Assembly (NCBI GenBank): GCA_027451885.1
Contig: DAIDHX010000081.1
Location: forward strand, 1 to 53,418
DNA from: Planctomycetales bacterium
GTDB taxonomy: Bacteria > Planctomycetota > Planctomycetia > Isosphaerales > Isosphaeraceae
DNA length: 53,418 nt
Reading direction: 5' to 3'
The translations under genes were made by a program, and so were the position numbers. Of the stretch, positions 1-53,418 are shown piece after piece (within the stretch, counting starts at the first letter, position 1; each line of letters starts with the position of its first letter). Under the pieces are notes generated by a model. The model had not been told where the DNA came from, ran no database searches, and saw nothing but the letters and a program-made list of their open reading frames with translations.

Positions 1-76
1 GCATCACGCTGATCACGCTCGCGAGCGCGATGTAGCGGGTCTTCAGGTAGCGCCAGCAAAGCAGATATCGATACAC
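1..76 (-). CDS. ABC transporter permease, LolC/E-FtsX type (N-terminal fragment)
   Basis: Only the first 25 codons are in the window and the gene runs off the left edge. Reading from a GTG at 76, the peptide starts VYRYLLCWRYLKTRYIALAS, which resembles the cytoplasmic start and first membrane segment of LolE/FtsX-like permeases, where a conserved WRYL..R..ALIS stretch precedes the helix. An AAGGAGGA ribosome site lies 8 bases before the GTG, which fixes the start. It follows lysS on the same strand with a 49-base gap, so the two are probably cotranscribed. The family exports lipoproteins or other substrates with an MacB/LolD ATPase, which would lie to the left. The assignment rests on a short stretch and is tentative. 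Confidence 0.6.
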   Translation of the reverse strand, partial: MYRYLLCWRYLKTRYIALASVISVM

Positions 77-125
77 GTCGGCCTTCCTCCTTGAATGGGA
101 CGTTCTGCACCCTCTGGGGCGATAC

Positions 126-1601
126 CTATTGCTGGGCTCCCTTTGGCCGCATGAGCGGAAACAGGATGACGTCGCGAATGCTGGCGCGATCGAGCAGGAT
201 CATCACCAGGCGATCGATGCCGATCCCCAGCCCCCCCGCGGGGGGCATCGCATGCTTGAGCGCGCGGACGAATTCCTCGTCCATCTTGGCCATCGACTCC
301 TCCGGCGGCAGGCCGGCAAGCTGTTCACGGAAAAGCTGCTCCTGCAAGTAAGGGTCGTTCAGCTCGGTATAGGCGTTGGCGAGCTCAACCCCCTTGACGT
401 AGAGCTCGAAGCGCTCGGCGACGTCTGGGTTCGACGCCTTGCGCTTGGTGAGCGGGCAGAGAGGCGCGGGGTAGTCGATCACGAAGACTGGGCCCGCAAG
501 CGCGTGCTCGAGCACGGCCTCGAAGAGCTCGCTGAGCACGACGACTGGGTCCTTGCCGGCGGTCTCGATCCCGGCTTCCCGGGCGCGATTGGCCACGGCA
601 ACGGCGTCGTGCGGGTCAACGCCGGCGTGTTCCGCCACGAGCTCGTGATAGGTCTTGCGCGGCCAGGGAGGGGTGAAATCCATCGTGGCGCCGCACCAGC
701 TCCGCTGGTAGCCGCCGCCGACCGCCTCGATGGAGCCGGCCACGAGCGCCTCGGTCAGGTCCATCATGGCGTGGTAGTCGCCGTAAGCCTGGTAGGCTTC
801 GAACATCGTGAATTCGGGATTATGCCGCGGGCTCAGCCCCTCATTGCGATAGACGCGGCCGATCTCGAACACACGCTCCATTCCCCCCACGAGCAAGCGC
901 TTGAGATAGAGCTCAGGCGCGATGCGCAAGAATAGATTGATATCAAGAGCATTATGATGTGTGATAAATGGCTTTGCGGCCGCGCCGCCGGCGATGGCCT
1001 GCATCGTGGGCGTTTCAACTTCCACAAAGCCGAACGACGCCATCACGCGCCGGAATGCCGACACCACCTTCGACCGGCCCAGAAGCACCTGGAGCGATTC
1101 GGGATTGCTGAAAAGGTCGACCTCGCGCTGGCGATAGCGCTGTTCCTGGTCGGTCAAGCCGTGCCACTTTTCGGGCGGCGGCAGCACGCTCTTCGCCAGG
1201 AAAGTGATCCGATCCGCGAACACGGTGAGCTCGCCGGTGCGGGTGTGGCCCAGCCGGCCGTCGATGCCGATCAGGTCGCCCAGGTCGAGCGAATCGGTGA
1301 TCGCCCAGCCCTGTTCGCCAACCTGGTTCTTTCCCACCATGACCTGGATGCGCTCGGTCCAGTCGCGCAGCTCCAGGAAGGCCACCTTGCCCTGACCGCG
1401 GCGGAGCATGATCCGCCCCGCGATCCGCACCGTGGGCCCCGCCGCGTCCTCGGGCTGCATCCCCTCGCCCCGCGCGCGCACGCTCCCAATCGCCTCGTGG
1501 TTGTCAAACCGCGAGCCCCACGGATCAAGCCCGAGCCCCTTCAGCCGCTCGAGCTTCTCCACCCTCGCGGACTCGAGACTCTCACGAGCTTCTTCTGCCA
1601 T
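126..1601 (-). CDS. lysS: Lysine--tRNA ligase, class II
   Basis: This enzyme charges tRNA-Lys with lysine in the cytoplasm using ATP. The 491-residue length is normal for bacterial LysS. The N-terminal OB-fold anticodon-binding domain covers about residues 55-150 (VRIAGRIMLRRGQGKVAFLE). Class II motif 2 is clear in FEIGRVYRNEGLSPRHNPEF with its catalytic arginine, and motif 3 is GGLGIGIDRLVMIL near the C-terminus. The ATG at 1601 follows an AAGAGGA ribosome site. It lies just upstream of a permease gene on the same strand and is divergent from a DinB-type gene. No lysine riboswitch or T-box is apparent in the 210-base divergent gap. The identification is secure. Confidence 0.97.
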   Translation of the reverse strand: MAEEARESLESARVEKLERLKGLGLDPWGSRFDNHEAIGSVRARGEGMQPEDAAGPTVRIAGRIMLRRGQGKVAFLELRDWTERIQVMVGKNQVGEQGWAITDSLDLGDLIGIDGRLGHTRTGELTVFADRITFLAKSVLPPPEKWHGLTDQEQRYRQREVDLFSNPESLQVLLGRSKVVSAFRRVMASFGFVEVETPTMQAIAGGAAAKPFITHHNALDINLFLRIAPELYLKRLLVGGMERVFEIGRVYRNEGLSPRHNPEFTMFEAYQAYGDYHAMMDLTEALVAGSIEAVGGGYQRSWCGATMDFTPPWPRKTYHELVAEHAGVDPHDAVAVANRAREAGIETAGKDPVVVLSELFEAVLEHALAGPVFVIDYPAPLCPLTKRKASNPDVAERFELYVKGVELANAYTELNDPYLQEQLFREQLAGLPPEESMAKMDEEFVRALKHAMPPAGGLGIGIDRLVMILLDRASIRDVILFPLMRPKGAQQ

Positions 1602-1814
1602 CTGTCCTCTTCATTTTAGCTATCTTGACGCAATCGATTTCACCGATCCCGATTGTATGGATCGAGGCCAGGGGGTCAACGGCAACCGATCCCCTTCGGC
1701 TTGAACTTGATCGGCGGCCTCCGAACAGTTCGAGGTTCGCCTGTGTCCAGGCTGCGTTGCGTGAGCGCCTGGACCCTTTCTGCATCCAATCACATGAATC
1801 GAGGAGGCGAATCC

Positions 1815-2315
1815 GTGGCTGTCCCCACCCGTTTGATCGCAGACTTCCTTGCCGGCCCTGCGCGTGTGCGGCAGGCGGTCGCCGGCTTGACGCCCGAGCA
1901 GCTCAGGGCAAGGCCTGTGCCCGGGCGCTGGAGCACCCTTGAGGTCGTTTGCCATCTCGTGGACAGCGACCAGGCGTGGTCGCACCGGATCAAGCGGGTG
2001 ATTGCGGAACCGAATCCGCTTTTGATTGACTACGACGAGAATGCGTTCATCGGCAGCCTCGACTACCACGCGCGTGACGTTGAGGAACAACTCATGCTGC
2101 TCGAGGGCATGCGTCGCGAGCTTGCGCGAACGCTCGAGACGCTGCCCGAATCGGCCTGGTCGCGGACCGGGGTTCACAGCGCGCGTGGAGTGGTCTCGCT
2201 GCGTGAGATGGTCGAGCTCGAGATCAGCCACATCGCGGGTCACCTCCAGCACGTCGCCGACAAGCTACGAGCCCTTGGCCTGCCGGTCCCGCCGGCGGTT
2301 GCGAAAGGGAGCTAG
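1815..2315 (+). CDS. DinB family protein
   Basis: This is a 166-residue four-helix-bundle protein of the DinB/YfiT superfamily, which includes metal-binding thiol transferases and many uncharacterised proteins. The fold signature is the tryptophan-containing RWSTLEVVCHLVDSDQAW near residues 35-52 and the C-terminal ISHIAGHLQHV, which together supply the usual three histidines for a divalent metal. I chose the GTG at 1815 because GAGGAGG lies 8 bases upstream; the open frame extends further 5' but without a good ribosome site. It has no obvious operon partner and ends at a hairpin. The substrate cannot be told; a thiol-dependent S-transferase role is only a family-level guess. Confidence 0.85.
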   Translation: MAVPTRLIADFLAGPARVRQAVAGLTPEQLRARPVPGRWSTLEVVCHLVDSDQAWSHRIKRVIAEPNPLLIDYDENAFIGSLDYHARDVEEQLMLLEGMRRELARTLETLPESAWSRTGVHSARGVVSLREMVELEISHIAGHLQHVADKLRALGLPVPPAVAKGS

Positions 2316-2317
2316 GC

Positions 2318-2346
2318 CCCAGGCGCTTTTGTGGCCAGCGCCTGGG
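2318..2346. terminator. Hairpin between convergent DinB and GH64-like genes
   Basis: A perfect 9-bp stem (CCCAGGCGC pairing with GCGCCTGGG) with an 11-base loop starts three bases after the DinB stop codon and ends just before the stop of the opposing gene. There is no T-run after it on the plus strand, so it is at best a weak or factor-assisted terminator. A second, smaller GC-rich inverted repeat follows inside the end of the opposing gene. Confidence 0.45.
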
Positions 2347-2359
2347 CGCGCCTGGGCGT

Positions 2360-5300
2360 TCACCGTGAGCGCCCGGGGCGGTTGACCACGCCCCAGAACA
2401 GCCGGGGCGGCACGGCCTGCGTTGTGCGCTCGGCCAGGAATCGGAAGCCAGACCCGTGTTTGATCGACTCCGCGGCAAAGCGCTTGACCCGCGCGGTGGG
2501 CAAAGGATCAACCACCGGCACAAAGATGCCCGCGCGGCCCCGGATTCCTGGTTTCACGCTGTCGCGCGCGTTCAGAACATACCTGCCGGGAGACGTCGGC
2601 GTGATGCTCACAGTCGCCACGCCGTCGCTCGCGGCCGCCTCACCCACCAGCTTGCCGCGGGTGTAAACGTCAACCATTCCCTGGTAGTACCAGTCACGCC
2701 GCCCGCTGGGGTTGAGCGCGGTGACGAGAAGCGTGAAGGGCTGATTCTCAAGGGCCGTCCTGCCCGCCTTGATTGCATACCGCGACGCGTTCGACACCGA
2801 GATCGGGTAGAACGACGCCGTGCCGTAGCTGCTCGAGTAGGCCGCCAGGTAGAAAAGCCCCGGCCGGTTGAACTGCGGCCGGAACTGGGCCACGCCGTTC
2901 TGGATCTGCGCGTGCAGGCTTTGCCTGAGCCCAGGCTGAGACAGCGACACGGTTCCCGACGCCGTTGGCACCAGGTTGCCGTAGGCGTCGACCACATCCA
3001 CGTTCACGGGAATGCGGGTGCGCACGAACGTGAAGCCTGGCACGCCCGCGAACACCAGGTGATTCGCAGCCGCCGGAGTCACCAGGATGGACGAAACCTG
3101 ATCGAACCCTGACTGCGAGTCCAGGATCGTCAGCGCGTGCGCGCCGGCGGAATCGAGCGCGAAGCTGAAGGTGTGCGTGCCATGATCCGAGCTCAGGAAC
3201 GTATACGAGGCTGGGAGCACGGCGTGCGGATCAGAGCTGGTGAAGGCGACAGTTGCGCCCGTGTCGGCGTTGATGGTGATGGAGAACGGCGTGCCCGCCG
3301 TCACGCTCGCGGGCGCCTGGCCCGCTCCCAGCACAGCGGGAGTGCTGGAAAAGTCATTGATGGCGAAGGTGACCGTACCCGGCAGCGATCCCGCGGGATA
3401 CTGAATATTCGTGGAGAAATTCCCCTGGTCGTCGAACGGGTATCCATAAACGAGCCCATTGATGCTGATGCCAGTCGCCGGGTTGGTGGTGCTATTCTGG
3501 TGCAGGAACGCCGAGTAGAGATTCGACGTGGAATTGGCCGCATAGAACTGCCAGGGGGGCGGCGTGGGGGGCGAGATCGGTAGCGCGCCCGTGTCGGTGT
3601 ACGACGTGACGGGCACCTGGCCGGTGTTGGAGACATTGGCGATCAGGATCTCCGCGCCCGAGGCGGTGCCGCGATAGATGTTGTACGAGGTGACAACCGT
3701 GCTATCGAGCGGCGTCCAGGTGAGCGTGACCGCGCTCTGGCCGCTCGACAGGTTGGCCGCGACCTCACGCGTGGGGACGGTCTCGCCGCCGCCGTTCGCC
3801 AGCACCGCGGTCATCAGATAGTAATACGACGAGCCCGAGCTCAGCGTGCCGCCTGTTCCCGGAGTGGGATCCTGAGTGAATTGCGCGGGATTGACCCACT
3901 GGTTGGGCTGGAGCCCAGGCGCATAACCCGCCAGGCCACGATTGAAGGCCGAGACGATCACGTTTTCCAGGTTGCCGAGCGAGTTCTGCACGTCCCCCGC
4001 GTTGGGCACGCTCTGCACGTCCGGATCGGTCTTGTTGGTGGCGAAGGCGCCGTCGCATCCGAAGATCATCTGCGAAGGAGTCTCAGACAGGTTGCTCGAC
4101 ATCCACGTCGGCATCGGCGGCAAATAGGGCAGGCTTGCGCTCGTTGTCAGTTTGGTGTTCGTCGAAAAGAGCGGCTGATAAATGTTGAGCGTGACCCCAG
4201 CGAATTCCCCACCCGCCTGCCCCGTGAGCTGAAGGGCCGTGTATTTGATGTTCTGGCCGGCCGCCTCCCAGTCAGGCACGAAGTCAACCGTGTGGCCGAT
4301 GTAAACCGTGGGCGATGCACCAGGAACCTGCGGGCTCTGGGTAAAGCTGAATGTGTTCGTGCGATAGTAATTGAAGAAATTCTCAATCGCCGCCGTGAAG
4401 TAGGTGCTCAAGGGGTCGAAGCCGTAGCTATTTGTGGGGGGCGGTGTCGACGGCGAGACCGGGCTCTGACCGGGATCGGTGAACGTGGTGGTGGAAGCGC
4501 CCGTTACCGAGGCGATCAACTGGAAGGCGTCAAGAGCCGGCGGATGCGATCCGTTGTTGTCGGGCGGCTGGCCCACGCCGCGGTAAATGTTGTAGCCCGT
4601 GGTCACGGAGCTGCCGGACACAAACGCGCCATTGTTCGTGATGCCGGTGTAAGGCTGCCAGTTCAGCACCACGCTCGAGGTGGAGTTATTGATCTGCCCG
4701 GCATAGGCGAGATTGGCGCTCGGCAAGGTTTCGCCGGTCGCGCTCGTGGCAGTGATCAAATAATAATAGGCTGTTCCGTTTGTGAGACCGCCGTTGCCCC
4801 CCGTCGCCTGCACCGCGGCTGAGGTCAGGTTGGGCCCGCTCTGCTCAAATGTGCCCAGAATCGTCTGAGGCGCAACCAGGCGGAGCTGTTGCCCAGTGCT
4901 ATTCTGCCCCAGTGTGAGCGATTCCAGGAACGCCGTGTTCGAGGTCGCGAAGGTGCTCTGGAACTGGTTGAACAGGGTCTGCCGCGCGGGGGTGGTACCC
5001 ACCTCCGCGAGCGGATAGGGAGCGTTGCTCGACGATGTCACCGTGTAAGTGAAGCCAAGCTGGTCGATCTCGGAGATATCCACATCGAGCGAATACACAC
5101 CCGGGCTCGACTGGGTGTTGGTGAGCTCAAACAGAGAGAAAACGTCCCCCGGGTTCGTCGTCACCGTCGGGACCGTCACATAGCCCGTCGTGTATGCACC
5201 ACTGGTCTGGATGGGCAGACCGGCGTTCGAACCCACGAAAATCACGGCCTCGCCCGCCTGCAGCGGGTCGGTCGGAATCGGGATCGAGACCGAGACCGGC

Positions 5301-5647
5301 AACGTGTTCGTCGTCGAGGGACTCGCCAGCGTGATCATCGACAGCTTCGATCCCGCGGTCGATGGGACATTCTGGTACGAGTAACTCCCCGACGAGCCGG
5401 TCAAATACAACATCTGGCTGGGCGAAGCACCCGCGGCCGGGGGCACGTTGCCAAAAAGAGCGAGTTGAACCCCCTGATTCGCCACCCGTGCGGGGATGGT
5501 GAAGTCAAATGTCGTCAGGGTCGTGGGGGTCACGCGCTCCTCGAGCGGCTCAACCTGGGCCGAGACCTTCACGGGCGACACATGGCCCTTGCCCAGAAAC
5601 GGAAGTCGCTCGCCACGGCGCGAACGACGAGATCGGTGGTGACTCAT
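2360..5647 (-). CDS. Secreted GH64-like beta-1,3-glucanase with FN3-like inserts
   Basis: A 1095-residue exported protein. The N-terminus is Arg-rich and carries PLEERVTP at about 34-41, like the LEPR/LEER export motifs of planctomycete surface proteins. GH64/thaumatin-like features follow: FTIPARVANQGVQLALFGNV (49-68), LSTYFTAAIENFFNYYRTNT (413-432), a FGCDGAFA motif (529-536) and YGYPFDD (734-740). These are spread over three segments because two fibronectin-III-like stretches, each with SSYYYL/TAYYYL and YNIYRG, are inserted at about 270-400 and 590-698. An Ig-like region (LVFAGVPGF and after) forms the C-terminal part. GH64 enzymes cut laminarin-type beta-1,3-glucan to pentaoligosaccharides. 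I cannot confirm the catalytic carboxylates. The ATG follows GAGG by 7 bases; the gene stands alone. Confidence 0.75.
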   Translation of the reverse strand: MSHHRSRRSRRGERLPFLGKGHVSPVKVSAQVEPLEERVTPTTLTTFDFTIPARVANQGVQLALFGNVPPAAGASPSQMLYLTGSSGSYSYQNVPSTAGSKLSMITLASPSTTNTLPVSVSIPIPTDPLQAGEAVIFVGSNAGLPIQTSGAYTTGYVTVPTVTTNPGDVFSLFELTNTQSSPGVYSLDVDISEIDQLGFTYTVTSSSNAPYPLAEVGTTPARQTLFNQFQSTFATSNTAFLESLTLGQNSTGQQLRLVAPQTILGTFEQSGPNLTSAAVQATGGNGGLTNGTAYYYLITATSATGETLPSANLAYAGQINNSTSSVVLNWQPYTGITNNGAFVSGSSVTTGYNIYRGVGQPPDNNGSHPPALDAFQLIASVTGASTTTFTDPGQSPVSPSTPPPTNSYGFDPLSTYFTAAIENFFNYYRTNTFSFTQSPQVPGASPTVYIGHTVDFVPDWEAAGQNIKYTALQLTGQAGGEFAGVTLNIYQPLFSTNTKLTTSASLPYLPPMPTWMSSNLSETPSQMIFGCDGAFATNKTDPDVQSVPNAGDVQNSLGNLENVIVSAFNRGLAGYAPGLQPNQWVNPAQFTQDPTPGTGGTLSSGSSYYYLMTAVLANGGGETVPTREVAANLSSGQSAVTLTWTPLDSTVVTSYNIYRGTASGAEILIANVSNTGQVPVTSYTDTGALPISPPTPPPWQFYAANSTSNLYSAFLHQNSTTNPATGISINGLVYGYPFDDQGNFSTNIQYPAGSLPGTVTFAINDFSSTPAVLGAGQAPASVTAGTPFSITINADTGATVAFTSSDPHAVLPASYTFLSSDHGTHTFSFALDSAGAHALTILDSQSGFDQVSSILVTPAAANHLVFAGVPGFTFVRTRIPVNVDVVDAYGNLVPTASGTVSLSQPGLRQSLHAQIQNGVAQFRPQFNRPGLFYLAAYSSSYGTASFYPISVSNASRYAIKAGRTALENQPFTLLVTALNPSGRRDWYYQGMVDVYTRGKLVGEAAASDGVATVSITPTSPGRYVLNARDSVKPGIRGRAGIFVPVVDPLPTARVKRFAAESIKHGSGFRFLAERTTQAVPPRLFWGVVNRPGRSR

Positions 5648-5984
5648 AACAGCCTCGTGGTGTGCTCAGCCCAGGATTCAAGCGCACGATCAGACAGAAT
5701 TCGAGCGTAAGGATGTCACGCCAGAGATGGCAGACACCTTCGCGGGAAACCTAGAATACGCGATGCAAACCCGCCAATCTGCAAAAATCACCAAATTCTC
5801 CCAGATTTCCAAGCTTGTTCGACTCGCACGGTCTTCCGCTTGCGGTTTCACAGGCGCAGTGTTTCGTCGACTCGATTCGTGGCCGCGGGATTTGCCCGCC
5901 TCGGAGCACTGCACCGGCGCCGCCAGGCGCGGTCCGTCGGTTTCATCCGCTGAGTTTTCCACACCTGCGCGGGGTATCCAACAG

Positions 5985-6053
5985 GGGCCTGGCTGCGGTT
6001 TCCACGGGCGCAATGGCTTCGGTTCGCACGGGCACAATGGCTTCGGTTCGCCG
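5985..6053 (+). repeat. 23-24 bp periodic repeat, block A1 (3 units)
   Basis: Three head-to-tail units place the core GGCTTCGGTT (first unit GGCTGCGGTT) at 5991, 6015 and 6039, that is every 24 bases. The unit is close to GGGCACAATGGCTTCGGTTC. The same core occurs in reverse orientation in the gap at 51.7-51.95 kb. Units are degenerate and have no unique spacers, so this is not a CRISPR array. Confidence 0.75.
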
Positions 6054-6166
6054 GACGCCGTTGGATCATCGCATCTCATTTAATGGAAACAACTTGCGGC
6101 GATCCTTTATTTCGTCCGCCGAGTGCAATTGGCGGGGTGTTTTTTCTCGTTTTGGCAGCACTTTCT

Positions 6167-6305
6167 GGCGCGGTGGCTTCGGTTCGCACGGGCACGATGA
6201 CTCCGGTCTGCCTGGGCCGTTGGCTTTGGTCTGCGCGGGCCGTTGGCTTTGGTCTGCCTGGGCCGTTGGCATTGGTTCACCCAGGCGCGGTGGGTTTGCT
6301 TTGAT
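6167..6305 (+). repeat. 23-24 bp periodic repeat, block A2 (6 units)
   Basis: Six degenerate units with cores GGCTTCGG, GACTCCGG, GGCTTTGG, GGCTTTGG, GGCATTGG and GGGTTTGC at 6175, 6199, 6222, 6245, 6268 and 6292, spaced 23-24 bases. Units four to six share GGGCCGTTGGC at their starts. It continues the family of block A1 after a 110-base interruption. Confidence 0.75.
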
Positions 6306-6762
6306 GACCAACACGCTCGCGGTGGGTCGCCGCCGGGTGCTCACCCGCGAGACCCTTGCAATCGCTCAAGGCCGCATGGTTGCTGGATTCGTTACGCGCG
6401 TTTGCGCGTGAGTGACTTCAGTCGGTACCGGTTCTGGGCCGGGCGTGAATCAAGCGGGCGCGGCGCTTGGCGTCGACGGGATGTCGCAAGGCGCCAGAGG
6501 TGTCGAAGAGAGACGAAAGGGATCCAGCGGCGGTCTCAACGGCAGCCGCATGGGAGGCGGTTTTGCCTGGGCGTGCGAGACTGACCCACCTTGATCATGC
6601 GCTCGAACGGCCGGGGGCTCACAAAAGAATCTCGGTTTTCTCCACGCGGTGCGCGGTTTTTACCAACGATGCGGAAATTGCCGGGAATACGCCCGGGTTC
6701 GGGCGCGATTTTGAACAACCCAGCCCGCGGCCTGATTGTCCTGGGCCGGCGACCACGATCGG

Positions 6763-7731
6763 CTATCCCACGAGGCGCGAGCTCAATCTCCGATAGAGCT
6801 CGACCGACGCATCAACCTCCGCTTTTCGAATGGAGACGCTCTCGACGTTGATGCCGATTGGCAAGTGCTTTTCGCGCGCATAGTCCTGTACGTCGGTAAG
6901 TACGTTTTCGCAGAGCTCGATCGAGCGCATGAGCGTATCGGAAGAATGGCGAAGCTCGTTCTCTAACCACCGCGGGAACGAGATGCCGAGCCACTTCATG
7001 AACTCGAGCGTGCGTACCGAGCCGCAGGGCGAGAACGTCAGCACCACCGGCACGGGGGATCGGCCGCATGCCTGCAAAGACAGGGCGTAATCGGAAAGCA
7101 ACGATCTCGTGGAAGCGGCATCGTACACCGATTGCGTTATGAAGAAACGGCAGCCGGCATCCTGCTTGGCGAGCATTCGCTGGTGTTCATCTTCTTTTGC
7201 GACGTGGCGTTCAGCGATGGCGATACCACCAACGAGCAGGTTGGGAGCGGCGTGCGCGAGCGTATAGGCCTCTGCCAGCGGCAAACCCGCTGCGCCCGAC
7301 CGACCACGTGGCGCACCAACGAAGACGCTGAGGCGCCGGTCGGCCGCGGCCCGTACGGTGTCGACCCAGGCTGAGAACACTGCACGCGAATGCGCGCCTA
7401 CGCATCGGTAGACGATTTTCGGAATCGCGAGTTCCGCAAGTGCGTCGTACGCGTAAACCTCTGGGTCGATGGTGGGTAGAAACGGAAAGGGGCGTGCCTG
7501 ACCGCTTCGTCCGGGCTCGTCCTGGATGTCGTAGACAACGAGTCCGTCAGGCGCGAGCATGCGCAGTCGTGACACCTGCTGGGCCGCGATCTCGCGCACA
7601 CGCTCGGCTTCAGTCGCGCGCTTCGGCGGCGCGATTCCATAGAGACGAATCCCGCCGAATCCGCGGTCCAGCTTTTCGAAGAGCGCATTCAACGTCACGC
7701 TCGCAGCATTGAGGTTGCTCTGTCCGCCCAA
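6763..7731 (-). CDS. Methylenetetrahydrofolate reductase-like protein
   Basis: About 322 residues with the TIM-barrel signature of the MetF family: GGIRLYGIAPPKRATEAERV near the N-terminus, GLVVYDIQDEPGR, then DAGCRFFITQSVYD, which matches the conserved G..FFITQ..FD strand of MTHFR. It probably binds FAD and a folate or related pterin, but it is divergent and its true substrate is unknown. The start is uncertain: the listed start is a TTG seven codons after the in-frame amber stop of the CsrA-receiver gene; a GTG at 7698 begins nearer the homologous region. Neither has a strong ribosome site. It is last in a minus-strand row after the CheB/CheR kinase and the CsrA-receiver protein, so translational coupling is likely. 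Confidence 0.75.
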   Translation of the reverse strand: MGGQSNLNAASVTLNALFEKLDRGFGGIRLYGIAPPKRATEAERVREIAAQQVSRLRMLAPDGLVVYDIQDEPGRSGQARPFPFLPTIDPEVYAYDALAELAIPKIVYRCVGAHSRAVFSAWVDTVRAAADRRLSVFVGAPRGRSGAAGLPLAEAYTLAHAAPNLLVGGIAIAERHVAKEDEHQRMLAKQDAGCRFFITQSVYDAASTRSLLSDYALSLQACGRSPVPVVLTFSPCGSVRTLEFMKWLGISFPRWLENELRHSSDTLMRSIELCENVLTDVQDYAREKHLPIGINVESVSIRKAEVDASVELYRRLSSRLVG

Positions 7732-7752
7732 CGACCCAGAACCGGGGTCGAG

Positions 7753-8463
7753 CTACTGGAGGCTTGCCTGCATCGCATCCCAGAGCTGGCCTGGGTTGAG
7801 CGGCTTTGAGAACCAGGCGTCGAAACCTTCTGGTCCTTCTGGGATGTCGAATTCGTGAGGGGACATGCTGCTGACCAGGAACACCTTGAGACCTGAAAAG
7901 CGCTCGTCCTGGCGAATTCTGCGCAGGGTTGCGGGGCCGTCGCAACGGGGCATGGCCATGTCCATCAGGACCACGTCCGGGCGTCCACCGGCGTCCAGAT
8001 AGGCGAGCGCGTCTTCACCATCCCCGACCTGATCACATTTGCATCCGTTCATACAAAGCACACCCGCGAGCAATTCCCGCTCGTTGATGTCGTCCTCGAC
8101 GATCAGGGCGTGGCAACGCCGTGCCGAGGGGGCCTTGCGGCGGTGGTTTTTTTCCAGGAGCTCGAGCGATTCGAGGGCAAGATTGAGGCTGGCGACGGCG
8201 TCCCCAGCGCGTCCGACCTCGACCTGTTTCCTGGCCAGGTAGACGGCGAGATTGGCCCGGCTGAGCACATTGGCGAAATCGTGGTCGGCCCTGGCATCGG
8301 AGGCGGGCGACTCCGTGCGCAGTTCGTCATCGCTCATGGAGACTCGGCCCTTCGACTCGATTCCAAGGCGGAGAGCGCCTTCCACGAAGTCGAGAAGCTC
8401 GAGCGAGACGCCCAGGGTGGGAAAGTGAATTCGCTCTTTGAGGCGGCGTGTGATGACCAGCAT
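7753..8463 (-). CDS. CsrA-domain/response-regulator receiver fusion
   Basis: A 236-residue protein. Residues 1-43 (starting MLVITRRLKERIHF, then GALRLGIESKGRV) fit the beta-strands of CsrA, the mRNA-binding carbon storage regulator, including the Arg-6/Arg-7 pair of strand 1. The strand-5 VHREE motif is replaced by SMSDDE, so the arginine equivalent to Arg-44, important for RNA binding in CsrA, is missing. Residues 55-105 form a helical linker (FANVLSRANLAVYLARKQVE). Residues 113-236 are a receiver domain with the acidic pair in VEDDINERELL, phospho-Asp in VVLMDMAMP, Ser in FLVSSMS and Lys in FSKPL. It sits 116 bases downstream of a hybrid kinase on the same strand, its likely phosphodonor. 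The output may be RNA binding, protein binding, or neither. Confidence 0.82.
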   Translation of the reverse strand: MLVITRRLKERIHFPTLGVSLELLDFVEGALRLGIESKGRVSMSDDELRTESPASDARADHDFANVLSRANLAVYLARKQVEVGRAGDAVASLNLALESLELLEKNHRRKAPSARRCHALIVEDDINERELLAGVLCMNGCKCDQVGDGEDALAYLDAGGRPDVVLMDMAMPRCDGPATLRRIRQDERFSGLKVFLVSSMSPHEFDIPEGPEGFDAWFSKPLNPGQLWDAMQASLQ

Positions 8464-8579
8464 GGCTGGGTCTCCATACCCTTTTCGGGCGACGTACGGT
8501 CCTCCGACGCTGAGGCTACGTAATCACAATTGGGATTGTCAATGGTGTGGTGGGATTGCGCAGCGGCGGATCGGGCTTA

Positions 8580-11500
8580 TCAGGCGTGCGTGGGCTCGTC
8601 CGGCGGGGTCCGAGCGGCCTTCTGGTTGGCGGCGTATTGCAGCAGTCGCTCCAGGTCCTGGATGCGGAATGGTTTGGTCAGGTGTTCATTGAACCCCGCG
8701 GCGGAAGTGGCTGCGCGGTCTTCTGGGCGGCCATAGCCCGTAAGCGCGATCAGGTAAGGCTGCGGCTCCTGGCGGCGGCGGATCTGCCGCGCAAGCTCAT
8801 ACCCGTCCATGCCCGGTAGGCCGATGTCGAGCAGGGCGGCATCGACCGTCTCCTCCTCCAGAACCTTGAGCGCGGCTCTGCTATCGGAAACGGCACGGAC
8901 GGTGTGCCCGGCCAGGCGCAGAAGCCCGACCAGCGAGACCTGGATGTCTGCATCGTCCTCGACGACCAGGCAATGCAAGGAAAGGTCAGGGGCGAGCGCG
9001 GCCGGGGCCTGGTCCCGGCTTGCGTTGGCCAGGACCGCGAGCGCGGCGGGATCCGCGATCAGCGGCAAGCGGACGACGAACTCGCTCCCCTTGCCCGGCC
9101 CCGCACTCAGGGGCTCGACCGTCCCGCCATGGAGCTCCACGATCGTGCGCACCAGGGTCAGGCCCACGCCAATGCCGCCATCGGCCCGCGCGAGCGTGGC
9201 ATCAACCTGGACGAACGGCTCGAAAATCCGGGGAAGCATCTCCGCCGACAGCCCGACTCCCGTGTCGCGCACCCGGATCACCGCCTGACCGTCCTCCCGC
9301 AAGACGCTGTACCAGACCCTCCCTCCCGCGGGGGTGTACTTGGCGGCGTTTCTCAGGAGGTTGACCTGGACTTGCTGGAGTCGGTCTGGGTCGCCGAGCA
9401 CGGGGAGCGGCTCTTCCCAACTTTGCTCCGTGAGGATCACTCCGGTTTCTTGGAACCACTGCTTGACCTCCTCCAGCACGTCCTGAGTGATGGTTCTGAG
9501 GTCGAAAATCGAGCGGCGGAGCTCGAGCTTGTCGCGGCTGAAGCGTGCGACTTCAAGCAGGTCGTCCACCAGCCTGGCCATGTGCCTGGCTCGCCTGTTG
9601 ATCACGCCGACCCAGCGGTCGACGTCGGAATCCCGCACAGTGTTCCGCAGCGCCATCTCGGCGGCGTTCAAGACCGCGGCCAGCGGGTTGCGAAGCTCGT
9701 GCGAAAGCATGGCGAGAAATCGGTCGCGCTGCTCGACCGACTCGCGGGCCATCCGCTCCGCGTCGCGGATCTGGGTGACGTCGGTCTTGATCCCGCCCAC
9801 TCCCGTGATCCTCCCCGCCTCGTCGCGGAGGGGAAACTTGACCGAGAGAAAACTATGCGGGCCGTCCGCAAGCGGGATCGTGACCTCGTCCTGCACTTCC
9901 TCACCCTCACGCAGCACCAGATCGTCCCGGCTGGTCACGCGATCGGCGACCTCGTGCGGAAACAGGTCGTAGGCCGTCTTCCCGATCGGGTCCTGGCCCA
10001 CGGCCCGCTTGAATGACTCGTCGCACAGCAAATACCGGCCGCGCAAATCTCGGATAAAGATCCAGTTGGGAGAATTGCGCAGAATCCCATTGAGCTGCTC
10101 GTCCTTGCGCCTGGCTTCCCCCTCGGCCCGCTTCACCCCGCTCAAATCGACCAGCGTTAAAACCACCCCATTGCTCGCCAGCCCAGCCCGATAAGGCAGA
10201 ATTCGCAGCAAAAACCAGTGCCCGCGCCGGTCTCGGACCTGGCGCTCGAGCGAGGCCGATTTCTCGAGAACCTGCCGCAGATCGTCCATCAGGCCGATAT
10301 GATCAATCGTGTACGTGAAATTATCAATCCTTCTCCCAACGTCCTGCGGCATCAGGTTGAAGGTCTCGGCGATCTTGGGGGTGAACTTGCGGATGAGAAG
10401 ATCGCGGTCGAGAAAGATGGTATGGACTTCGGTGCTGATCAGCAGGTTGTCCATGTCGGTCGTCAACTCGGTGAGCTCGGCGATTTTTTTCTGATATTCG
10501 GCGTTCACCGTGTAGAGTTCTTCGTTGACCGAGTGCAGCTCTTCGTTGGTGCTTTGCAGTTCCTCGTTGGCGGCGGTGAGCTCCTGATTGGTCGCCTGGA
10601 GCTCCTCGTTGCTGGTTTCCATCTCCTCGATCACCGCCTGGAGATTCTCCTTGGTGTAGCGGAGTTCCCCTTCCAGGGTCAGGATCTGTTCGCGGGAGGC
10701 CTGGCTGAGGTCGATCGCCCGGGCGGTTTCACGGACGGAAGGGGCTTCGCCAAGCTCCTCGAACTGGACGAGCGCGTGGCTCACGCTGGCGCGCCGGTTG
10801 CGGATGGGGCGGACGGTGAGGTTGATCAGGCGTTCGTCCCCTGATTGGCCCACGCGCAGACTCTTGTAAGCAACCCGCGCAAGCTCCTTGAACACGCGAG
10901 GCATGGCGCCGGTGAGCGCAGTGCGGACCTCGGGATCAACGAGCTCCAGAAGCTCGGTGGTGACGCGTCCTTCGCGGAATCGCAGATATTTGCTGGCGCC
11001 GCCGAACGACTGCACGACCTCGCCACGGTCGTTGACGAGCAAGCCGGGGGGCATGAACTCATCGAGCAGCGCGTCGTACATTCCGGCCAGGTGCAGATCG
11101 ACGGTTGAGGGGGCGGTCCCGGTGTGCTCGCGGCGAAGTGGGGTGAGCTCGGTCACCCGCAGGTCGCTCACGAGGCGAACATCGCGGCGTTTGCGATAGA
11201 ACTTCCAGCGCGGGTCGAGGGGCTCGAACTCGTCACTGACTTCCCCTGGGGTCTCGCTGGGGCCGAGAAACAGCACGCCGCCGGTCTTGAGCGAGAAGTG
11301 GAAAAGCGAGAGCACCCGCTTCTGGGCGGGGGGCTGAAGATAGATCAAAAGATTCCGGCATGTTACCAGGTCGAGCTTGGTGAACGGGGCATCCTTGAGC
11401 ACGTTGTGCTGGGCGAAGACGATCGACCTGCGGAGTTCGGCGGAGACCTGGAAGCCGCCGGCGATGCGTGTGAAGAATCGGTTCAGGCGTTCGGGTTCGA

Positions 11501-12659
11501 TTTCGGCGCAGGCGGCCTCGGGATAGATCCCCGCGCCCGCGATGTCGAGCGAGGCCCGGTGGGCATCGGTGGCGAAGATTTTGACGGGCCCGGTGCGGTT
11601 CAGGGTCTCCATGCCTTCGCGCACCAGGATCGCGAGCGAGTAGGCTTCCTCGCCGGTGGCGCAGCCGGCGACCCACGCCCGGAACTCATCGCCGGGCGCG
11701 AGCCTGCCGATCAAGACGGGGAGCACATCGCGGCCGATGCGGGCGAACGCCTCCTCGTCGCGGAAGAAGCGGGTCACCCCGATGAGCAGATCCTTGTAGA
11801 GCAGATTCAATTCGGCCGGGTCTTCGACCAGGCGGCGGGCGTACTCGTCGAGCCCGGGAACATCTCCCAGCGAGAGCCGCCGCTCGAGCCGCCTCGCCAC
11901 GGTGTCTGGCTTGTAGTGCGAGAAGTCGATCCCGTAGGCGTCGCGGAGCAAGCGGAAGACGGCCTCCACGCCGGTTGGGGCGGGGGTGGGCGAATCGGGC
12001 TCGGCGTGCAGGCTCCGCGCGTGCCGCAAAAGCGCATTGGGAATGGCCTCCGGCGCGAGCGTAAGATTGGTCGCGCCGGTGTCGATCGCGTTGCGGGGCA
12101 TGCCGTCGAACTTGGCCGTCTCGGGATCCTGCACGATGACCAGGCCGCCCGCCTCATGCACGTCCCGCACGCCGCGCGAGCCGTCGCTGCCGGTACCCGA
12201 CAGGATGATCGCAACCGCGCGGTCGCGCGCTTCCTGCGCAAGCGACCGGAGCAGGTGGTCGATCGGCAGCGTGATGAGCTGCGACGGGTCCTTGTCCGTC
12301 AGCAAGAGCCGCCCATGCCGGATAATCATGTCCTTGCGGGGCGGGATCAAAAAGACCGCGTCGGGCTGGAGCGGCATCCCGTCTTCAACCACCCGGATCG
12401 GCAGGTGGGTCCGCCGGCCCAGGATGTCGTCCGTCAGGCTCTTGTAGTTTGGCGAGAGGTGCTGCACAACCACAAACGCCATCCCGGTGTCGGTGGGCAT
12501 CGCCTCGAAGAGCCGCTCAAGCGCCTCCAGACCGCCGGCGGACGCCCCAATGCCGACCACGAGGAGCGGGGTCGGCCCCTCCTCGCGCCGCTCCACCGCC
12601 GCCTCGCCTTCGCCGCCGTCGTCAATGTCGGAAGTGAATTCGTGATCCGCGCTCGCCAT
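8580..12659 (-). CDS. CheB-CheR-PAS hybrid histidine kinase with receiver domain
   Basis: About 1359 residues. In order: CheB methylesterase (VVGIGASAGGLEALERLF with the catalytic Ser, VVQHLSPNYKSL with His, SGTGSDGSRG with Asp); CheR methyltransferase (YKPDTVARRLERRL, SAM-binding FRAWVAGCATGEEAYSLAI); a long coiled coil rich in NEELQ/NEEL repeats; two PAS regions; HisKA with H-box MLSHELRNPLAAVLN; HATPase (LLRNAAKYTPAG, RVRDTGVGL, GVGLTLVRTIV); and a C-terminal receiver (ALLDIGLPGMDG). All key residues appear intact. CheB and CheR normally modify chemoreceptor glutamates; fusions of this type act more broadly in sensing. No chemoreceptor, CheA or CheW lies nearby. I prefer the ATG at 12659, 6 bases after GGAG; a longer frame reaches an ATG at 12782 but adds non-conserved residues. 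Confidence 0.9.
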   Translation of the reverse strand: MASADHEFTSDIDDGGEGEAAVERREEGPTPLLVVGIGASAGGLEALERLFEAMPTDTGMAFVVVQHLSPNYKSLTDDILGRRTHLPIRVVEDGMPLQPDAVFLIPPRKDMIIRHGRLLLTDKDPSQLITLPIDHLLRSLAQEARDRAVAIILSGTGSDGSRGVRDVHEAGGLVIVQDPETAKFDGMPRNAIDTGATNLTLAPEAIPNALLRHARSLHAEPDSPTPAPTGVEAVFRLLRDAYGIDFSHYKPDTVARRLERRLSLGDVPGLDEYARRLVEDPAELNLLYKDLLIGVTRFFRDEEAFARIGRDVLPVLIGRLAPGDEFRAWVAGCATGEEAYSLAILVREGMETLNRTGPVKIFATDAHRASLDIAGAGIYPEAACAEIEPERLNRFFTRIAGGFQVSAELRRSIVFAQHNVLKDAPFTKLDLVTCRNLLIYLQPPAQKRVLSLFHFSLKTGGVLFLGPSETPGEVSDEFEPLDPRWKFYRKRRDVRLVSDLRVTELTPLRREHTGTAPSTVDLHLAGMYDALLDEFMPPGLLVNDRGEVVQSFGGASKYLRFREGRVTTELLELVDPEVRTALTGAMPRVFKELARVAYKSLRVGQSGDERLINLTVRPIRNRRASVSHALVQFEELGEAPSVRETARAIDLSQASREQILTLEGELRYTKENLQAVIEEMETSNEELQATNQELTAANEELQSTNEELHSVNEELYTVNAEYQKKIAELTELTTDMDNLLISTEVHTIFLDRDLLIRKFTPKIAETFNLMPQDVGRRIDNFTYTIDHIGLMDDLRQVLEKSASLERQVRDRRGHWFLLRILPYRAGLASNGVVLTLVDLSGVKRAEGEARRKDEQLNGILRNSPNWIFIRDLRGRYLLCDESFKRAVGQDPIGKTAYDLFPHEVADRVTSRDDLVLREGEEVQDEVTIPLADGPHSFLSVKFPLRDEAGRITGVGGIKTDVTQIRDAERMARESVEQRDRFLAMLSHELRNPLAAVLNAAEMALRNTVRDSDVDRWVGVINRRARHMARLVDDLLEVARFSRDKLELRRSIFDLRTITQDVLEEVKQWFQETGVILTEQSWEEPLPVLGDPDRLQQVQVNLLRNAAKYTPAGGRVWYSVLREDGQAVIRVRDTGVGLSAEMLPRIFEPFVQVDATLARADGGIGVGLTLVRTIVELHGGTVEPLSAGPGKGSEFVVRLPLIADPAALAVLANASRDQAPAALAPDLSLHCLVVEDDADIQVSLVGLLRLAGHTVRAVSDSRAALKVLEEETVDAALLDIGLPGMDGYELARQIRRRQEPQPYLIALTGYGRPEDRAATSAAGFNEHLTKPFRIQDLERLLQYAANQKAARTPPDEPTHA

Positions 12660-13367
12660 CGATCGCTCCAATTCAGCCTCTGGATCCGGAAGTGCGGGCC
12701 GATTTGCCAACCGGCCGAACAGCGGCAGACGCTCGCGATAGGAAATGAAGCGAGCGGCCGTCGTGATGTCGAGGACTCGCATCCTGCCCAGGAGGGCACG
12801 CGTCTCAGGGATGCAAGGGATCCACTGGCCCTGCTACCTGTGAAAGGCCTTCATCTTGTGGCCCCACGGGTGAGAAACGGGGGCGGCCATCCTCAGCGCC
12901 GCCTGTCGTTGGCAGTACAGTGTCATGCTCGAGCGTATGGGCATCTCCTCTACTCAACCAGGATTCGCGCTCAGGATCAAGGAAAACTCGGCAGCCCGAT
13001 GCCAGAAGAACCATGCGGCGGGCGGTCGTCCCGGGGCGGCAGCGCGCCCCGCGCAAACCAGCCAGGCCCCGCCCATTCCGCCTGAGCCGCCCCAGCGGCG
13101 GTGGCAGACAGCCTTCAATTTTATTCGAACATACGTATGTTTATTGCTATGGTTGCAGGTGATGCGTGCAGGATCGCGCCCGGAATGAGGCCGGATTTCG
13201 CTGCGCGGAGTCGAGCGGGATCGCCATGTGAATTCATAAGCCATGAGCGAGGCAGGGGATGGGGATCGGGGTTGAAACAATGCCGCGCCCCTCTCGCCGC
13301 TGGGTTGGCGGTTTGCGACAATGGGGTCGAGGCAGAACCCTTATTTTCGTCTCCCCCCGCGCACCCG
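12660..13367. other. Divergent gap between kinase and VOC genes
   Basis: About 600-700 bases depending on the kinase start. Open frames here are shadows without ribosome sites or known domains. The only structured element I see is a 14-bp perfect palindrome in an AT-rich patch at 13128-13141. Confidence 0.5.
13128..13141. promoter_or_regulatory. 14-bp palindrome AACATACGTATGTT
   Basis: A perfect palindrome inside an AT-rich island (about 13118-13150) of an otherwise GC-rich gap. It looks like an operator for a dimeric regulator. The outer GAAC...GTTT half-sites recall SOS boxes but the spacing (8 bases) differs from the Gram-positive GAAC-N4-GTTC box, so I do not name a regulator. Which flanking gene it would control is unclear. 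Confidence 0.35.
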
Positions 13368-13820
13368 ATGCCGAATTCCTCCGAATCCACCATCCCCGCA
13401 GGCGATCTCGGTTCTCGTCCTGAGCTATTCATGACGGTCCTGCGGGTGAGCGACTGGGCCAGCCAGGTGCGCTGGTACACGGAGACCCTGGGGCTCGAGC
13501 TCGTCCTGCGTGACGATCGCAACGAGTTCGCATTTCTGGCGGCGGGAGCAGGGCGGCTGGGGCTGCAAGGCGGGCGCAGGGGAGTCGCCGCGCGTTCGAA
13601 GGCGCGGCTCGTTTTTCAGGTGCCTGACCTCGACCGCCAGCGTGAGCGGCTGGTCGCGGCGGGCGTGGATGTCAGCGAACCGATCGAGAACCACGAAGAA
13701 TCGTATCGCGAAGCGCGGCTGCACGATCCCGAGGGGAACAGTCTCACGCTCTTCACCTGGACGGCGGGGCGCAGCCACGCGGCCCGGCCCGGGCCGGACG
13801 ATTCCCAGACCGGTGATTGA
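13368..13820 (+). CDS. VOC (glyoxalase/bleomycin-resistance fold) protein
   Basis: About 150 residues with a single vicinal-oxygen-chelate fold: first beta-strand FMTVLRVSDWASQVRWYTETLGLEL, centre RLVFQVPDLDRQRERLVAAGVDV, and the terminal strand ARLHDPEGNSLTLFTW with the conserved Glu/Asn-rich metal strand. The family includes glyoxalase I, dioxygenases and fosfomycin or bleomycin resistance proteins; the substrate cannot be predicted. The ATG at 13368 lacks a good ribosome site and ATG 13432 is an alternative. It ends 17 bases before the next gene's start and may share its transcript. Confidence 0.8.
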   Translation: MPNSSESTIPAGDLGSRPELFMTVLRVSDWASQVRWYTETLGLELVLRDDRNEFAFLAAGAGRLGLQGGRRGVAARSKARLVFQVPDLDRQRERLVAAGVDVSEPIENHEESYREARLHDPEGNSLTLFTWTAGRSHAARPGPDDSQTGD

Positions 13821-13837
13821 TCGCGAGGAACTGGTCG

Positions 13838-16800
13838 ATGGCACGCAAACGAACCTGGGCGGGAATCGTTCTATCAACCTGTGTCACTGCGCTTGGGCCA
13901 GGCCGGGCGGACGCGCAAAAACCCGCGCCCGTGGAGAACATCTCGTCGTTCCCGCACCGATCGCCCGCCGACGAGCGCAAGGCGCTTCATGTTCCGCCGG
14001 GATTCGAGATCCAGCTTGTGGCGGCCGAGCCGGACATCCACAAGCCGCTCAACCTGGCCTTTGACGATCGCGGCCGGCTCTGGGTCACGGACACGGTCGA
14101 GTATCCGTTTCCCGCCGCGCCCGGCACGAAGCCGCGCGACACGGTCAAGATCCTCTCGGACTTCGGACCCGGCGGCAACGCACGCAAGATCGAGACCTTT
14201 GCCGATGGGCTCAACATCCCGATCGGGCTTTTGCCCATGCCGTCGTCCAACGCCGCGCTCGTGCACAGCATCCCCAACATCTACCACCTGGAAGACAGCG
14301 ATGGCGATGGCAAGGCCGATCGCCGCGACGTGTTCTACGGCGTCTTCGGCAATCGCGACACCCACGGCATGACCAACGCCTTCACCTGGGGTTTCGACGG
14401 CTGGATCTACGCCTGCCACGGCTTCTCGAATACCTCGAAGGTCGCCGGCAAGGATCAGCGGGCGATCGAGATGAACTCCGGCAATACCTACCGCATGCGC
14501 GCGGACGGTTCGCACGCGGAGTACATCACCCACGGCCAGGTGAATCCGTTCGGGCTCGCGTTCGACACCCTTGGCAATCTCTATTCCTGCGACTGCCACA
14601 GCCGGCCGATCTATCAGCTTCTCAAGGGGGCCTGGTATCCCAGCTTCGGCAAGCCGGACGACGGCCTGGGCTTTGGACCCGAGATGGTCACCCACGACCA
14701 CGGCTCGACCGGCATCGCCGGGATCTCTTATTACACCGCGACCCAGTTTCCCGAGGCGTATCGCGGCACGATCTTCATTGGCAACGTCGTCACCAACCGC
14801 ATCAATCACGACCGCGTCGAATTCCACGGCAGCTCACCCAGGGGAATCGAGCAGCCGGACTTCGTGTGGAGCGAGGACAACTGGTTCCGGCCGGTCGACA
14901 TCGAGCTCGGGCCGGACGGAGCGCTCTACATCGCCGACTTCTACAACCGAATCATCGGCCATTACGAGGTGCCGATCACGCATCCCGGGCGCGACCGCAC
15001 TAGCGGGCGGATCTGGCGCATCGTGTACCGCGGCAAGGAGCCCGCGCCCGCGTACCGCCCGGCCGACCTCACGACGGCTTCGATGGACGATCTGATCCAG
15101 CGGCTCGATGATTCGAACCTGGCGATCCGCATCTCCGCGGCCAACCAGCTCGTGGGGCGATTTTCGAGCGAATGCAAGGCGGCTCTGGCTCCGATTCTGG
15201 CGGCCGCGCCGTCGTACACAAAGCGGGTTCATGCGCTCTGGGTTCTCGAGCGCACAGGCGCGCTCGAGGAGCCGATGCTCTCAGGCGCGCTTTCGGCGAG
15301 CGATCGTGCGCTTGTGGTCCATGCGCTCGGGGTGCTGGCGAATCGCCAGGCGATTTCGCCTGGGCTGCGCGCCCGGGCGCTCGAGCTCCTGGGATCGCCC
15401 GATCCGTTCGTCGCGCGGGGGAGCGCGGGAGCGCTCGGGGCGCATCCCGCGAACGCCCAGATCCGCCCGCTGCTGGCGCTCGTCGAAAAGACCCCCGCCG
15501 ACGACCAGGCGCTCATCCACGTGGCCCGCATGGCCCTGCGGGACCAGCTTGCAACGAGCGATGCCTGGGCGAGTCTCGCCCCCGAGTCGCTCAGCGAGCG
15601 CGACCGCCGCGAGCTGGCGAGCATCGCCCCCGGCGTTCATAACGCTCCGTCCGCCGCGTTTCTGCTCGAGCACCTGCGGCGGATCGACGAGCCGACGCCG
15701 AACCGCAACAAGTACGCCCATTACATCGCGCGCTACGGCGACGACCGGCTCCAGCACGATCTGGCGCGGGTCGCCAGCAAGGGCAAAAGCGCGGGGGAAG
15801 AGCTTGCCATCCTCCGCGCGATTCAGCATGGCGCGCAGGAGCGGGGCCGCGGGCTCGACCCCGCCAGCCGCACCCGCGCGGCCGAGCTCGCCAGCAGCCT
15901 GGTCGCTTCAAAATCACCCAGCGACATCATGCTCGGAATCGACGTCATTCGCGACTTCGGCTTCCATGAGCAACAGCCCAGGCTCAGGGCGGTGGTTGAC
16001 AACCCCAGGGTTCCCACGGGAACCCGAACCCATGCCCTGGGTGCATTGCTTGCGAGCGATCCCCGGGGGAACCTCACGACCACGGCGGGGGTTCTGCGCG
16101 ACTCGGCACAGCCCATGCCGCTGCGGCAGTCGGCGGCCGGGTTGCTGGGCAACCTGCATGATCCGCGCGCGGTGGAATTGCTCCTCGGCACGCTGCCAAT
16201 CGCACCCGAAGCGCTCCAGACCTCGATCGCCGAGGCGCTCGCCAGGCGCAGGGAAAACGCCGCCGCGCTGCTCGACGCCGTGGCTCAGGGCAAGGCATCC
16301 GCCCGCCTGCTCCAGAATCGCGGTGTGCGAGCCCTGCTCGAAGACGCGAACCTGCCGAAGATCGGCGACCGCCTGGCCGCGCTCACGCGCAACTTACCAC
16401 CAGCGGATCAAAATCTGAGCACTCTCTTCGCCAAACGCAAACGGGCGTTCGAAAAGGCAAAACCCGACATCGCCCTGGGCGCGAAGGTCTTCGAGAAAAA
16501 CTGCGCGACCTGCCACCAGATCGACGGCAAGGGGGCGCGCATCGGCCCTCAGCTTGACGGCATCGGCGCCCGCGGGCTTGAGCGCTTGCTCGAGGACGTG
16601 CTCGATCCCAGCCGGAACGTCGATCAAAACTTCCGCGTCACCACGCTCCTGCTGGACGACGGCCGATCCATCTCCGGACTTGTGCTCCGGGAGGATGGCG
16701 CGGTGGTCGTGCTGGCGGACGCGACCGGCAAGGAGATCCGCGTGCCCAGAATGAGCGTGGAGGAGCACAATACCTCGCCGCTTTCGCTCATGCCCAGCAA

Positions 16801-16873
16801 CATGTCGGAGCAAATCGGCGAGGCGGAGTTCTCGGCCCTCATGGCGTATCTGCTCGCGAAAACCAGCCGCTGA
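13838..16873 (+). CDS. PVC-type membrane-bound dehydrogenase/heme-binding protein
   Basis: About 1011 residues. A signal peptide (Arg/Lys start, hydrophobic GIVLSTCVTALG, cleavage after RADA) leads to a six-bladed-propeller dehydrogenase-like domain (residues 50-395: PPGFEIQLVAAEPDI, HGMTNAFTWGFDGWIYACHG, GPDGALYIADFYNRIIGHYE), then a long alpha-helical HEAT-repeat region (420-860), and a C-terminal c-type cytochrome-like domain with CATCH near residue 889 and distal LMPSNM. This architecture is typical of planctomycetes and their relatives, where it is thought to act in extracytoplasmic oxidation of sugars or polysaccharide parts; this has not been shown for the individual protein. Start ATG follows GAGGAA by 7 bases. 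It lies convergent to the LarA operon. Confidence 0.9.
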   Translation: MARKRTWAGIVLSTCVTALGPGRADAQKPAPVENISSFPHRSPADERKALHVPPGFEIQLVAAEPDIHKPLNLAFDDRGRLWVTDTVEYPFPAAPGTKPRDTVKILSDFGPGGNARKIETFADGLNIPIGLLPMPSSNAALVHSIPNIYHLEDSDGDGKADRRDVFYGVFGNRDTHGMTNAFTWGFDGWIYACHGFSNTSKVAGKDQRAIEMNSGNTYRMRADGSHAEYITHGQVNPFGLAFDTLGNLYSCDCHSRPIYQLLKGAWYPSFGKPDDGLGFGPEMVTHDHGSTGIAGISYYTATQFPEAYRGTIFIGNVVTNRINHDRVEFHGSSPRGIEQPDFVWSEDNWFRPVDIELGPDGALYIADFYNRIIGHYEVPITHPGRDRTSGRIWRIVYRGKEPAPAYRPADLTTASMDDLIQRLDDSNLAIRISAANQLVGRFSSECKAALAPILAAAPSYTKRVHALWVLERTGALEEPMLSGALSASDRALVVHALGVLANRQAISPGLRARALELLGSPDPFVARGSAGALGAHPANAQIRPLLALVEKTPADDQALIHVARMALRDQLATSDAWASLAPESLSERDRRELASIAPGVHNAPSAAFLLEHLRRIDEPTPNRNKYAHYIARYGDDRLQHDLARVASKGKSAGEELAILRAIQHGAQERGRGLDPASRTRAAELASSLVASKSPSDIMLGIDVIRDFGFHEQQPRLRAVVDNPRVPTGTRTHALGALLASDPRGNLTTTAGVLRDSAQPMPLRQSAAGLLGNLHDPRAVELLLGTLPIAPEALQTSIAEALARRRENAAALLDAVAQGKASARLLQNRGVRALLEDANLPKIGDRLAALTRNLPPADQNLSTLFAKRKRAFEKAKPDIALGAKVFEKNCATCHQIDGKGARIGPQLDGIGARGLERLLEDVLDPSRNVDQNFRVTTLLLDDGRSISGLVLREDGAVVVLADATGKEIRVPRMSVEEHNTSPLSLMPSNMSEQIGEAEFSALMAYLLAKTSR

Positions 16874-16929
16874 GCGGATCCGGCGGACGGATCGGGGCCG
16901 ATTCTCGCCGGTGATGCAAAGCGCGGGGA

Positions 16930-18213
16930 CTAACGCGCGAGCGTCGGCAGCACGTACGGGCCCTTGGGGATGACCGCAATCCGCGCATCGGGGCCGTATT
17001 CGGCGAGCGCGTCGGCCACCGCGGCTTCCACGCTTGTGGCGGGCTCGACGAAACACGAGGCCAGCACGTCGGCCGGCAGCCCGTCGGAGACAACCTTCAC
17101 CCGCGCCTTCCTGCGCACCTTGGCCAGCTCCTCGAGCTGCCACTGGTCCATCACGAAGTAGTCCTTGCCCAGAATGCGCGTCATGAAGAGGTCAAGCGAG
17201 GCGTTCTCGTGGAAGAGCGACTGGAACTCGGGACTGCCAACCCCCTCGCTCAGGCTGGCGGCGAGGATGATTGTGCCCCCTTGTTTCACGATCGGCAAGC
17301 AGCCCGTCATGCCCTTGACCGCCTGGTAGAACGTGGTGTCAAGCGGATAGCCCGCCGCACAGGTGACAACCACGTCGACCGGCTCGTGGACGGGTGCGCG
17401 GCAGACCCCTTCGATGAACCGCACGCCTGCGAGAAACGCCTGTTCCATGTCGCCGGCGACAACCGACGTCACCCGCCTGCGGCTGTCGAGCGTGACGTTC
17501 ACGATGAAGTCGCAGCCGGCCATTTTGGCGATCGCGGTGTTCTCTTCGTGGACGGGATTGCCGGCGAGGATGCCGCAATCCGCGTTCGGATGTTCCAGGA
17601 GCTCCGGACCGTGCCAGCGCTTGACGGTCTCGAGCGCGGCGACGCCGGGGCAGATCAGCTTGCGGCCGCCGGAATAGCCGGCCATCAGGTGGGGTTCGAT
17701 GAGCCCCGTGGTGATCTTGAGATCAGCCTGAACGTAGCGGGTGTCGATCCAGCCGGGGATGCCGCGGGAAGTGGTTCCAACCAGCGTGTGATCCTCCAGG
17801 CGCGGGCCGTAATGATCCGCGACGGGATAATCGGCCACCACGGAAGCGCCAAGCATCTCAAGCTTTTCGGCCGCGGTGCTGGGTCGGTGCAGGCCAGTGG
17901 CAACGAGGATCAAGGTCTTCTGGCGCGGAATGCCCGCCTGCTCGAGCACGGGGAGCATCGCCCCCAGGATGAGCGGGTTGGGCACGGGCCGGGTGATGTC
18001 GCACACCAGGATGCAGGCGCTCGACTTGCCGCGCGCCAGCTCAGCCAGAGGCTGCGCGGCGATGGGGTTCGCAAGCGCCTGGGCGATGGCGCTTGCGGGA
18101 TCGTCAAGCGGCGGCACGTCGCGCATCGCCAGCGGCCCCACCAGCCGATCGCCGGGAAGCTCGACCTCGAGTCCTGTGCGGCCGTAGTCGAGCGTCAGCT
18201 TCACCGTCTTCAT
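16930..18213 (-). CDS. larA: Nickel-dependent lactate racemase family (LarA)
   Basis: 427 residues. LarA interconverts D- and L-lactate or related 2-hydroxyacids with a nickel-pincer (NPN) cofactor bound to a lysine. Key residues of the characterised Lactiplantibacillus enzyme are present, offset by at most one: Arg75 in DITRPVPN, His109 in [11 protein letters not shown], His175 in IEPHLMAGY, Lys185 in [10 protein letters not shown] (cofactor attachment) and His201. The cofactor-making genes larB, larC and larE are not in the window. ATG 18213 has an AAAGGCG ribosome site. It is third in a minus-strand row, 34 bases after the DUF1501 gene, so it is probably cotranscribed with DUF1549/1553 and DUF1501 genes. 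A racemase for another 2-hydroxyacid is possible. Confidence 0.9.
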
Positions 18214-18247
18214 CAAATCGCCTTTCTGGATCAGTCGTGGGCAAGAC

Positions 18248-19717
18248 TCACGCCAGCAGAGGCGTGATAACATGGCCGCCGACGTCGGTCAGGCGCTCGT
18301 CGCGCCCGTTGTGCAAATACGTGAGCTGGAGATGGTCGAGGCCCATCAGCTTGAGAATCGTGGCGTGGACGTCGTTGATGTGGGCGGGGTTGTCGACAGC
18401 CTTGAGACCCGCTTCGTCCGTTGAGCCCACGATCGCCCCCGGTTTGACGCCGCCGCCGGCCATCCACATGGTGAAGCCCGTGGCGTTATGGTCGCGCCCG
18501 CGCCCGCCCTGCTGGCGAACCGGCGTGCGCCCGAATTCTCCCCCCCACACGACCAGCGTGTCCTCGAGCAGCCCCGTGCGCTTGAGGTCCGTTAACAAGG
18601 CGCCGATGGGCCTGTCGGTCATGCCGCACATTTTTTCGTGGTTGGCGTCGATGTCGTCATGCGCGTCCCACTGGTAAGCAACCGGCCCGCCGCCAGAATA
18701 AAGCTGCACAAAGCGGACCCCACGCTCCACAAGTCTACGCGCCAGCAAGCAGCGGGCGCCGAATTCCTCGGTGCGAGGATCGTCGAGGCCGTACATCGCC
18801 TTGGTGGCCTCGGACTCATTCGAAAGATCGACCGCCTCGGGCGCAGCGGACTGCATGCGAAACGCAAGCTCGTAGGTGGCGATGCGGGCCTCGAGCTCGT
18901 GATCCACCGCCGCCAGCCGGTCCTCGTTCATCGCCTTGAGCAGCGACAGCACGCGCTTCCTGCGCTCGGCGGAAACGCCCGCGGGGGGCTCCAGATTCAC
19001 AATCGGCACCGGTCCCGAGCGGAACAGCGTTCCCTGGTGATGCGCGGGCAAGAACCCCGCGCCCCAGCAAGGCGCGCCCCCTTCCGGCGTACCTTGCGGC
19101 TGCGCCATGACCACGAACGCCGGCAAATTGTCGCTCTCCGAGCCCAGGCCGTAGGTCACCCAGCTCCCCAGGCTGGGGTATCCCATGATCACGCGGCCTG
19201 TGTTCATTTGATACATTGCAGGCGCGTGGATCACACTATCAACGTGGCACGAGCGCAGGAGGGCGATCGTGTCGGCGTGGGGATGGAGATGGGGAATCAG
19301 GTCCGACATCTCCATGCCGGATTCGCCGTATTTGCCCCATTTGCGATGGCTGCCAAGGCAAAGCGGGTCGTCCTCGAGAAACTGGCTGTGGATCTTGCCG
19401 AAGCTTGGCGGCAGGGGCTGGCCGTCGAGCCGGTTGAGGAGCGGCTTGGGGTCGAACAGATCCATCTGGCTCGGCCCGCCGGTCATGAAGAGAAAGATGC
19501 AGCGCCTGGCTCTGGCGGGGAGATGCCCCGGCCTGGCGGCGAGCGGGTTGCGTGGTGTGGCGGCGGCGGCGTCGCGGGCGAGCAGGTCGGCCAGGCCGAG
19601 CATGCCAAAGCCGCAGCCGGCGGCCTTGAGGAAACCGCGGCGATCGATCGGCGGCAGGCTTTGCGGGCCCGGGCAGCGGCGGCTGGGTCCGCATTCGGAT
19701 CCGAATGGGCGATCCAT
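18248..19717 (-). CDS. DUF1501 protein, TAT-exported
   Basis: 489 residues of the DUF1501 family, related to alkaline-phosphatase/sulfatase folds and abundant in planctomycetes. A twin-arginine signal ([20 protein letters not shown]) lies at about residues 24-43, so it is exported folded. Family stretches include [52 protein letters not shown] and the C-terminal [15 protein letters not shown] region ([20 protein letters not shown]), which hold His/Asp candidates for metal binding. The function is not established. The ATG has an AAGGAGG site, and that site overlaps the stop codon of the upstream DUF1549/1553 gene, giving tight coupling. LarA follows. Confidence 0.9.
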
Positions 19718-19730
19718 GGCGCGGCCTCCT

Positions 19731-22049
19731 TCAGGGAACGTAGAGGAATTCGTTGCAGTTGAGGAGCGCCTGGGCGAGATCGGCCCAGGCGGCGTGTGCC
19801 GCGCTCTCCCCCGGGTTGGCCGGGGCGTTGCCCGCGGTCTCGCGCCGCAGCAGATCGGTCTGGAGCGCGAGGAATTTCTCCGCGCGTGCGGATTCGGCCG
19901 CGGTGGGAGCCCGGCACAGCACCCGTTTGTAGAGATCCTTGATCCGCTCGCGTGCCGCGGGGCCGGACTCGGCAAGCGCAACCTCGGCCAGCGTGCGCGC
20001 CTGCTGGACCGCGAAATCGCTGTTCATGAGCACGAGCGCCTGAAGCGCATGGGTCGAGGTCTCACGCCTGGGGCAGGCGGTCTGGGTGTCGGGCGAATCG
20101 AAGGCGTCGAGCAGGGGATAACGCACGTTCCGCTTGCGGAACAGATAGACCGACCGCCTGGTGTGCTCGGCGGGGTTGGGATCGAGCGGCCAGAGATCGA
20201 CCACTTCCTGCTCGGTGAAGATGAGATCCTTGATCGCCTTTTCGAGCGGCGCGAGCACGCCGGGCCCGTGCATCTTGCTCGTGAGCCCGCCCGTGACAAA
20301 GAGCATCGCGTCGCGCAGGCTTTCGGCGTCGAGCCGGCGGCGGTTCATGTGGCTCAGGTAGAGATTATCGGGATCATCGGCGGCGTATTTTGGATTCGCC
20401 GCGCTCGACTGGCGATAGGCGGCGGAGGTCACCATGAGCCGGTGCAGGGGCTTCAAATTCCAGCCGTTGGCCGCGAGCTCGGCCGCGAGCCAGTTGAGCA
20501 GCTCGGGATGCGACGGCGGCTCGCCGCGCACGCCGAAATCGCTGGGCGTGGCCACGATGCCGCGTACGAAATGGTGTTGCCACATGCGGTTGACGATCAC
20601 CCGGGCCGTGAGCGGGTTGTCCCGGGCCGTGAGCCAGCTTGCAAAGGCTGCCCGGCGGCCGGTTTTCTGCCCCCGGGGCGTGATGGCGAAGATCGGTCTG
20701 CGTTGCGAGGCCAGCACAATGCCGGGCGGCCGGGGCGCAACCTTGGGGCCCCGATTGCGGTAATCACCACGCCTGAGCACAAATACATCCTCGACCTTGT
20801 CCTTGCGATCCACGAGCGCCATGGCGTGCGCCGGCGGCCGCGGCAAGGTACGCTCGATGGAGTCGATCTGGCGCTTCAGTTCCTCGCGCTGGGCGTGATC
20901 GCCGGGATTCGCGGCCACCGCCTCGGCAACCTCTTCCCAGGTGATTCGCAGGGATGTCTCAAGCCCCTTCGCCAGCTTCTTTTGCTCCGGCGTGCGCGCT
21001 TTTTCCGGCGTTGAGACGATCACGCGCTCCTCGGGCGTGAGCATGCTCATCTTGGCCGCCTTGAGCTTCTCACGGTAGGGGGCCTCAAGCTTCGCCATGG
21101 CGCTCCTGAGCGGCGCGGTCTTTTCGGCGACTGCCTTCGACGCTTTCTTGTAAGCCTCGACTTCCGCGGGGCTGGCGATGGGCACATCCTCGAGCTCGGA
21201 TGCCGCGAAGATCGATTGCAGGCGGTAATAGTCCGTCGTGGGGATCGGGTCGAACTTGTGGTCATGGCAGCGGGCGCAACCAATGGTGAGCCCCAGGAAC
21301 ACCGAGCCGACGGTTCCAGTGATCTCGGCGAGCTCGGTCTGGCGCTTGACCTCGGGAATCACGTTGCCGCCGACGACCTCGCGCGGGCCGCTGCGGCAAA
21401 AGCCGGTGGCGATGAGCGCCCGGGGATCGCCGGGCTCAAGATCATCGCCGGCGATCTGCAGCGCGGCGAAACGATCGAACGGCATGTCGCGATTGAGCGC
21501 GTTGATGACCCAGTCGCGGTAGCGCCAGGCGTCGGGCCGTTCGGCGTCGAGCTCAAAGCCGTTGGTGTCGGCATAGTGCGCCAGGTCGAGCCAGTGCTGG
21601 CCCCAGCGCTCGCCGTAATGGGGGCTTGCCAGCAAGCGATCGACGAGCCGTTCGTAGGCATCCGGCGAGCGATCGAGCAGGAACGCGGCAGTTTCCTCGG
21701 GCGTGGGAGGCAAACCGGTCAGATCGAAAGTCACGCGGCGGAGCAGGGCCACGCGATCGGCCGCGGGCGCGGGGGCCATGCCGGCTTCTTCAAGCCCCGC
21801 CAGAATGAAGGCGTCGATCGGATTGACCGCCCAGCCCCGGCCGCGCACCGCCGGCACTGGAGGACGCTCGACCGGCCTGTACGCCCAGTGATCGAGCTCA
21901 TCGGCCGAGAATGTCTCGTGCCCGGCGATCGCATCCTTCGACGCCGAGGGCCGCGCCGACTTCTGCCGAGGCGGATCCTCCGCGAACGCTCCCACGACGG
22001 CGATCAACCCGAGAACAGCACAGGCGGCAACGAGGGTGATCCTGGGCAT
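19731..22049 (-). CDS. DUF1549/DUF1553 secreted protein
   Basis: 772 residues. A signal peptide ([20 protein letters not shown]) precedes DUF1549 (about 60-270; [50 protein letters not shown], and a heme-binding-like [13 protein letters not shown] near 270) and C-terminal DUF1553 (about 490-745; [51 protein letters not shown]-type end). In planctomycetes this protein is nearly always followed by a DUF1501 protein, as here with 13 bases between them; the pair is thought to work at the cell surface, function unknown. The single CxxCH suggests c-type heme. I chose ATG 22049; longer upstream frame has no signal peptide and overlaps the divergent ABC gene. Confidence 0.9.
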
Positions 22050-22253
22050 GGCATTTGATCCGGTGGGCGGGCAAGCAGGGAAACAGTTCGGACTCCCCGC
22101 GCGGGCTTCGTGCTTGACTTCTATTTTGCAGGAAGCCGCCCGCCAGGGCAAGGGACGCAGCGCATCGTTGCCACGCCCGCGCCCGCCAATCCGCCATCCC
22201 TGGCGACTTCGATTTGCTAAACTGGCCACGCTCTGACAAGGTGAGGAGGCGGC

Positions 22254-23366
22254 ATGACGGCGATCGAGCTGGAAGGGCTGGGGAAGACGCATGCGAGGGG
22301 TGTCGTCGGCCTGCATGCGCTCCATTTGCGAATTGAGCCTGGCGAGCTGCTGGTGGTGCTCGGACCTTCCGGGAGTGGCAAGTCCACGCTGCTGAGGCTG
22401 ATCGCGGGACTGGACCAGCCGACGACCGGCCATGTTCGGATTGGGGGCCAGGACGTGACAGGGCTGCCGCCGCACGTGCGGGGCGTGGGGCTTGTGTTTC
22501 AAACGCCGGCGTTGTTGCCCCATTTGAGCGTGGCGGAGAACCTTGCCTTTCCGCTCCGAGCCGGGCGCGTGGCCGCGGCGGCCGTGGCGGAGCGCGTTGG
22601 CGAGCTGGCGCGGCGGCTTGAGCTCGAGCCCTTGCTTTCACGCAGGCCGGGCACGCTTTCCGGCGGCGAGCGCCAGCGTGCCGCGCTCGGCCGCGCAATC
22701 GCGCGCAAGCCCCGCGTGCTGCTGCTCGACGAGCCGTTTTCCAGTCTCGATCCACCGCTCCGCGCCGCCCTGCGCGAGGAGCTGATTCGGACTCACCTGG
22801 AGCTCGGCGCCACGACCATTCTCGTGACCCACGATCAGGAGGAGGCGATGGCCGTCGCGGATCGCATCGCCGTGCTCGACCATGGGCGCTTGCTCCAGTG
22901 CGGCCCCCCGCGCACGCTCTACAACCGCCCGCTTGATTGCTTTGTCGCGCGGTTCATTGGCTCGCCGCGGATCAACTTCTTGAATTGCCGGCTGCGCCCG
23001 CTCGAACACGGCGTTCATGTCGAGGTTCTGGAAACCGATCCGCCCCTCGCCTGGCACGCGCCGTTGCGTGAAGACGCCCCCCGTGACGCCATCCCCGCGC
23101 ACGCGACACTCGGGCTCCGGCCCGAGCACGTGCGGATCGTGCTCGACCCCCTGGGCACAAACGGGGCGCCAAGCCTCGCGGCCGTCGTCGAGCGCGTTGA
23201 GTACGCCGGCAACGACCAGGTCGCCTGGCTGCGCGCCGGGACGCTGCGACTTTGCGCGCGAATGCCCGCCGCGACTTCGCTTTCGCCCAGCGCGGAGGTG
23301 CAGGCCGCGCTCGATGTCCGCCAGGGAATCTGGTTCGACCAGGGGGGACGCGCGTTCGAACTTTAA
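22254..23366 (+). CDS. ABC transporter ATP-binding protein (MalK/UgpC type)
   Basis: 370 residues. The nucleotide-binding domain has Walker A GPSGSGKST (about 37-45), Q-loop VFQTPALLPHLS, signature LSGGERQR, Walker B VLLLDEPFSSLD and the His switch VTHDQ. The C-terminal 120 residues form an OB-fold/TOBE-like regulatory domain (LGLRPEHVRI), as in importers for sugars, polyamines or iron. No permease or binding-protein gene is beside it, so the partner transporter is elsewhere; such shared ATPases are known for CUT1 sugar importers. It precedes a molybdenum-cofactor cluster by 95 bases, so a molybdate role is conceivable, but the sequence is closer to MalK than to ModC. ATG follows GTGAGGAGG. 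Confidence 0.88.
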   Translation: MTAIELEGLGKTHARGVVGLHALHLRIEPGELLVVLGPSGSGKSTLLRLIAGLDQPTTGHVRIGGQDVTGLPPHVRGVGLVFQTPALLPHLSVAENLAFPLRAGRVAAAAVAERVGELARRLELEPLLSRRPGTLSGGERQRAALGRAIARKPRVLLLDEPFSSLDPPLRAALREELIRTHLELGATTILVTHDQEEAMAVADRIAVLDHGRLLQCGPPRTLYNRPLDCFVARFIGSPRINFLNCRLRPLEHGVHVEVLETDPPLAWHAPLREDAPRDAIPAHATLGLRPEHVRIVLDPLGTNGAPSLAAVVERVEYAGNDQVAWLRAGTLRLCARMPAATSLSPSAEVQAALDVRQGIWFDQGGRAFEL

Positions 23367-23461
23367 GCAGCGGAGGAGAAAGGACTCGACAGCCCGGTTA
23401 GAATGCTCTTACGGCGAGTTCATTCGCCCGTTCACCGATTCGGTTCAGGCGAGGTTGGTGC

Positions 23462-24571
23462 ATGCGCGACGTGATCGTGAACCTGGTCGAGGCGCTCGAT
23501 CGAGGTCTGGAAATGGTTGTCTGCCAGGTGGTCGACACCCGGGGTTCGACGCCGCAAAAGGCCGGCGCGCTCATGACGGTCGATGGGCACGGGCAGCAGC
23601 GCGGGACGCTGGGGGGCGGATGCGTCGAAAACGAGGTGCGGCACAAGGCGCATCGCGGCCTGGCCGAAGCGCAGACCGCGGTGCACACCTTCGTGCTCGA
23701 CCATGATTACGCCTGGGCGGATGGACTCATCTGCGGCGGCAAGATGACGATCCTCACCCAACCTGCGCGAGGCGCCGAGGCCGCTGCCTATTTTCGCGCC
23801 TGGATCGACGCGATCGACGCGGGCCAGGGCTTCCGCGAAATCATCGCGCTTGAGACCAGGGAACACGGGCTCGACCCCGGCGCGCGGATCCTGATGGGGC
23901 CGGCGGGCGAGCCGCTCGCCAGTCTGCCCGCGGGGCTTTCCGCACCACCGGGCCTCACGCTCGAACCCGTCGCCGACCGGCCGCGGGCGCTCGTCAAGGA
24001 CGGCCTCGCTATCCTGCCCAGCCCGCCCCGGATCCGGCTCGTCATCGTGGGAGCAGGGCATGTGGGCCAGGCCGTGGCAAAGCTGGCTAACGAGGTCGAC
24101 TTTGACGTCTGCGTGGTTGATGATCGCGCCCAGTTCGCGAATCGCGAGCGGTTCCCGGAGGCAAAAGAAATCCTGGTCGGCCCGATCGAGGCAACGCTGG
24201 AGGGGCTGACGCTGAATCCCAGCACGTATGCGCTCATTGTGACGCGCGGCCATGGTCACGATCAGGAAGCGCTTGAGCGTCTGGCGTCGACGCGGGCAGG
24301 GTATGTGGGGCTGATCGGCAGCAAGCGGAAGATCCGGCTGATTTTCGAGAGCTTGCTCGATCGCGGGGTTTCGCGTGCCGCGCTTGAGCGTGTGTTCGCG
24401 CCGGTGGGAATCGAGATTGGCTCGCAGACGGTTCCTGAGATCGCGGTGAGTATTGTGGCGGAGCTGATTTCGTGGCGGAACCTGGGTCGCAAGCCGGCTG
24501 CGCGGGGGCCGCTGGATCGGTTTCCGAGCGGTTCCGCGGGAGGGCTCGCGGCGGCGGGCGCGGGATCATGA
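23462..24571 (+). CDS. xdhC: XdhC-family molybdoenzyme maturation factor
   Basis: 369 residues. XdhC proteins bind molybdenum cofactor and help sulfurate and insert it into xanthine dehydrogenase-like enzymes. The N-terminal XdhC/CoxI domain shows VVDTRGSTPQKAGALMTV and GTLGGGCVENEV (residues 20-65) with a conserved cysteine, and the C-terminal half is a Rossmann domain starting IVGAGHVGQAVAKLA (about 198). The C-terminal YVGLIGSKRK and GLEIG-like GIEIGSQTVPEIAVSIVAEL segments are typical. Its stop overlaps the start of the MocA-MoaD gene as ATGA, showing translational coupling. No molybdenum hydroxylase gene is in the window. Confidence 0.9.
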   Translation: MRDVIVNLVEALDRGLEMVVCQVVDTRGSTPQKAGALMTVDGHGQQRGTLGGGCVENEVRHKAHRGLAEAQTAVHTFVLDHDYAWADGLICGGKMTILTQPARGAEAAAYFRAWIDAIDAGQGFREIIALETREHGLDPGARILMGPAGEPLASLPAGLSAPPGLTLEPVADRPRALVKDGLAILPSPPRIRLVIVGAGHVGQAVAKLANEVDFDVCVVDDRAQFANRERFPEAKEILVGPIEATLEGLTLNPSTYALIVTRGHGHDQEALERLASTRAGYVGLIGSKRKIRLIFESLLDRGVSRAALERVFAPVGIEIGSQTVPEIAVSIVAELISWRNLGRKPAARGPLDRFPSGSAGGLAAAGAGS

Positions 24572-25440
24572 TCGCCGCGGTTGTACCGGCCGCGGGCAAG
24601 AGCGAGCGGATGGGCCGTCCCAAGCTCCTGATCGAAATCGCGGGCGAGCCCTTGCTGGCACGTGTGGTGACCGCGCTTGCGAGCGGTGGCGCCTGCCCCG
24701 TGATCGTGGTGGCGCCGCCGCGGTCGCAGCCCGAGGGTCCACCGATCATCGCGCTCGCCGAACGCCTGGGTGCGATCGTGGTCGCTCCCGACGATCGCCC
24801 CGCCGACATGCGCGCTTCAATCCAGCTTGGGCTCGACGCCCTGCGCGCAACGGCAACCCCCCAGGCCGTCATTCTCACCCCCGCCGACGCGCCCGGGATC
24901 TCCCAGCTTCTCATCGAGCTGCTCATCGAGGAATGGCGCGCCCGGCCCGATCGAATCGTGATCCCCACCTTCGAGGGGCGCAGAGGCCATCCCGTTGTCC
25001 TTCCCTGGTCGATCGTCTCAACACTTGAAAGTTTGCCACACAACCTTGGGCTGAATGCACTCATCGCGGCCGCGTCGGCCTCCGTGCACACCATCGAAGT
25101 GGCCGATCGCACGATCCTGCTCGATCTGGATGTCCCCGCGGACCTGGAATTCTGGGACGCGCCGACCGCTGCACCTGGAATGGTCGTGCATTGTGTGCGG
25201 TTGTTCGCCTCGGCACGTGAGCTGGCCGGGACCTCGGAGCTCGAAGTCGCGCTCGCGCCGGGCGGCACCGTGGCGGACCTGCGCCGCGCGATCGCCCACC
25301 GCGAGCCCCGGCTCCGGCTGCTCGCCGAAACCGCCCTGATCGCCGTCGACGAGGAATACCACAGTGACGACGCCGTCCCCCAGCCAGGCGCGCGAATCGC
25401 ACTGATCCCGCCCGTGAGCGGCGGCGAGACAAACCCATGA
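24568..25440 (+). CDS. MocA-type nucleotidyltransferase fused to MoaD-like domain
   Basis: 290 residues in two parts. Residues 1-195 are an NTP-transferase of the MobA/MocA family (AAVVPAAGKSERMGRPKLL, with the GxGxSxRMGxxK-like loop; ILTPADAPGIS with the metal-binding Asp), which attach CMP or GMP to molybdopterin. Residues 205-290 are a ubiquitin-fold MoaD-like domain (VHCVRLFASARELAG, ending RIALIPPVSGG), the sulfur carrier of molybdopterin synthase. The Gly-Gly of MoaD is normally the very C-terminus; here four residues (ETNP) follow it. The gene begins inside the xdhC stop and ends in an ATGA overlap with moaE. An internal ATG near 25180 could also start a separate MoaD. Confidence 0.88.
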   Translation: MIAAVVPAAGKSERMGRPKLLIEIAGEPLLARVVTALASGGACPVIVVAPPRSQPEGPPIIALAERLGAIVVAPDDRPADMRASIQLGLDALRATATPQAVILTPADAPGISQLLIELLIEEWRARPDRIVIPTFEGRRGHPVVLPWSIVSTLESLPHNLGLNALIAAASASVHTIEVADRTILLDLDVPADLEFWDAPTAAPGMVVHCVRLFASARELAGTSELEVALAPGGTVADLRRAIAHREPRLRLLAETALIAVDEEYHSDDAVPQPGARIALIPPVSGGETNP

Positions 25441-25868
25441 TCAGCCTGACCACACAGCCCATCCAGGTCGAGCCCATGCTCAAGCGGCTCGAATCACGCC
25501 ACGGTGGCGCCATCTGCCTGTTTCTGGGCACCGTGCGCGAATTCACACGCGACAAGCGCACCCTGGCGCTGGAGTACGAGGCCTATTCCGAAATGGCCGA
25601 GCGCAAGCTCGCCGAGCTCGAGCACCAGGCACGCGCTCGCTGGCCGATTCTGGGCGTCGAGATCGCGCATCGCGTCGGCCGGCTCGAGGGGGGTGAAGTC
25701 AGCGTCGCGGTCGCCGTCAGCACACCCCACCGCGCTGAGTCCTTCGAAGCCTGCCGCTGGCTGATCGATACGCTCAAGGAAGTCGTCCCCATCTGGAAAA
25801 AGGAAGAGTGGTCCGACGGCTCCCACGAGTGGATCCACCCCGCTCCCCCGACCGAGACCCGGGCATGA
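25437..25868 (+). CDS. moaE: Molybdopterin synthase catalytic subunit
   Basis: 143 residues, normal for MoaE, which with thiocarboxylated MoaD adds the dithiolene sulfurs to precursor Z/cPMP. Signatures are GAICLFLGTVREFTRDK (23-40), LEYEAYSEMAERKL, IAHRVGRLEGGEVSVAVAVS and IWKKEEWSDGSHEWI near the end with the conserved active-site lysines. The start overlaps the stop of the MoaD-containing fusion by ATGA, which would balance production of the two synthase subunits. Confidence 0.95.
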   Translation: MISLTTQPIQVEPMLKRLESRHGGAICLFLGTVREFTRDKRTLALEYEAYSEMAERKLAELEHQARARWPILGVEIAHRVGRLEGGEVSVAVAVSTPHRAESFEACRWLIDTLKEVVPIWKKEEWSDGSHEWIHPAPPTETRA

Positions 25869-25967
25869 TTTCCCAGCCTGCCCCTGTTAGAATACAAATT
25901 GTTTGAAATGATGTGCACGCCAGCCCCTTGCGCGCAGCCGGGCACTTCAATCGAGGATCGCCGCCGC

Positions 25968-26972
25968 ATGTCGCACGCCCCACGTGGAGCTCTGGTCGAT
26001 TCCTTCGGCAGACGCCACAACAACTTGCGCCTGAGCGTGACCGACCGCTGCAACCTCCGCTGCGTCTACTGCATGCCCGCGGAAGTGACCTTCTTGCCCC
26101 GCGCTGAGCTCCTGAGCTTCGAGGAGATCGAACGCGTCACACGCGTTGCCGTCACGCTTGGAATCGACAAGGTCCGGATCACCGGCGGCGAGCCCCTCCT
26201 GCGCAAGGACTTATCCCGCCTCGTGATGATGCTCTCCGCGATCCCGGGGCTGGTCGACGTCGGCCTCACCACCAACGGGATCTCGCTCCCGCAACACGCC
26301 CAGGCGCTCAAGGACGCCGGTCTCAAACGCATCAATATCAGCCTCGACACGCTGAACCCAGCCAAGTTCCAGCAAATCACCCGCCGCGACGACTTCGACC
26401 GCGTGATCGAGGGGATTCTCGCCGCCAGGGCCGCCGGCCTCGGCCCCGTGAAGGTCAACGCGGTCGCCATCCGCGGCTTCACCGAGGAAGAGGTCGTCCC
26501 CCTGACCGCCTTCGCGCTCGAACACGGGGTCGAGATGCGCTTCATCGAGTACATGCCGCTCGACGCCGGCCGCACCTGGGAGCGCGAGAAGGTCCTCTTC
26601 GCGGCGGAAATGATCGCGATTCTCGAGGCCGCGTTCGGGCCCATGAAGCCCAGCCCAGACAACGACCCCCGCGCCCCCGCCGTGGATTACGACTTCGTCG
26701 AACGGCCCGGCTCGGTCGGTTTCATCGCCTCGGTCAGCCGGCCGTTCTGCATGAGCTGCAACCGCTTGCGGCTCACGGCGGAAGGCAAGCTGCGGAATTG
26801 CCTCTTCTCACTCGAAGAAACCGACCTGCGTTCGATCCTGCGTGGAGGCGGCGCTGATCTCGCGATCGAGCGGGCGTTTCAGGAGTCGGTGGCATCGAAG
26901 TGGGAAGGGCATGAGATCAACACGTCCCGATTCATTCAACCCGAGCGAATGATGCACTCGATCGGCGGCTAG
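25968..26972 (+). CDS. moaA: GTP 3',8-cyclase MoaA
   Basis: 334 residues. This radical-SAM enzyme makes the first molybdenum-cofactor intermediate from GTP (with MoaC, not seen here). The N-terminal cluster motif is CNLRCVYCMP, followed by GGEPLLR; the C-terminal second cluster is CMSCNRLRLTAEGKLRNC; and the protein ends in Gly-Gly, needed for activity in MoaA. The ATG at 25968 starts MSHAPRGALVDSFGR, which fits the family; the frame runs upstream to 25899 without better support. It is 99 bases after moaE, so it may share the operon transcript or have its own promoter (a TAGAAT lies at about 25888). Confidence 0.96.
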   Translation: MSHAPRGALVDSFGRRHNNLRLSVTDRCNLRCVYCMPAEVTFLPRAELLSFEEIERVTRVAVTLGIDKVRITGGEPLLRKDLSRLVMMLSAIPGLVDVGLTTNGISLPQHAQALKDAGLKRINISLDTLNPAKFQQITRRDDFDRVIEGILAARAAGLGPVKVNAVAIRGFTEEEVVPLTAFALEHGVEMRFIEYMPLDAGRTWEREKVLFAAEMIAILEAAFGPMKPSPDNDPRAPAVDYDFVERPGSVGFIASVSRPFCMSCNRLRLTAEGKLRNCLFSLEETDLRSILRGGGADLAIERAFQESVASKWEGHEINTSRFIQPERMMHSIGG

Positions 26973-26984
26973 GAGGCAAGGCGC

Positions 26985-27410
26985 ATGTCAGCCCGGAAAA
27001 GCACCGAGCCCTGGTACAGGGACGGACTGGCCTTCGAATGCACGCGTTGCGGCGCCTGCTGCACGGGGGCGCCCGGTTATGTTTGGGTCGACGACGAGGA
27101 AATCGCCGCGCTCGCGCACCACCTTGCGCTCTCCGTGGACGATTTCACGCGCAAGTATGTGCGCAGGGTGGAAGACGACCTGAGCCTGATCGAAAAGCCC
27201 GGCGGCGATTGCATCTTCTGGACCAGCGACGCCGGCTGCACGGTCTACCCCGCGCGGCCGCGGCAGTGCCGGACCTGGCCGTTCTGGCCCGAAAACGTGC
27301 GCTCAGAGCGGGCCTGGAAGCGCGTCTGCGAGATCTGCCCCGGCTCAGGCACGGGCCCGGTTTACACGGTTGAGGCCATCCAGATCGCGCTCGAGATGGT
27401 GCGAAAATGA
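26985..27410 (+). CDS. YkgJ-family cysteine cluster protein
   Basis: 141 residues with the zinc- or iron-binding pattern of the YkgJ/CxxCxxCC family: FECTRCGACCTGAPGYV at about 18-34, then GDCIFW, GCTVYPARPRQCRTWPFW and a terminal CEICPG. The pattern suggests a bound metal, possibly an Fe-S cluster; biochemical roles are little known. It begins 12 bases after moaA and its stop overlaps the next gene (ATGA), so it belongs to the same transcript. Cysteine-cluster proteins near radical-SAM and molybdenum genes might aid metal centre handling, but that is a guess. Confidence 0.88.
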   Translation: MSARKSTEPWYRDGLAFECTRCGACCTGAPGYVWVDDEEIAALAHHLALSVDDFTRKYVRRVEDDLSLIEKPGGDCIFWTSDAGCTVYPARPRQCRTWPFWPENVRSERAWKRVCEICPGSGTGPVYTVEAIQIALEMVRK

Positions 27411-27907
27411 CGCCCGCCGAGCCGCGGCCGAGCGATCGTCTGCCTGAGATCCCGGCCGAGGCCGTGGCGGAGCTCCGGCAAATCCACGCCGCCCTCGAGC
27501 AGGCAATCGCCGCCCGGGGGCCGGCTTGCGCGCTTTCCGGGCGCTGTTGCCGCTTCCTCGAATATGGCCACACGCTTTTCCTCAGCGAGCTGGAAGCGCG
27601 CGTGCTCGTTGCCCTTGCGCCCGCTCCCGCCCGCACGCTCGACACAGGCGCAACCTGCCCCTGGCAGGATCAACACAATCGCTGCCTCGCTCGCGAGGCT
27701 CGACCCATCGGCTGCCGTGCTTATTTTTGCGACCCAGCCTACGAACCCGACGCACACCTGGTCTCCGAGCCCGCCATCACCGCCCTCAAATCGCTCACCG
27801 AACGCCACGGAATCCCCTGGAATTACCAGCCCCTGCATCGCCACCTGCATGCTTTCCGCGACGCCGGCACGCTCGACATCGAACTCGCAGAGCCTGGCCA
27901 GCCCTGA
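27407..27907 (+). CDS. Second YkgJ-like cysteine cluster protein
   Basis: 166 residues, paired with and overlapping the preceding gene by ATGA. Cysteines fall in ACALSGRCCRFLEYGH (about 42-57), TCPWQDQHNRCLAREARP and IGCRAYFCDP, a variant of the YkgJ layout with fewer leading cysteines. The C-terminal half (ALKSLTERHGIPWNYQPLH) is helical. The two proteins are not near-copies of each other, so they may act together rather than being a recent duplication. Function unknown. Confidence 0.82.
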   Translation: MTPAEPRPSDRLPEIPAEAVAELRQIHAALEQAIAARGPACALSGRCCRFLEYGHTLFLSELEARVLVALAPAPARTLDTGATCPWQDQHNRCLAREARPIGCRAYFCDPAYEPDAHLVSEPAITALKSLTERHGIPWNYQPLHRHLHAFRDAGTLDIELAEPGQP

Positions 27908-27980
27908 CCGCCAGACCCTCTGATCTCCACAGCCTGACGCTCAAGACTTGCCGTTTCCCAAGTCCTTGCTCAGGATTCAC

Positions 27981-28009
27981 TTGACTCTAATCTAAGCCAC
28001 CAATACACT
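27981..28009 (+). promoter_or_regulatory. Sigma-70-type promoter for the HU-like gene
   Basis: TTGACT (27981-27986) and TACACT (28004-28009) are separated by exactly 17 bases, in an AT-richer patch, and would start transcription near 28016, about 48 bases ahead of the coding start. The hexamers match the consensus at 5/6 and 4/6. Confidence 0.65.
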
Positions 28010-28063
28010 TGAGCCCACTTGTCGCCGGCAACGGGCCGACCATGCCTCGTGGAGCTCGCCATC

Positions 28064-28447
28064 GTGACCAAGAAAGAAATCGTTAAGAAGATTTCCGAAG
28101 ACCTGGGTCTGACACAGCTCAAGACCAAGGACATTGTTCAGCGCACACTGGACGCGATCATCCAAACCCTGGTGACCGAGGGGCGGATTGAACTGCGGAA
28201 TTTTGGCGTTTTTGAGGTGAAGCAACGGGCGCCCAGGAAGGCGCGGAACCCTCGCACCGGCGACAAGGTTTATGTTCCTTCCAAGAACGTGGTCACGTTC
28301 AAGCCCGGCAAGGAGATGGAAGAACTGGTAAGAAAGATGAATCCGGAAAATCTTCCCTTATTGGAAGAAGGGGAAGATGCCGATCTAGACAACGATGGGT
28401 CTGTGGAGTCGGCCGCCGAGCCGCACTCGAACTCGTCCCTGGACTGA
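28064..28447 (+). CDS. HU/IHF-family DNA-binding protein
   Basis: 127 residues. HU/IHF dimers bend DNA and shape the nucleoid. The core shows [20 protein letters not shown], the [10 protein letters not shown] strand, and the DNA-intercalating arm [20 protein letters not shown], followed by [12 protein letters not shown]. The arm has the NPRTG motif with the proline at its tip. An acidic tail ([12 protein letters not shown]...) of about 30 residues extends beyond the usual 90-100 residues. I chose the GTG at 28064, with GGAG nine bases before it; GTG 28049 and TTG 28019 are in frame upstream. A strong promoter lies just ahead. Confidence 0.93.
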
Positions 28448-28687
28448 TCGCAGCTTCAAGCGGCTCGGTCAGTTAGGACAAACGGAGCGAGGGAGCGACT
28501 CCACCAGTTGGAATCGGTCGTCCAGCAATTTCAGGCGGTCTGGGGACGAGGGTCGGGCTCGAAAGCGAGCCAAAAGATCCAGGTCGACTCCAGATCCGCC
28601 GCTGTCGCGACGATCTCAATCGAGACCAACGCCAGGAAGGCGCAGGACGGATCGATTGGTCCAAAGGACAAACGGGAGGAGCCCGAA

Positions 28688-28921
28688 ATGAGAAAGCTGT
28701 GCGCGACCTTGACGATCATGGTCGCGTCCCTCGCCCTCTTCGAGGGGTGCGCCCCGATCCCGCTGCCGCACTATGCGGCCTACAAGCCAAGGCGGGTGGA
28801 AGAGTTGCTCGTTGACTCCGAAAACCTCCGCCAGGCCGGCGACGAGTGGGAGCGGTTCTGGTTTCTTGACCAGCCGTCGCACATGACGCCGTTCCGCACC
28901 CATGGCGGCACCGGGCCCTGA
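28688..28921 (+). CDS. Small planctomycete lipoprotein-like protein
   Basis: 77 residues. Starts MRKLCATLTIMVASLALFEG followed by Cys, giving a Lys/Arg start, hydrophobic core and a lipobox-like FEGC, so it is probably a lipid-anchored or at least exported protein. The mature part has a motif ERFWFLDQPSHMTPFRTHGG near the C-terminus that I recall as shared by short planctomycete proteins, function unknown. GGAGGAG lies 7-8 bases before the ATG. It ends ahead of a strong hairpin. No operon partner is evident; the 240 bases upstream hold no gene I can support. Confidence 0.72.
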   Translation: MRKLCATLTIMVASLALFEGCAPIPLPHYAAYKPRRVEELLVDSENLRQAGDEWERFWFLDQPSHMTPFRTHGGTGP

Positions 28922-28950
28922 TCGGCCGGTTCTCTTCGCCTGAAAACAAC

Positions 28951-28989
28951 GAACGGCCGGGCGACTCACAGCAGGGCGCCCGGCCGTTC
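28951..28989. terminator. Bidirectional-type hairpin between convergent genes
   Basis: A perfect 13-bp stem (GAACGGCCGGGCG with CGCCCGGCCGTTC) around a 13-base loop lies between the small lipoprotein gene and the opposing hydrolase gene. On the minus strand it is followed by GTTGTTTTC, a T-rich tail, so it should terminate the hydrolase transcript by an intrinsic mechanism and may also stop the plus-strand one. Confidence 0.8.
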
Positions 28990-29017
28990 ACGTTGGCGGC
29001 GTGTTCCCTCGGGTCTT

Positions 29018-29929
29018 TTACTGGGCCAGATGGGCGTCGAAGAACCGCCCAACCATCGCGGCATAAGCCTGGGGATCGGCCCGATAGGCCTGGGCATGCT
29101 CAACGCCGGGCCAGGTCACGGTTTCACACGATCCGCCGGCGGCCTCGGCGATTCTTTGCGCCTGGCCGAGCGGCACCAGCGAATCCTGCTCACCGTGGAT
29201 CAGAAGCAGCGGGCGCGCACCCCATGACCTGGCAAACCGGATCGGCACCAGGTCGTCGGTGCGCACGCCAAAAACCAGCCGGGCGGCGAGCAAGATCCCC
29301 GGGTTAAACCAACTTGGTAGGCCGCTATGCAGGCTGAGCTGCCGACCCAGCAGCCGGGGCAGGTCGCCATAAGCGCTGTCGATCACCGCGACCTGGATCG
29401 ACGGATTGCGCGCGGCCTCCATCAGAATCGTCGACCCCCCCATCGAGAAGCCAAGCCAGCCGATGTGGTCATCGCGAAAGCCGCGCGCATGCGCCCACGC
29501 TTGCACCGCGCGCAGATCCTCGCGTTCTCGCCGCCCCAGCGTAAGCCGGGATGGATCGCTTTCTCCATGGCCGCGCAGGTCAAAAAGCAACACATCGAAG
29601 CCTTGCCTGCGCAGGTCACGCCCCAGCGAGGCCATCTCCAGCCAGGAGCTCCACATCCCGTGCACCAGCACCACCAGATGCCTGTGGCCGGACGCGGGGA
29701 GATACCAGCCCCGCAGCGTCAAACCGTCGAGCGTCCGTGCTGACCACGCCTCTGCGCTCGGATCCAGGCGATGGGCGTCAAATGGCACTCGGTGATTCGT
29801 CGGCCTGGTCAGCCGCTCCGCGCTATAGAGCGAAATCCCGCAATACACCGCGATCGCCAGGATTACTCCCACGCCTAGACCCAGACGCAACCACCGCGGC
29901 GGCTTGCCCGCGAATCCGACTCGCAGCAT
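29018..29929 (-). CDS. Membrane-anchored alpha/beta hydrolase
   Basis: 303 residues. One N-terminal membrane segment (LGLGVGVILAIAVYCGISLY) anchors an alpha/beta-hydrolase domain outside or at the membrane. Family marks are VVLVHGMWSSW (oxyanion strand), LFDLRGHGESD, nucleophile elbow GFSMGGS with the catalytic Ser, then Asp in LLIHGEQDSLVP and His in PGVEHAQAY. The family includes esterases, lipases and peptidases such as the YfhR/BEM46 type; the substrate is unknown. Start ATG 29929 is close to GGTGGAG; an upstream start at 29971 would add 14 residues. Confidence 0.85.
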   Translation of the reverse strand: MLRVGFAGKPPRWLRLGLGVGVILAIAVYCGISLYSAERLTRPTNHRVPFDAHRLDPSAEAWSARTLDGLTLRGWYLPASGHRHLVVLVHGMWSSWLEMASLGRDLRRQGFDVLLFDLRGHGESDPSRLTLGRREREDLRAVQAWAHARGFRDDHIGWLGFSMGGSTILMEAARNPSIQVAVIDSAYGDLPRLLGRQLSLHSGLPSWFNPGILLAARLVFGVRTDDLVPIRFARSWGARPLLLIHGEQDSLVPLGQAQRIAEAAGGSCETVTWPGVEHAQAYRADPQAYAAMVGRFFDAHLAQ

Positions 29930-30186
29930 CGCTCCACCCTCCGTGTCGTGGATCGACTCCCCAGCAGGCACACGCCTCCTTCACCGTATTCTAATCAGAC
30001 CGCGCCGCCGATCCCGATTTCGGCCCCGCATTTGGTTCGTAAGCCAACGGCTCCGTGCACGTTATGGACGAATTCATGGTTTTGCCAAAACCTGGCTGGT
30101 AAAATATTTTCCGCCCGGCCGCGCTGGGCCCTCGAACACACGCCCTCACCCCCGCCAGGGCATACTCGCGACGGAAGGAACCCGGG

Positions 30187-31239
30187 ATGGTCGGCATCGG
30201 CATCGTCGGCATTGGCTTCATGGGCATGATCCACTACCTGGCGTCCCGCGGGCTCAAGGGCGCCCGGGTCACGGCGATCTGCACCCGCGACCCCAAACGG
30301 CTCGCCGGCGACTGGACCGGCATCCAGGGAAACTTCGGCCCGCCAGGCACGGTGATGGATCTCAGCGGCGTGAACCGGCATCGCGAGCTCGATGCCCTGC
30401 TCGCGGACCCAGCGGTCGATCTTGTCGACCTCTGCGTCCCCAGCGACGCGCACGCCAAGCTCGCCGTCAAGGCGCTTGAGGCCGGCAAGCATGTGCTCGT
30501 CGAGAAGCCGATCGCTCTCACCGTGGCCGAGGCCGACCGCATGATCGCCGCGGGCGAGCACGCCGGGCGCAGGCTGATGGTCGGCCATGTGCTGCCGTTT
30601 TTCCCAGAGTTCGCCTTCGCGCGGGACGCCGTTCAGTCAGGGCGCTACGGCCCCCTGCGGTCCGCGCACTTCAAGCGCGTCATCGCTCGCCCGGAATGGT
30701 CCACCGCCATCGCCGACACATCCAAAACCGGCGGCCCCGCGCTCGACCTGCACATCCACGACACCCACTTCATCGCGCTTGCCTGCGGCGTTCCCAGGGC
30801 GGTTCAATCCCAGGGCGTGAGTGAAAAAGGGGCCGTCGCCTACCTGGCGACCCAGTACCTCTACGACGATCCGAACCGCGCGATCACCTGCAACTCAGGC
30901 GCAACGAGCGCAAGCGCCCGGCCGTTCACGCACGGGTTTGAGCTGGGCTTCGACGCTGTGACCATCGCCTATGAATTCGCCAGCGTCGCCGGGGAGGGCC
31001 GGCTCATGATGCCCCTCACCCTCATGAAAAACGACGGCTCGATCGAAACCCCGACGCTCGGCTCCGGCGACCCCATCGACGCCTTCACCCTCGAGCTTGA
31101 GGAAGCCGCGGCCGCGGTGAACGGCCACGAATCGGAGCGGCTCTCAGGCGCTCTCGCGCGGCTGGCGCTCGTCACCTGCCTGGCAGAGATCGAAAGCGCC
31201 CAGCGCGGCTGCGCGATCCCCATCCCCGCCTCAGCCTGA
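30187..31239 (+). CDS. Gfo/Idh/MocA-family oxidoreductase
   Basis: 350 residues. The N-terminal Rossmann domain (GIGIVGIGFMGMIHYLASRG, residues 3-22) binds NAD(P), the motif HVLVEKPIAL (about 98-107) contains the catalytic Lys-Pro, and the C-terminal alpha/beta domain carries HIHDTHFIALACG with candidate active-site His/Asp. The family oxidises or reduces sugars, inositols and similar compounds; many planctomycete genomes hold dozens with unknown substrates. ATG follows GGAAGGAACCCGGG. It stands alone, between a divergent hydrolase and a convergent small gene. Confidence 0.9.
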   Translation: MVGIGIVGIGFMGMIHYLASRGLKGARVTAICTRDPKRLAGDWTGIQGNFGPPGTVMDLSGVNRHRELDALLADPAVDLVDLCVPSDAHAKLAVKALEAGKHVLVEKPIALTVAEADRMIAAGEHAGRRLMVGHVLPFFPEFAFARDAVQSGRYGPLRSAHFKRVIARPEWSTAIADTSKTGGPALDLHIHDTHFIALACGVPRAVQSQGVSEKGAVAYLATQYLYDDPNRAITCNSGATSASARPFTHGFELGFDAVTIAYEFASVAGEGRLMMPLTLMKNDGSIETPTLGSGDPIDAFTLELEEAAAAVNGHESERLSGALARLALVTCLAEIESAQRGCAIPIPASA

Positions 31240-31260
31240 ACGCGGCACGCCGCTTCTCCA

Positions 31261-31569
31261 TTACCCTCGATCCCCGTCCTTCTCAGCCCCAGCCGGAGGC
31301 CGAGCCGAGCCCTCAAGCATCGATTTCACCCGCGCGAACTCCTCGGCATCGAGCTCCCCCTGGTGATGCGCGTCTTCCAGCGTGCGCAGGATCTCCTGGG
31401 GATGCTCCGGCTCGATGTCCTCGTGAATCTCCTCGTAGACGCTCCGCGCCTTGAGAATCGCAAACACCACAACCACCGCCAGCAAGGCAGCGCCCAGGTA
31501 ATAGTAGCGATCCATCGTAATCGCCACGCCCAGAACCGGCTGCGCCATCGTTGCCAAGTCGCCCGCCAT
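31261..31569 (-). CDS. Small membrane protein with SHOCT-like tail
   Basis: About 102 residues. One membrane helix (YYYLGAALLAVVVVFAILKA, about 22-41) is followed by an acidic segment (YEEIHEDIEPEHPQEIL) and a short C-terminal helix-turn-helix-like stretch HHQGELDAEEFARVKSML that resembles the SHOCT/oligomerisation module. Function unknown. Start ATG 31569 is preceded by a G-rich site (GGGGGATGGCGG); ATG 31548 is an alternative. Convergent with the oxidoreductase gene. Confidence 0.65.
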   Translation of the reverse strand: MAGDLATMAQPVLGVAITMDRYYYLGAALLAVVVVFAILKARSVYEEIHEDIEPEHPQEILRTLEDAHHQGELDAEEFARVKSMLEGSARPPAGAEKDGDRG

Positions 31570-31729
31570 CCGCCATCCCCCGGGAAGACCTCGATCCCGC
31601 TCACGCCCGTTATCGTGGCCAAACTCGCCGCGGGACTCAAGCTCAAGCCGACCGCCGCTCCCCACGCGGCAGAATCCCCCACGCTCTCGCGGGGCGCTTC
31701 GCCGGGATCGAACCAGGCGCCGCAATGTA

Positions 31730-31746
31730 TACTTGACGGTTAAGTA
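31730..31746. promoter_or_regulatory. 17-bp operator-like inverted repeat
   Basis: TACTTGACGGTTAAGTA has 5-bp perfect outer arms (TACTT/AAGTA) with further partial symmetry inside. It covers the -35 box of the promoter for the SDR gene, the placement expected for a repressor of the TetR or MarR class. No regulator gene is adjacent. Confidence 0.55.
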
Positions 31747-31761
31747 CGAGCCGCCTACACT
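31733..31761 (+). promoter_or_regulatory. Sigma-70-type promoter for the SDR gene
   Basis: TTGACG (31733-31738) and TACACT (31756-31761) are separated by exactly 17 bases. Transcription would start near 31768, about 85 bases ahead of the SDR start codon. The operator-like repeat overlaps the -35 element. Confidence 0.65.
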
Positions 31762-31853
31762 TCCCGGCGTGGCTGATCGACTGCGCTCGAGACGCGGCAA
31801 GGGCAGGCCGCAACCGGGGCGGTTCACCGCGGATTTTATGGGAGAATGTGCAG

Positions 31854-32744
31854 ATGCGTGTATTTCTAACGGGTGCGACGGGGTTTATTGGTTCCGCGAT
31901 CGTGCGGGAGCTCAAGGGCGCGGGGCATTCGGTGCTCGCGCTCGCGCGCACCGGCGCCGCCGCGGAACGCCTGGCCGCGGCAGGGGTCGACATCCACCGC
32001 GGCGCGCTGGAGGACCTCGACAGCCTGAGACGTGGCGCTGCGCAGGCGGAGGGGGTGATCCACACCGCGTTCATCCACGACTTTGCGAACATGCCCGCCG
32101 CGTGCGAAACTGACCTCCTGGCGATCAAGGCCATGGGAGACGAGCTGGCAGGTTCCGGCCAACCGTTCGTGGTTACCTCCGGCCTCGCCCTGCTGGCGAC
32201 GGGACATGCCGTAACCGAGGACGACGCGCCTGACCTCAGGAGCGCCATCACACCCCGGGCCCATTCGGAATTCGCCACGCTTGCGCTCGCGGAGCGCGGA
32301 GTTCGCGCCTCCATCTTGAGATTGCCCCCCTCGGTGCACGGCGCGGGGGATCATGGCTTCGTCCCCGCCCTGATCGCCATCGCCCGCCAGCAAGGCGTTT
32401 CCGCGTACGTGAACGACGGCGCCAACCGCTGGCCCGCCGTGCACAGGTTGGACGCCGCCCGTCTGTACCGGCTTGCACTCGAAAAAGGCAGAGCCGGCGC
32501 CCGCTATCACGGCGTCGCCGACACGGGGATCCCCACGCGCCAGATCGCAACCGTGATCGGAGAACGGCTGGGCCTGCCCATCGTGGGGAAGGCACGCGAC
32601 GCCGCGCTTGAACACTTCGGCTGGATCGGAAACTTCTTCGGCATCGACTGCACAGCCTCAAGCGCCAGAACGCAGGCAGAACTCAACTGGCGCCCAGAGC
32701 AGCCGGGACTTCTCGAGGATCTCGCGGAAGCCCACTATTATTGA
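31854..32744 (+). CDS. SDR-family NAD(P)-dependent oxidoreductase (extended type)
   Basis: 296 residues with the Rossmann start MRVFLTGATGFIGSAIVREL (TGxxGxxG nucleotide loop), a sequence GVIHTAFIHDFAN and the later VTSGLALLATG. It belongs to the atypical/extended SDR group that includes NAD-dependent epimerases and flavin-reductase-like proteins; the usual YxxxK is not obvious (HSEFATLALAE lies at that point), so catalysis may differ. ATG 31854 has GGAGA 8 bases before it. Its promoter and an operator-like repeat suggest induction by a small molecule. Substrate unknown. Confidence 0.85.
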   Translation: MRVFLTGATGFIGSAIVRELKGAGHSVLALARTGAAAERLAAAGVDIHRGALEDLDSLRRGAAQAEGVIHTAFIHDFANMPAACETDLLAIKAMGDELAGSGQPFVVTSGLALLATGHAVTEDDAPDLRSAITPRAHSEFATLALAERGVRASILRLPPSVHGAGDHGFVPALIAIARQQGVSAYVNDGANRWPAVHRLDAARLYRLALEKGRAGARYHGVADTGIPTRQIATVIGERLGLPIVGKARDAALEHFGWIGNFFGIDCTASSARTQAELNWRPEQPGLLEDLAEAHYY

Positions 32745-32939
32745 TACAGAGCAACAGCGGCAGCCATTCCTCGCAACGCAAGGCTTGCGGAAGAAGCTCT
32801 GACGATTATGATGATGATAGGTGAGATCCGGCTGCGATGGGTTGCGCAATGCGCGAAACCACTCGCGTCGAACCGACGCTCGATCCGAAAAGATCGCCAG
32901 AGAGGATTCCCCGAACTGTCCCGCTTGGGAGGACCTGCC

Positions 32940-33551
32940 ATGTCCCGGCTATCGAGCCTTGCGATCATCGCTGCGGCCTTCGCCCTCGGTTCGCCCACAA
33001 CCGCGCAGGCGCAAGGCTTCTTCGGCGGGCAGGGAGGCATTCTGAGCGATCCGTTCTCGTTCTATTACGCCTTCTACCTGCCGAACCAGCAGCTTCAATC
33101 CATGCGGCCCAACCCCATGGATTCCATCAATAGCGCCATGGTCCAGCGGCAGTATTACGCCCAAAACGATCGCCGGGGGCTCTACAACCCCGTTTCACCC
33201 TATGCCTCAGGCGCCTACGATCCGCTCCACCCCTATTCCGCCGATCGCGAGGAGCGAATCGCACGCCCCTTCCGCTTCACCGAAAATCCGTCCAACGCCG
33301 ATGGTGGCGGACCAGCCCTCTATTTTGGCCGCGCAGCCGCCTATTTCCCGCACCTGCGACAGGGGCGTGGGCCAAACGCCAATGTCTATACCTCACGCAG
33401 GCCAAGCGTCCTGTCCAGAGCGGGTCGCGCGGCGTCTGGCGGTGGTGGTGGCGGCATGGGAGCCATGGGCGGAATGGGAGGCATGGGTGGTATGGGAGGA
33501 ATGGGCGGCATGGGTGGAATGGGTGGCATGGGTGGCATGGGAATGATGTGA
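32940..33551 (+). CDS. Secreted protein with Gly-Gly-Met repeat tail
   Basis: 203 residues. Signal peptide MSRLSSLAIIAAAFALGSPT ending at AQAQG, then a Tyr/Pro/Asn-rich middle (SFYYAFYLPNQQLQSMRPNP, repeated ARPFRF/GRAAAYFPH) and a C-terminal low-complexity tail of about ten Gly-Gly-Met units coded by 9-bp repeats (33447-33540). Similar exported, Tyr-rich proteins occur in planctomycetes without known role. A ribosome site GGGAGGA precedes the ATG by 6 bases. It is followed by an anti-sigma-like gene 65 bases on. Met-rich tails can bind copper, but nothing else supports that here. Confidence 0.78.
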   Translation: MSRLSSLAIIAAAFALGSPTTAQAQGFFGGQGGILSDPFSFYYAFYLPNQQLQSMRPNPMDSINSAMVQRQYYAQNDRRGLYNPVSPYASGAYDPLHPYSADREERIARPFRFTENPSNADGGGPALYFGRAAAYFPHLRQGRGPNANVYTSRRPSVLSRAGRAASGGGGGGMGAMGGMGGMGGMGGMGGMGGMGGMGGMGMM

Positions 33552-33616
33552 TCGCTCTGGCTCACACGGCTGGCAGCATGCGGAATGTCCCGCGCGTCCT
33601 CGAGTTTGCGTGATCC

Positions 33617-34120
33617 ATGGCGAAAGGTCCGGAACAGCTTCGACTGACCCCCGACGAACGCTCGGATCTGATCGCCTATCTCGATGGTGAGCTGCCGGAG
33701 GCTCACGCGCGGGCCATCTCGACCAAGCTTTCGCTGAGCCCAACCGCCCGGCGCGAGGTCGAGATCCTCCAGAAGACGTGGGATCTGCTTGAGCAATTGC
33801 CACGGCCGCAGCTCGCGCCCGAGTTTTCTGAGAAGACCATTCACACCATTCAGCGCCTCGAGGCCAGAAGCTCGGTCTGGTCGGAACGGGCTGCTCTCTG
33901 GGGCCAGCGCGGGGTGATCGTGTCCGCGTATCTGCTGATTGCCCTCGCGGGGTTGGCGGCGGGCTACGCGGTGGTCCGCCTGGTGCTACCGAATCCGACC
34001 GAGCGGCTCGTCACCGATCTCTCGCTGGCCGAGAACCTCGAGGTTTATCTCGAGATCGGCTCAACCGAGTTCCTGGACGCGCTCGTGGAATCCAGGGCCT
34101 TCGGACTGAGCAGCCCCTAG
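33617..34120 (+). CDS. Anti-sigma-factor-like membrane protein
   Basis: 167 residues. The N-terminal cytosolic part (LTPDERSDLIAYLDGELPEA, residues 10-29, then SLSPTARREVEILQKTWDLL) resembles the anti-sigma/zinc-finger N-terminal region of planctomycete regulators but lacks the HxxxCxxC zinc motif. One membrane helix follows (VIVSAYLLIALAGLAAGYAV, about 100-119) and a short C-terminal extracytoplasmic segment. No ECF sigma factor gene is next to it, so the partner is unknown. It is 18 bases ahead of the next gene, with which it is probably cotranscribed. Confidence 0.7.
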   Translation: MAKGPEQLRLTPDERSDLIAYLDGELPEAHARAISTKLSLSPTARREVEILQKTWDLLEQLPRPQLAPEFSEKTIHTIQRLEARSSVWSERAALWGQRGVIVSAYLLIALAGLAAGYAVVRLVLPNPTERLVTDLSLAENLEVYLEIGSTEFLDALVESRAFGLSSP

Positions 34121-34138
34121 GTCGCCGGGAGTCGTCTT

Positions 34139-35170
34139 GTGCACAGATTCACGAACGGAGACCGCGATCTCGGGAGGCAGCGTGCGGTACCGGGTCGAGG
34201 CGCCATTGTGATTGGCTCCGCGCTCGCGACCTTGCTCATCGCCGCCGGGCTCGATCGCCAGGCGAATCTCGACCGTCTCGCCGCCATGCCCGCCGCCCGC
34301 CGTGAGGCGCTGCTCGATCAATTGCGCAAGTTCGACCTGATCCTCACTGCCGAAAAGCGCGACGAAGTCCGCAAGCTGGATCGAAAAATCCAGGAACTTG
34401 AGCCTGACGGCCGGGCGGAGGCCCTCGCGGTCATGCGGCGCTTCCACGACTGGCTCGACACGCTTCCCGATAACACGCGCGACGACCTGCTCGCACGCTC
34501 CCCCGGGGAACGCATCGCGGAGATCAAGAAGCTTCTCGCCCGCTATCCCGTTCCCCGCATCGATACGCCCCGGTTTCTCCAGATCGGGGAAATTGGCGAG
34601 TTTTCCCCGTTCGAGCTCGCCTCGATTTACAAGATCTGGCAGGCGCTTGCCGCCAGGGAACGCAAAACCGTCGAGCAGTTCCAGCTCGGTCCGCGCAGGC
34701 TCGAGGCCCTGTTTGCCCAGGGGGTCAAAAAAGGCATCCCGCGCGAGACCAAACCCGCCGACTTCGACGACGCGGTGTGGATCGCCAGAATGGAGGCCCA
34801 GTTCAAGAAGTTCCGGCCTCTGTTTTTCGTGGACGACCCCAAGAACAAGAGCGAGCTGAGAAAATCCGAGGTCCTGCGCAGGCAGGCGATCAACGCATAC
34901 CTGCTTCAGCATCCGCCGGCGGCGGTGAAGGCGGAACGGCTGGATCAGTTCGCGGCCTCGTTCCCGGCGTGGGTGCAGCCGACGTTCGACCCGCTGCCGC
35001 CCGACGAGGCCAGACGGTGGCTGACGGCCGTCTACCGGCTGGTATTCCCCGCGCCTGAGGAGATCAAGCCGGCTGCGCCTTCCGCACCCGCGAACCAGGC
35101 AAAAAGCCAGGGCCCCGGCCCGCGGTCGAAGCCGCAGGCCCCCCGGCCGTCCGCGAATCCTCCACTGTGA
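34139..35170 (+). CDS. Hypothetical membrane-anchored helical protein
   Basis: 343 residues from a GTG start. A hydrophobic segment (GAIVIGSALATLLIAAGLD, about 21-39) near the N-terminus looks like an anchor or signal; the rest is charged and helical with repeated LARSPGERIAEIKKLLARYP-like segments, ending in a Pro/Ala-rich low-complexity tail (KPAAPSAPANQAKSQGPGPR). I do not recognise a domain; the layout, just downstream of an anti-sigma-like gene, is common in planctomycetes. The stop overlaps the ribD start. Confidence 0.7.
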   Translation: MHRFTNGDRDLGRQRAVPGRGAIVIGSALATLLIAAGLDRQANLDRLAAMPAARREALLDQLRKFDLILTAEKRDEVRKLDRKIQELEPDGRAEALAVMRRFHDWLDTLPDNTRDDLLARSPGERIAEIKKLLARYPVPRIDTPRFLQIGEIGEFSPFELASIYKIWQALAARERKTVEQFQLGPRRLEALFAQGVKKGIPRETKPADFDDAVWIARMEAQFKKFRPLFFVDDPKNKSELRKSEVLRRQAINAYLLQHPPAAVKAERLDQFAASFPAWVQPTFDPLPPDEARRWLTAVYRLVFPAPEEIKPAAPSAPANQAKSQGPGPRSKPQAPRPSANPPL

Positions 35171-36348
35171 TCGTGCCCACGCCCGCGAGACCCGCCATGA
35201 CCTGGACCGAGCTGGATCGGCAGGCGATGCGCCTGGCCCTGGCCGAGGCGGCGAAGGGCCGCGGCATGGTCGAGCCCAATCCCATGGTCGGCGCCGTGAT
35301 CGTACGCAACGGCCAGATCATCGCGCAGGGCCATCACGAACGCTTCGGCGGACCGCACGCGGAGGTCCACGCGCTCGACCAGGCAGGACCAGGAGCAGCC
35401 GGTGCCGATCTGTACGTCACCCTCGAGCCCTGCTGCCATCACGGCAAGACGCCGCCGTGCACCGAGCGAATCCTCGCCGCGGGCATCAGGCGCATCGTCG
35501 CCGCCATGCTTGACCCGTTCCCCAAAGTCGCCGGCGGCGGATTCGAGCAACTGCAACACGCCGGCCTCACCGTCGAGTGCGGTCTCGAGGAAGACACGGC
35601 CCGCGCCTTGAATGCAGCCTATCTCAAGCGATTGATCACGGGAAAACCCCACGTGCTCGCCAAATGGGCGATGACACTCGATGGCAAGATCGCCACCGCG
35701 ACCGGGGACAGCCGATGGATCTCAGGACCAGGCGCCCGCGCCTGCGTCCACGAGCGCAGAGGCGTCATGGACGCCATCATCGTCGGACTCGGCACCGTGC
35801 TCGCCGACGATCCCGCCTTGACCGCACGCCCCCAGGGACCACGCACGCCGCGCCGAATCGTCCTCGACCCAGGCGGCTCGATCCCACTGGCAAGCCAGCT
35901 CGTACGCACCGCCCAAACCATCCCCACGCTCGTGGTCGCAAACGCCCGCGCATCCAATGAGGCAATACTCAGGCTCGAAGCCCAGGGAGTCGAGATTCTC
36001 AGGCAACCCGGCTCCAGCAAGATCGACATCCCCACGCTTCTGGACGCACTTGGCAAGCGCGGGATGACCAATGTTCTCGTCGAGGGGGGCGGGCGAATCC
36101 TGGGGGCGTTTTTTGACGCGGAATGCGTGGACGAGGTGGATGTCTTCATCGCCCCCGTGATCGAGGCCGGCGATCATGCCTCGATCCCCGTCCGCGGCCA
36201 GGGAAAGAAGCTCATGGCCCAGGCACAGCGGCTCGAACGGGTCCAGATCGAAGACCTGGACGGCGACGCCCGCATCCGCGGCTGGGTCCCCGCGTCCTGG
36301 CGGCGGACGGCCGGCCTCGTGTGCTCGGATGCAACGTCCAAGTCCTAG
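35167..36348 (+). CDS. ribD: Riboflavin biosynthesis deaminase/reductase RibD
   Basis: 393 residues. RibD performs two steps of riboflavin synthesis: deamination of the pyrimidine and reduction of the ribosyl side chain. The deaminase domain (to about 150) has HAEVHALDQAG and EPCCHHGKTPPC with the zinc ligands His, Cys, Cys and catalytic Glu. The reductase domain begins KPHVLAKWAMTLDGKIATAT and includes NVLVEGGGRILGAFF, the NADPH-binding strand. The start may be the GTG at 35167, overlapping the preceding stop (GTGA), or the ATG at 35197. No other rib gene is nearby, so the pathway is not clustered here. Confidence 0.95.
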   Translation: MIVPTPARPAMTWTELDRQAMRLALAEAAKGRGMVEPNPMVGAVIVRNGQIIAQGHHERFGGPHAEVHALDQAGPGAAGADLYVTLEPCCHHGKTPPCTERILAAGIRRIVAAMLDPFPKVAGGGFEQLQHAGLTVECGLEEDTARALNAAYLKRLITGKPHVLAKWAMTLDGKIATATGDSRWISGPGARACVHERRGVMDAIIVGLGTVLADDPALTARPQGPRTPRRIVLDPGGSIPLASQLVRTAQTIPTLVVANARASNEAILRLEAQGVEILRQPGSSKIDIPTLLDALGKRGMTNVLVEGGGRILGAFFDAECVDEVDVFIAPVIEAGDHASIPVRGQGKKLMAQAQRLERVQIEDLDGDARIRGWVPASWRRTAGLVCSDATSKS

Positions 36349-36488
36349 AAAACACGGCGTGCTTGACCGGAGCAGGCCCAGACCGTTAGATTCAATTGAT
36401 CAGGCGACTCCTAAATGAATCGTCGAGCAAAATCTCGGCGCACGCGGGCGTCTTCCGGGTCGCTCATCCGTCCTTCGGGGACGTATTG

Positions 36489-37163
36489 GTGAACAAGGCA
36501 AAGAGCGACTCCCTCGCGGCCAAGCTGGCTCCCAAGGCCGTGATCGGCCGGGTTTGCCTCTACCTGAGGCAGCTTGAACAATATCATCGCCAGGGCGAGA
36601 AGCGGATCTCGAGCGAGGAGCTCGGCACGCCGCTTTCGATCAAGGATGCCCAGGTTCGCAAGGATCTGGCATGCTTCGGCCAGTTCGGCCACCCCGGCGT
36701 CGGCTATCAGGTGGACGACCTGATCCAGGCCCTTAGGCATGTGATCGGCATCGACCACGACTGGCCGCTGGCTCTGGTCGGCGTGGGGAACCTGGGCCGC
36801 GCCCTTCTGGGCTACCGAGGCTTCCGCGCCCGCGGCTTCAAGATCGTGGCCGTGCTCGACGCCGACCCCGCCAAGGTCGGCCTCCGCGTCCAGAAACACC
36901 TGGTCGAGCCCATGGACTCCGTCTTCGAGATCGTGGCCGAGCGCAAAATCGCCCTTGCGCTCCTCTGCGTTCCCGCCGACGTCGCCCAGCCAACCGCTGA
37001 GAAGCTCGTGGCGGCCGGGATCTCCGGGATCCTCAATTTCGCCCCCACCCCGCTGCATCTCCCCCCAGAAATCGGCCTCGTCGACGTCGACCTGGGCGTT
37101 CAGCTTGAAAACCTCGCCTACAAGGTCCAGCAGGCCCGCTCCAATCAAACCACCGCCACCTAG
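36489..37163 (+). CDS. rex: Redox-sensing transcriptional repressor Rex
   Basis: 224 residues. Rex represses fermentation and respiration genes and is released by NADH. The N-terminal winged helix shows GRVCLYLRQLEQYHRQGEKR and ISSEELGTPLSIKDAQVRKD, and the C-terminal Rossmann domain has LALVGVGNLGRALLGYRGF with the GxGxxG loop and VAVLDADPAKVG. The last helix completes the swapped dimer. I chose GTG 36489 (GGGGA about 10-12 bases upstream); TTG 36486 and longer frames are possible. No Rex box (TTGTGAA-N6-TTCACAA type) is visible in the window. Confidence 0.94.
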   Translation: MNKAKSDSLAAKLAPKAVIGRVCLYLRQLEQYHRQGEKRISSEELGTPLSIKDAQVRKDLACFGQFGHPGVGYQVDDLIQALRHVIGIDHDWPLALVGVGNLGRALLGYRGFRARGFKIVAVLDADPAKVGLRVQKHLVEPMDSVFEIVAERKIALALLCVPADVAQPTAEKLVAAGISGILNFAPTPLHLPPEIGLVDVDLGVQLENLAYKVQQARSNQTTAT

Positions 37164-37165
37164 GC

Positions 37166-37194
37166 TTTAACGCCGGGACCGAAGTGAGTACAAT
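37166..37194 (+). promoter_or_regulatory. Promoter for tRNA-Gln
   Basis: TTTAAC (37166-37171) and TACAAT (37189-37194) are separated by 17 bases, and the tRNA begins 12 bases after the -10 box, so the 5' leader is only a few bases. The -35 begins two bases after the rex stop codon. Confidence 0.6.
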
Positions 37195-37205
37195 CCATCC
37201 GGCAT

Positions 37206-37276
37206 TACCCGGTGGTGAAACGGTATCACAACAGGTTTTGGTCCTGTTTTTCCAGGTTCGAATCCTGGCCGGGTAG
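37206..37276 (+). tRNA. tRNA-Gln (anticodon UUG)
   Basis: Cloverleaf of 71 bases: acceptor TACCCGG/CCGGGTA, D stem GTGA/TCAC with a 7-base loop, anticodon stem ACAGG/CCTGT enclosing TTTTGGT (anticodon TTG), 4-base variable region, T stem CCAGG/CCTGG around TTCGAAT, discriminator G. The weak U1-A72 first pair is the glutamine identity element. CCA is not encoded. All stems are perfect, so the gene looks functional. Confidence 0.95.
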
Positions 37277-37306
37277 CTTCCCCACCCGCGATTCCCGAGC
37301 TCCCGC

Positions 37307-38521
37307 TCACTCCGGGCGCATGGCGCGTGCCCGGGCGTCCGCCGCCAGGATCGGCCAGACCCGGTCCTGCAGACCCCCCGTCACGTGCACCTTGCCGCCT
37401 GAATCCACGTAAACGTTGATCTCACTCCGCACGCCGAATTCAGCCCCGTAAAGCCCCGGCTCAACCGAAAAACACGTCCGCGGCAGTACCAGCCGCTCCT
37501 CGTGCGTTTCCAGGTTGTCCATGTGCGCGCCATTGCCGTGGACTTCCTGGCCGATATTGTGCCCCGTGCGATGGATGAACTCCGCACCCCGGCCCGCACG
37601 CTCAATCACGCCACGCGCTGCGTCGTCCACCTCGTAACCCCGCAGCGGACGCCCCGCGGCAAACGCCAGGCGCACACACTCGATCGCCGCGTCACGCGCC
37701 TCGGCCACAATCGCAAACGTGCTCTCATAAACCTCCGGCACACGCTCGCCCACAAACCCCACCCGCGTCAGGTCGCTATAAACCGCGCGGGGACGATCGA
37801 GCTTCGCCCAGAGATCAACCAGCACAAAGCTCCCCGGGCCGATCACGCCGTCCCGTCCCTCCGCCGGCTCATAGTGCGGATCGCCGCTATGCGGCCCCAC
37901 TCCCACAATCGGCGGACTGTACGTCGTCAACCCGCGCTCATGGAAAAAGGCCATGATCGCACGCTGAACTTCCAGCTCGCGGATCGTACCGCCGTCTCGC
38001 GTGCGCTCGGCGATCAGCCCGAACGCCAGGTCGAAAGCCTCGGTCGTCGTTCGCTCCGCGGCCCTGTGCATGGCCCACTGGTCGTCGTCCCACACCGCCT
38101 CGAAGAGCTGGACCAGGTCGCCCGATGACGCCACCTCGATCCCAACCCCGCGAACCAGCTCGATCAGGCCGCCGTCGACCCGGGAGATGTAAGGGTTCGA
38201 CACCCCCGGAGCATATTCCATGGCAACGCGCTTGCAGCCCTTCAGCAGGGCCGCGACGCCCTGTTCCAGCTCGCTCCAGCGCAGGTAGATCGCGCGTTCG
38301 CCAGGCAGGCTGTCAAGCGCGGCGGTCTCGATGCGGTGGACCAGCTTGCGCGGCACGCCCGAGGCGGGGATGAAGTAAAAAAACCGCCGCGAGCCCACGG
38401 GCCGGCCCTCGAGCCCCAGCACGCGGCGGGCAAGCGGATTCGAGCCGCGAAAGTCATAAAGCAGCCAACCGTCCAGCCCCGCCTGCCGCAGGTGTTCCTG
38501 GATCGCGGTTTGATTCAGCAT
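37307..38521 (-). CDS. M24-family aminopeptidase (Xaa-Pro peptidase-like)
   Basis: 404 residues. An N-terminal creatinase-like domain (LDGWLLYDFRGSNPLARRVL) is followed by the pita-bread domain with metal ligands: Asp in FVLVDLWAK and SDLTRVGF, His in HRTGHNIGQEVHG, Glu in CFSVEPGLYG and Glu in VRSEINVYV. These form the usual dinuclear site of prolidases and aminopeptidase P. It may cut Xaa-Pro dipeptides or peptides. ATG 38521 follows GAGGTA; a start at 38557 is possible. It is 48 bases downstream of a hydrolase gene on the same strand. Confidence 0.9.
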   Translation of the reverse strand: MLNQTAIQEHLRQAGLDGWLLYDFRGSNPLARRVLGLEGRPVGSRRFFYFIPASGVPRKLVHRIETAALDSLPGERAIYLRWSELEQGVAALLKGCKRVAMEYAPGVSNPYISRVDGGLIELVRGVGIEVASSGDLVQLFEAVWDDDQWAMHRAAERTTTEAFDLAFGLIAERTRDGGTIRELEVQRAIMAFFHERGLTTYSPPIVGVGPHSGDPHYEPAEGRDGVIGPGSFVLVDLWAKLDRPRAVYSDLTRVGFVGERVPEVYESTFAIVAEARDAAIECVRLAFAAGRPLRGYEVDDAARGVIERAGRGAEFIHRTGHNIGQEVHGNGAHMDNLETHEERLVLPRTCFSVEPGLYGAEFGVRSEINVYVDSGGKVHVTGGLQDRVWPILAADARARAMRPE

Positions 38522-38569
38522 CCGCCTGTACCTCGTTTCAATGAGAGACAATTTCACACGAGCATACCA

Positions 38570-39592
38570 TCACGTCTTCAGAAACCAGCCCAGCCATTCC
38601 TCGGTATGCTCCTGGGCGATCGGCGGAAACACGTGCCCCATGCGGTGGTTGTCGAAGCCCACGGCCTCGGGCGCCCCGGCGATCCGCCAGACGGCCAGGT
38701 TGGCCGCGACGAACGGCCAGCTTTCGTTGCCGTCGGCCGAGCCCCCCGCCACCAGCAAAAACGCCCGGGGCGCAACCATCGCCAGCACCTGGCCGTGATC
38801 GAGATCAAACCCCTTTTTGAGAATCTCCTCACCCAGATACCAGGAGGCGTCCCAGTTCGACTGGCGAAAGCCGATGCCCAGCTCGCTGGCGACGGTGGCA
38901 CGCACGCGTTCATCGAAGGCGGCCAGATAGAGCGCTTCCTTACCGCCCAGCGAATGCCCCACTGCGCAGATCCTGCGGGCATCGACCAGGGGATGCGCGG
39001 CGAGCAGGTCGACCGCGCGGGAGGCGTCGAAGAACATCTTCGCCATCCCCTTCGACCCGGGATGACGCCCCTTGAGCCACGCCACCGCCGTCTCGGGCTT
39101 CCCCGCCGGCGCATGCCGCCACAGGAAACACTCCGGGCAGATCACCACGTAGCCCTTCCGAGCCAACTGGAGGCCGATGTGCAGCTCCGGCGGACCTTCC
39201 ACCCCCGCCGGCTGGCGGATCGTCAGGTCGCTCGTCGCGTGCAACACCACCGCCCCGGGCGCTCCTCGCTGCGGCGGATCCTTCATCAGCAAATACGCCT
39301 GGACCGCGATCCCACGCTCCGACTCATAACGAATAAGCTGCCGGATCACCCCCTGGGGCCGATCCTCACGCACCACTTCATACGCGTCCGCCCCCTTCGG
39401 CCCAGGGAACAGCCCCAGGAACTTCGCCCAGTCCCGCCGCAGCACAACCTTGCGCTTCGTCCACTCCGCCAGCGTCTGGATCGGTTGATGCTCGGCGTCG
39501 AACAGCAACGGAGCCGGCCGCGGCAGGTCAGGTGCGGCGGATAACGGCCTGCGCTGCGCTGCCTTGAACCAGGATGGTTTCTCCGTCTGCAT
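38570..39592 (-). CDS. Alpha/beta hydrolase, acetyl-xylan-esterase/DLH-like
   Basis: 340 residues. An N-terminal strand-rich part leads to the hydrolase core: VVLHATSDLTIRQPAG, KGYVVICPECFLW, nucleophile ICAVGHSLGGKEALYLAAFD, acid region near LLVAGGSADGNESW and His in NHRMGHVFPP. It resembles the large planctomycete families of acetyl-esterase or dienelactone-hydrolase-like proteins with unknown substrates. No signal peptide is clear (MQTEKPSWFKAAQ), so it is likely cytoplasmic. It heads a two-gene row with the M24 peptidase. Start ATG 39592; weak GAGGCGAG ribosome site. Confidence 0.8.
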   Translation of the reverse strand: MQTEKPSWFKAAQRRPLSAAPDLPRPAPLLFDAEHQPIQTLAEWTKRKVVLRRDWAKFLGLFPGPKGADAYEVVREDRPQGVIRQLIRYESERGIAVQAYLLMKDPPQRGAPGAVVLHATSDLTIRQPAGVEGPPELHIGLQLARKGYVVICPECFLWRHAPAGKPETAVAWLKGRHPGSKGMAKMFFDASRAVDLLAAHPLVDARRICAVGHSLGGKEALYLAAFDERVRATVASELGIGFRQSNWDASWYLGEEILKKGFDLDHGQVLAMVAPRAFLLVAGGSADGNESWPFVAANLAVWRIAGAPEAVGFDNHRMGHVFPPIAQEHTEEWLGWFLKT

Positions 39593-39969
39593 GATCGCTC
39601 GCCTCGCTCCGTGATGAATCTCCCTCGCGACCGAGATCGTCCCGCGCCCGCACACGCCAAGTCAACGCACAAGCGCTTAACACCAAACCCGAGCGAAAAA
39701 CCCCGTCGTCAACCGCCGCACCCCAACACGGCCGATCAGGCCGCGATCTCCGCAGAGACACTCATCAACCATCGCCAGACATCGCGCGGAACCACGCACC
39801 CCCAGCGCAACGGACCAAACGCAGGCACAGCCTCTTACTCGCAAACCCGCGCAACCTTCCAATCCGCCGCGTTGAACATCAGCTCCTGTACAACCCGCTC
39901 CCACGCATGTCCTCTGAGCGATCTGCCAGCGATTCTATCCTTCCAGAACCTCGTCTCCATTCCGAAAAC
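39593..39969. other. Gap upstream of the secretory operon, nothing recognised
   Basis: About 375 bases between the divergent hydrolase and the promoter region at 39970. One open frame crosses it on the plus strand, but it has no ribosome site or recognisable domain and its composition is Arg/Thr/Pro-rich. I see no RNA or repeat. Confidence 0.5.
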
Positions 39970-39987
39970 GAAAAAGTTCACTTTTTC
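39970..39987. promoter_or_regulatory. Inverted repeat GAAAAAGT-TC-ACTTTTTC
   Basis: Two perfect 8-base arms around a 2-base centre end one base before the -35 box of the next promoter. With such a short centre it is better read as an upstream binding site for a dimeric activator or repressor, or as an A/T-tract UP-like element, than as a terminator. Confidence 0.5.
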
Positions 39988-39988
39988 C

Positions 39989-40017
39989 TTGACACCAGTC
40001 GAGCGAGAGCCAATGAT
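39989..40017 (+). promoter_or_regulatory. Promoter for the 40.1-44.5 kb operon
   Basis: A perfect TTGACA (39989-39994) and AATGAT (40012-40017, 4/6 to consensus) with a 17-base spacer. Transcription would begin near 40024, about 60 bases before the ATG at 40083. Confidence 0.6.
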
Positions 40018-40090
40018 TACCGCCATGCAATCGGTAGGCGAAGCCTTCCGCACCAGGTCCCTCGAGTCGAGGATTTGGCAGGATGAGATA

Positions 40091-40120
40091 CCTTGCCTTG
40101 CCTTGCCTTGCCTTGCCTTG
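40091..40120 (+). repeat. (CCTTG)6 pentanucleotide tandem repeat
   Basis: Six exact CCTTG copies lie inside the signal-peptide codons of the DUF1573 lipoprotein, 8 bases after the ATG at 40083. As the unit is not a multiple of three, gain or loss of one copy shifts the frame between that ATG and the rest of the protein. Confidence 0.95.
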
Positions 40121-41154
40121 CCCTGGGGATTCTGTCCTCGGGTTGCAGTTCGTCCAGCGGGATTTCGGCGGAAGAAGTCAGGATCGTTGACCGGGCAGTT
40201 GGACTGGACTCCGCCTATTCCACGACGCATGAGCACGACTTCGGAACGGTTCTGGCCCACGGGCAGGTGTTACAACATCAGTTTCGCCTTCCGAATCCCT
40301 CGAGCCGTCCCCTCCGGTTGCTGAAAGGCTTTGCCTCCACACCGTGTTGCTCAGCGCTCGGTCCCCTTCCTGACTCCATCGCGTCTGGTGAGCAGGGGAT
40401 CATCCCCGTCGTGCTCAAGGCTGGGCTTGTTACAGAAAAGAAACGCGTCGCCTTCACGATCGAGACCGACGACGCCGAGCGACAGGTTCTTTCGCTTTAT
40501 CTCGCCGCGCGCTTTGTCGCGGAGTGGGAGCTTCAGGTGGACGACGGGTCGCGGTATTCACTCCCAGCGCGTGAATCCAGGGAGCAGAGAATCCGCGTCA
40601 TCGCACGCCGCCAGGGCGAACACGGGCGGCCCCTACCAGCCAGCGTCTCGGCGACAGGCGGTCTGACCGCGCGGTTCGATGGACCCGCCGTCGAGACCAG
40701 GGAGCAGGACGACCTCGTGATCCTGGAGCAAAAGCTCTTACTTCAGTATCCCTCGTCCAGCAGCCCCGGGTCACGCGCGGCGGAATTACGGTTCCTCTGG
40801 GCGGACGGGCGCTCCGAGTCCATTCCGATCCGCTGGGATGTTCGGCCCGTGATCACGATTCAGCCGGCCAGCCTGGTGTTGCGATCCTCGGCGGGCATGG
40901 CTCGGCGAACCGTAACAATCCGGTCCGATGAACGACCGTTCCGAGTAACGAAGGTTCACGGCCAACTGCTCCAGGCCCCGCCCGCCTTGAGTTCCGATCC
41001 CGCGACGGCCGTTGACATAACGCTGGTGCTCGATCCAGCACATTCCACTCCTGGCAAGGCCTGCGATGTGGTTTTCGAGACCGATCATCCCACCCAAAAA
41101 ACGGTAACGCTGACCGTTCTGGTCGTGGAAGGCACGCAAGGAGCGACTCCATGA
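40093..41154 (+). CDS. DUF1573-type lipoprotein, possibly phase-variable
   Basis: About 353 residues from the in-frame TTG listed here. The N-terminus has a hydrophobic stretch coded by the CCTTG repeat, then GILSSGCSSSS, a lipobox-like site (serine at -3 is unusual). The next part shows a DUF1573/HYDIN-like beta fold (HEHDFGTVLAHGQVLQHQFR, then NPSSRPLRLL and ASTPCCSA), and a second similar region closes the protein (ITIQPASLVLRS, AVDITLVLDP). The ATG at 40083 has better context but with six repeats it leads to a stop at 40188-40190; with four or seven repeats it would give a fine signal peptide. The TTG has AGGA nine bases ahead. Its stop overlaps the DUF1559 start (ATGA), as first gene of a five-gene operon. 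Confidence 0.75.
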   Translation: MPCLALPCLALGILSSGCSSSSGISAEEVRIVDRAVGLDSAYSTTHEHDFGTVLAHGQVLQHQFRLPNPSSRPLRLLKGFASTPCCSALGPLPDSIASGEQGIIPVVLKAGLVTEKKRVAFTIETDDAERQVLSLYLAARFVAEWELQVDDGSRYSLPARESREQRIRVIARRQGEHGRPLPASVSATGGLTARFDGPAVETREQDDLVILEQKLLLQYPSSSSPGSRAAELRFLWADGRSESIPIRWDVRPVITIQPASLVLRSSAGMARRTVTIRSDERPFRVTKVHGQLLQAPPALSSDPATAVDITLVLDPAHSTPGKACDVVFETDHPTQKTVTLTVLVVEGTQGATP

Positions 41155-42155
41155 ATTCGCGTCGCGGATTTACTCTGATCGAGCTGATGGTTGTGATTGG
41201 GATCATCAGTATCCTGATCTCGTTGCTCCTGCCCGCGGTCCAGGGCGCACGCGAGGCTTCACGGCGGCTGCAATGCCAGAATAACCTCCGCCAGGTCGCG
41301 CTTGCCGTCTCATCTTACACCGCGACCCATCAGTGTTATCCCCCCGCCTCCACGCAGCTCACCGACAAATACTATGGCGGCTTCTTCAGCATCCATGTTC
41401 ACCTGCTTCCGTTCGTGGACCAGCGCCCCCTCTACGATTCGATCAATTTCACCCTCGGCACCTGGATGACGAACGCGCTCAAGGCCTACCCGGGTTCCTC
41501 GACGAACATCAATCTGGCGAATCCCTCGAATTCAACCTCGATGAACGTGCAGATCGCCGGCCTTCTCTGCCCGTCTGACCAGGGCGCCTTCCTCGCGACG
41601 GGCGTTAACATTCGCGGTAATGTGGGTGTCGGCCCCGCGTACGGCACCCTGCCCGAAACCCCGGACAGTGGGAACGGGATCTTCCCCGAGATCGGGCCGA
41701 TCTGGCCCTCCCAGGTCGCCGACGGGCTCAGCCAGACCGTGATGCTCAGCGAACGCCTGAGGGGATCTGGGCTCGCCTCGGGCCTTGATCCACGCCGCGA
41801 CGTCTTCCAGATGATCCCGACGCCTGACTACACGGCCGACCAGCTTCTGCTGGCCTGCATGATCACGGCACGGCCCGGCGTCACGGACGGAAGCACCCAG
41901 TTCGGAATGCGATGGTTCTGGACTGGGCGTAATAACACCCTCTACAACCACGCCCAGGAGCCGAACGGCCGCATCCCGGACTGCGAATACGGTAACGCGA
42001 TGCCTCCGGAGGACCTGTCCACGGCACGAAGCTGGCATCCCGGGGGTGTGAACGCGGCGCTCTGCGATGGCTCGGTCCGGTTCTTTCAGGAGACCATCGC
42101 ACGCGCTGTCTGGCGCGCGTTCGGAAGCCGAAACGGCGGCGAAGTCGTCGAGTAA
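41151..42155 (+). CDS. DUF1559 protein with prepilin-type N-terminus
   Basis: 334 residues. The type IV prepilin motif RRGFTLIELMVVIGIISILI (residues 4-23) has the processing Gly, Phe and Glu+5, and the DUF1559 body includes LLPAVQGAREASRRLQCQNN and the typical C-terminal HPGGVNAALCDGSVRF. Planctomycetes carry many of these proteins, thought to be pseudopilins of a secretion or pilus-like machine. It overlaps the lipoprotein gene by ATGA and is followed after 54 bases by a cysteine-rich secreted protein. Only the pseudopilin is here; the secretion ATPase and peptidase must lie elsewhere. Confidence 0.93.
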   Translation: MNSRRGFTLIELMVVIGIISILISLLLPAVQGAREASRRLQCQNNLRQVALAVSSYTATHQCYPPASTQLTDKYYGGFFSIHVHLLPFVDQRPLYDSINFTLGTWMTNALKAYPGSSTNINLANPSNSTSMNVQIAGLLCPSDQGAFLATGVNIRGNVGVGPAYGTLPETPDSGNGIFPEIGPIWPSQVADGLSQTVMLSERLRGSGLASGLDPRRDVFQMIPTPDYTADQLLLACMITARPGVTDGSTQFGMRWFWTGRNNTLYNHAQEPNGRIPDCEYGNAMPPEDLSTARSWHPGGVNAALCDGSVRFFQETIARAVWRAFGSRNGGEVVE

Positions 42156-42209
42156 ACGCGTTCTCATGACCCGGCTTTTCGTTTCCTCTTTCCCCAGGAA
42201 AGGCACACG

Positions 42210-42668
42210 ATGTTGAGGTACGCATTGATCTCTTTGAGTTTGGCGGTCGCGAGCCTCGTCTCCCTCACCGTCTCCCGTTTCGCCCCCGACCAGGCGGCCA
42301 CCGGGCAGAGTCGGGCCGCGCTGTCCGGGGTTCGCGGCCGCGAATTGCATAATGCCTCGCAGGCGCTCTGGCTCACTTGTGCCCAGCAGAGCTTTCAGAA
42401 CACAGTCACCAACTGCGGAGGCGTAACCAACGGATCCTCGTGTTCCATTTGCGCCGGCGGACCCAACCTGGTGACGCAGATCCCTGGCACCAACAAAACA
42501 ATCACCATCGAGAAGAACGGTGTCGCAGTCAACTGTAACCAATTCGTGGTGAAGAGCGGCCAGTGCATGAATGGGGTTTGCCAGGGAATGCTAGGAGTGA
42601 AAGAGTGCGCGAACGTTGGGCTTACCGCCTACAGGCTTCAGGGTAGTGGTGGTGGTAGTGGTGGTTGA
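42210..42668 (+). CDS. Small secreted eight-cysteine protein
   Basis: 152 residues with an N-terminal hydrophobic signal or anchor (MLRYALISLSLAVASLVSLT). The rest has eight cysteines in patterns LTCAQQ, TNCGG, SSCSICAGG, VNCNQF, GQCMNGVCQ and KECANV, enough for four disulfides, and ends in a flexible Gly/Ser tail (GSGGGSGG). I do not recognise the family. Its place in an operon with a C39 cysteine peptidase and a pseudopilin suggests an exported or processed product, but no leader with a clear double-glycine cut site is evident. AGGAAAGG precedes the ATG. Confidence 0.7.
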   Translation: MLRYALISLSLAVASLVSLTVSRFAPDQAATGQSRAALSGVRGRELHNASQALWLTCAQQSFQNTVTNCGGVTNGSSCSICAGGPNLVTQIPGTNKTITIEKNGVAVNCNQFVVKSGQCMNGVCQGMLGVKECANVGLTAYRLQGSGGGSGG

Positions 42669-42746
42669 GCTGGACCTCGGCGCTGCTTCAGGGTCCGTCG
42701 CCCTTACCATGCTTCCTAATACATCAATCGCCCTGGAGCGTAATCG

Positions 42747-43883
42747 ATGTACGCAACTGTACTCGTCCTATCAGTGCTGGCGACTCAGCCTGGCACGGCC
42801 GGCGTCAGCCCCGAACAGTTTTCGCGAATCTTGCAGGGAGCGCTCTCCGAGATTCGCGACGTCTCATTCATGTACGAGGGAATCTACAGGCTCGAGATTC
42901 CTAATATCCCAGGAAAAACCGATGCCGAGCTGGAACAATACCGGATCAAAAACCGCAGGCAGTATCAGGGGCTCTACTCCTGGCGCGGCGACGGCTCGGA
43001 ACGTGTGGATTACTATCTCCAGACGGGAGGCCCCGACAACGTCCGATACTATAGCTTCTCCCTCTTCGGCGGCAAGACCATCTCGCTCATCCGAGACGCG
43101 GACCGAAGGTTCGGCCCCGTCTATGATGACCACGAGAAGCAAAACACCTGGCTTCTTTCCGATTTCACTCCGCATAACATGAATTACCTGTGGTATTACA
43201 AGGATCTTGGTGATCCCGGCGCCCAAAACTATCGCGACCTGGGCTGGGAAGATGTCGACGGCCATCACTGCCTCAAGGTGCGAATCGACAACGGGAAAAT
43301 GGCCCCGAGCGAGAAGAATCCCTACACCTGCTTCTGGATCGACACGGAACGGGGCGGTCACCCGCTAAGAGTGGAAAAATTTTATTGGCCTCCCTTTCTG
43401 GCTGGCCGGGTATACTCGATCGAGCTCAAGAAGATCGACCTGAGGGGAGGGAAACATGCCTGGCTTCCGATTTCAGGAATCGAGGACACTTTTGTCACGG
43501 GCATTCAAGAGCATAGTCAAGAGCCCGTCTATCATGTCGTGAGCCGTGTCCTGCCCGACACGATCCGCGTGAATGAGGGGATTCCGGACTCAGCCTTCGC
43601 GCTCAGGATCGGAGATCCTCCGAGGTCAGACGATCGCGTACTGAGGCGAAACTTTGACGCGGCTTACGCGAAATCCCCGCCCCCAGAAAGAACCGATCCC
43701 AAAAGTGTTGAGGAACGCCTGACCAGGCGGCTCGAGGAGGCCGACAGACAATCGGCCATGATCGATGCAAGCTCCTCCTCCCAGGGAAGCTGGAGCGCTA
43801 CGTTACTGGCTCAGATCGGCTTCTTCTCGGCCGGAGCCGCGCTCATTACCTGGGCCACCATGATCTTACGCAGGTCACGATGA
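42747..43883 (+). CDS. Exported protein with C-terminal membrane anchor
   Basis: 378 residues. A short N-terminal hydrophobic stretch (MYATVLVLSVLATQPGTAG) looks like a signal; the body is beta-rich and Tyr/Trp-rich (LEQYRIKNRRQYQGLYSWRG, NMNYLWYYKDLGDPG) and could be a LolA-like lipoprotein-carrier fold, which I cannot prove. One C-terminal helix (LLAQIGFFSAGAALITWATM) before RRSR would anchor it with a short cytoplasmic tail. The start has GGAG eight bases before it, and the stop overlaps the C39 gene start (ATGA), so the two are coupled. Confidence 0.7.
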   Translation: MYATVLVLSVLATQPGTAGVSPEQFSRILQGALSEIRDVSFMYEGIYRLEIPNIPGKTDAELEQYRIKNRRQYQGLYSWRGDGSERVDYYLQTGGPDNVRYYSFSLFGGKTISLIRDADRRFGPVYDDHEKQNTWLLSDFTPHNMNYLWYYKDLGDPGAQNYRDLGWEDVDGHHCLKVRIDNGKMAPSEKNPYTCFWIDTERGGHPLRVEKFYWPPFLAGRVYSIELKKIDLRGGKHAWLPISGIEDTFVTGIQEHSQEPVYHVVSRVLPDTIRVNEGIPDSAFALRIGDPPRSDDRVLRRNFDAAYAKSPPPERTDPKSVEERLTRRLEEADRQSAMIDASSSSQGSWSATLLAQIGFFSAGAALITWATMILRRSR

Positions 43884-44488
43884 AGAGCTCCTACCTGGCT
43901 GCAATCCTGATTCTGGCACTGCCTGTTCTGGCAAGCGCGGGGACCCAGGACGCGCGGGGCGCGGAACAGGAGGCCAGTTCCGCGATACCGATCTACGACT
44001 GCGGCACCATGGCACTCTATACACTGCTTCGACTCGAAGGCCACTCCACCAATCTGAAACGCCTCGAGTCCATTCTGCCCCAACCCAACCCGAGCGGCTA
44101 TTCGATGCAGGAGCTCCAGGCCGCGGCGCTGGCCGGCGGCCTCACGCTGGAGGGGGTGCTCCTCAAAAAGGACAGGCGAGCCATCGACCGGCCGATGATC
44201 CTCTTTCTGCGCCAAAGCCCGCACGGCCACTTCGTCGTGGTTCGTCCGGTGGGGAAGACTGGAAAACTGGTGCAGATCCTCGACCCCAACCTGCCGCCGG
44301 ACGTGGCCGACGCCTCCGAACTGCTTGAATCACGCGCGTGGACCGGCCTTGCGCTTCGGCCGCGTCGCGTGAGCTGGCCGGCCGTGGTTGGCTGGACGCT
44401 GGGGATCAGCTCGGCCACACTCGCTGCCGGCGGATTGCTCCTGCATTGGCGAAGCGCATCAAAACGCCTGGCGCCCATCCCGGCGTAA
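43880..44488 (+). CDS. Membrane-anchored C39-family peptidase-like protein
   Basis: 202 residues. A signal peptide (MKSSYLAAILILALPVLASA) leads to a C39-like domain: active-site Cys in YDCGTMALYTLLRLEG (about 40-55), His in SPHGHFVVVRPV and Asp in QILDPNLPP, in the order Cys-His-Asp of peptidases that cut double-glycine leaders. The ATPase and membrane domains of a bacteriocin-type ABC exporter are absent; instead one C-terminal helix (VVGWTLGISSATLAAGGLLL) anchors it. The signal peptide places the domain outside the cytoplasm, unlike the cytosolic C39 of ABC exporters. Last gene of the operon. Confidence 0.8.
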   Translation: MKSSYLAAILILALPVLASAGTQDARGAEQEASSAIPIYDCGTMALYTLLRLEGHSTNLKRLESILPQPNPSGYSMQELQAAALAGGLTLEGVLLKKDRRAIDRPMILFLRQSPHGHFVVVRPVGKTGKLVQILDPNLPPDVADASELLESRAWTGLALRPRRVSWPAVVGWTLGISSATLAAGGLLLHWRSASKRLAPIPA

Positions 44489-44566
44489 GGGAGGCTCCTC
44501 AGGGAAGAAACGGGCGAGCCCCCCCACGCCCGGGACCAACCCGCGCGCCGCTCTTTACGCTCAACC

Positions 44567-44604
44567 CCCGCGCTGCCGATCCGCCGCGCTTGAGGCGGGC
44601 AGCG
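44567..44604. repeat. 38-nt hairpin element, copy 1
   Basis: In the gap between convergent genes. The inner part folds: CGCTGC pairs with GCAGCG and CCGCC with GGCGG around an 8-base loop, with a 4-base bulge. About 34 of 38 positions match a second copy at 49799-49836, also in a convergent gap. Confidence 0.7.
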
Positions 44605-44676
44605 ATCCCCGACTTTCCAGCGCCCCCAGCTCACGGAGCAATCCGCTCCGGTTCGCCATTCCAGGGCCTGGCACGC

Positions 44677-46992
44677 CTAGTTCCCGAGCCGATGCAGGAC
44701 GAGGCGGTCGTTCGAGTCCGGAATCGTGATGATCAAACCCGCGTCCGGGATCAGGTGGATGCGCTTGTCGAACGTGAAGTCGTGATTGATGTTTCCATCC
44801 CTCGGTGGGATCAGCTCAACGTCGGGTACGCTCGCGATCGGTCTCCCCGTGTCCCGGGCATAAACCGAGAGCGTGCCCCCGTAACCGAGCTGGGGTCGGC
44901 CGGCGGGCGAAGGACCGGCTGGCGGCCTGCTGGGCTTCTGGCCGTTGATCGGCGGCAGCTTAAGGTACGTGTCTCCGTGATACGCGGGCAACACGGGCCC
45001 ATCCTGGGGAGACTCCATCGTGTTGAGGCTCACCTGGGGCGTGCTCATCCCAAGTCGAGTGTAAAGCACCTTGCCATCCGGCCCGGGAACGACATATCCC
45101 CAGTCCTGATGCGCGTAAAAGCTTTGGGCGCCCAGTTCCGAGGCCATGACCACTCCCACGCCGCTCGGGCTGTGACTCGTACACCACATGCCAAACACTC
45201 TCCCGTCGGCGGAGGCCCGCAGATGCACAAAATCTCTGTAGACGTTTCCCAGCGCGGGATAGACTTTCAGGTCGCGCACGCTCAGCCGCATTCGCTCCAG
45301 GTCAAACAGGCTGAACAAGGCGGGGTCGAGCTCTCTTGTACCACTGGCCGAGTGCAAAAGCAGCGGTCCCCGCGACGCCGAGCCCATGGCCACGGTCTTG
45401 ATCACACCCGCAATCGGTAGTGGAGCCGCAATGTCCCGCTTGCAGGTCTTCAGGCTCCAGCGCTCGATGACACGTGACTGGGGAAGCACCACCACGACGT
45501 CCTCGATACCCGCGGCGAAGCGCGCTCGATCGTCCTTGACCGGAATGTTGCCCACGACCTCAGCCGCGTTGACGTCGAAAACCGCCAGCCGCTTGAGCCG
45601 GGGCAGATACAGAACCAGGTACCGCCCCGCGCCTCCGACGGCCACGTCGGCAATCGTGCTGGGAAGCGAGCGGATGACCCTGTTCCCCTCGAGGGGCGGC
45701 GGTTTGATGCCCGTTGGCCCGGCAACGCGATTCGGTGTCGGCAAGAGTCCATCGACCACAAGGCTCTCGGTACGGCGATAGATCTCCTTACCCCCTTGCC
45801 GCACCAGGAGCGTGTACCAGACCTTCTCGCTCTCCAACTCCGGCGCGAACCTGATCTCCGAAGCCTTCGACAGGTCCACCTTCACGGACTGGCCGCCCAG
45901 GTCGACCGCGACCGATGCGAGACCGCTCAGCGGGCCTTCGACCGTGGCCCCATCGCCCAGGATGACCAGCGATTTGGGCCTGAAACGCACCTGGCGAACG
46001 TCGCTGATCTTCAGCGGTCGGTCACCGATCTTGAAGGCATGATCGATCGCCGTGGTGGCATTCAAAATGCCGTTCTCGAACGTGGCCACGAGTCGTAAGC
46101 TTGATGGGCCCTCCGCGCGCGGCATCGGCACGGCCATCGCCCGGTATCTCGTGCCGGCGGCCTCCATCGGCTGAGTCCGCTCCGCGCCTCGGGCGGGCTT
46201 GAGAACCAGGTCCACGGTCAGCGGTTCCCCGGAAGGAACGAGCGGCACCACACTGGCCTCGAACGGCACCGGTTTGTGGACATTGGCCGGGTTCAGACCC
46301 GGCGGATCGAACTCGATCTCCGGGCGCGCGAGGAACTGCGAGATCTCGTTGGCCGGGATCGCGAAGCTGATGTTTGTGGGATGAATCTTGGAGACGACTA
46401 CACCGACCACCTTACCCCTGGGATCGAGCAATGGCCCGCCCGAATTCCCGGGCTGGATCTCCGCATTCGTCTGGATGCGGTGCAGCCTGGGACCATTCTT
46501 GCGTAACGAGGTAATGCTGCCCGGGCTGACACTGACCGCCGGGTACTCGTTTTGATTCCGGACAACGCCGGGGCCGAGCGGAAACCCGACAACAACAACC
46601 TTCGTCAACAGGGAAAGCTCCTCGTCCGAGCCAATCGAGAGGGCAGGGAGATCCGCGACGCCCTCGATGCGCAGAACGGCAAGGTCAAGCTCGCTGTCCA
46701 TCCGGACCACACGCGCGGGGTAAGCCTTTTCAGACTCCAGGCTCGGGTTCAAAATCAGAGTCACACCCCCTTGCGCCACGTGCGCAGCGGTCAGGAAGAG
46801 GCCCGAGGGGTGTATGCAGAATGCGCTGCCATAGGCGTTGCGGGCCTTCACCTCGACCAGCGCCGTCGCCGCCGCGCCAATCCCTGCGATTTTCTCCTGG
46901 CTCAAGGGCTCCTGCCCGATGGCACAGGCCGTAACCGCCCCAAGCACCACCATTACGGTAGAAGGACAGGCCAGAAAACGAAGCATGGTCAT
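44677..46992 (-). CDS. Secreted trypsin-like serine protease with propeller-like C-terminus
   Basis: 771 residues. Signal peptide from MTMLRFLACPSTVMVVLGAV. The protease domain (about 30-240) has His in LFLTAAHVAQG, Asp in SELDLAVLRIEG and Ser in QPGNSGGPLLDPRGKVVGVV, the S1/DegP-like triad. No PDZ domain follows; instead about 500 residues of beta-rich sequence, the second half with WD40-like repeat phrases (GRYLVLYLPRLKRLAVFDV, KTVAMGSASRGPLLL, ASADGRVFGMW), suggests a propeller that could bind partners. ATG 46992 lies close after GGAGGAG; ATG 46986 is an alternative. It is transcribed alone, towards the C39 operon. Confidence 0.85.
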   Translation of the reverse strand: MTMLRFLACPSTVMVVLGAVTACAIGQEPLSQEKIAGIGAAATALVEVKARNAYGSAFCIHPSGLFLTAAHVAQGGVTLILNPSLESEKAYPARVVRMDSELDLAVLRIEGVADLPALSIGSDEELSLLTKVVVVGFPLGPGVVRNQNEYPAVSVSPGSITSLRKNGPRLHRIQTNAEIQPGNSGGPLLDPRGKVVGVVVSKIHPTNISFAIPANEISQFLARPEIEFDPPGLNPANVHKPVPFEASVVPLVPSGEPLTVDLVLKPARGAERTQPMEAAGTRYRAMAVPMPRAEGPSSLRLVATFENGILNATTAIDHAFKIGDRPLKISDVRQVRFRPKSLVILGDGATVEGPLSGLASVAVDLGGQSVKVDLSKASEIRFAPELESEKVWYTLLVRQGGKEIYRRTESLVVDGLLPTPNRVAGPTGIKPPPLEGNRVIRSLPSTIADVAVGGAGRYLVLYLPRLKRLAVFDVNAAEVVGNIPVKDDRARFAAGIEDVVVVLPQSRVIERWSLKTCKRDIAAPLPIAGVIKTVAMGSASRGPLLLHSASGTRELDPALFSLFDLERMRLSVRDLKVYPALGNVYRDFVHLRASADGRVFGMWCTSHSPSGVGVVMASELGAQSFYAHQDWGYVVPGPDGKVLYTRLGMSTPQVSLNTMESPQDGPVLPAYHGDTYLKLPPINGQKPSRPPAGPSPAGRPQLGYGGTLSVYARDTGRPIASVPDVELIPPRDGNINHDFTFDKRIHLIPDAGLIITIPDSNDRLVLHRLGN

Positions 46993-47954
46993 ACTCTCCT
47001 CCGCGCGGGCGCGAAGACGGCCCCAGACCGAACCGAGGTCGTGGAAGACAAACGCTTGCAAGGCCTCCTGAACTGGAGGGTCCTCACCTGTCGGCACCCC
47101 GTTGAGTCAATGACGGATTGCGTCGAGCCAGCGACTGGATTGCCTTGCGCTCAGGGGCCAAATTGAAGGTTGCCCTCAGAGATCCCACGATGTGATGATA
47201 TCAGCTCCGATCGGGCGTTTCTAGTGGCCTGTCCAGGAGGGAGGCTGGCTTGATGAGAGCCTGTGAGGAGCGGGACGGGAGCCTTCAAAGCCTGCGACAC
47301 CCGTGCTTTGTACTCCGCGTTCCAGTTCTCGCGGCAGCGACGCGATACGAAGCTCGGCTTACCCTTCATCACCAGGCAGCAACCTGCGAACACGGGGCGC
47401 CTGGCAATCCGCGCGGGGTGGATTCGTCGCGCGTCCGAGGCTTCTGTTCGCGAACGCACCACCGAGGCGATGCGCACGCCCAAAGGCCCGGGCTCAGCCT
47501 CTCACGCGCAAGCCCCTGTGCCCATGCGCTTTAGCGCTTCTCCTGGACACCGAGCCGTGTCCTTTTCAACCTGGATTTCGATCCCACTCTCCCTGGTCAT
47601 CGAACGTTCTTCTGAGGATCCCCCCAAAAAAAAATGTCTCCGCGCTCCCTTATCGCATCTCGCGCATCTTCACTGTTAGGAAGCATGTTCGATCGACGGA
47701 TTGTGTCCCGGCCTCTCATCGTTCCCTTGCCACCCTGGAGGTCGAGCCATCTCCTGAACGCGTTCAGAGCCCCTGACAGAATGGCCAGGGAAGATGCCAA
47801 CGATGCCGTCAAGGCAAGTCATGCTCCATCGGCACGTCCGTGCTGGCGGAGTGGATGATTGGATAACGCACTCAGGCTTCCATACAGTTCCCAGTCTGGC
47901 TTAACGGTTGCACAGGACACGATCGACAAACCCATCGCCCAGAGCGCTATCACC
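46993..47954. other. Gap of about 960 bases, no supported gene
   Basis: Divergent gap between the protease and the exordium-like gene. It holds an A9 run at about 47626 and several short frames without ribosome sites. Part may be the 5' coding end of the right-hand gene, whose frame opens at a TTG at 47859. No RNA gene or repeat was recognised. Confidence 0.5.
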
Positions 47955-49646
47955 ATGTTGAACAACCGTCTCGTGCTCGCCAGGACGTTCCTTCGACCAC
48001 GATGCACTCGCTCCAGGAGTCGACCCGGCGGAGGTCGGGCACCCCGCAGTCATTACCCACGCGCCGAGGACCTTGAGGGACGAATACTCTTGGCGTCGGA
48101 TGTGACCTATCATGGCACCGTTCCTAATGGAGAGAACATCCTGCCGAACGTCCAGCTCGAGACGATCTACATCGGGAATCAGTGGGCGAGCGGCACCCTG
48201 GCCCAGTACCGCACTGCTCTCGACGCCTATGCACGCGCGTTGGTTGGCGGCCCCTTCATGTCGAGCCTCCTGAGTCAATACTGGCAATATGTTTCCGACG
48301 GCTACTCGGGCTTCTACGATAATGTAGGGGCTGGCACGTTCGAGGGGAGTGTCTACGACCCAGTAAACACATACCAGGGTCAAGTGCTCAACGATGACGT
48401 CAGTTCGATCGCGAACAACGATTACCGTCCACCTTCGGGGGACATCGAAAACTTTCTGGCGAGCGAGTTAGACACGGGGAACCTCACGGCCTGGAACAAC
48501 TTCGACAATTTGTATCTCGTCGTTCTACCTCCGGGCGTCTCATCCGCATTCTGTATAGACACACAGGCGGGAGGCTACCATAGCAGTTTCTTCTGGCAGA
48601 CTGGATGGGACGGCAGCACGCCCGTGGGTAACCAGATCCATTACGCGGTCGTCCCCTGGCCGGACCCAGCATGGAGCCTCACTCAGGAATTTCAGAACAA
48701 CTACTTCGACGTGCTAACCACGGTGATCTCACACGAGGTCGCCGAAGCTGTGACCGATCCGGAATACTATCAATTCCTTACCGCGGATGGATACTCGCAG
48801 ACGTCCGGCGGTTGGTTCGCTAACGATGGTAGCGGGGAGGTGGGCGACAAAGCTGAAGGCTACTATGGATTATACGACGGCTACGTCATCCAGGCCATCT
48901 GGTCCAACCTTGCTGGCAGTCCCGCACTACCACCTGGTGCTCAGTGGCTGACCGCCGGGATTGTCCCGGGGAGCCAACCTGCCGTGACCGACGATTACGT
49001 CAACCAAATCGTAATCGGCCCGTCCGCCAGCGGCGGCTGGTACTCCACTCAGGAGGGTGGCCGGCTTGTCGAGTCCGCGCTTTTCGGGCTTTTGAGCCTC
49101 TCGTCCGATGTGTTCAAGAATCCGTTGAGCGCAATGGTGTCTCGCGAACCACTTGACGGAACGCTCACGGTCAACCTTGACGGGAGCTTCGTCTATACCC
49201 CCAACCCTGGATTCACAGGAACCGACTCCTTCACCTATACGGTGACGGACGGAACATTCAGAAGCGCTCCGGCAACCGTTACGATCAACGTTACGCCCAG
49301 TCCGACTTCCACTCCTCCAACTCCCCAGAGCATCCCACCCTCAGTGCTGGGAATTACGGGCATTTTTCGTGGGCGTAAGAAACTGGCCGAGATTCAGGTC
49401 ATTTACAATGAGTTCGTGACGCCCTTGACGGCGGGATTCACCCTCTATCGGCTACCCCCACAGCGCGGCCGAAGGTCCAGAAATCCCAGCGTACCGATGA
49501 AGGTTCGTAGCGTGCAGTTCCTGGGCAACACGGCACTCATCACCCTGGCCAGACCGATAAAGGCGTCGGTGCAGGTCGACGGCTGGGGCGAAGTCATGAA
49601 CAGCGCCGGGGAGCCGGGTTACGAGGACTTCACGGACATCCTTTAA
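47955..49646 (+). CDS. Secreted exordium-like protein with Ig-like domain
   Basis: About 563 residues from ATG 47955. The Arg-rich N-terminus carries AEDLEGRILLASD, like the LEPR-XLL sorting motif of planctomycete surface proteins. The next 330 residues match the phosphate-induced/EXORDIUM-like fold: TIYIGNQWASGTLAQYRTAL, and VISHEVAEAVTDPEYY, a conserved histidine-glutamate element resembling an HExxE-like metal site. A cadherin/Ig-like domain follows (DGTLTVNLDGSFVYTPNPGF), then a C-terminal beta domain (IFRGRKKLAEIQVIYNEF). A protease or polysaccharide-binding function cannot be decided. TTG 47859 is an alternative start; neither has a strong ribosome site. Confidence 0.78.
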   Translation: MLNNRLVLARTFLRPRCTRSRSRPGGGRAPRSHYPRAEDLEGRILLASDVTYHGTVPNGENILPNVQLETIYIGNQWASGTLAQYRTALDAYARALVGGPFMSSLLSQYWQYVSDGYSGFYDNVGAGTFEGSVYDPVNTYQGQVLNDDVSSIANNDYRPPSGDIENFLASELDTGNLTAWNNFDNLYLVVLPPGVSSAFCIDTQAGGYHSSFFWQTGWDGSTPVGNQIHYAVVPWPDPAWSLTQEFQNNYFDVLTTVISHEVAEAVTDPEYYQFLTADGYSQTSGGWFANDGSGEVGDKAEGYYGLYDGYVIQAIWSNLAGSPALPPGAQWLTAGIVPGSQPAVTDDYVNQIVIGPSASGGWYSTQEGGRLVESALFGLLSLSSDVFKNPLSAMVSREPLDGTLTVNLDGSFVYTPNPGFTGTDSFTYTVTDGTFRSAPATVTINVTPSPTSTPPTPQSIPPSVLGITGIFRGRKKLAEIQVIYNEFVTPLTAGFTLYRLPPQRGRRSRNPSVPMKVRSVQFLGNTALITLARPIKASVQVDGWGEVMNSAGEPGYEDFTDIL

Positions 49647-49798
49647 CGTCTTCGATCCCGTACGACAGACTCAAAGCATGGAACGATTGCGTTGAGTGTC
49701 GGAAGCCTCGCTTCGGGGTAGCTTGTGGCGACGATGTGCGTGATAGTACATAATCCGGCAAGAAGCCTGCGATGGAGGGTCTGGCAATAGCTCGCGAG

Positions 49799-49836
49799 CC
49801 CGCGCTTCCGATCCGCCGCGCTCGACGCGGGTAGCG
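49799..49836. repeat. 38-nt hairpin element, copy 2
   Basis: Second copy of the element at 44567-44604, in the convergent gap between the exordium-like and TPR genes. It starts CCCGCGCTTCCGATCCGCCG and ends GGGTAGCG. Outer CGCT/AGCG and an inner CCGC/GCGG pairing remain. Confidence 0.7.
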
Positions 49837-49912
49837 GGGTCCATCTCACCGCAAGCTGGCCGGTTGCAGCGATCCACTCGCACCCGATTCGAGCTCGAGC
49901 CCGCGGCCGCGT

Positions 49913-50983
49913 TCAATCCTCGTCCGACTGGCGATAGGGCTTCTTTTCCTTGTAGAGCGCGAGCCGCGTTTCGGCCTTCCTGCGATCCTCGGCGTCGGTG
50001 GAAAGCGCGCTTGCCTTCTGCTGCGTCGCGACCGCCTTCTCAAACGCACCCGACTCCGCGTACGCGGCGGCAAGGGTACCGATCGAATTCGCCTCGTTCC
50101 ACCGCGACAACTCGCACGCCCTGGTCCCGTCCTCAACCGCCTTCTTACCGTCCCGGAACTTCACGTCCGGACAGGTCGCACGCAGCCAGGACCGGCCGTC
50201 ATATGGGGCGGCCAGGCTGGGATCGACCCGAATCGCCTTGTTGTAGTCGGCGATCGCCTTGTCGTACTCCTTCTTGTTGGCCCACGCCCAGCCCCGGTCG
50301 CTGTACGCATACGCGTATTTGGGATCGATGCGGATGGCCTCGTTGTAATCGGCCATCGCCTTCTCGTATTCCTTCTTCCTTTGCCGGGCGTTGCCCCGAT
50401 TGTTGTATGCGCCGGCGTCCCTGGGATCGAGCCGGATGGTCTCGTTGTAATCCGCGATCGCCCTGTCGTAATCCTTCTTGTGGAACCACGCGAGGCCCCG
50501 GCCGTTGTACGCGAGGGCGTATGTGGGATCGAGCCGGATCGCCTCGCTGTAATCCGCGATGCCCTTGTCGTACTCCTTCTTACGCTCCCACGCAAATCCC
50601 CGGGCCATGTACGCGAACGTAATCGTAGGATCGAGCCGGATCGCCTCACTGAAATCGGCGATCGCCCTGTCGTACTCCTTCTTGCGGGACCACTCGATGC
50701 CCCGCACGACGTACTCGAATGCGTCCGAAGGATCGAGCCGGGTGGTCTCGTTGTAATCGGCGAAGGCGAGACGGCAACCCTCGCGCTCCATCCAGATCGT
50801 CGCCCTCTTGAAAGACGTCGCCGCGGAGTCGCCGGCAATCGTGGCGGCGGCGCGGCGCGGCGGATTCGTCTTCGTCACAACGCTCTTACCAACCCACGAC
50901 TGCTGGGCATGGGCGACGCCTGGACAGGCGGCTGCGATCCAAACCAGACCGGCGAAAAGAGCAATGCGGCCCGTTGTGATCAT
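49913..50983 (-). CDS. Secreted TPR-repeat protein
   Basis: 356 residues. Signal peptide MITTGRIALFAGLVWIAAAC to AHAQ, so probably periplasmic. At least five 34-residue tetratricopeptide repeats run from about 85 to 255, each with the pattern RG..W..KKEYD.AIADY.EAIRLDP, then a degenerate sixth and a helical C-terminus. The repeats are very alike in DNA too, a sign of recent duplication. TPRs bind partner proteins; no partner is apparent. ATG 50983 follows AGGAGCGCCAGG. Confidence 0.88.
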   Translation of the reverse strand: MITTGRIALFAGLVWIAAACPGVAHAQQSWVGKSVVTKTNPPRRAAATIAGDSAATSFKRATIWMEREGCRLAFADYNETTRLDPSDAFEYVVRGIEWSRKKEYDRAIADFSEAIRLDPTITFAYMARGFAWERKKEYDKGIADYSEAIRLDPTYALAYNGRGLAWFHKKDYDRAIADYNETIRLDPRDAGAYNNRGNARQRKKEYEKAMADYNEAIRIDPKYAYAYSDRGWAWANKKEYDKAIADYNKAIRVDPSLAAPYDGRSWLRATCPDVKFRDGKKAVEDGTRACELSRWNEANSIGTLAAAYAESGAFEKAVATQQKASALSTDAEDRRKAETRLALYKEKKPYRQSDED

Positions 50984-51690
50984 GCCCTGGCGCTCCTGGA
51001 TCAAGGTTGAAGCTCTGATCGATAGCCATCCGAGGCTGGTAGTGCAGCACATTGCAAGCTCCCCGCCACCACCCTTTGGGTATCATCCCGCAATCGGCCG
51101 GTTCAGTCCAGTACCAGTGTGAGGCTCGCAATTCGCAATCAGCGGTCCATGAACTCGGCGAGGGGATAGAACTGGGCGAGGGGATAGAACTGGGCGAGGG
51201 GGCAGGCGAGAGCAGCGCGGCCAGGCACTGTCGCTCGACGCCCTGTTCAGACCCGCGAGGCGGCGTCGGGCGAGGCGGCGTCGGCCCGGCTGCATCCGAT
51301 CTTCGTTACAAGCCTCACAGCTTGCGGATGCTGATCCGGTCGGGCGAAAGTCAGGGCGGGCGTTGCTCAGTCCGCGCGGATGTGCGTTAGATTGATATTG
51401 AGAAGATCTCGGCCAGGCGCCTGGGTCTTCGCTGTTCCACGACTCGGGCGACAACTCAGCGACATTCGAGTCCGCCATCCCTCGCTCCGCCCCCGCGCCC
51501 CACGTCGACACCAATCGCCGCGACATCAAGAAGCCCGCGCGCCCGCGGTCGGGTGAGATTCGCGCTTCGCCGCGGTTGACGAACGCGAGGATGACAACAG
51601 GATGATCGCCTGGATGAGCTCCCAGGCCGAGCCGTGGCGTCGATCGCGACGGCCCCGCGGAAACCCCATGGCCACCACGAGGGGACGTGC
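50984..51690. other. Non-coding stretch left of the repeat block
   Basis: No supported gene. It contains an 18-bp tandem repeat (51151-51204) and a 15-bp direct duplication of GGCGAGGCGGCGTC (about 51256-51285). Open frames across it on both strands are repeat-driven. Confidence 0.5.
51151..51204 (+). repeat. 18-bp tandem repeat, 3 copies
   Basis: Units start at 51151, 51169 and 51187 with consensus GAACTGGGCGAGGGGATA; the first and second differ at one base, and the third ends GGGGGCA. Probably slippage; not similar to the 23-24 bp repeat. Confidence 0.85.
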
Positions 51691-51700
51691 AAAATCCAGG

Positions 51701-51955
51701 CGCAAGAAACCGAAGCCAAACACCCCCAGAAACCGAAGCCAAAACGTGGCGAAAAACCCAAGCCAAAACGTGGCGACAAACCGAAGCCAAAACGCCCGCG
51801 CGGACCGAACCCAATCACGGCGACAGACCGAACCAAGGATCACCATAAAGCTATGCAATACAATGAGATACGCCAGGCCAACCGCTGCCGTCGAAGCGAA
51901 CCCAATCACCCCTCGCGAAGCGAACCCAATCTCGCGCGCGGAGCGAACCCACGAG
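51701..51955 (-). repeat. 23-24 bp periodic repeat, block B (6 + 3 units)
   Basis: On the minus strand the units carry TTGGCTTCGGT or TTGGGTTCGC. On the plus strand the corresponding ACCGAAGCCAA-like cores have their fourth base at 51712, 51735, 51759, 51783, 51807 and 51830, and three more AGCGAACCC cores at 51898, 51922 and 51945, again every 23-24 bases. It is the same family as at 5985-6305 but in the opposite orientation. In-frame translation gives KPKPKRG-like peptides that I do not regard as a gene. Confidence 0.75.
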
Positions 51956-52092
51956 GCGAGCTGAGGCCAGCCTGGTGCGATCTCCGGAGCCCAATCCTCG
52001 GCCACGATTTGCCCACCGCGGGGACGTTTCCTGTCATTCCGAGTCGCATGCTGGCGTTCGGGCTCAAACCGAAGTTTCTCAGCCAGGAAACG

Positions 52093-52118
52093 AAAAACCC
52101 CCGGCAAGCCAGGGGTTT
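52093..52118 (-). terminator. Intrinsic terminator of the original tRNA unit
   Basis: On the minus strand AAACCCC and GGGGTTT pair around a 10-base loop and are followed by a T-run. It lies about 40 bases beyond the 3' end of the tRNA-Met fragment, where a tRNA terminator is expected, so this side looks like original chromosome. Confidence 0.65.
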
Positions 52119-52156
52119 GACGCATCCCGTCGGATTGTGTCGCACGCTGTCGAAAA

Positions 52157-52204
52157 TACCGGGGAACGGACTCGAACCGTTGACCTGCGGATTATGAGAC
52201 CGCC
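52157..52204 (-). pseudogene. 3' part of tRNA-Met (CAU), attachment-site remnant
   Basis: On the minus strand an anticodon arm GCGGT-CTCATAA-TCCGC (anticodon CAT), variable region AGGTC, T arm AACGG-TTCGAGT-CCGTT, acceptor 3' strand CCCCGGT and discriminator A are complete, but the D arm and 5' acceptor strand are absent from the bases to the right. Such a 3' fragment is what a tRNA-targeting integrase leaves at the far end of its element. The intact tRNA is predicted to lie to the right of the window, starting ACCGGGG or a near match. Confidence 0.8.
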
Positions 52205-52397
52205 GCAAGCCAGACACAACGCCCAATCGCGGCAAGGTTTACGAGTTGCGACCCCGAGCGATTCCCACCATTTGCCCACCGACACCTGTCAGAACGACCC
52301 CGGTTTGCAGGCCGTGGCCGACGCCTGGCCGGACCTGCCCGAAGCTGTCCGGACGTCGATTCGGACGCTGGTGGAAGCCGCCCGGGGAACCCGCTAG
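52205..52397 (+). pseudogene. C-terminal tail cut at att, perhaps of an integrase
   Basis: An open plus-strand frame runs through the att core (the antisense tRNA gives TGERTRTVDLRIMRP) and ends at a TAG at 52395 with DPGLQAVADAWPDLPEAVRT. No start codon with a ribosome site lies between the att core and this tail. Integrases whose genes overlap their attP often have such a tail after the core, so this could be the displaced C-terminus of the element's integrase. The sequence itself shows no catalytic residues. Confidence 0.35.
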
Positions 52398-52423
52398 AAC
52401 CGAGACTTACGGAAGGGGAGACC

Positions 52424-52792
52424 ATGAGCAACGGCCAGGACGAACGCGGAAGATTCGCGACGGGGAACCGGCTCGGCAAAGGCAACCCGCTAGCCCGGGC
52501 GATGCAACGCCATCGAACCGCCCTGGCCAAGGCCGTCGAGCCTGAAGATATCCGCCGCACCTGGCGGGCGCTGGTCGAGAAGGCCGCCAATGGAGACGTC
52601 GCCGCCGCCCGCACCGTCCTGGAATTCGCTTGTGGCAGGCCAAGCCAGGCGGTTCACCTGGACGTCAAGACCGAGGCCCCGAAGCCATACGTTTTCATCG
52701 AGCGTTCCGCGAAACACCCTGACAGCGTCCGCGAACGCCTCGAGCGGAACGGGATGCCTGACGCCCCTGGGGATGCTGCGTCCAGCCCATGA
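52424..52792 (+). CDS. DUF5681 domain protein
   Basis: 122 residues. DERGRFATGNRLGKGNPLAR near the N-terminus and the following AMQRHRTALAKAVEPEDIRR and LVEKAANGDVAAARTVLEFA match the DUF5681 layout, a small helical family often found on phage-like elements in planctomycetes and other bacteria. A DNA-binding or terminase-related role has been supposed but is not shown. ATG has GGGGAGA in front. It begins 26 bases after the truncated tail gene on the left. Confidence 0.8.
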   Translation: MSNGQDERGRFATGNRLGKGNPLARAMQRHRTALAKAVEPEDIRRTWRALVEKAANGDVAAARTVLEFACGRPSQAVHLDVKTEAPKPYVFIERSAKHPDSVRERLERNGMPDAPGDAASSP

Positions 52793-52919
52793 CCGTAAGA
52801 TAGATAACCGTGGGTTGCACGTCGGCCGGCCAGCCGTCGAGCACAACGCGGTTCGACGGGTTGCGGTTTCCTCTTGAGCCCAACCCCCGAACCGGCCCAC
52901 CATCAAGAGGAACACGCCC

Positions 52920-53378
52920 ATGCCCCGCCTTACGCCAGAACAGCGTGACGAACTTCGCCGCGCTCGCTACAACTCGCTCATGGCGAAAGTCGCTGAACAC
53001 GCCGGCGAGTTTGAGGAGCAATGGCTTCGCGGCGAGCTACCCGCTCGCCAGGCCCGCCACGGCCAAATGGCACCCCCGTCGCCCGGCTTTACCCCGCGAC
53101 CGAGCGTCGAGCACGCCGGGACGCCGCCCAAGCAGGAGACTCTGACGCCCGGCGCGAGGGCCATTGCCGCAGCCTACGAACTCCACCGCGAAGGGAAGCC
53201 TGTCACTGTTCGCGCCGCCTGCCTCAGAGCGAGGGTTGACCGAGCCAACCTACGCAAGAACTATCCCGAGGCAATTACGGCCATTGAGTTGTTGAGCCGT
53301 CCGGACCGGACCCCGCCGGGCGCAGCGCACGACCGGCGCACAAACCGTTTCGACGCCGTCGACGACTTAAACGAGTGA
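52920..53378 (+). CDS. Hypothetical element-borne protein with helix-turn-helix-like C-terminus
   Basis: 152 residues, ATG with AAGAGGA before it. The N-terminus is helical and charged (LTPEQRDELRRARYNSLMAK); a Pro-rich linker follows; residues 90-130 (ARAIAAAYELHREGKPVTVR, AACLRARVDRANLRKNYPEA) look like a helix-turn-helix such as regulators on mobile elements use. I recognise no named family. It follows the DUF5681 gene by 127 bases on the same strand and probably belongs to the same module. Confidence 0.65.
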   Translation: MPRLTPEQRDELRRARYNSLMAKVAEHAGEFEEQWLRGELPARQARHGQMAPPSPGFTPRPSVEHAGTPPKQETLTPGARAIAAAYELHREGKPVTVRAACLRARVDRANLRKNYPEAITAIELLSRPDRTPPGAAHDRRTNRFDAVDDLNE

Positions 53379-53418
53379 CCCACCCACCCGGTTTTCCCAC
53401 CCACCCAGAACGCCCGCC

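Follow-up and report, generated by a model that had tools for sequence, protein, structure and literature searches.

The stretch of DNA analyzed here, referred to as the window (53,418 nt), carries on its minus strand a fusion gene and, 116 bp upstream of it, a gene for a hybrid histidine kinase. The fusion open reading frame (7753..8463) encodes 236 residues, starting with an ATG that corresponds to CsrA Met1, and comprises a CsrA-like domain, a two-helix hairpin and a receiver (REC) domain. The kinase frame (8580..12782) encodes 1400 residues with the Pfam architecture CheB-CheR_N-CheR-coiled coil-PAS_10-PAS_4-HisKA-HATPase-REC; position 12659, earlier taken as its boundary, is an internal Met at codon 42. 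Pfam matches in the kinase included CheB (E 1.5e-55), CheR (E 2.2e-48), HATPase (E 4.9e-26), REC (E 1.6e-22) and HisKA (E 4.8e-16, and 7.5e-17 in a second search). The HisKA (DHp) domain, with the motif SHELRNPL, is encoded at 9543..9731, and the C-terminal receiver (Pfam Response_reg), with a candidate intermediate Asp, at 8643..8969, both on the minus strand. The intergenic gap (8464..8579) contains a GGAG stretch, resembling a ribosome-binding site, 8 bases 5′ of the fusion ATG.

On the same strand, 21 bp 3′ of the fusion, there is an MTHFR-like gene of 322 codons (6763..7731; NF006396, E 3e-6; Pfam below cut-off), possibly co-transcribed with the fusion. It was set aside as a part of the system, no counterpart being found adjoining other fusions. 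Two short tandem arrays, with 24-bp and 23-bp units and 89% matches, occupy positions 5990-6051 and 6205-6276; they lie in a seemingly gene-poor stretch, one frame of which gives FGSHGHN-type repeats.

The CsrA-like domain corresponds to residues 1-48 (8320..8463, minus strand). Taken alone, the window protein scored 15.6 bits (E 0.016) against Pfam CsrA (PF02599), under the gathering score of 27 bits, and a contig scan of genomes with this protein as the only query gave no matches, the window copy being divergent. Relatives were first gathered by a search with residues 1-115 across 59 related genomes, and alignments of 13 and then 28 members were built; an 18-row alignment was set aside as too diverse. 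Pfam CsrA was matched by all 13 members of the first alignment (best E 1.1e-15), with 56.4 bits for the CsrA part of the relative L074, and TIGR00202 (csrA) by 27 of the 28 aligned relatives (E ≤ 1e-5). The family profile, run against the PDB, retrieved RsmE, CsrA and RsmA chains (best E 1.7e-11), and the AlphaFold model of residues 1-115 gave CsrA/RsmA chains as the top 12 Foldseek matches (probability 0.75-1.00, E 0.15-0.87). Judged by sequence comparison, the CsrA identity of the N-terminus is doubtful from the window protein alone and not doubtful at the family level. So, the profile search that the sequence-only reading had named as a refuting test is nearly failed by the window protein alone; family-level homology holds. 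The genome of the window contains in addition eight ordinary CsrA genes.

The fusion receiver comprises residues 120-231 (7771..8106, minus strand; outer limits, residues 118-235) and matched Pfam Response_reg with 60.6 bits (E 2e-16). Residues D124, D168 and K220 are all present in the window protein; the phospho-acceptor Asp168 (codon at 7960-7962, minus strand) is found in 37 of 37 sequences and K220 in 36 of them. The claim of an intact receiver was thereby confirmed by both the Pfam match and these residues. Together with the match of the family to CsrA models and with the model fold finding CsrA first, this bears out the proposal that the locus encodes a CsrA-receiver fusion.

Within the family, the window copy is an outlier in its CsrA domain. 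Of the 37 sequences, only that of the window protein lacks any of Ala37, Pro38 and Arg45 (the counterpart of Arg44 in E. coli CsrA), with Ser, Lys and Asp in their places, respectively. The Arg44 equivalent is kept in 36 of the 37 members, and Arg6 is invariant. In E. coli CsrA, Arg44 and Arg6 are important for RNA binding, as is Leu4 of strand 1; strand 1 of the window protein keeps Arg6 and has Ile at position 4. Also kept are the reading frame, Met1-Leu2, Phe14-Pro15 and Gly34. A frameshift as the source of the lost Arg44 motif was rejected, as no alternative frame restores it. The CsrA domain of the window shares 46-50% identity with relatives from Isosphaeraceae, which are at least 71% identical among themselves; for its receiver the figure is 75-80%, as it is between those relatives. 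On a fixed tree, the terminal branch of the window measured 1.14 substitutions per site in the CsrA domain, 0.40 in the hairpin and 0.16 in the receiver, compared with 0.22, 0.24 and 0.15 in L058, a comparable relative; the lengths are rough, since the domains are short. By these figures, the CsrA domain of the window evolves at roughly 7 times the rate of its receiver. Because of this rate and of the loss of Ala37, Pro38 and the Arg44 equivalent, RNA binding by the window copy appears doubtful. Its receiver and hairpin stay constrained, and its RNA surface apparently does not. The earlier suggestion of a phosphorelay acting on RNA therefore fits the family better than the window copy, for which it is weakened.

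Between the CsrA and receiver domains lies a hairpin (residues 53-107; 8143..8307, minus strand) with an H-box-like His, which had been overlooked when the protein was described as a CsrA domain joined to a receiver, a description that holds for both domains named. AlphaFold predicts two helices in it (residues 53-82 and 86-107; pLDDT ~90). The candidate phosphotransfer residue His61 (codon at 8281..8283, minus strand), in the sequence HDFANVL (HxLRNxL in the family), is the hairpin column of lowest entropy, present in 36 of 37 aligned members, and is followed by Leu67, Leu76 and Asn65, the latter conserved in 34 of 37. Distant members display the H-box-like motifs HDLRNRLN or HELRNRLH. The residue after the His, as a rule acidic in kinases, is variable across the family.

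The likeness of the hairpin to DHp domains was evaluated by profile and structure comparisons. The hairpin profile, aligned by hhalign to a HisKA profile of 28 kinases of the same loci picked by their H-box motif, gave a His-on-His match (Prob 96.3, E 1.8e-9) with a score of 44.6, compared with 14.2 or less in 60 column-shuffled controls, which preserve column content, not order. The match thus shows ordered similarity, not function. A profile from only two kinases had given no match with the hairpin profile, and the comparison was redone with the 28. When isolated hairpins were run against Pfam, HisKA was the commonest match (5 of 19, best E 7e-4), each TPR family appearing in fewer; the family hairpins stayed under the HisKA cut-off, the window hairpin gave no Pfam HisKA match, and the second helix resembles TPR hairpins. 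In VIA-align, the DHp domain of DesK came first (Z 8.5, a weak value for helices, as unrelated helical bundles reach similar ones), with HK853 and PhoR also listed; the phospho-His of DesK (His188) and that of HK853 fall about one residue from His61, as read from the aligned ranges. Against the PDB, the hairpin profile matched mostly TPR/PPR designs, EnvZ and CpxA reaching no better than E 0.6, and this search was not counted as proof. Families of the Spo0B/ChpT type were absent from the Pfam and PDB match lists of the hairpin, and a kinship with them may nonetheless exist. Searched in 8 genomes, the hairpin profile matched the fusions alone, which marks it as a dedicated module.

The association with kinases was considered in flanks of up to 20 kb around relatives and, for named relatives, of up to 13 kb, 39 loci being counted after contigs seen twice were merged. 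A histidine-kinase gene was adjacent to the fusion or within a few kb of it in 31 of the 39 loci, in about 18 separate clades as estimated from the tree, close pairs such as L074/L075 not being independent. The arrangement varies: the kinase is upstream on the same strand in the window, L058, L066, L072, L077, L080 and L090, convergent in L062, L073, L074, L098 and L100, and divergent in L063, L065, L067 and L078, while the fusion comes first and the kinase after it in L064, L070 and L094. The linked kinases also differ in type, including CheB-CheR hybrids, DUF4118-HK-REC (L063, L064) and multi-PAS-HK-REC (L067). In the linked loci inspected, an intermediate receiver was present, mostly at the kinase C-terminus and otherwise as a separate gene. 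The coupling of fusion to kinase, which had been deduced from the gene order of the window only, is thus reinforced by linkage across many genera. No kinase was seen in the flanks of the other eight loci (L060, L061, L076, L082, L095, L096, L097 and L099), which include two Gemmata MAGs with an intact fusion.

Some of these loci have features of their own. In L057, a DUF4118-PAS-HK sensor kinase is followed by a REC-ANTAR gene (9854-10792, minus strand; ANTAR E 5e-20) placed between it and the CsrA fusion, so that one kinase locus contains RNA-binding response regulators of two kinds; L056 and L089 are alike by position only, and the three belong to one Isosphaeraceae clade. L079 and L080, on one contig and about 11 kb apart, are two fusions flanking several CheB-CheR kinases, which suggests module duplication. 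L082 (9989-10822) is a degenerate fusion without the hairpin His in register; it has also lost Asn65 along with the Lys and the first acidic residue of the receiver, and has no kinase nearby; this joint loss, a single case, fits the idea that hairpin, receiver and kinase work together.

In the genome of the window, four CheB domains were found, only one of them in a CheB-CheR hybrid kinase, which is the neighbour of the fusion. Of the roughly 29 HisKA proteins of this genome, just 6 have a C-terminal receiver (matching open frames). The four Hpt matches of this genome are all within proteins of 759-1689 residues, and no free-standing Hpt was found in it. Three of the four are probably CheA proteins, because their contigs also carry CheB genes.

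Hybrid kinases that carry a receiver generally depend on a His phosphotransfer step. From the three-part architecture, the near-invariant hairpin His, the intact receiver chemistry and the repeated linkage to kinases with an intermediate receiver, all of them plain results of the computation, we infer every phosphate transfer and the RNA output of the fusion. The family would consist of planctomycete response regulators of CsrA-DHp-like hairpin-REC architecture, dedicated to the neighbouring kinase and acting in a four-step phosphorelay, a model to which we give an even chance of being right. With the overlooked His taken into account, the likely chemistry shifts from a two-step to a four-step relay. 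The kinase would autophosphorylate on the HisKA His and pass the phosphate to the Asp of its own C-terminal receiver, from which it would go to His61 of the fusion hairpin and finally to Asp168 of the fusion receiver. In this way, the hairpin would supply the His phosphotransfer step in a genome without free-standing Hpt. Since CsrA is an obligate dimer, it would hold two hairpins next to each other, and these might pack as a Spo0B-like four-helix bundle. Depending on its state, the Asp168 receiver may then change how the CsrA dimer is placed or how firmly it grips RNA, and thereby how well target mRNAs are translated or how stable they are. In the species of the window, receiver and hairpin are kept but the second half of the RNA-binding surface is eroded, and the fusion may act there by binding RNA weakly or by contacting a protein.

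Alternative explanations differ from this four-step model at several points. It is possible, though on the unlikely side, that signalling has just two steps, the kinase phosphorylating Asp168 directly, with its own receiver being regulatory and the hairpin a dimerizing spacer. Many hybrid kinases do act also directly on partner receivers, and the hairpin, a short one, scores under the HisKA cut-off; nevertheless, a pure spacer is not expected to retain a single His in 36 of the 37 sequences amid variable neighbours, nor to align His on His with HisKA. The conservation of Asn65 could also mean that the hairpin works like a phosphatase or as a docking element, its HxxxN resembling the E/DxxN/T motif of HisKA phosphatases and acting on the attached receiver. 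This seems improbable, as conservation does not extend to the acidic residue of the motif, and it is the His that is the most conserved hairpin residue. That the fusion answers to an unlinked kinase, the adjacency being just historical, would accommodate the eight loci without a kinase nearby, the two Gemmata MAGs among them, but we consider it quite unlikely when the linkage persists across some 18 clades with changed orientation and kinase types, and when the single CheB-CheR hybrid kinase of the genome of the window stands beside the fusion.

Another alternative concerns only the species of the window, in which the CsrA domain could have decayed, so that the fusion would serve as a dimeric receiver or hairpin protein with no output on RNA. 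This deserves serious consideration, even if we do not favour it: the protein is the sole one of 37 to have lost A37, P38 and R45, and its CsrA branch is long compared with that of its receiver; on the other hand, the frame and the residues from Met1-Leu2 to Gly34 listed above are kept, and faster change may mean a new specificity. Such a decay is compatible with the four-step model for the other family members. As a long shot, the fusion of the window might be a phosphorelay-switched CsrA antagonist under the CheB-CheR hybrid kinase; it would pair with an ordinary CsrA protein, of which the genome encodes eight. This pairing could occur because strand 1 and the dimer core are kept while the Arg44 equivalent is gone, and the heterodimer would lose one of the RNA-binding sites of a CsrA dimer.

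When compared with known systems, the family shares with CsrA/RsmA/RsmE (PF02599, TIGR00202) the fold and the Met1 start, along with Arg6 and, in all but one member, the Arg44 equivalent; it differs from them by the added hairpin and receiver and by a one-residue insertion with an FP motif in strand 2, while the window copy differs further by the absent Arg44 equivalent. With DHp/HisKA domains (DesK, HK853, PhoR) the hairpin has in common the H-box-like HxLRNxL with the His in register, but the Pro of the H-box is replaced by Arg, Gln, Ala and others, the acidic residue after the His is variable, and the scores are below the Pfam cut-off. Spo0B, ChpT and other DHp-derived phosphotransferases are alike in having a helical hairpin with a conserved His, a putative dimeric four-helix bundle and no need for ATP binding; unlike them, the fusion hairpin lacks a following ATPase-like domain and is joined to CsrA and REC, and transfer through it is only proposed here. 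The neighbouring kinase has the full architecture of CheB-CheR-PAS-HK-REC hybrids and is in itself nothing unusual.

Concerning prior literature, PMC2222644, in a passage citing Galperin 2006 (J Bacteriol 188:4169), lists CsrA as an RNA-binding output of response regulators, and on the account of that passage the pairing of CsrA with a receiver has been catalogued since 2006. REC-ANTAR proteins and this CsrA output class resemble the fusion in the joining of a receiver to an RNA-binding domain; the fusion family has, for its part, a C-terminal receiver, a DHp-like hairpin in between and a conserved kinase linkage. In the open-access literature, no paper on the CsrA-hairpin-REC fusion itself was found, nor any account of its hairpin, its kinase linkage or a function for it. 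A 2025 review (PMC12471899) counts CsrA of E. coli among the orphan response regulators; that protein has 61 residues and no receiver, so the listing gives no support for a CsrA-REC protein.

The idea that similar fusions occur in other planctomycetes proved right: no fewer than 37 full-length homologues exist, and Planctomycetota is the only phylum in which they have been seen so far. They come from Isosphaeraceae, Gemmata, Gemmataceae, Planctomicrobium, and Pirellulaceae and Planctomycetaceae MAGs. Counting matches that span the hairpin, about 20 genomes carry the fusion in a sample of 392 from the phylum; all 18 full-length matches of a pattern search were planctomycetes, the patterns being derived from close relatives.

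CsrA is usually controlled through decoy small RNAs or through protein partners such as FliW and CesT. If the four-step model is true, a dedicated sensor kinase would reach CsrA through a His and a receiver located in one chain, which would amount to direct phosphorelay control of translation. The hybrid kinase would gain its missing phosphotransfer step, and it would be explained why the hairpin His is the most conserved residue between the CsrA and receiver domains.
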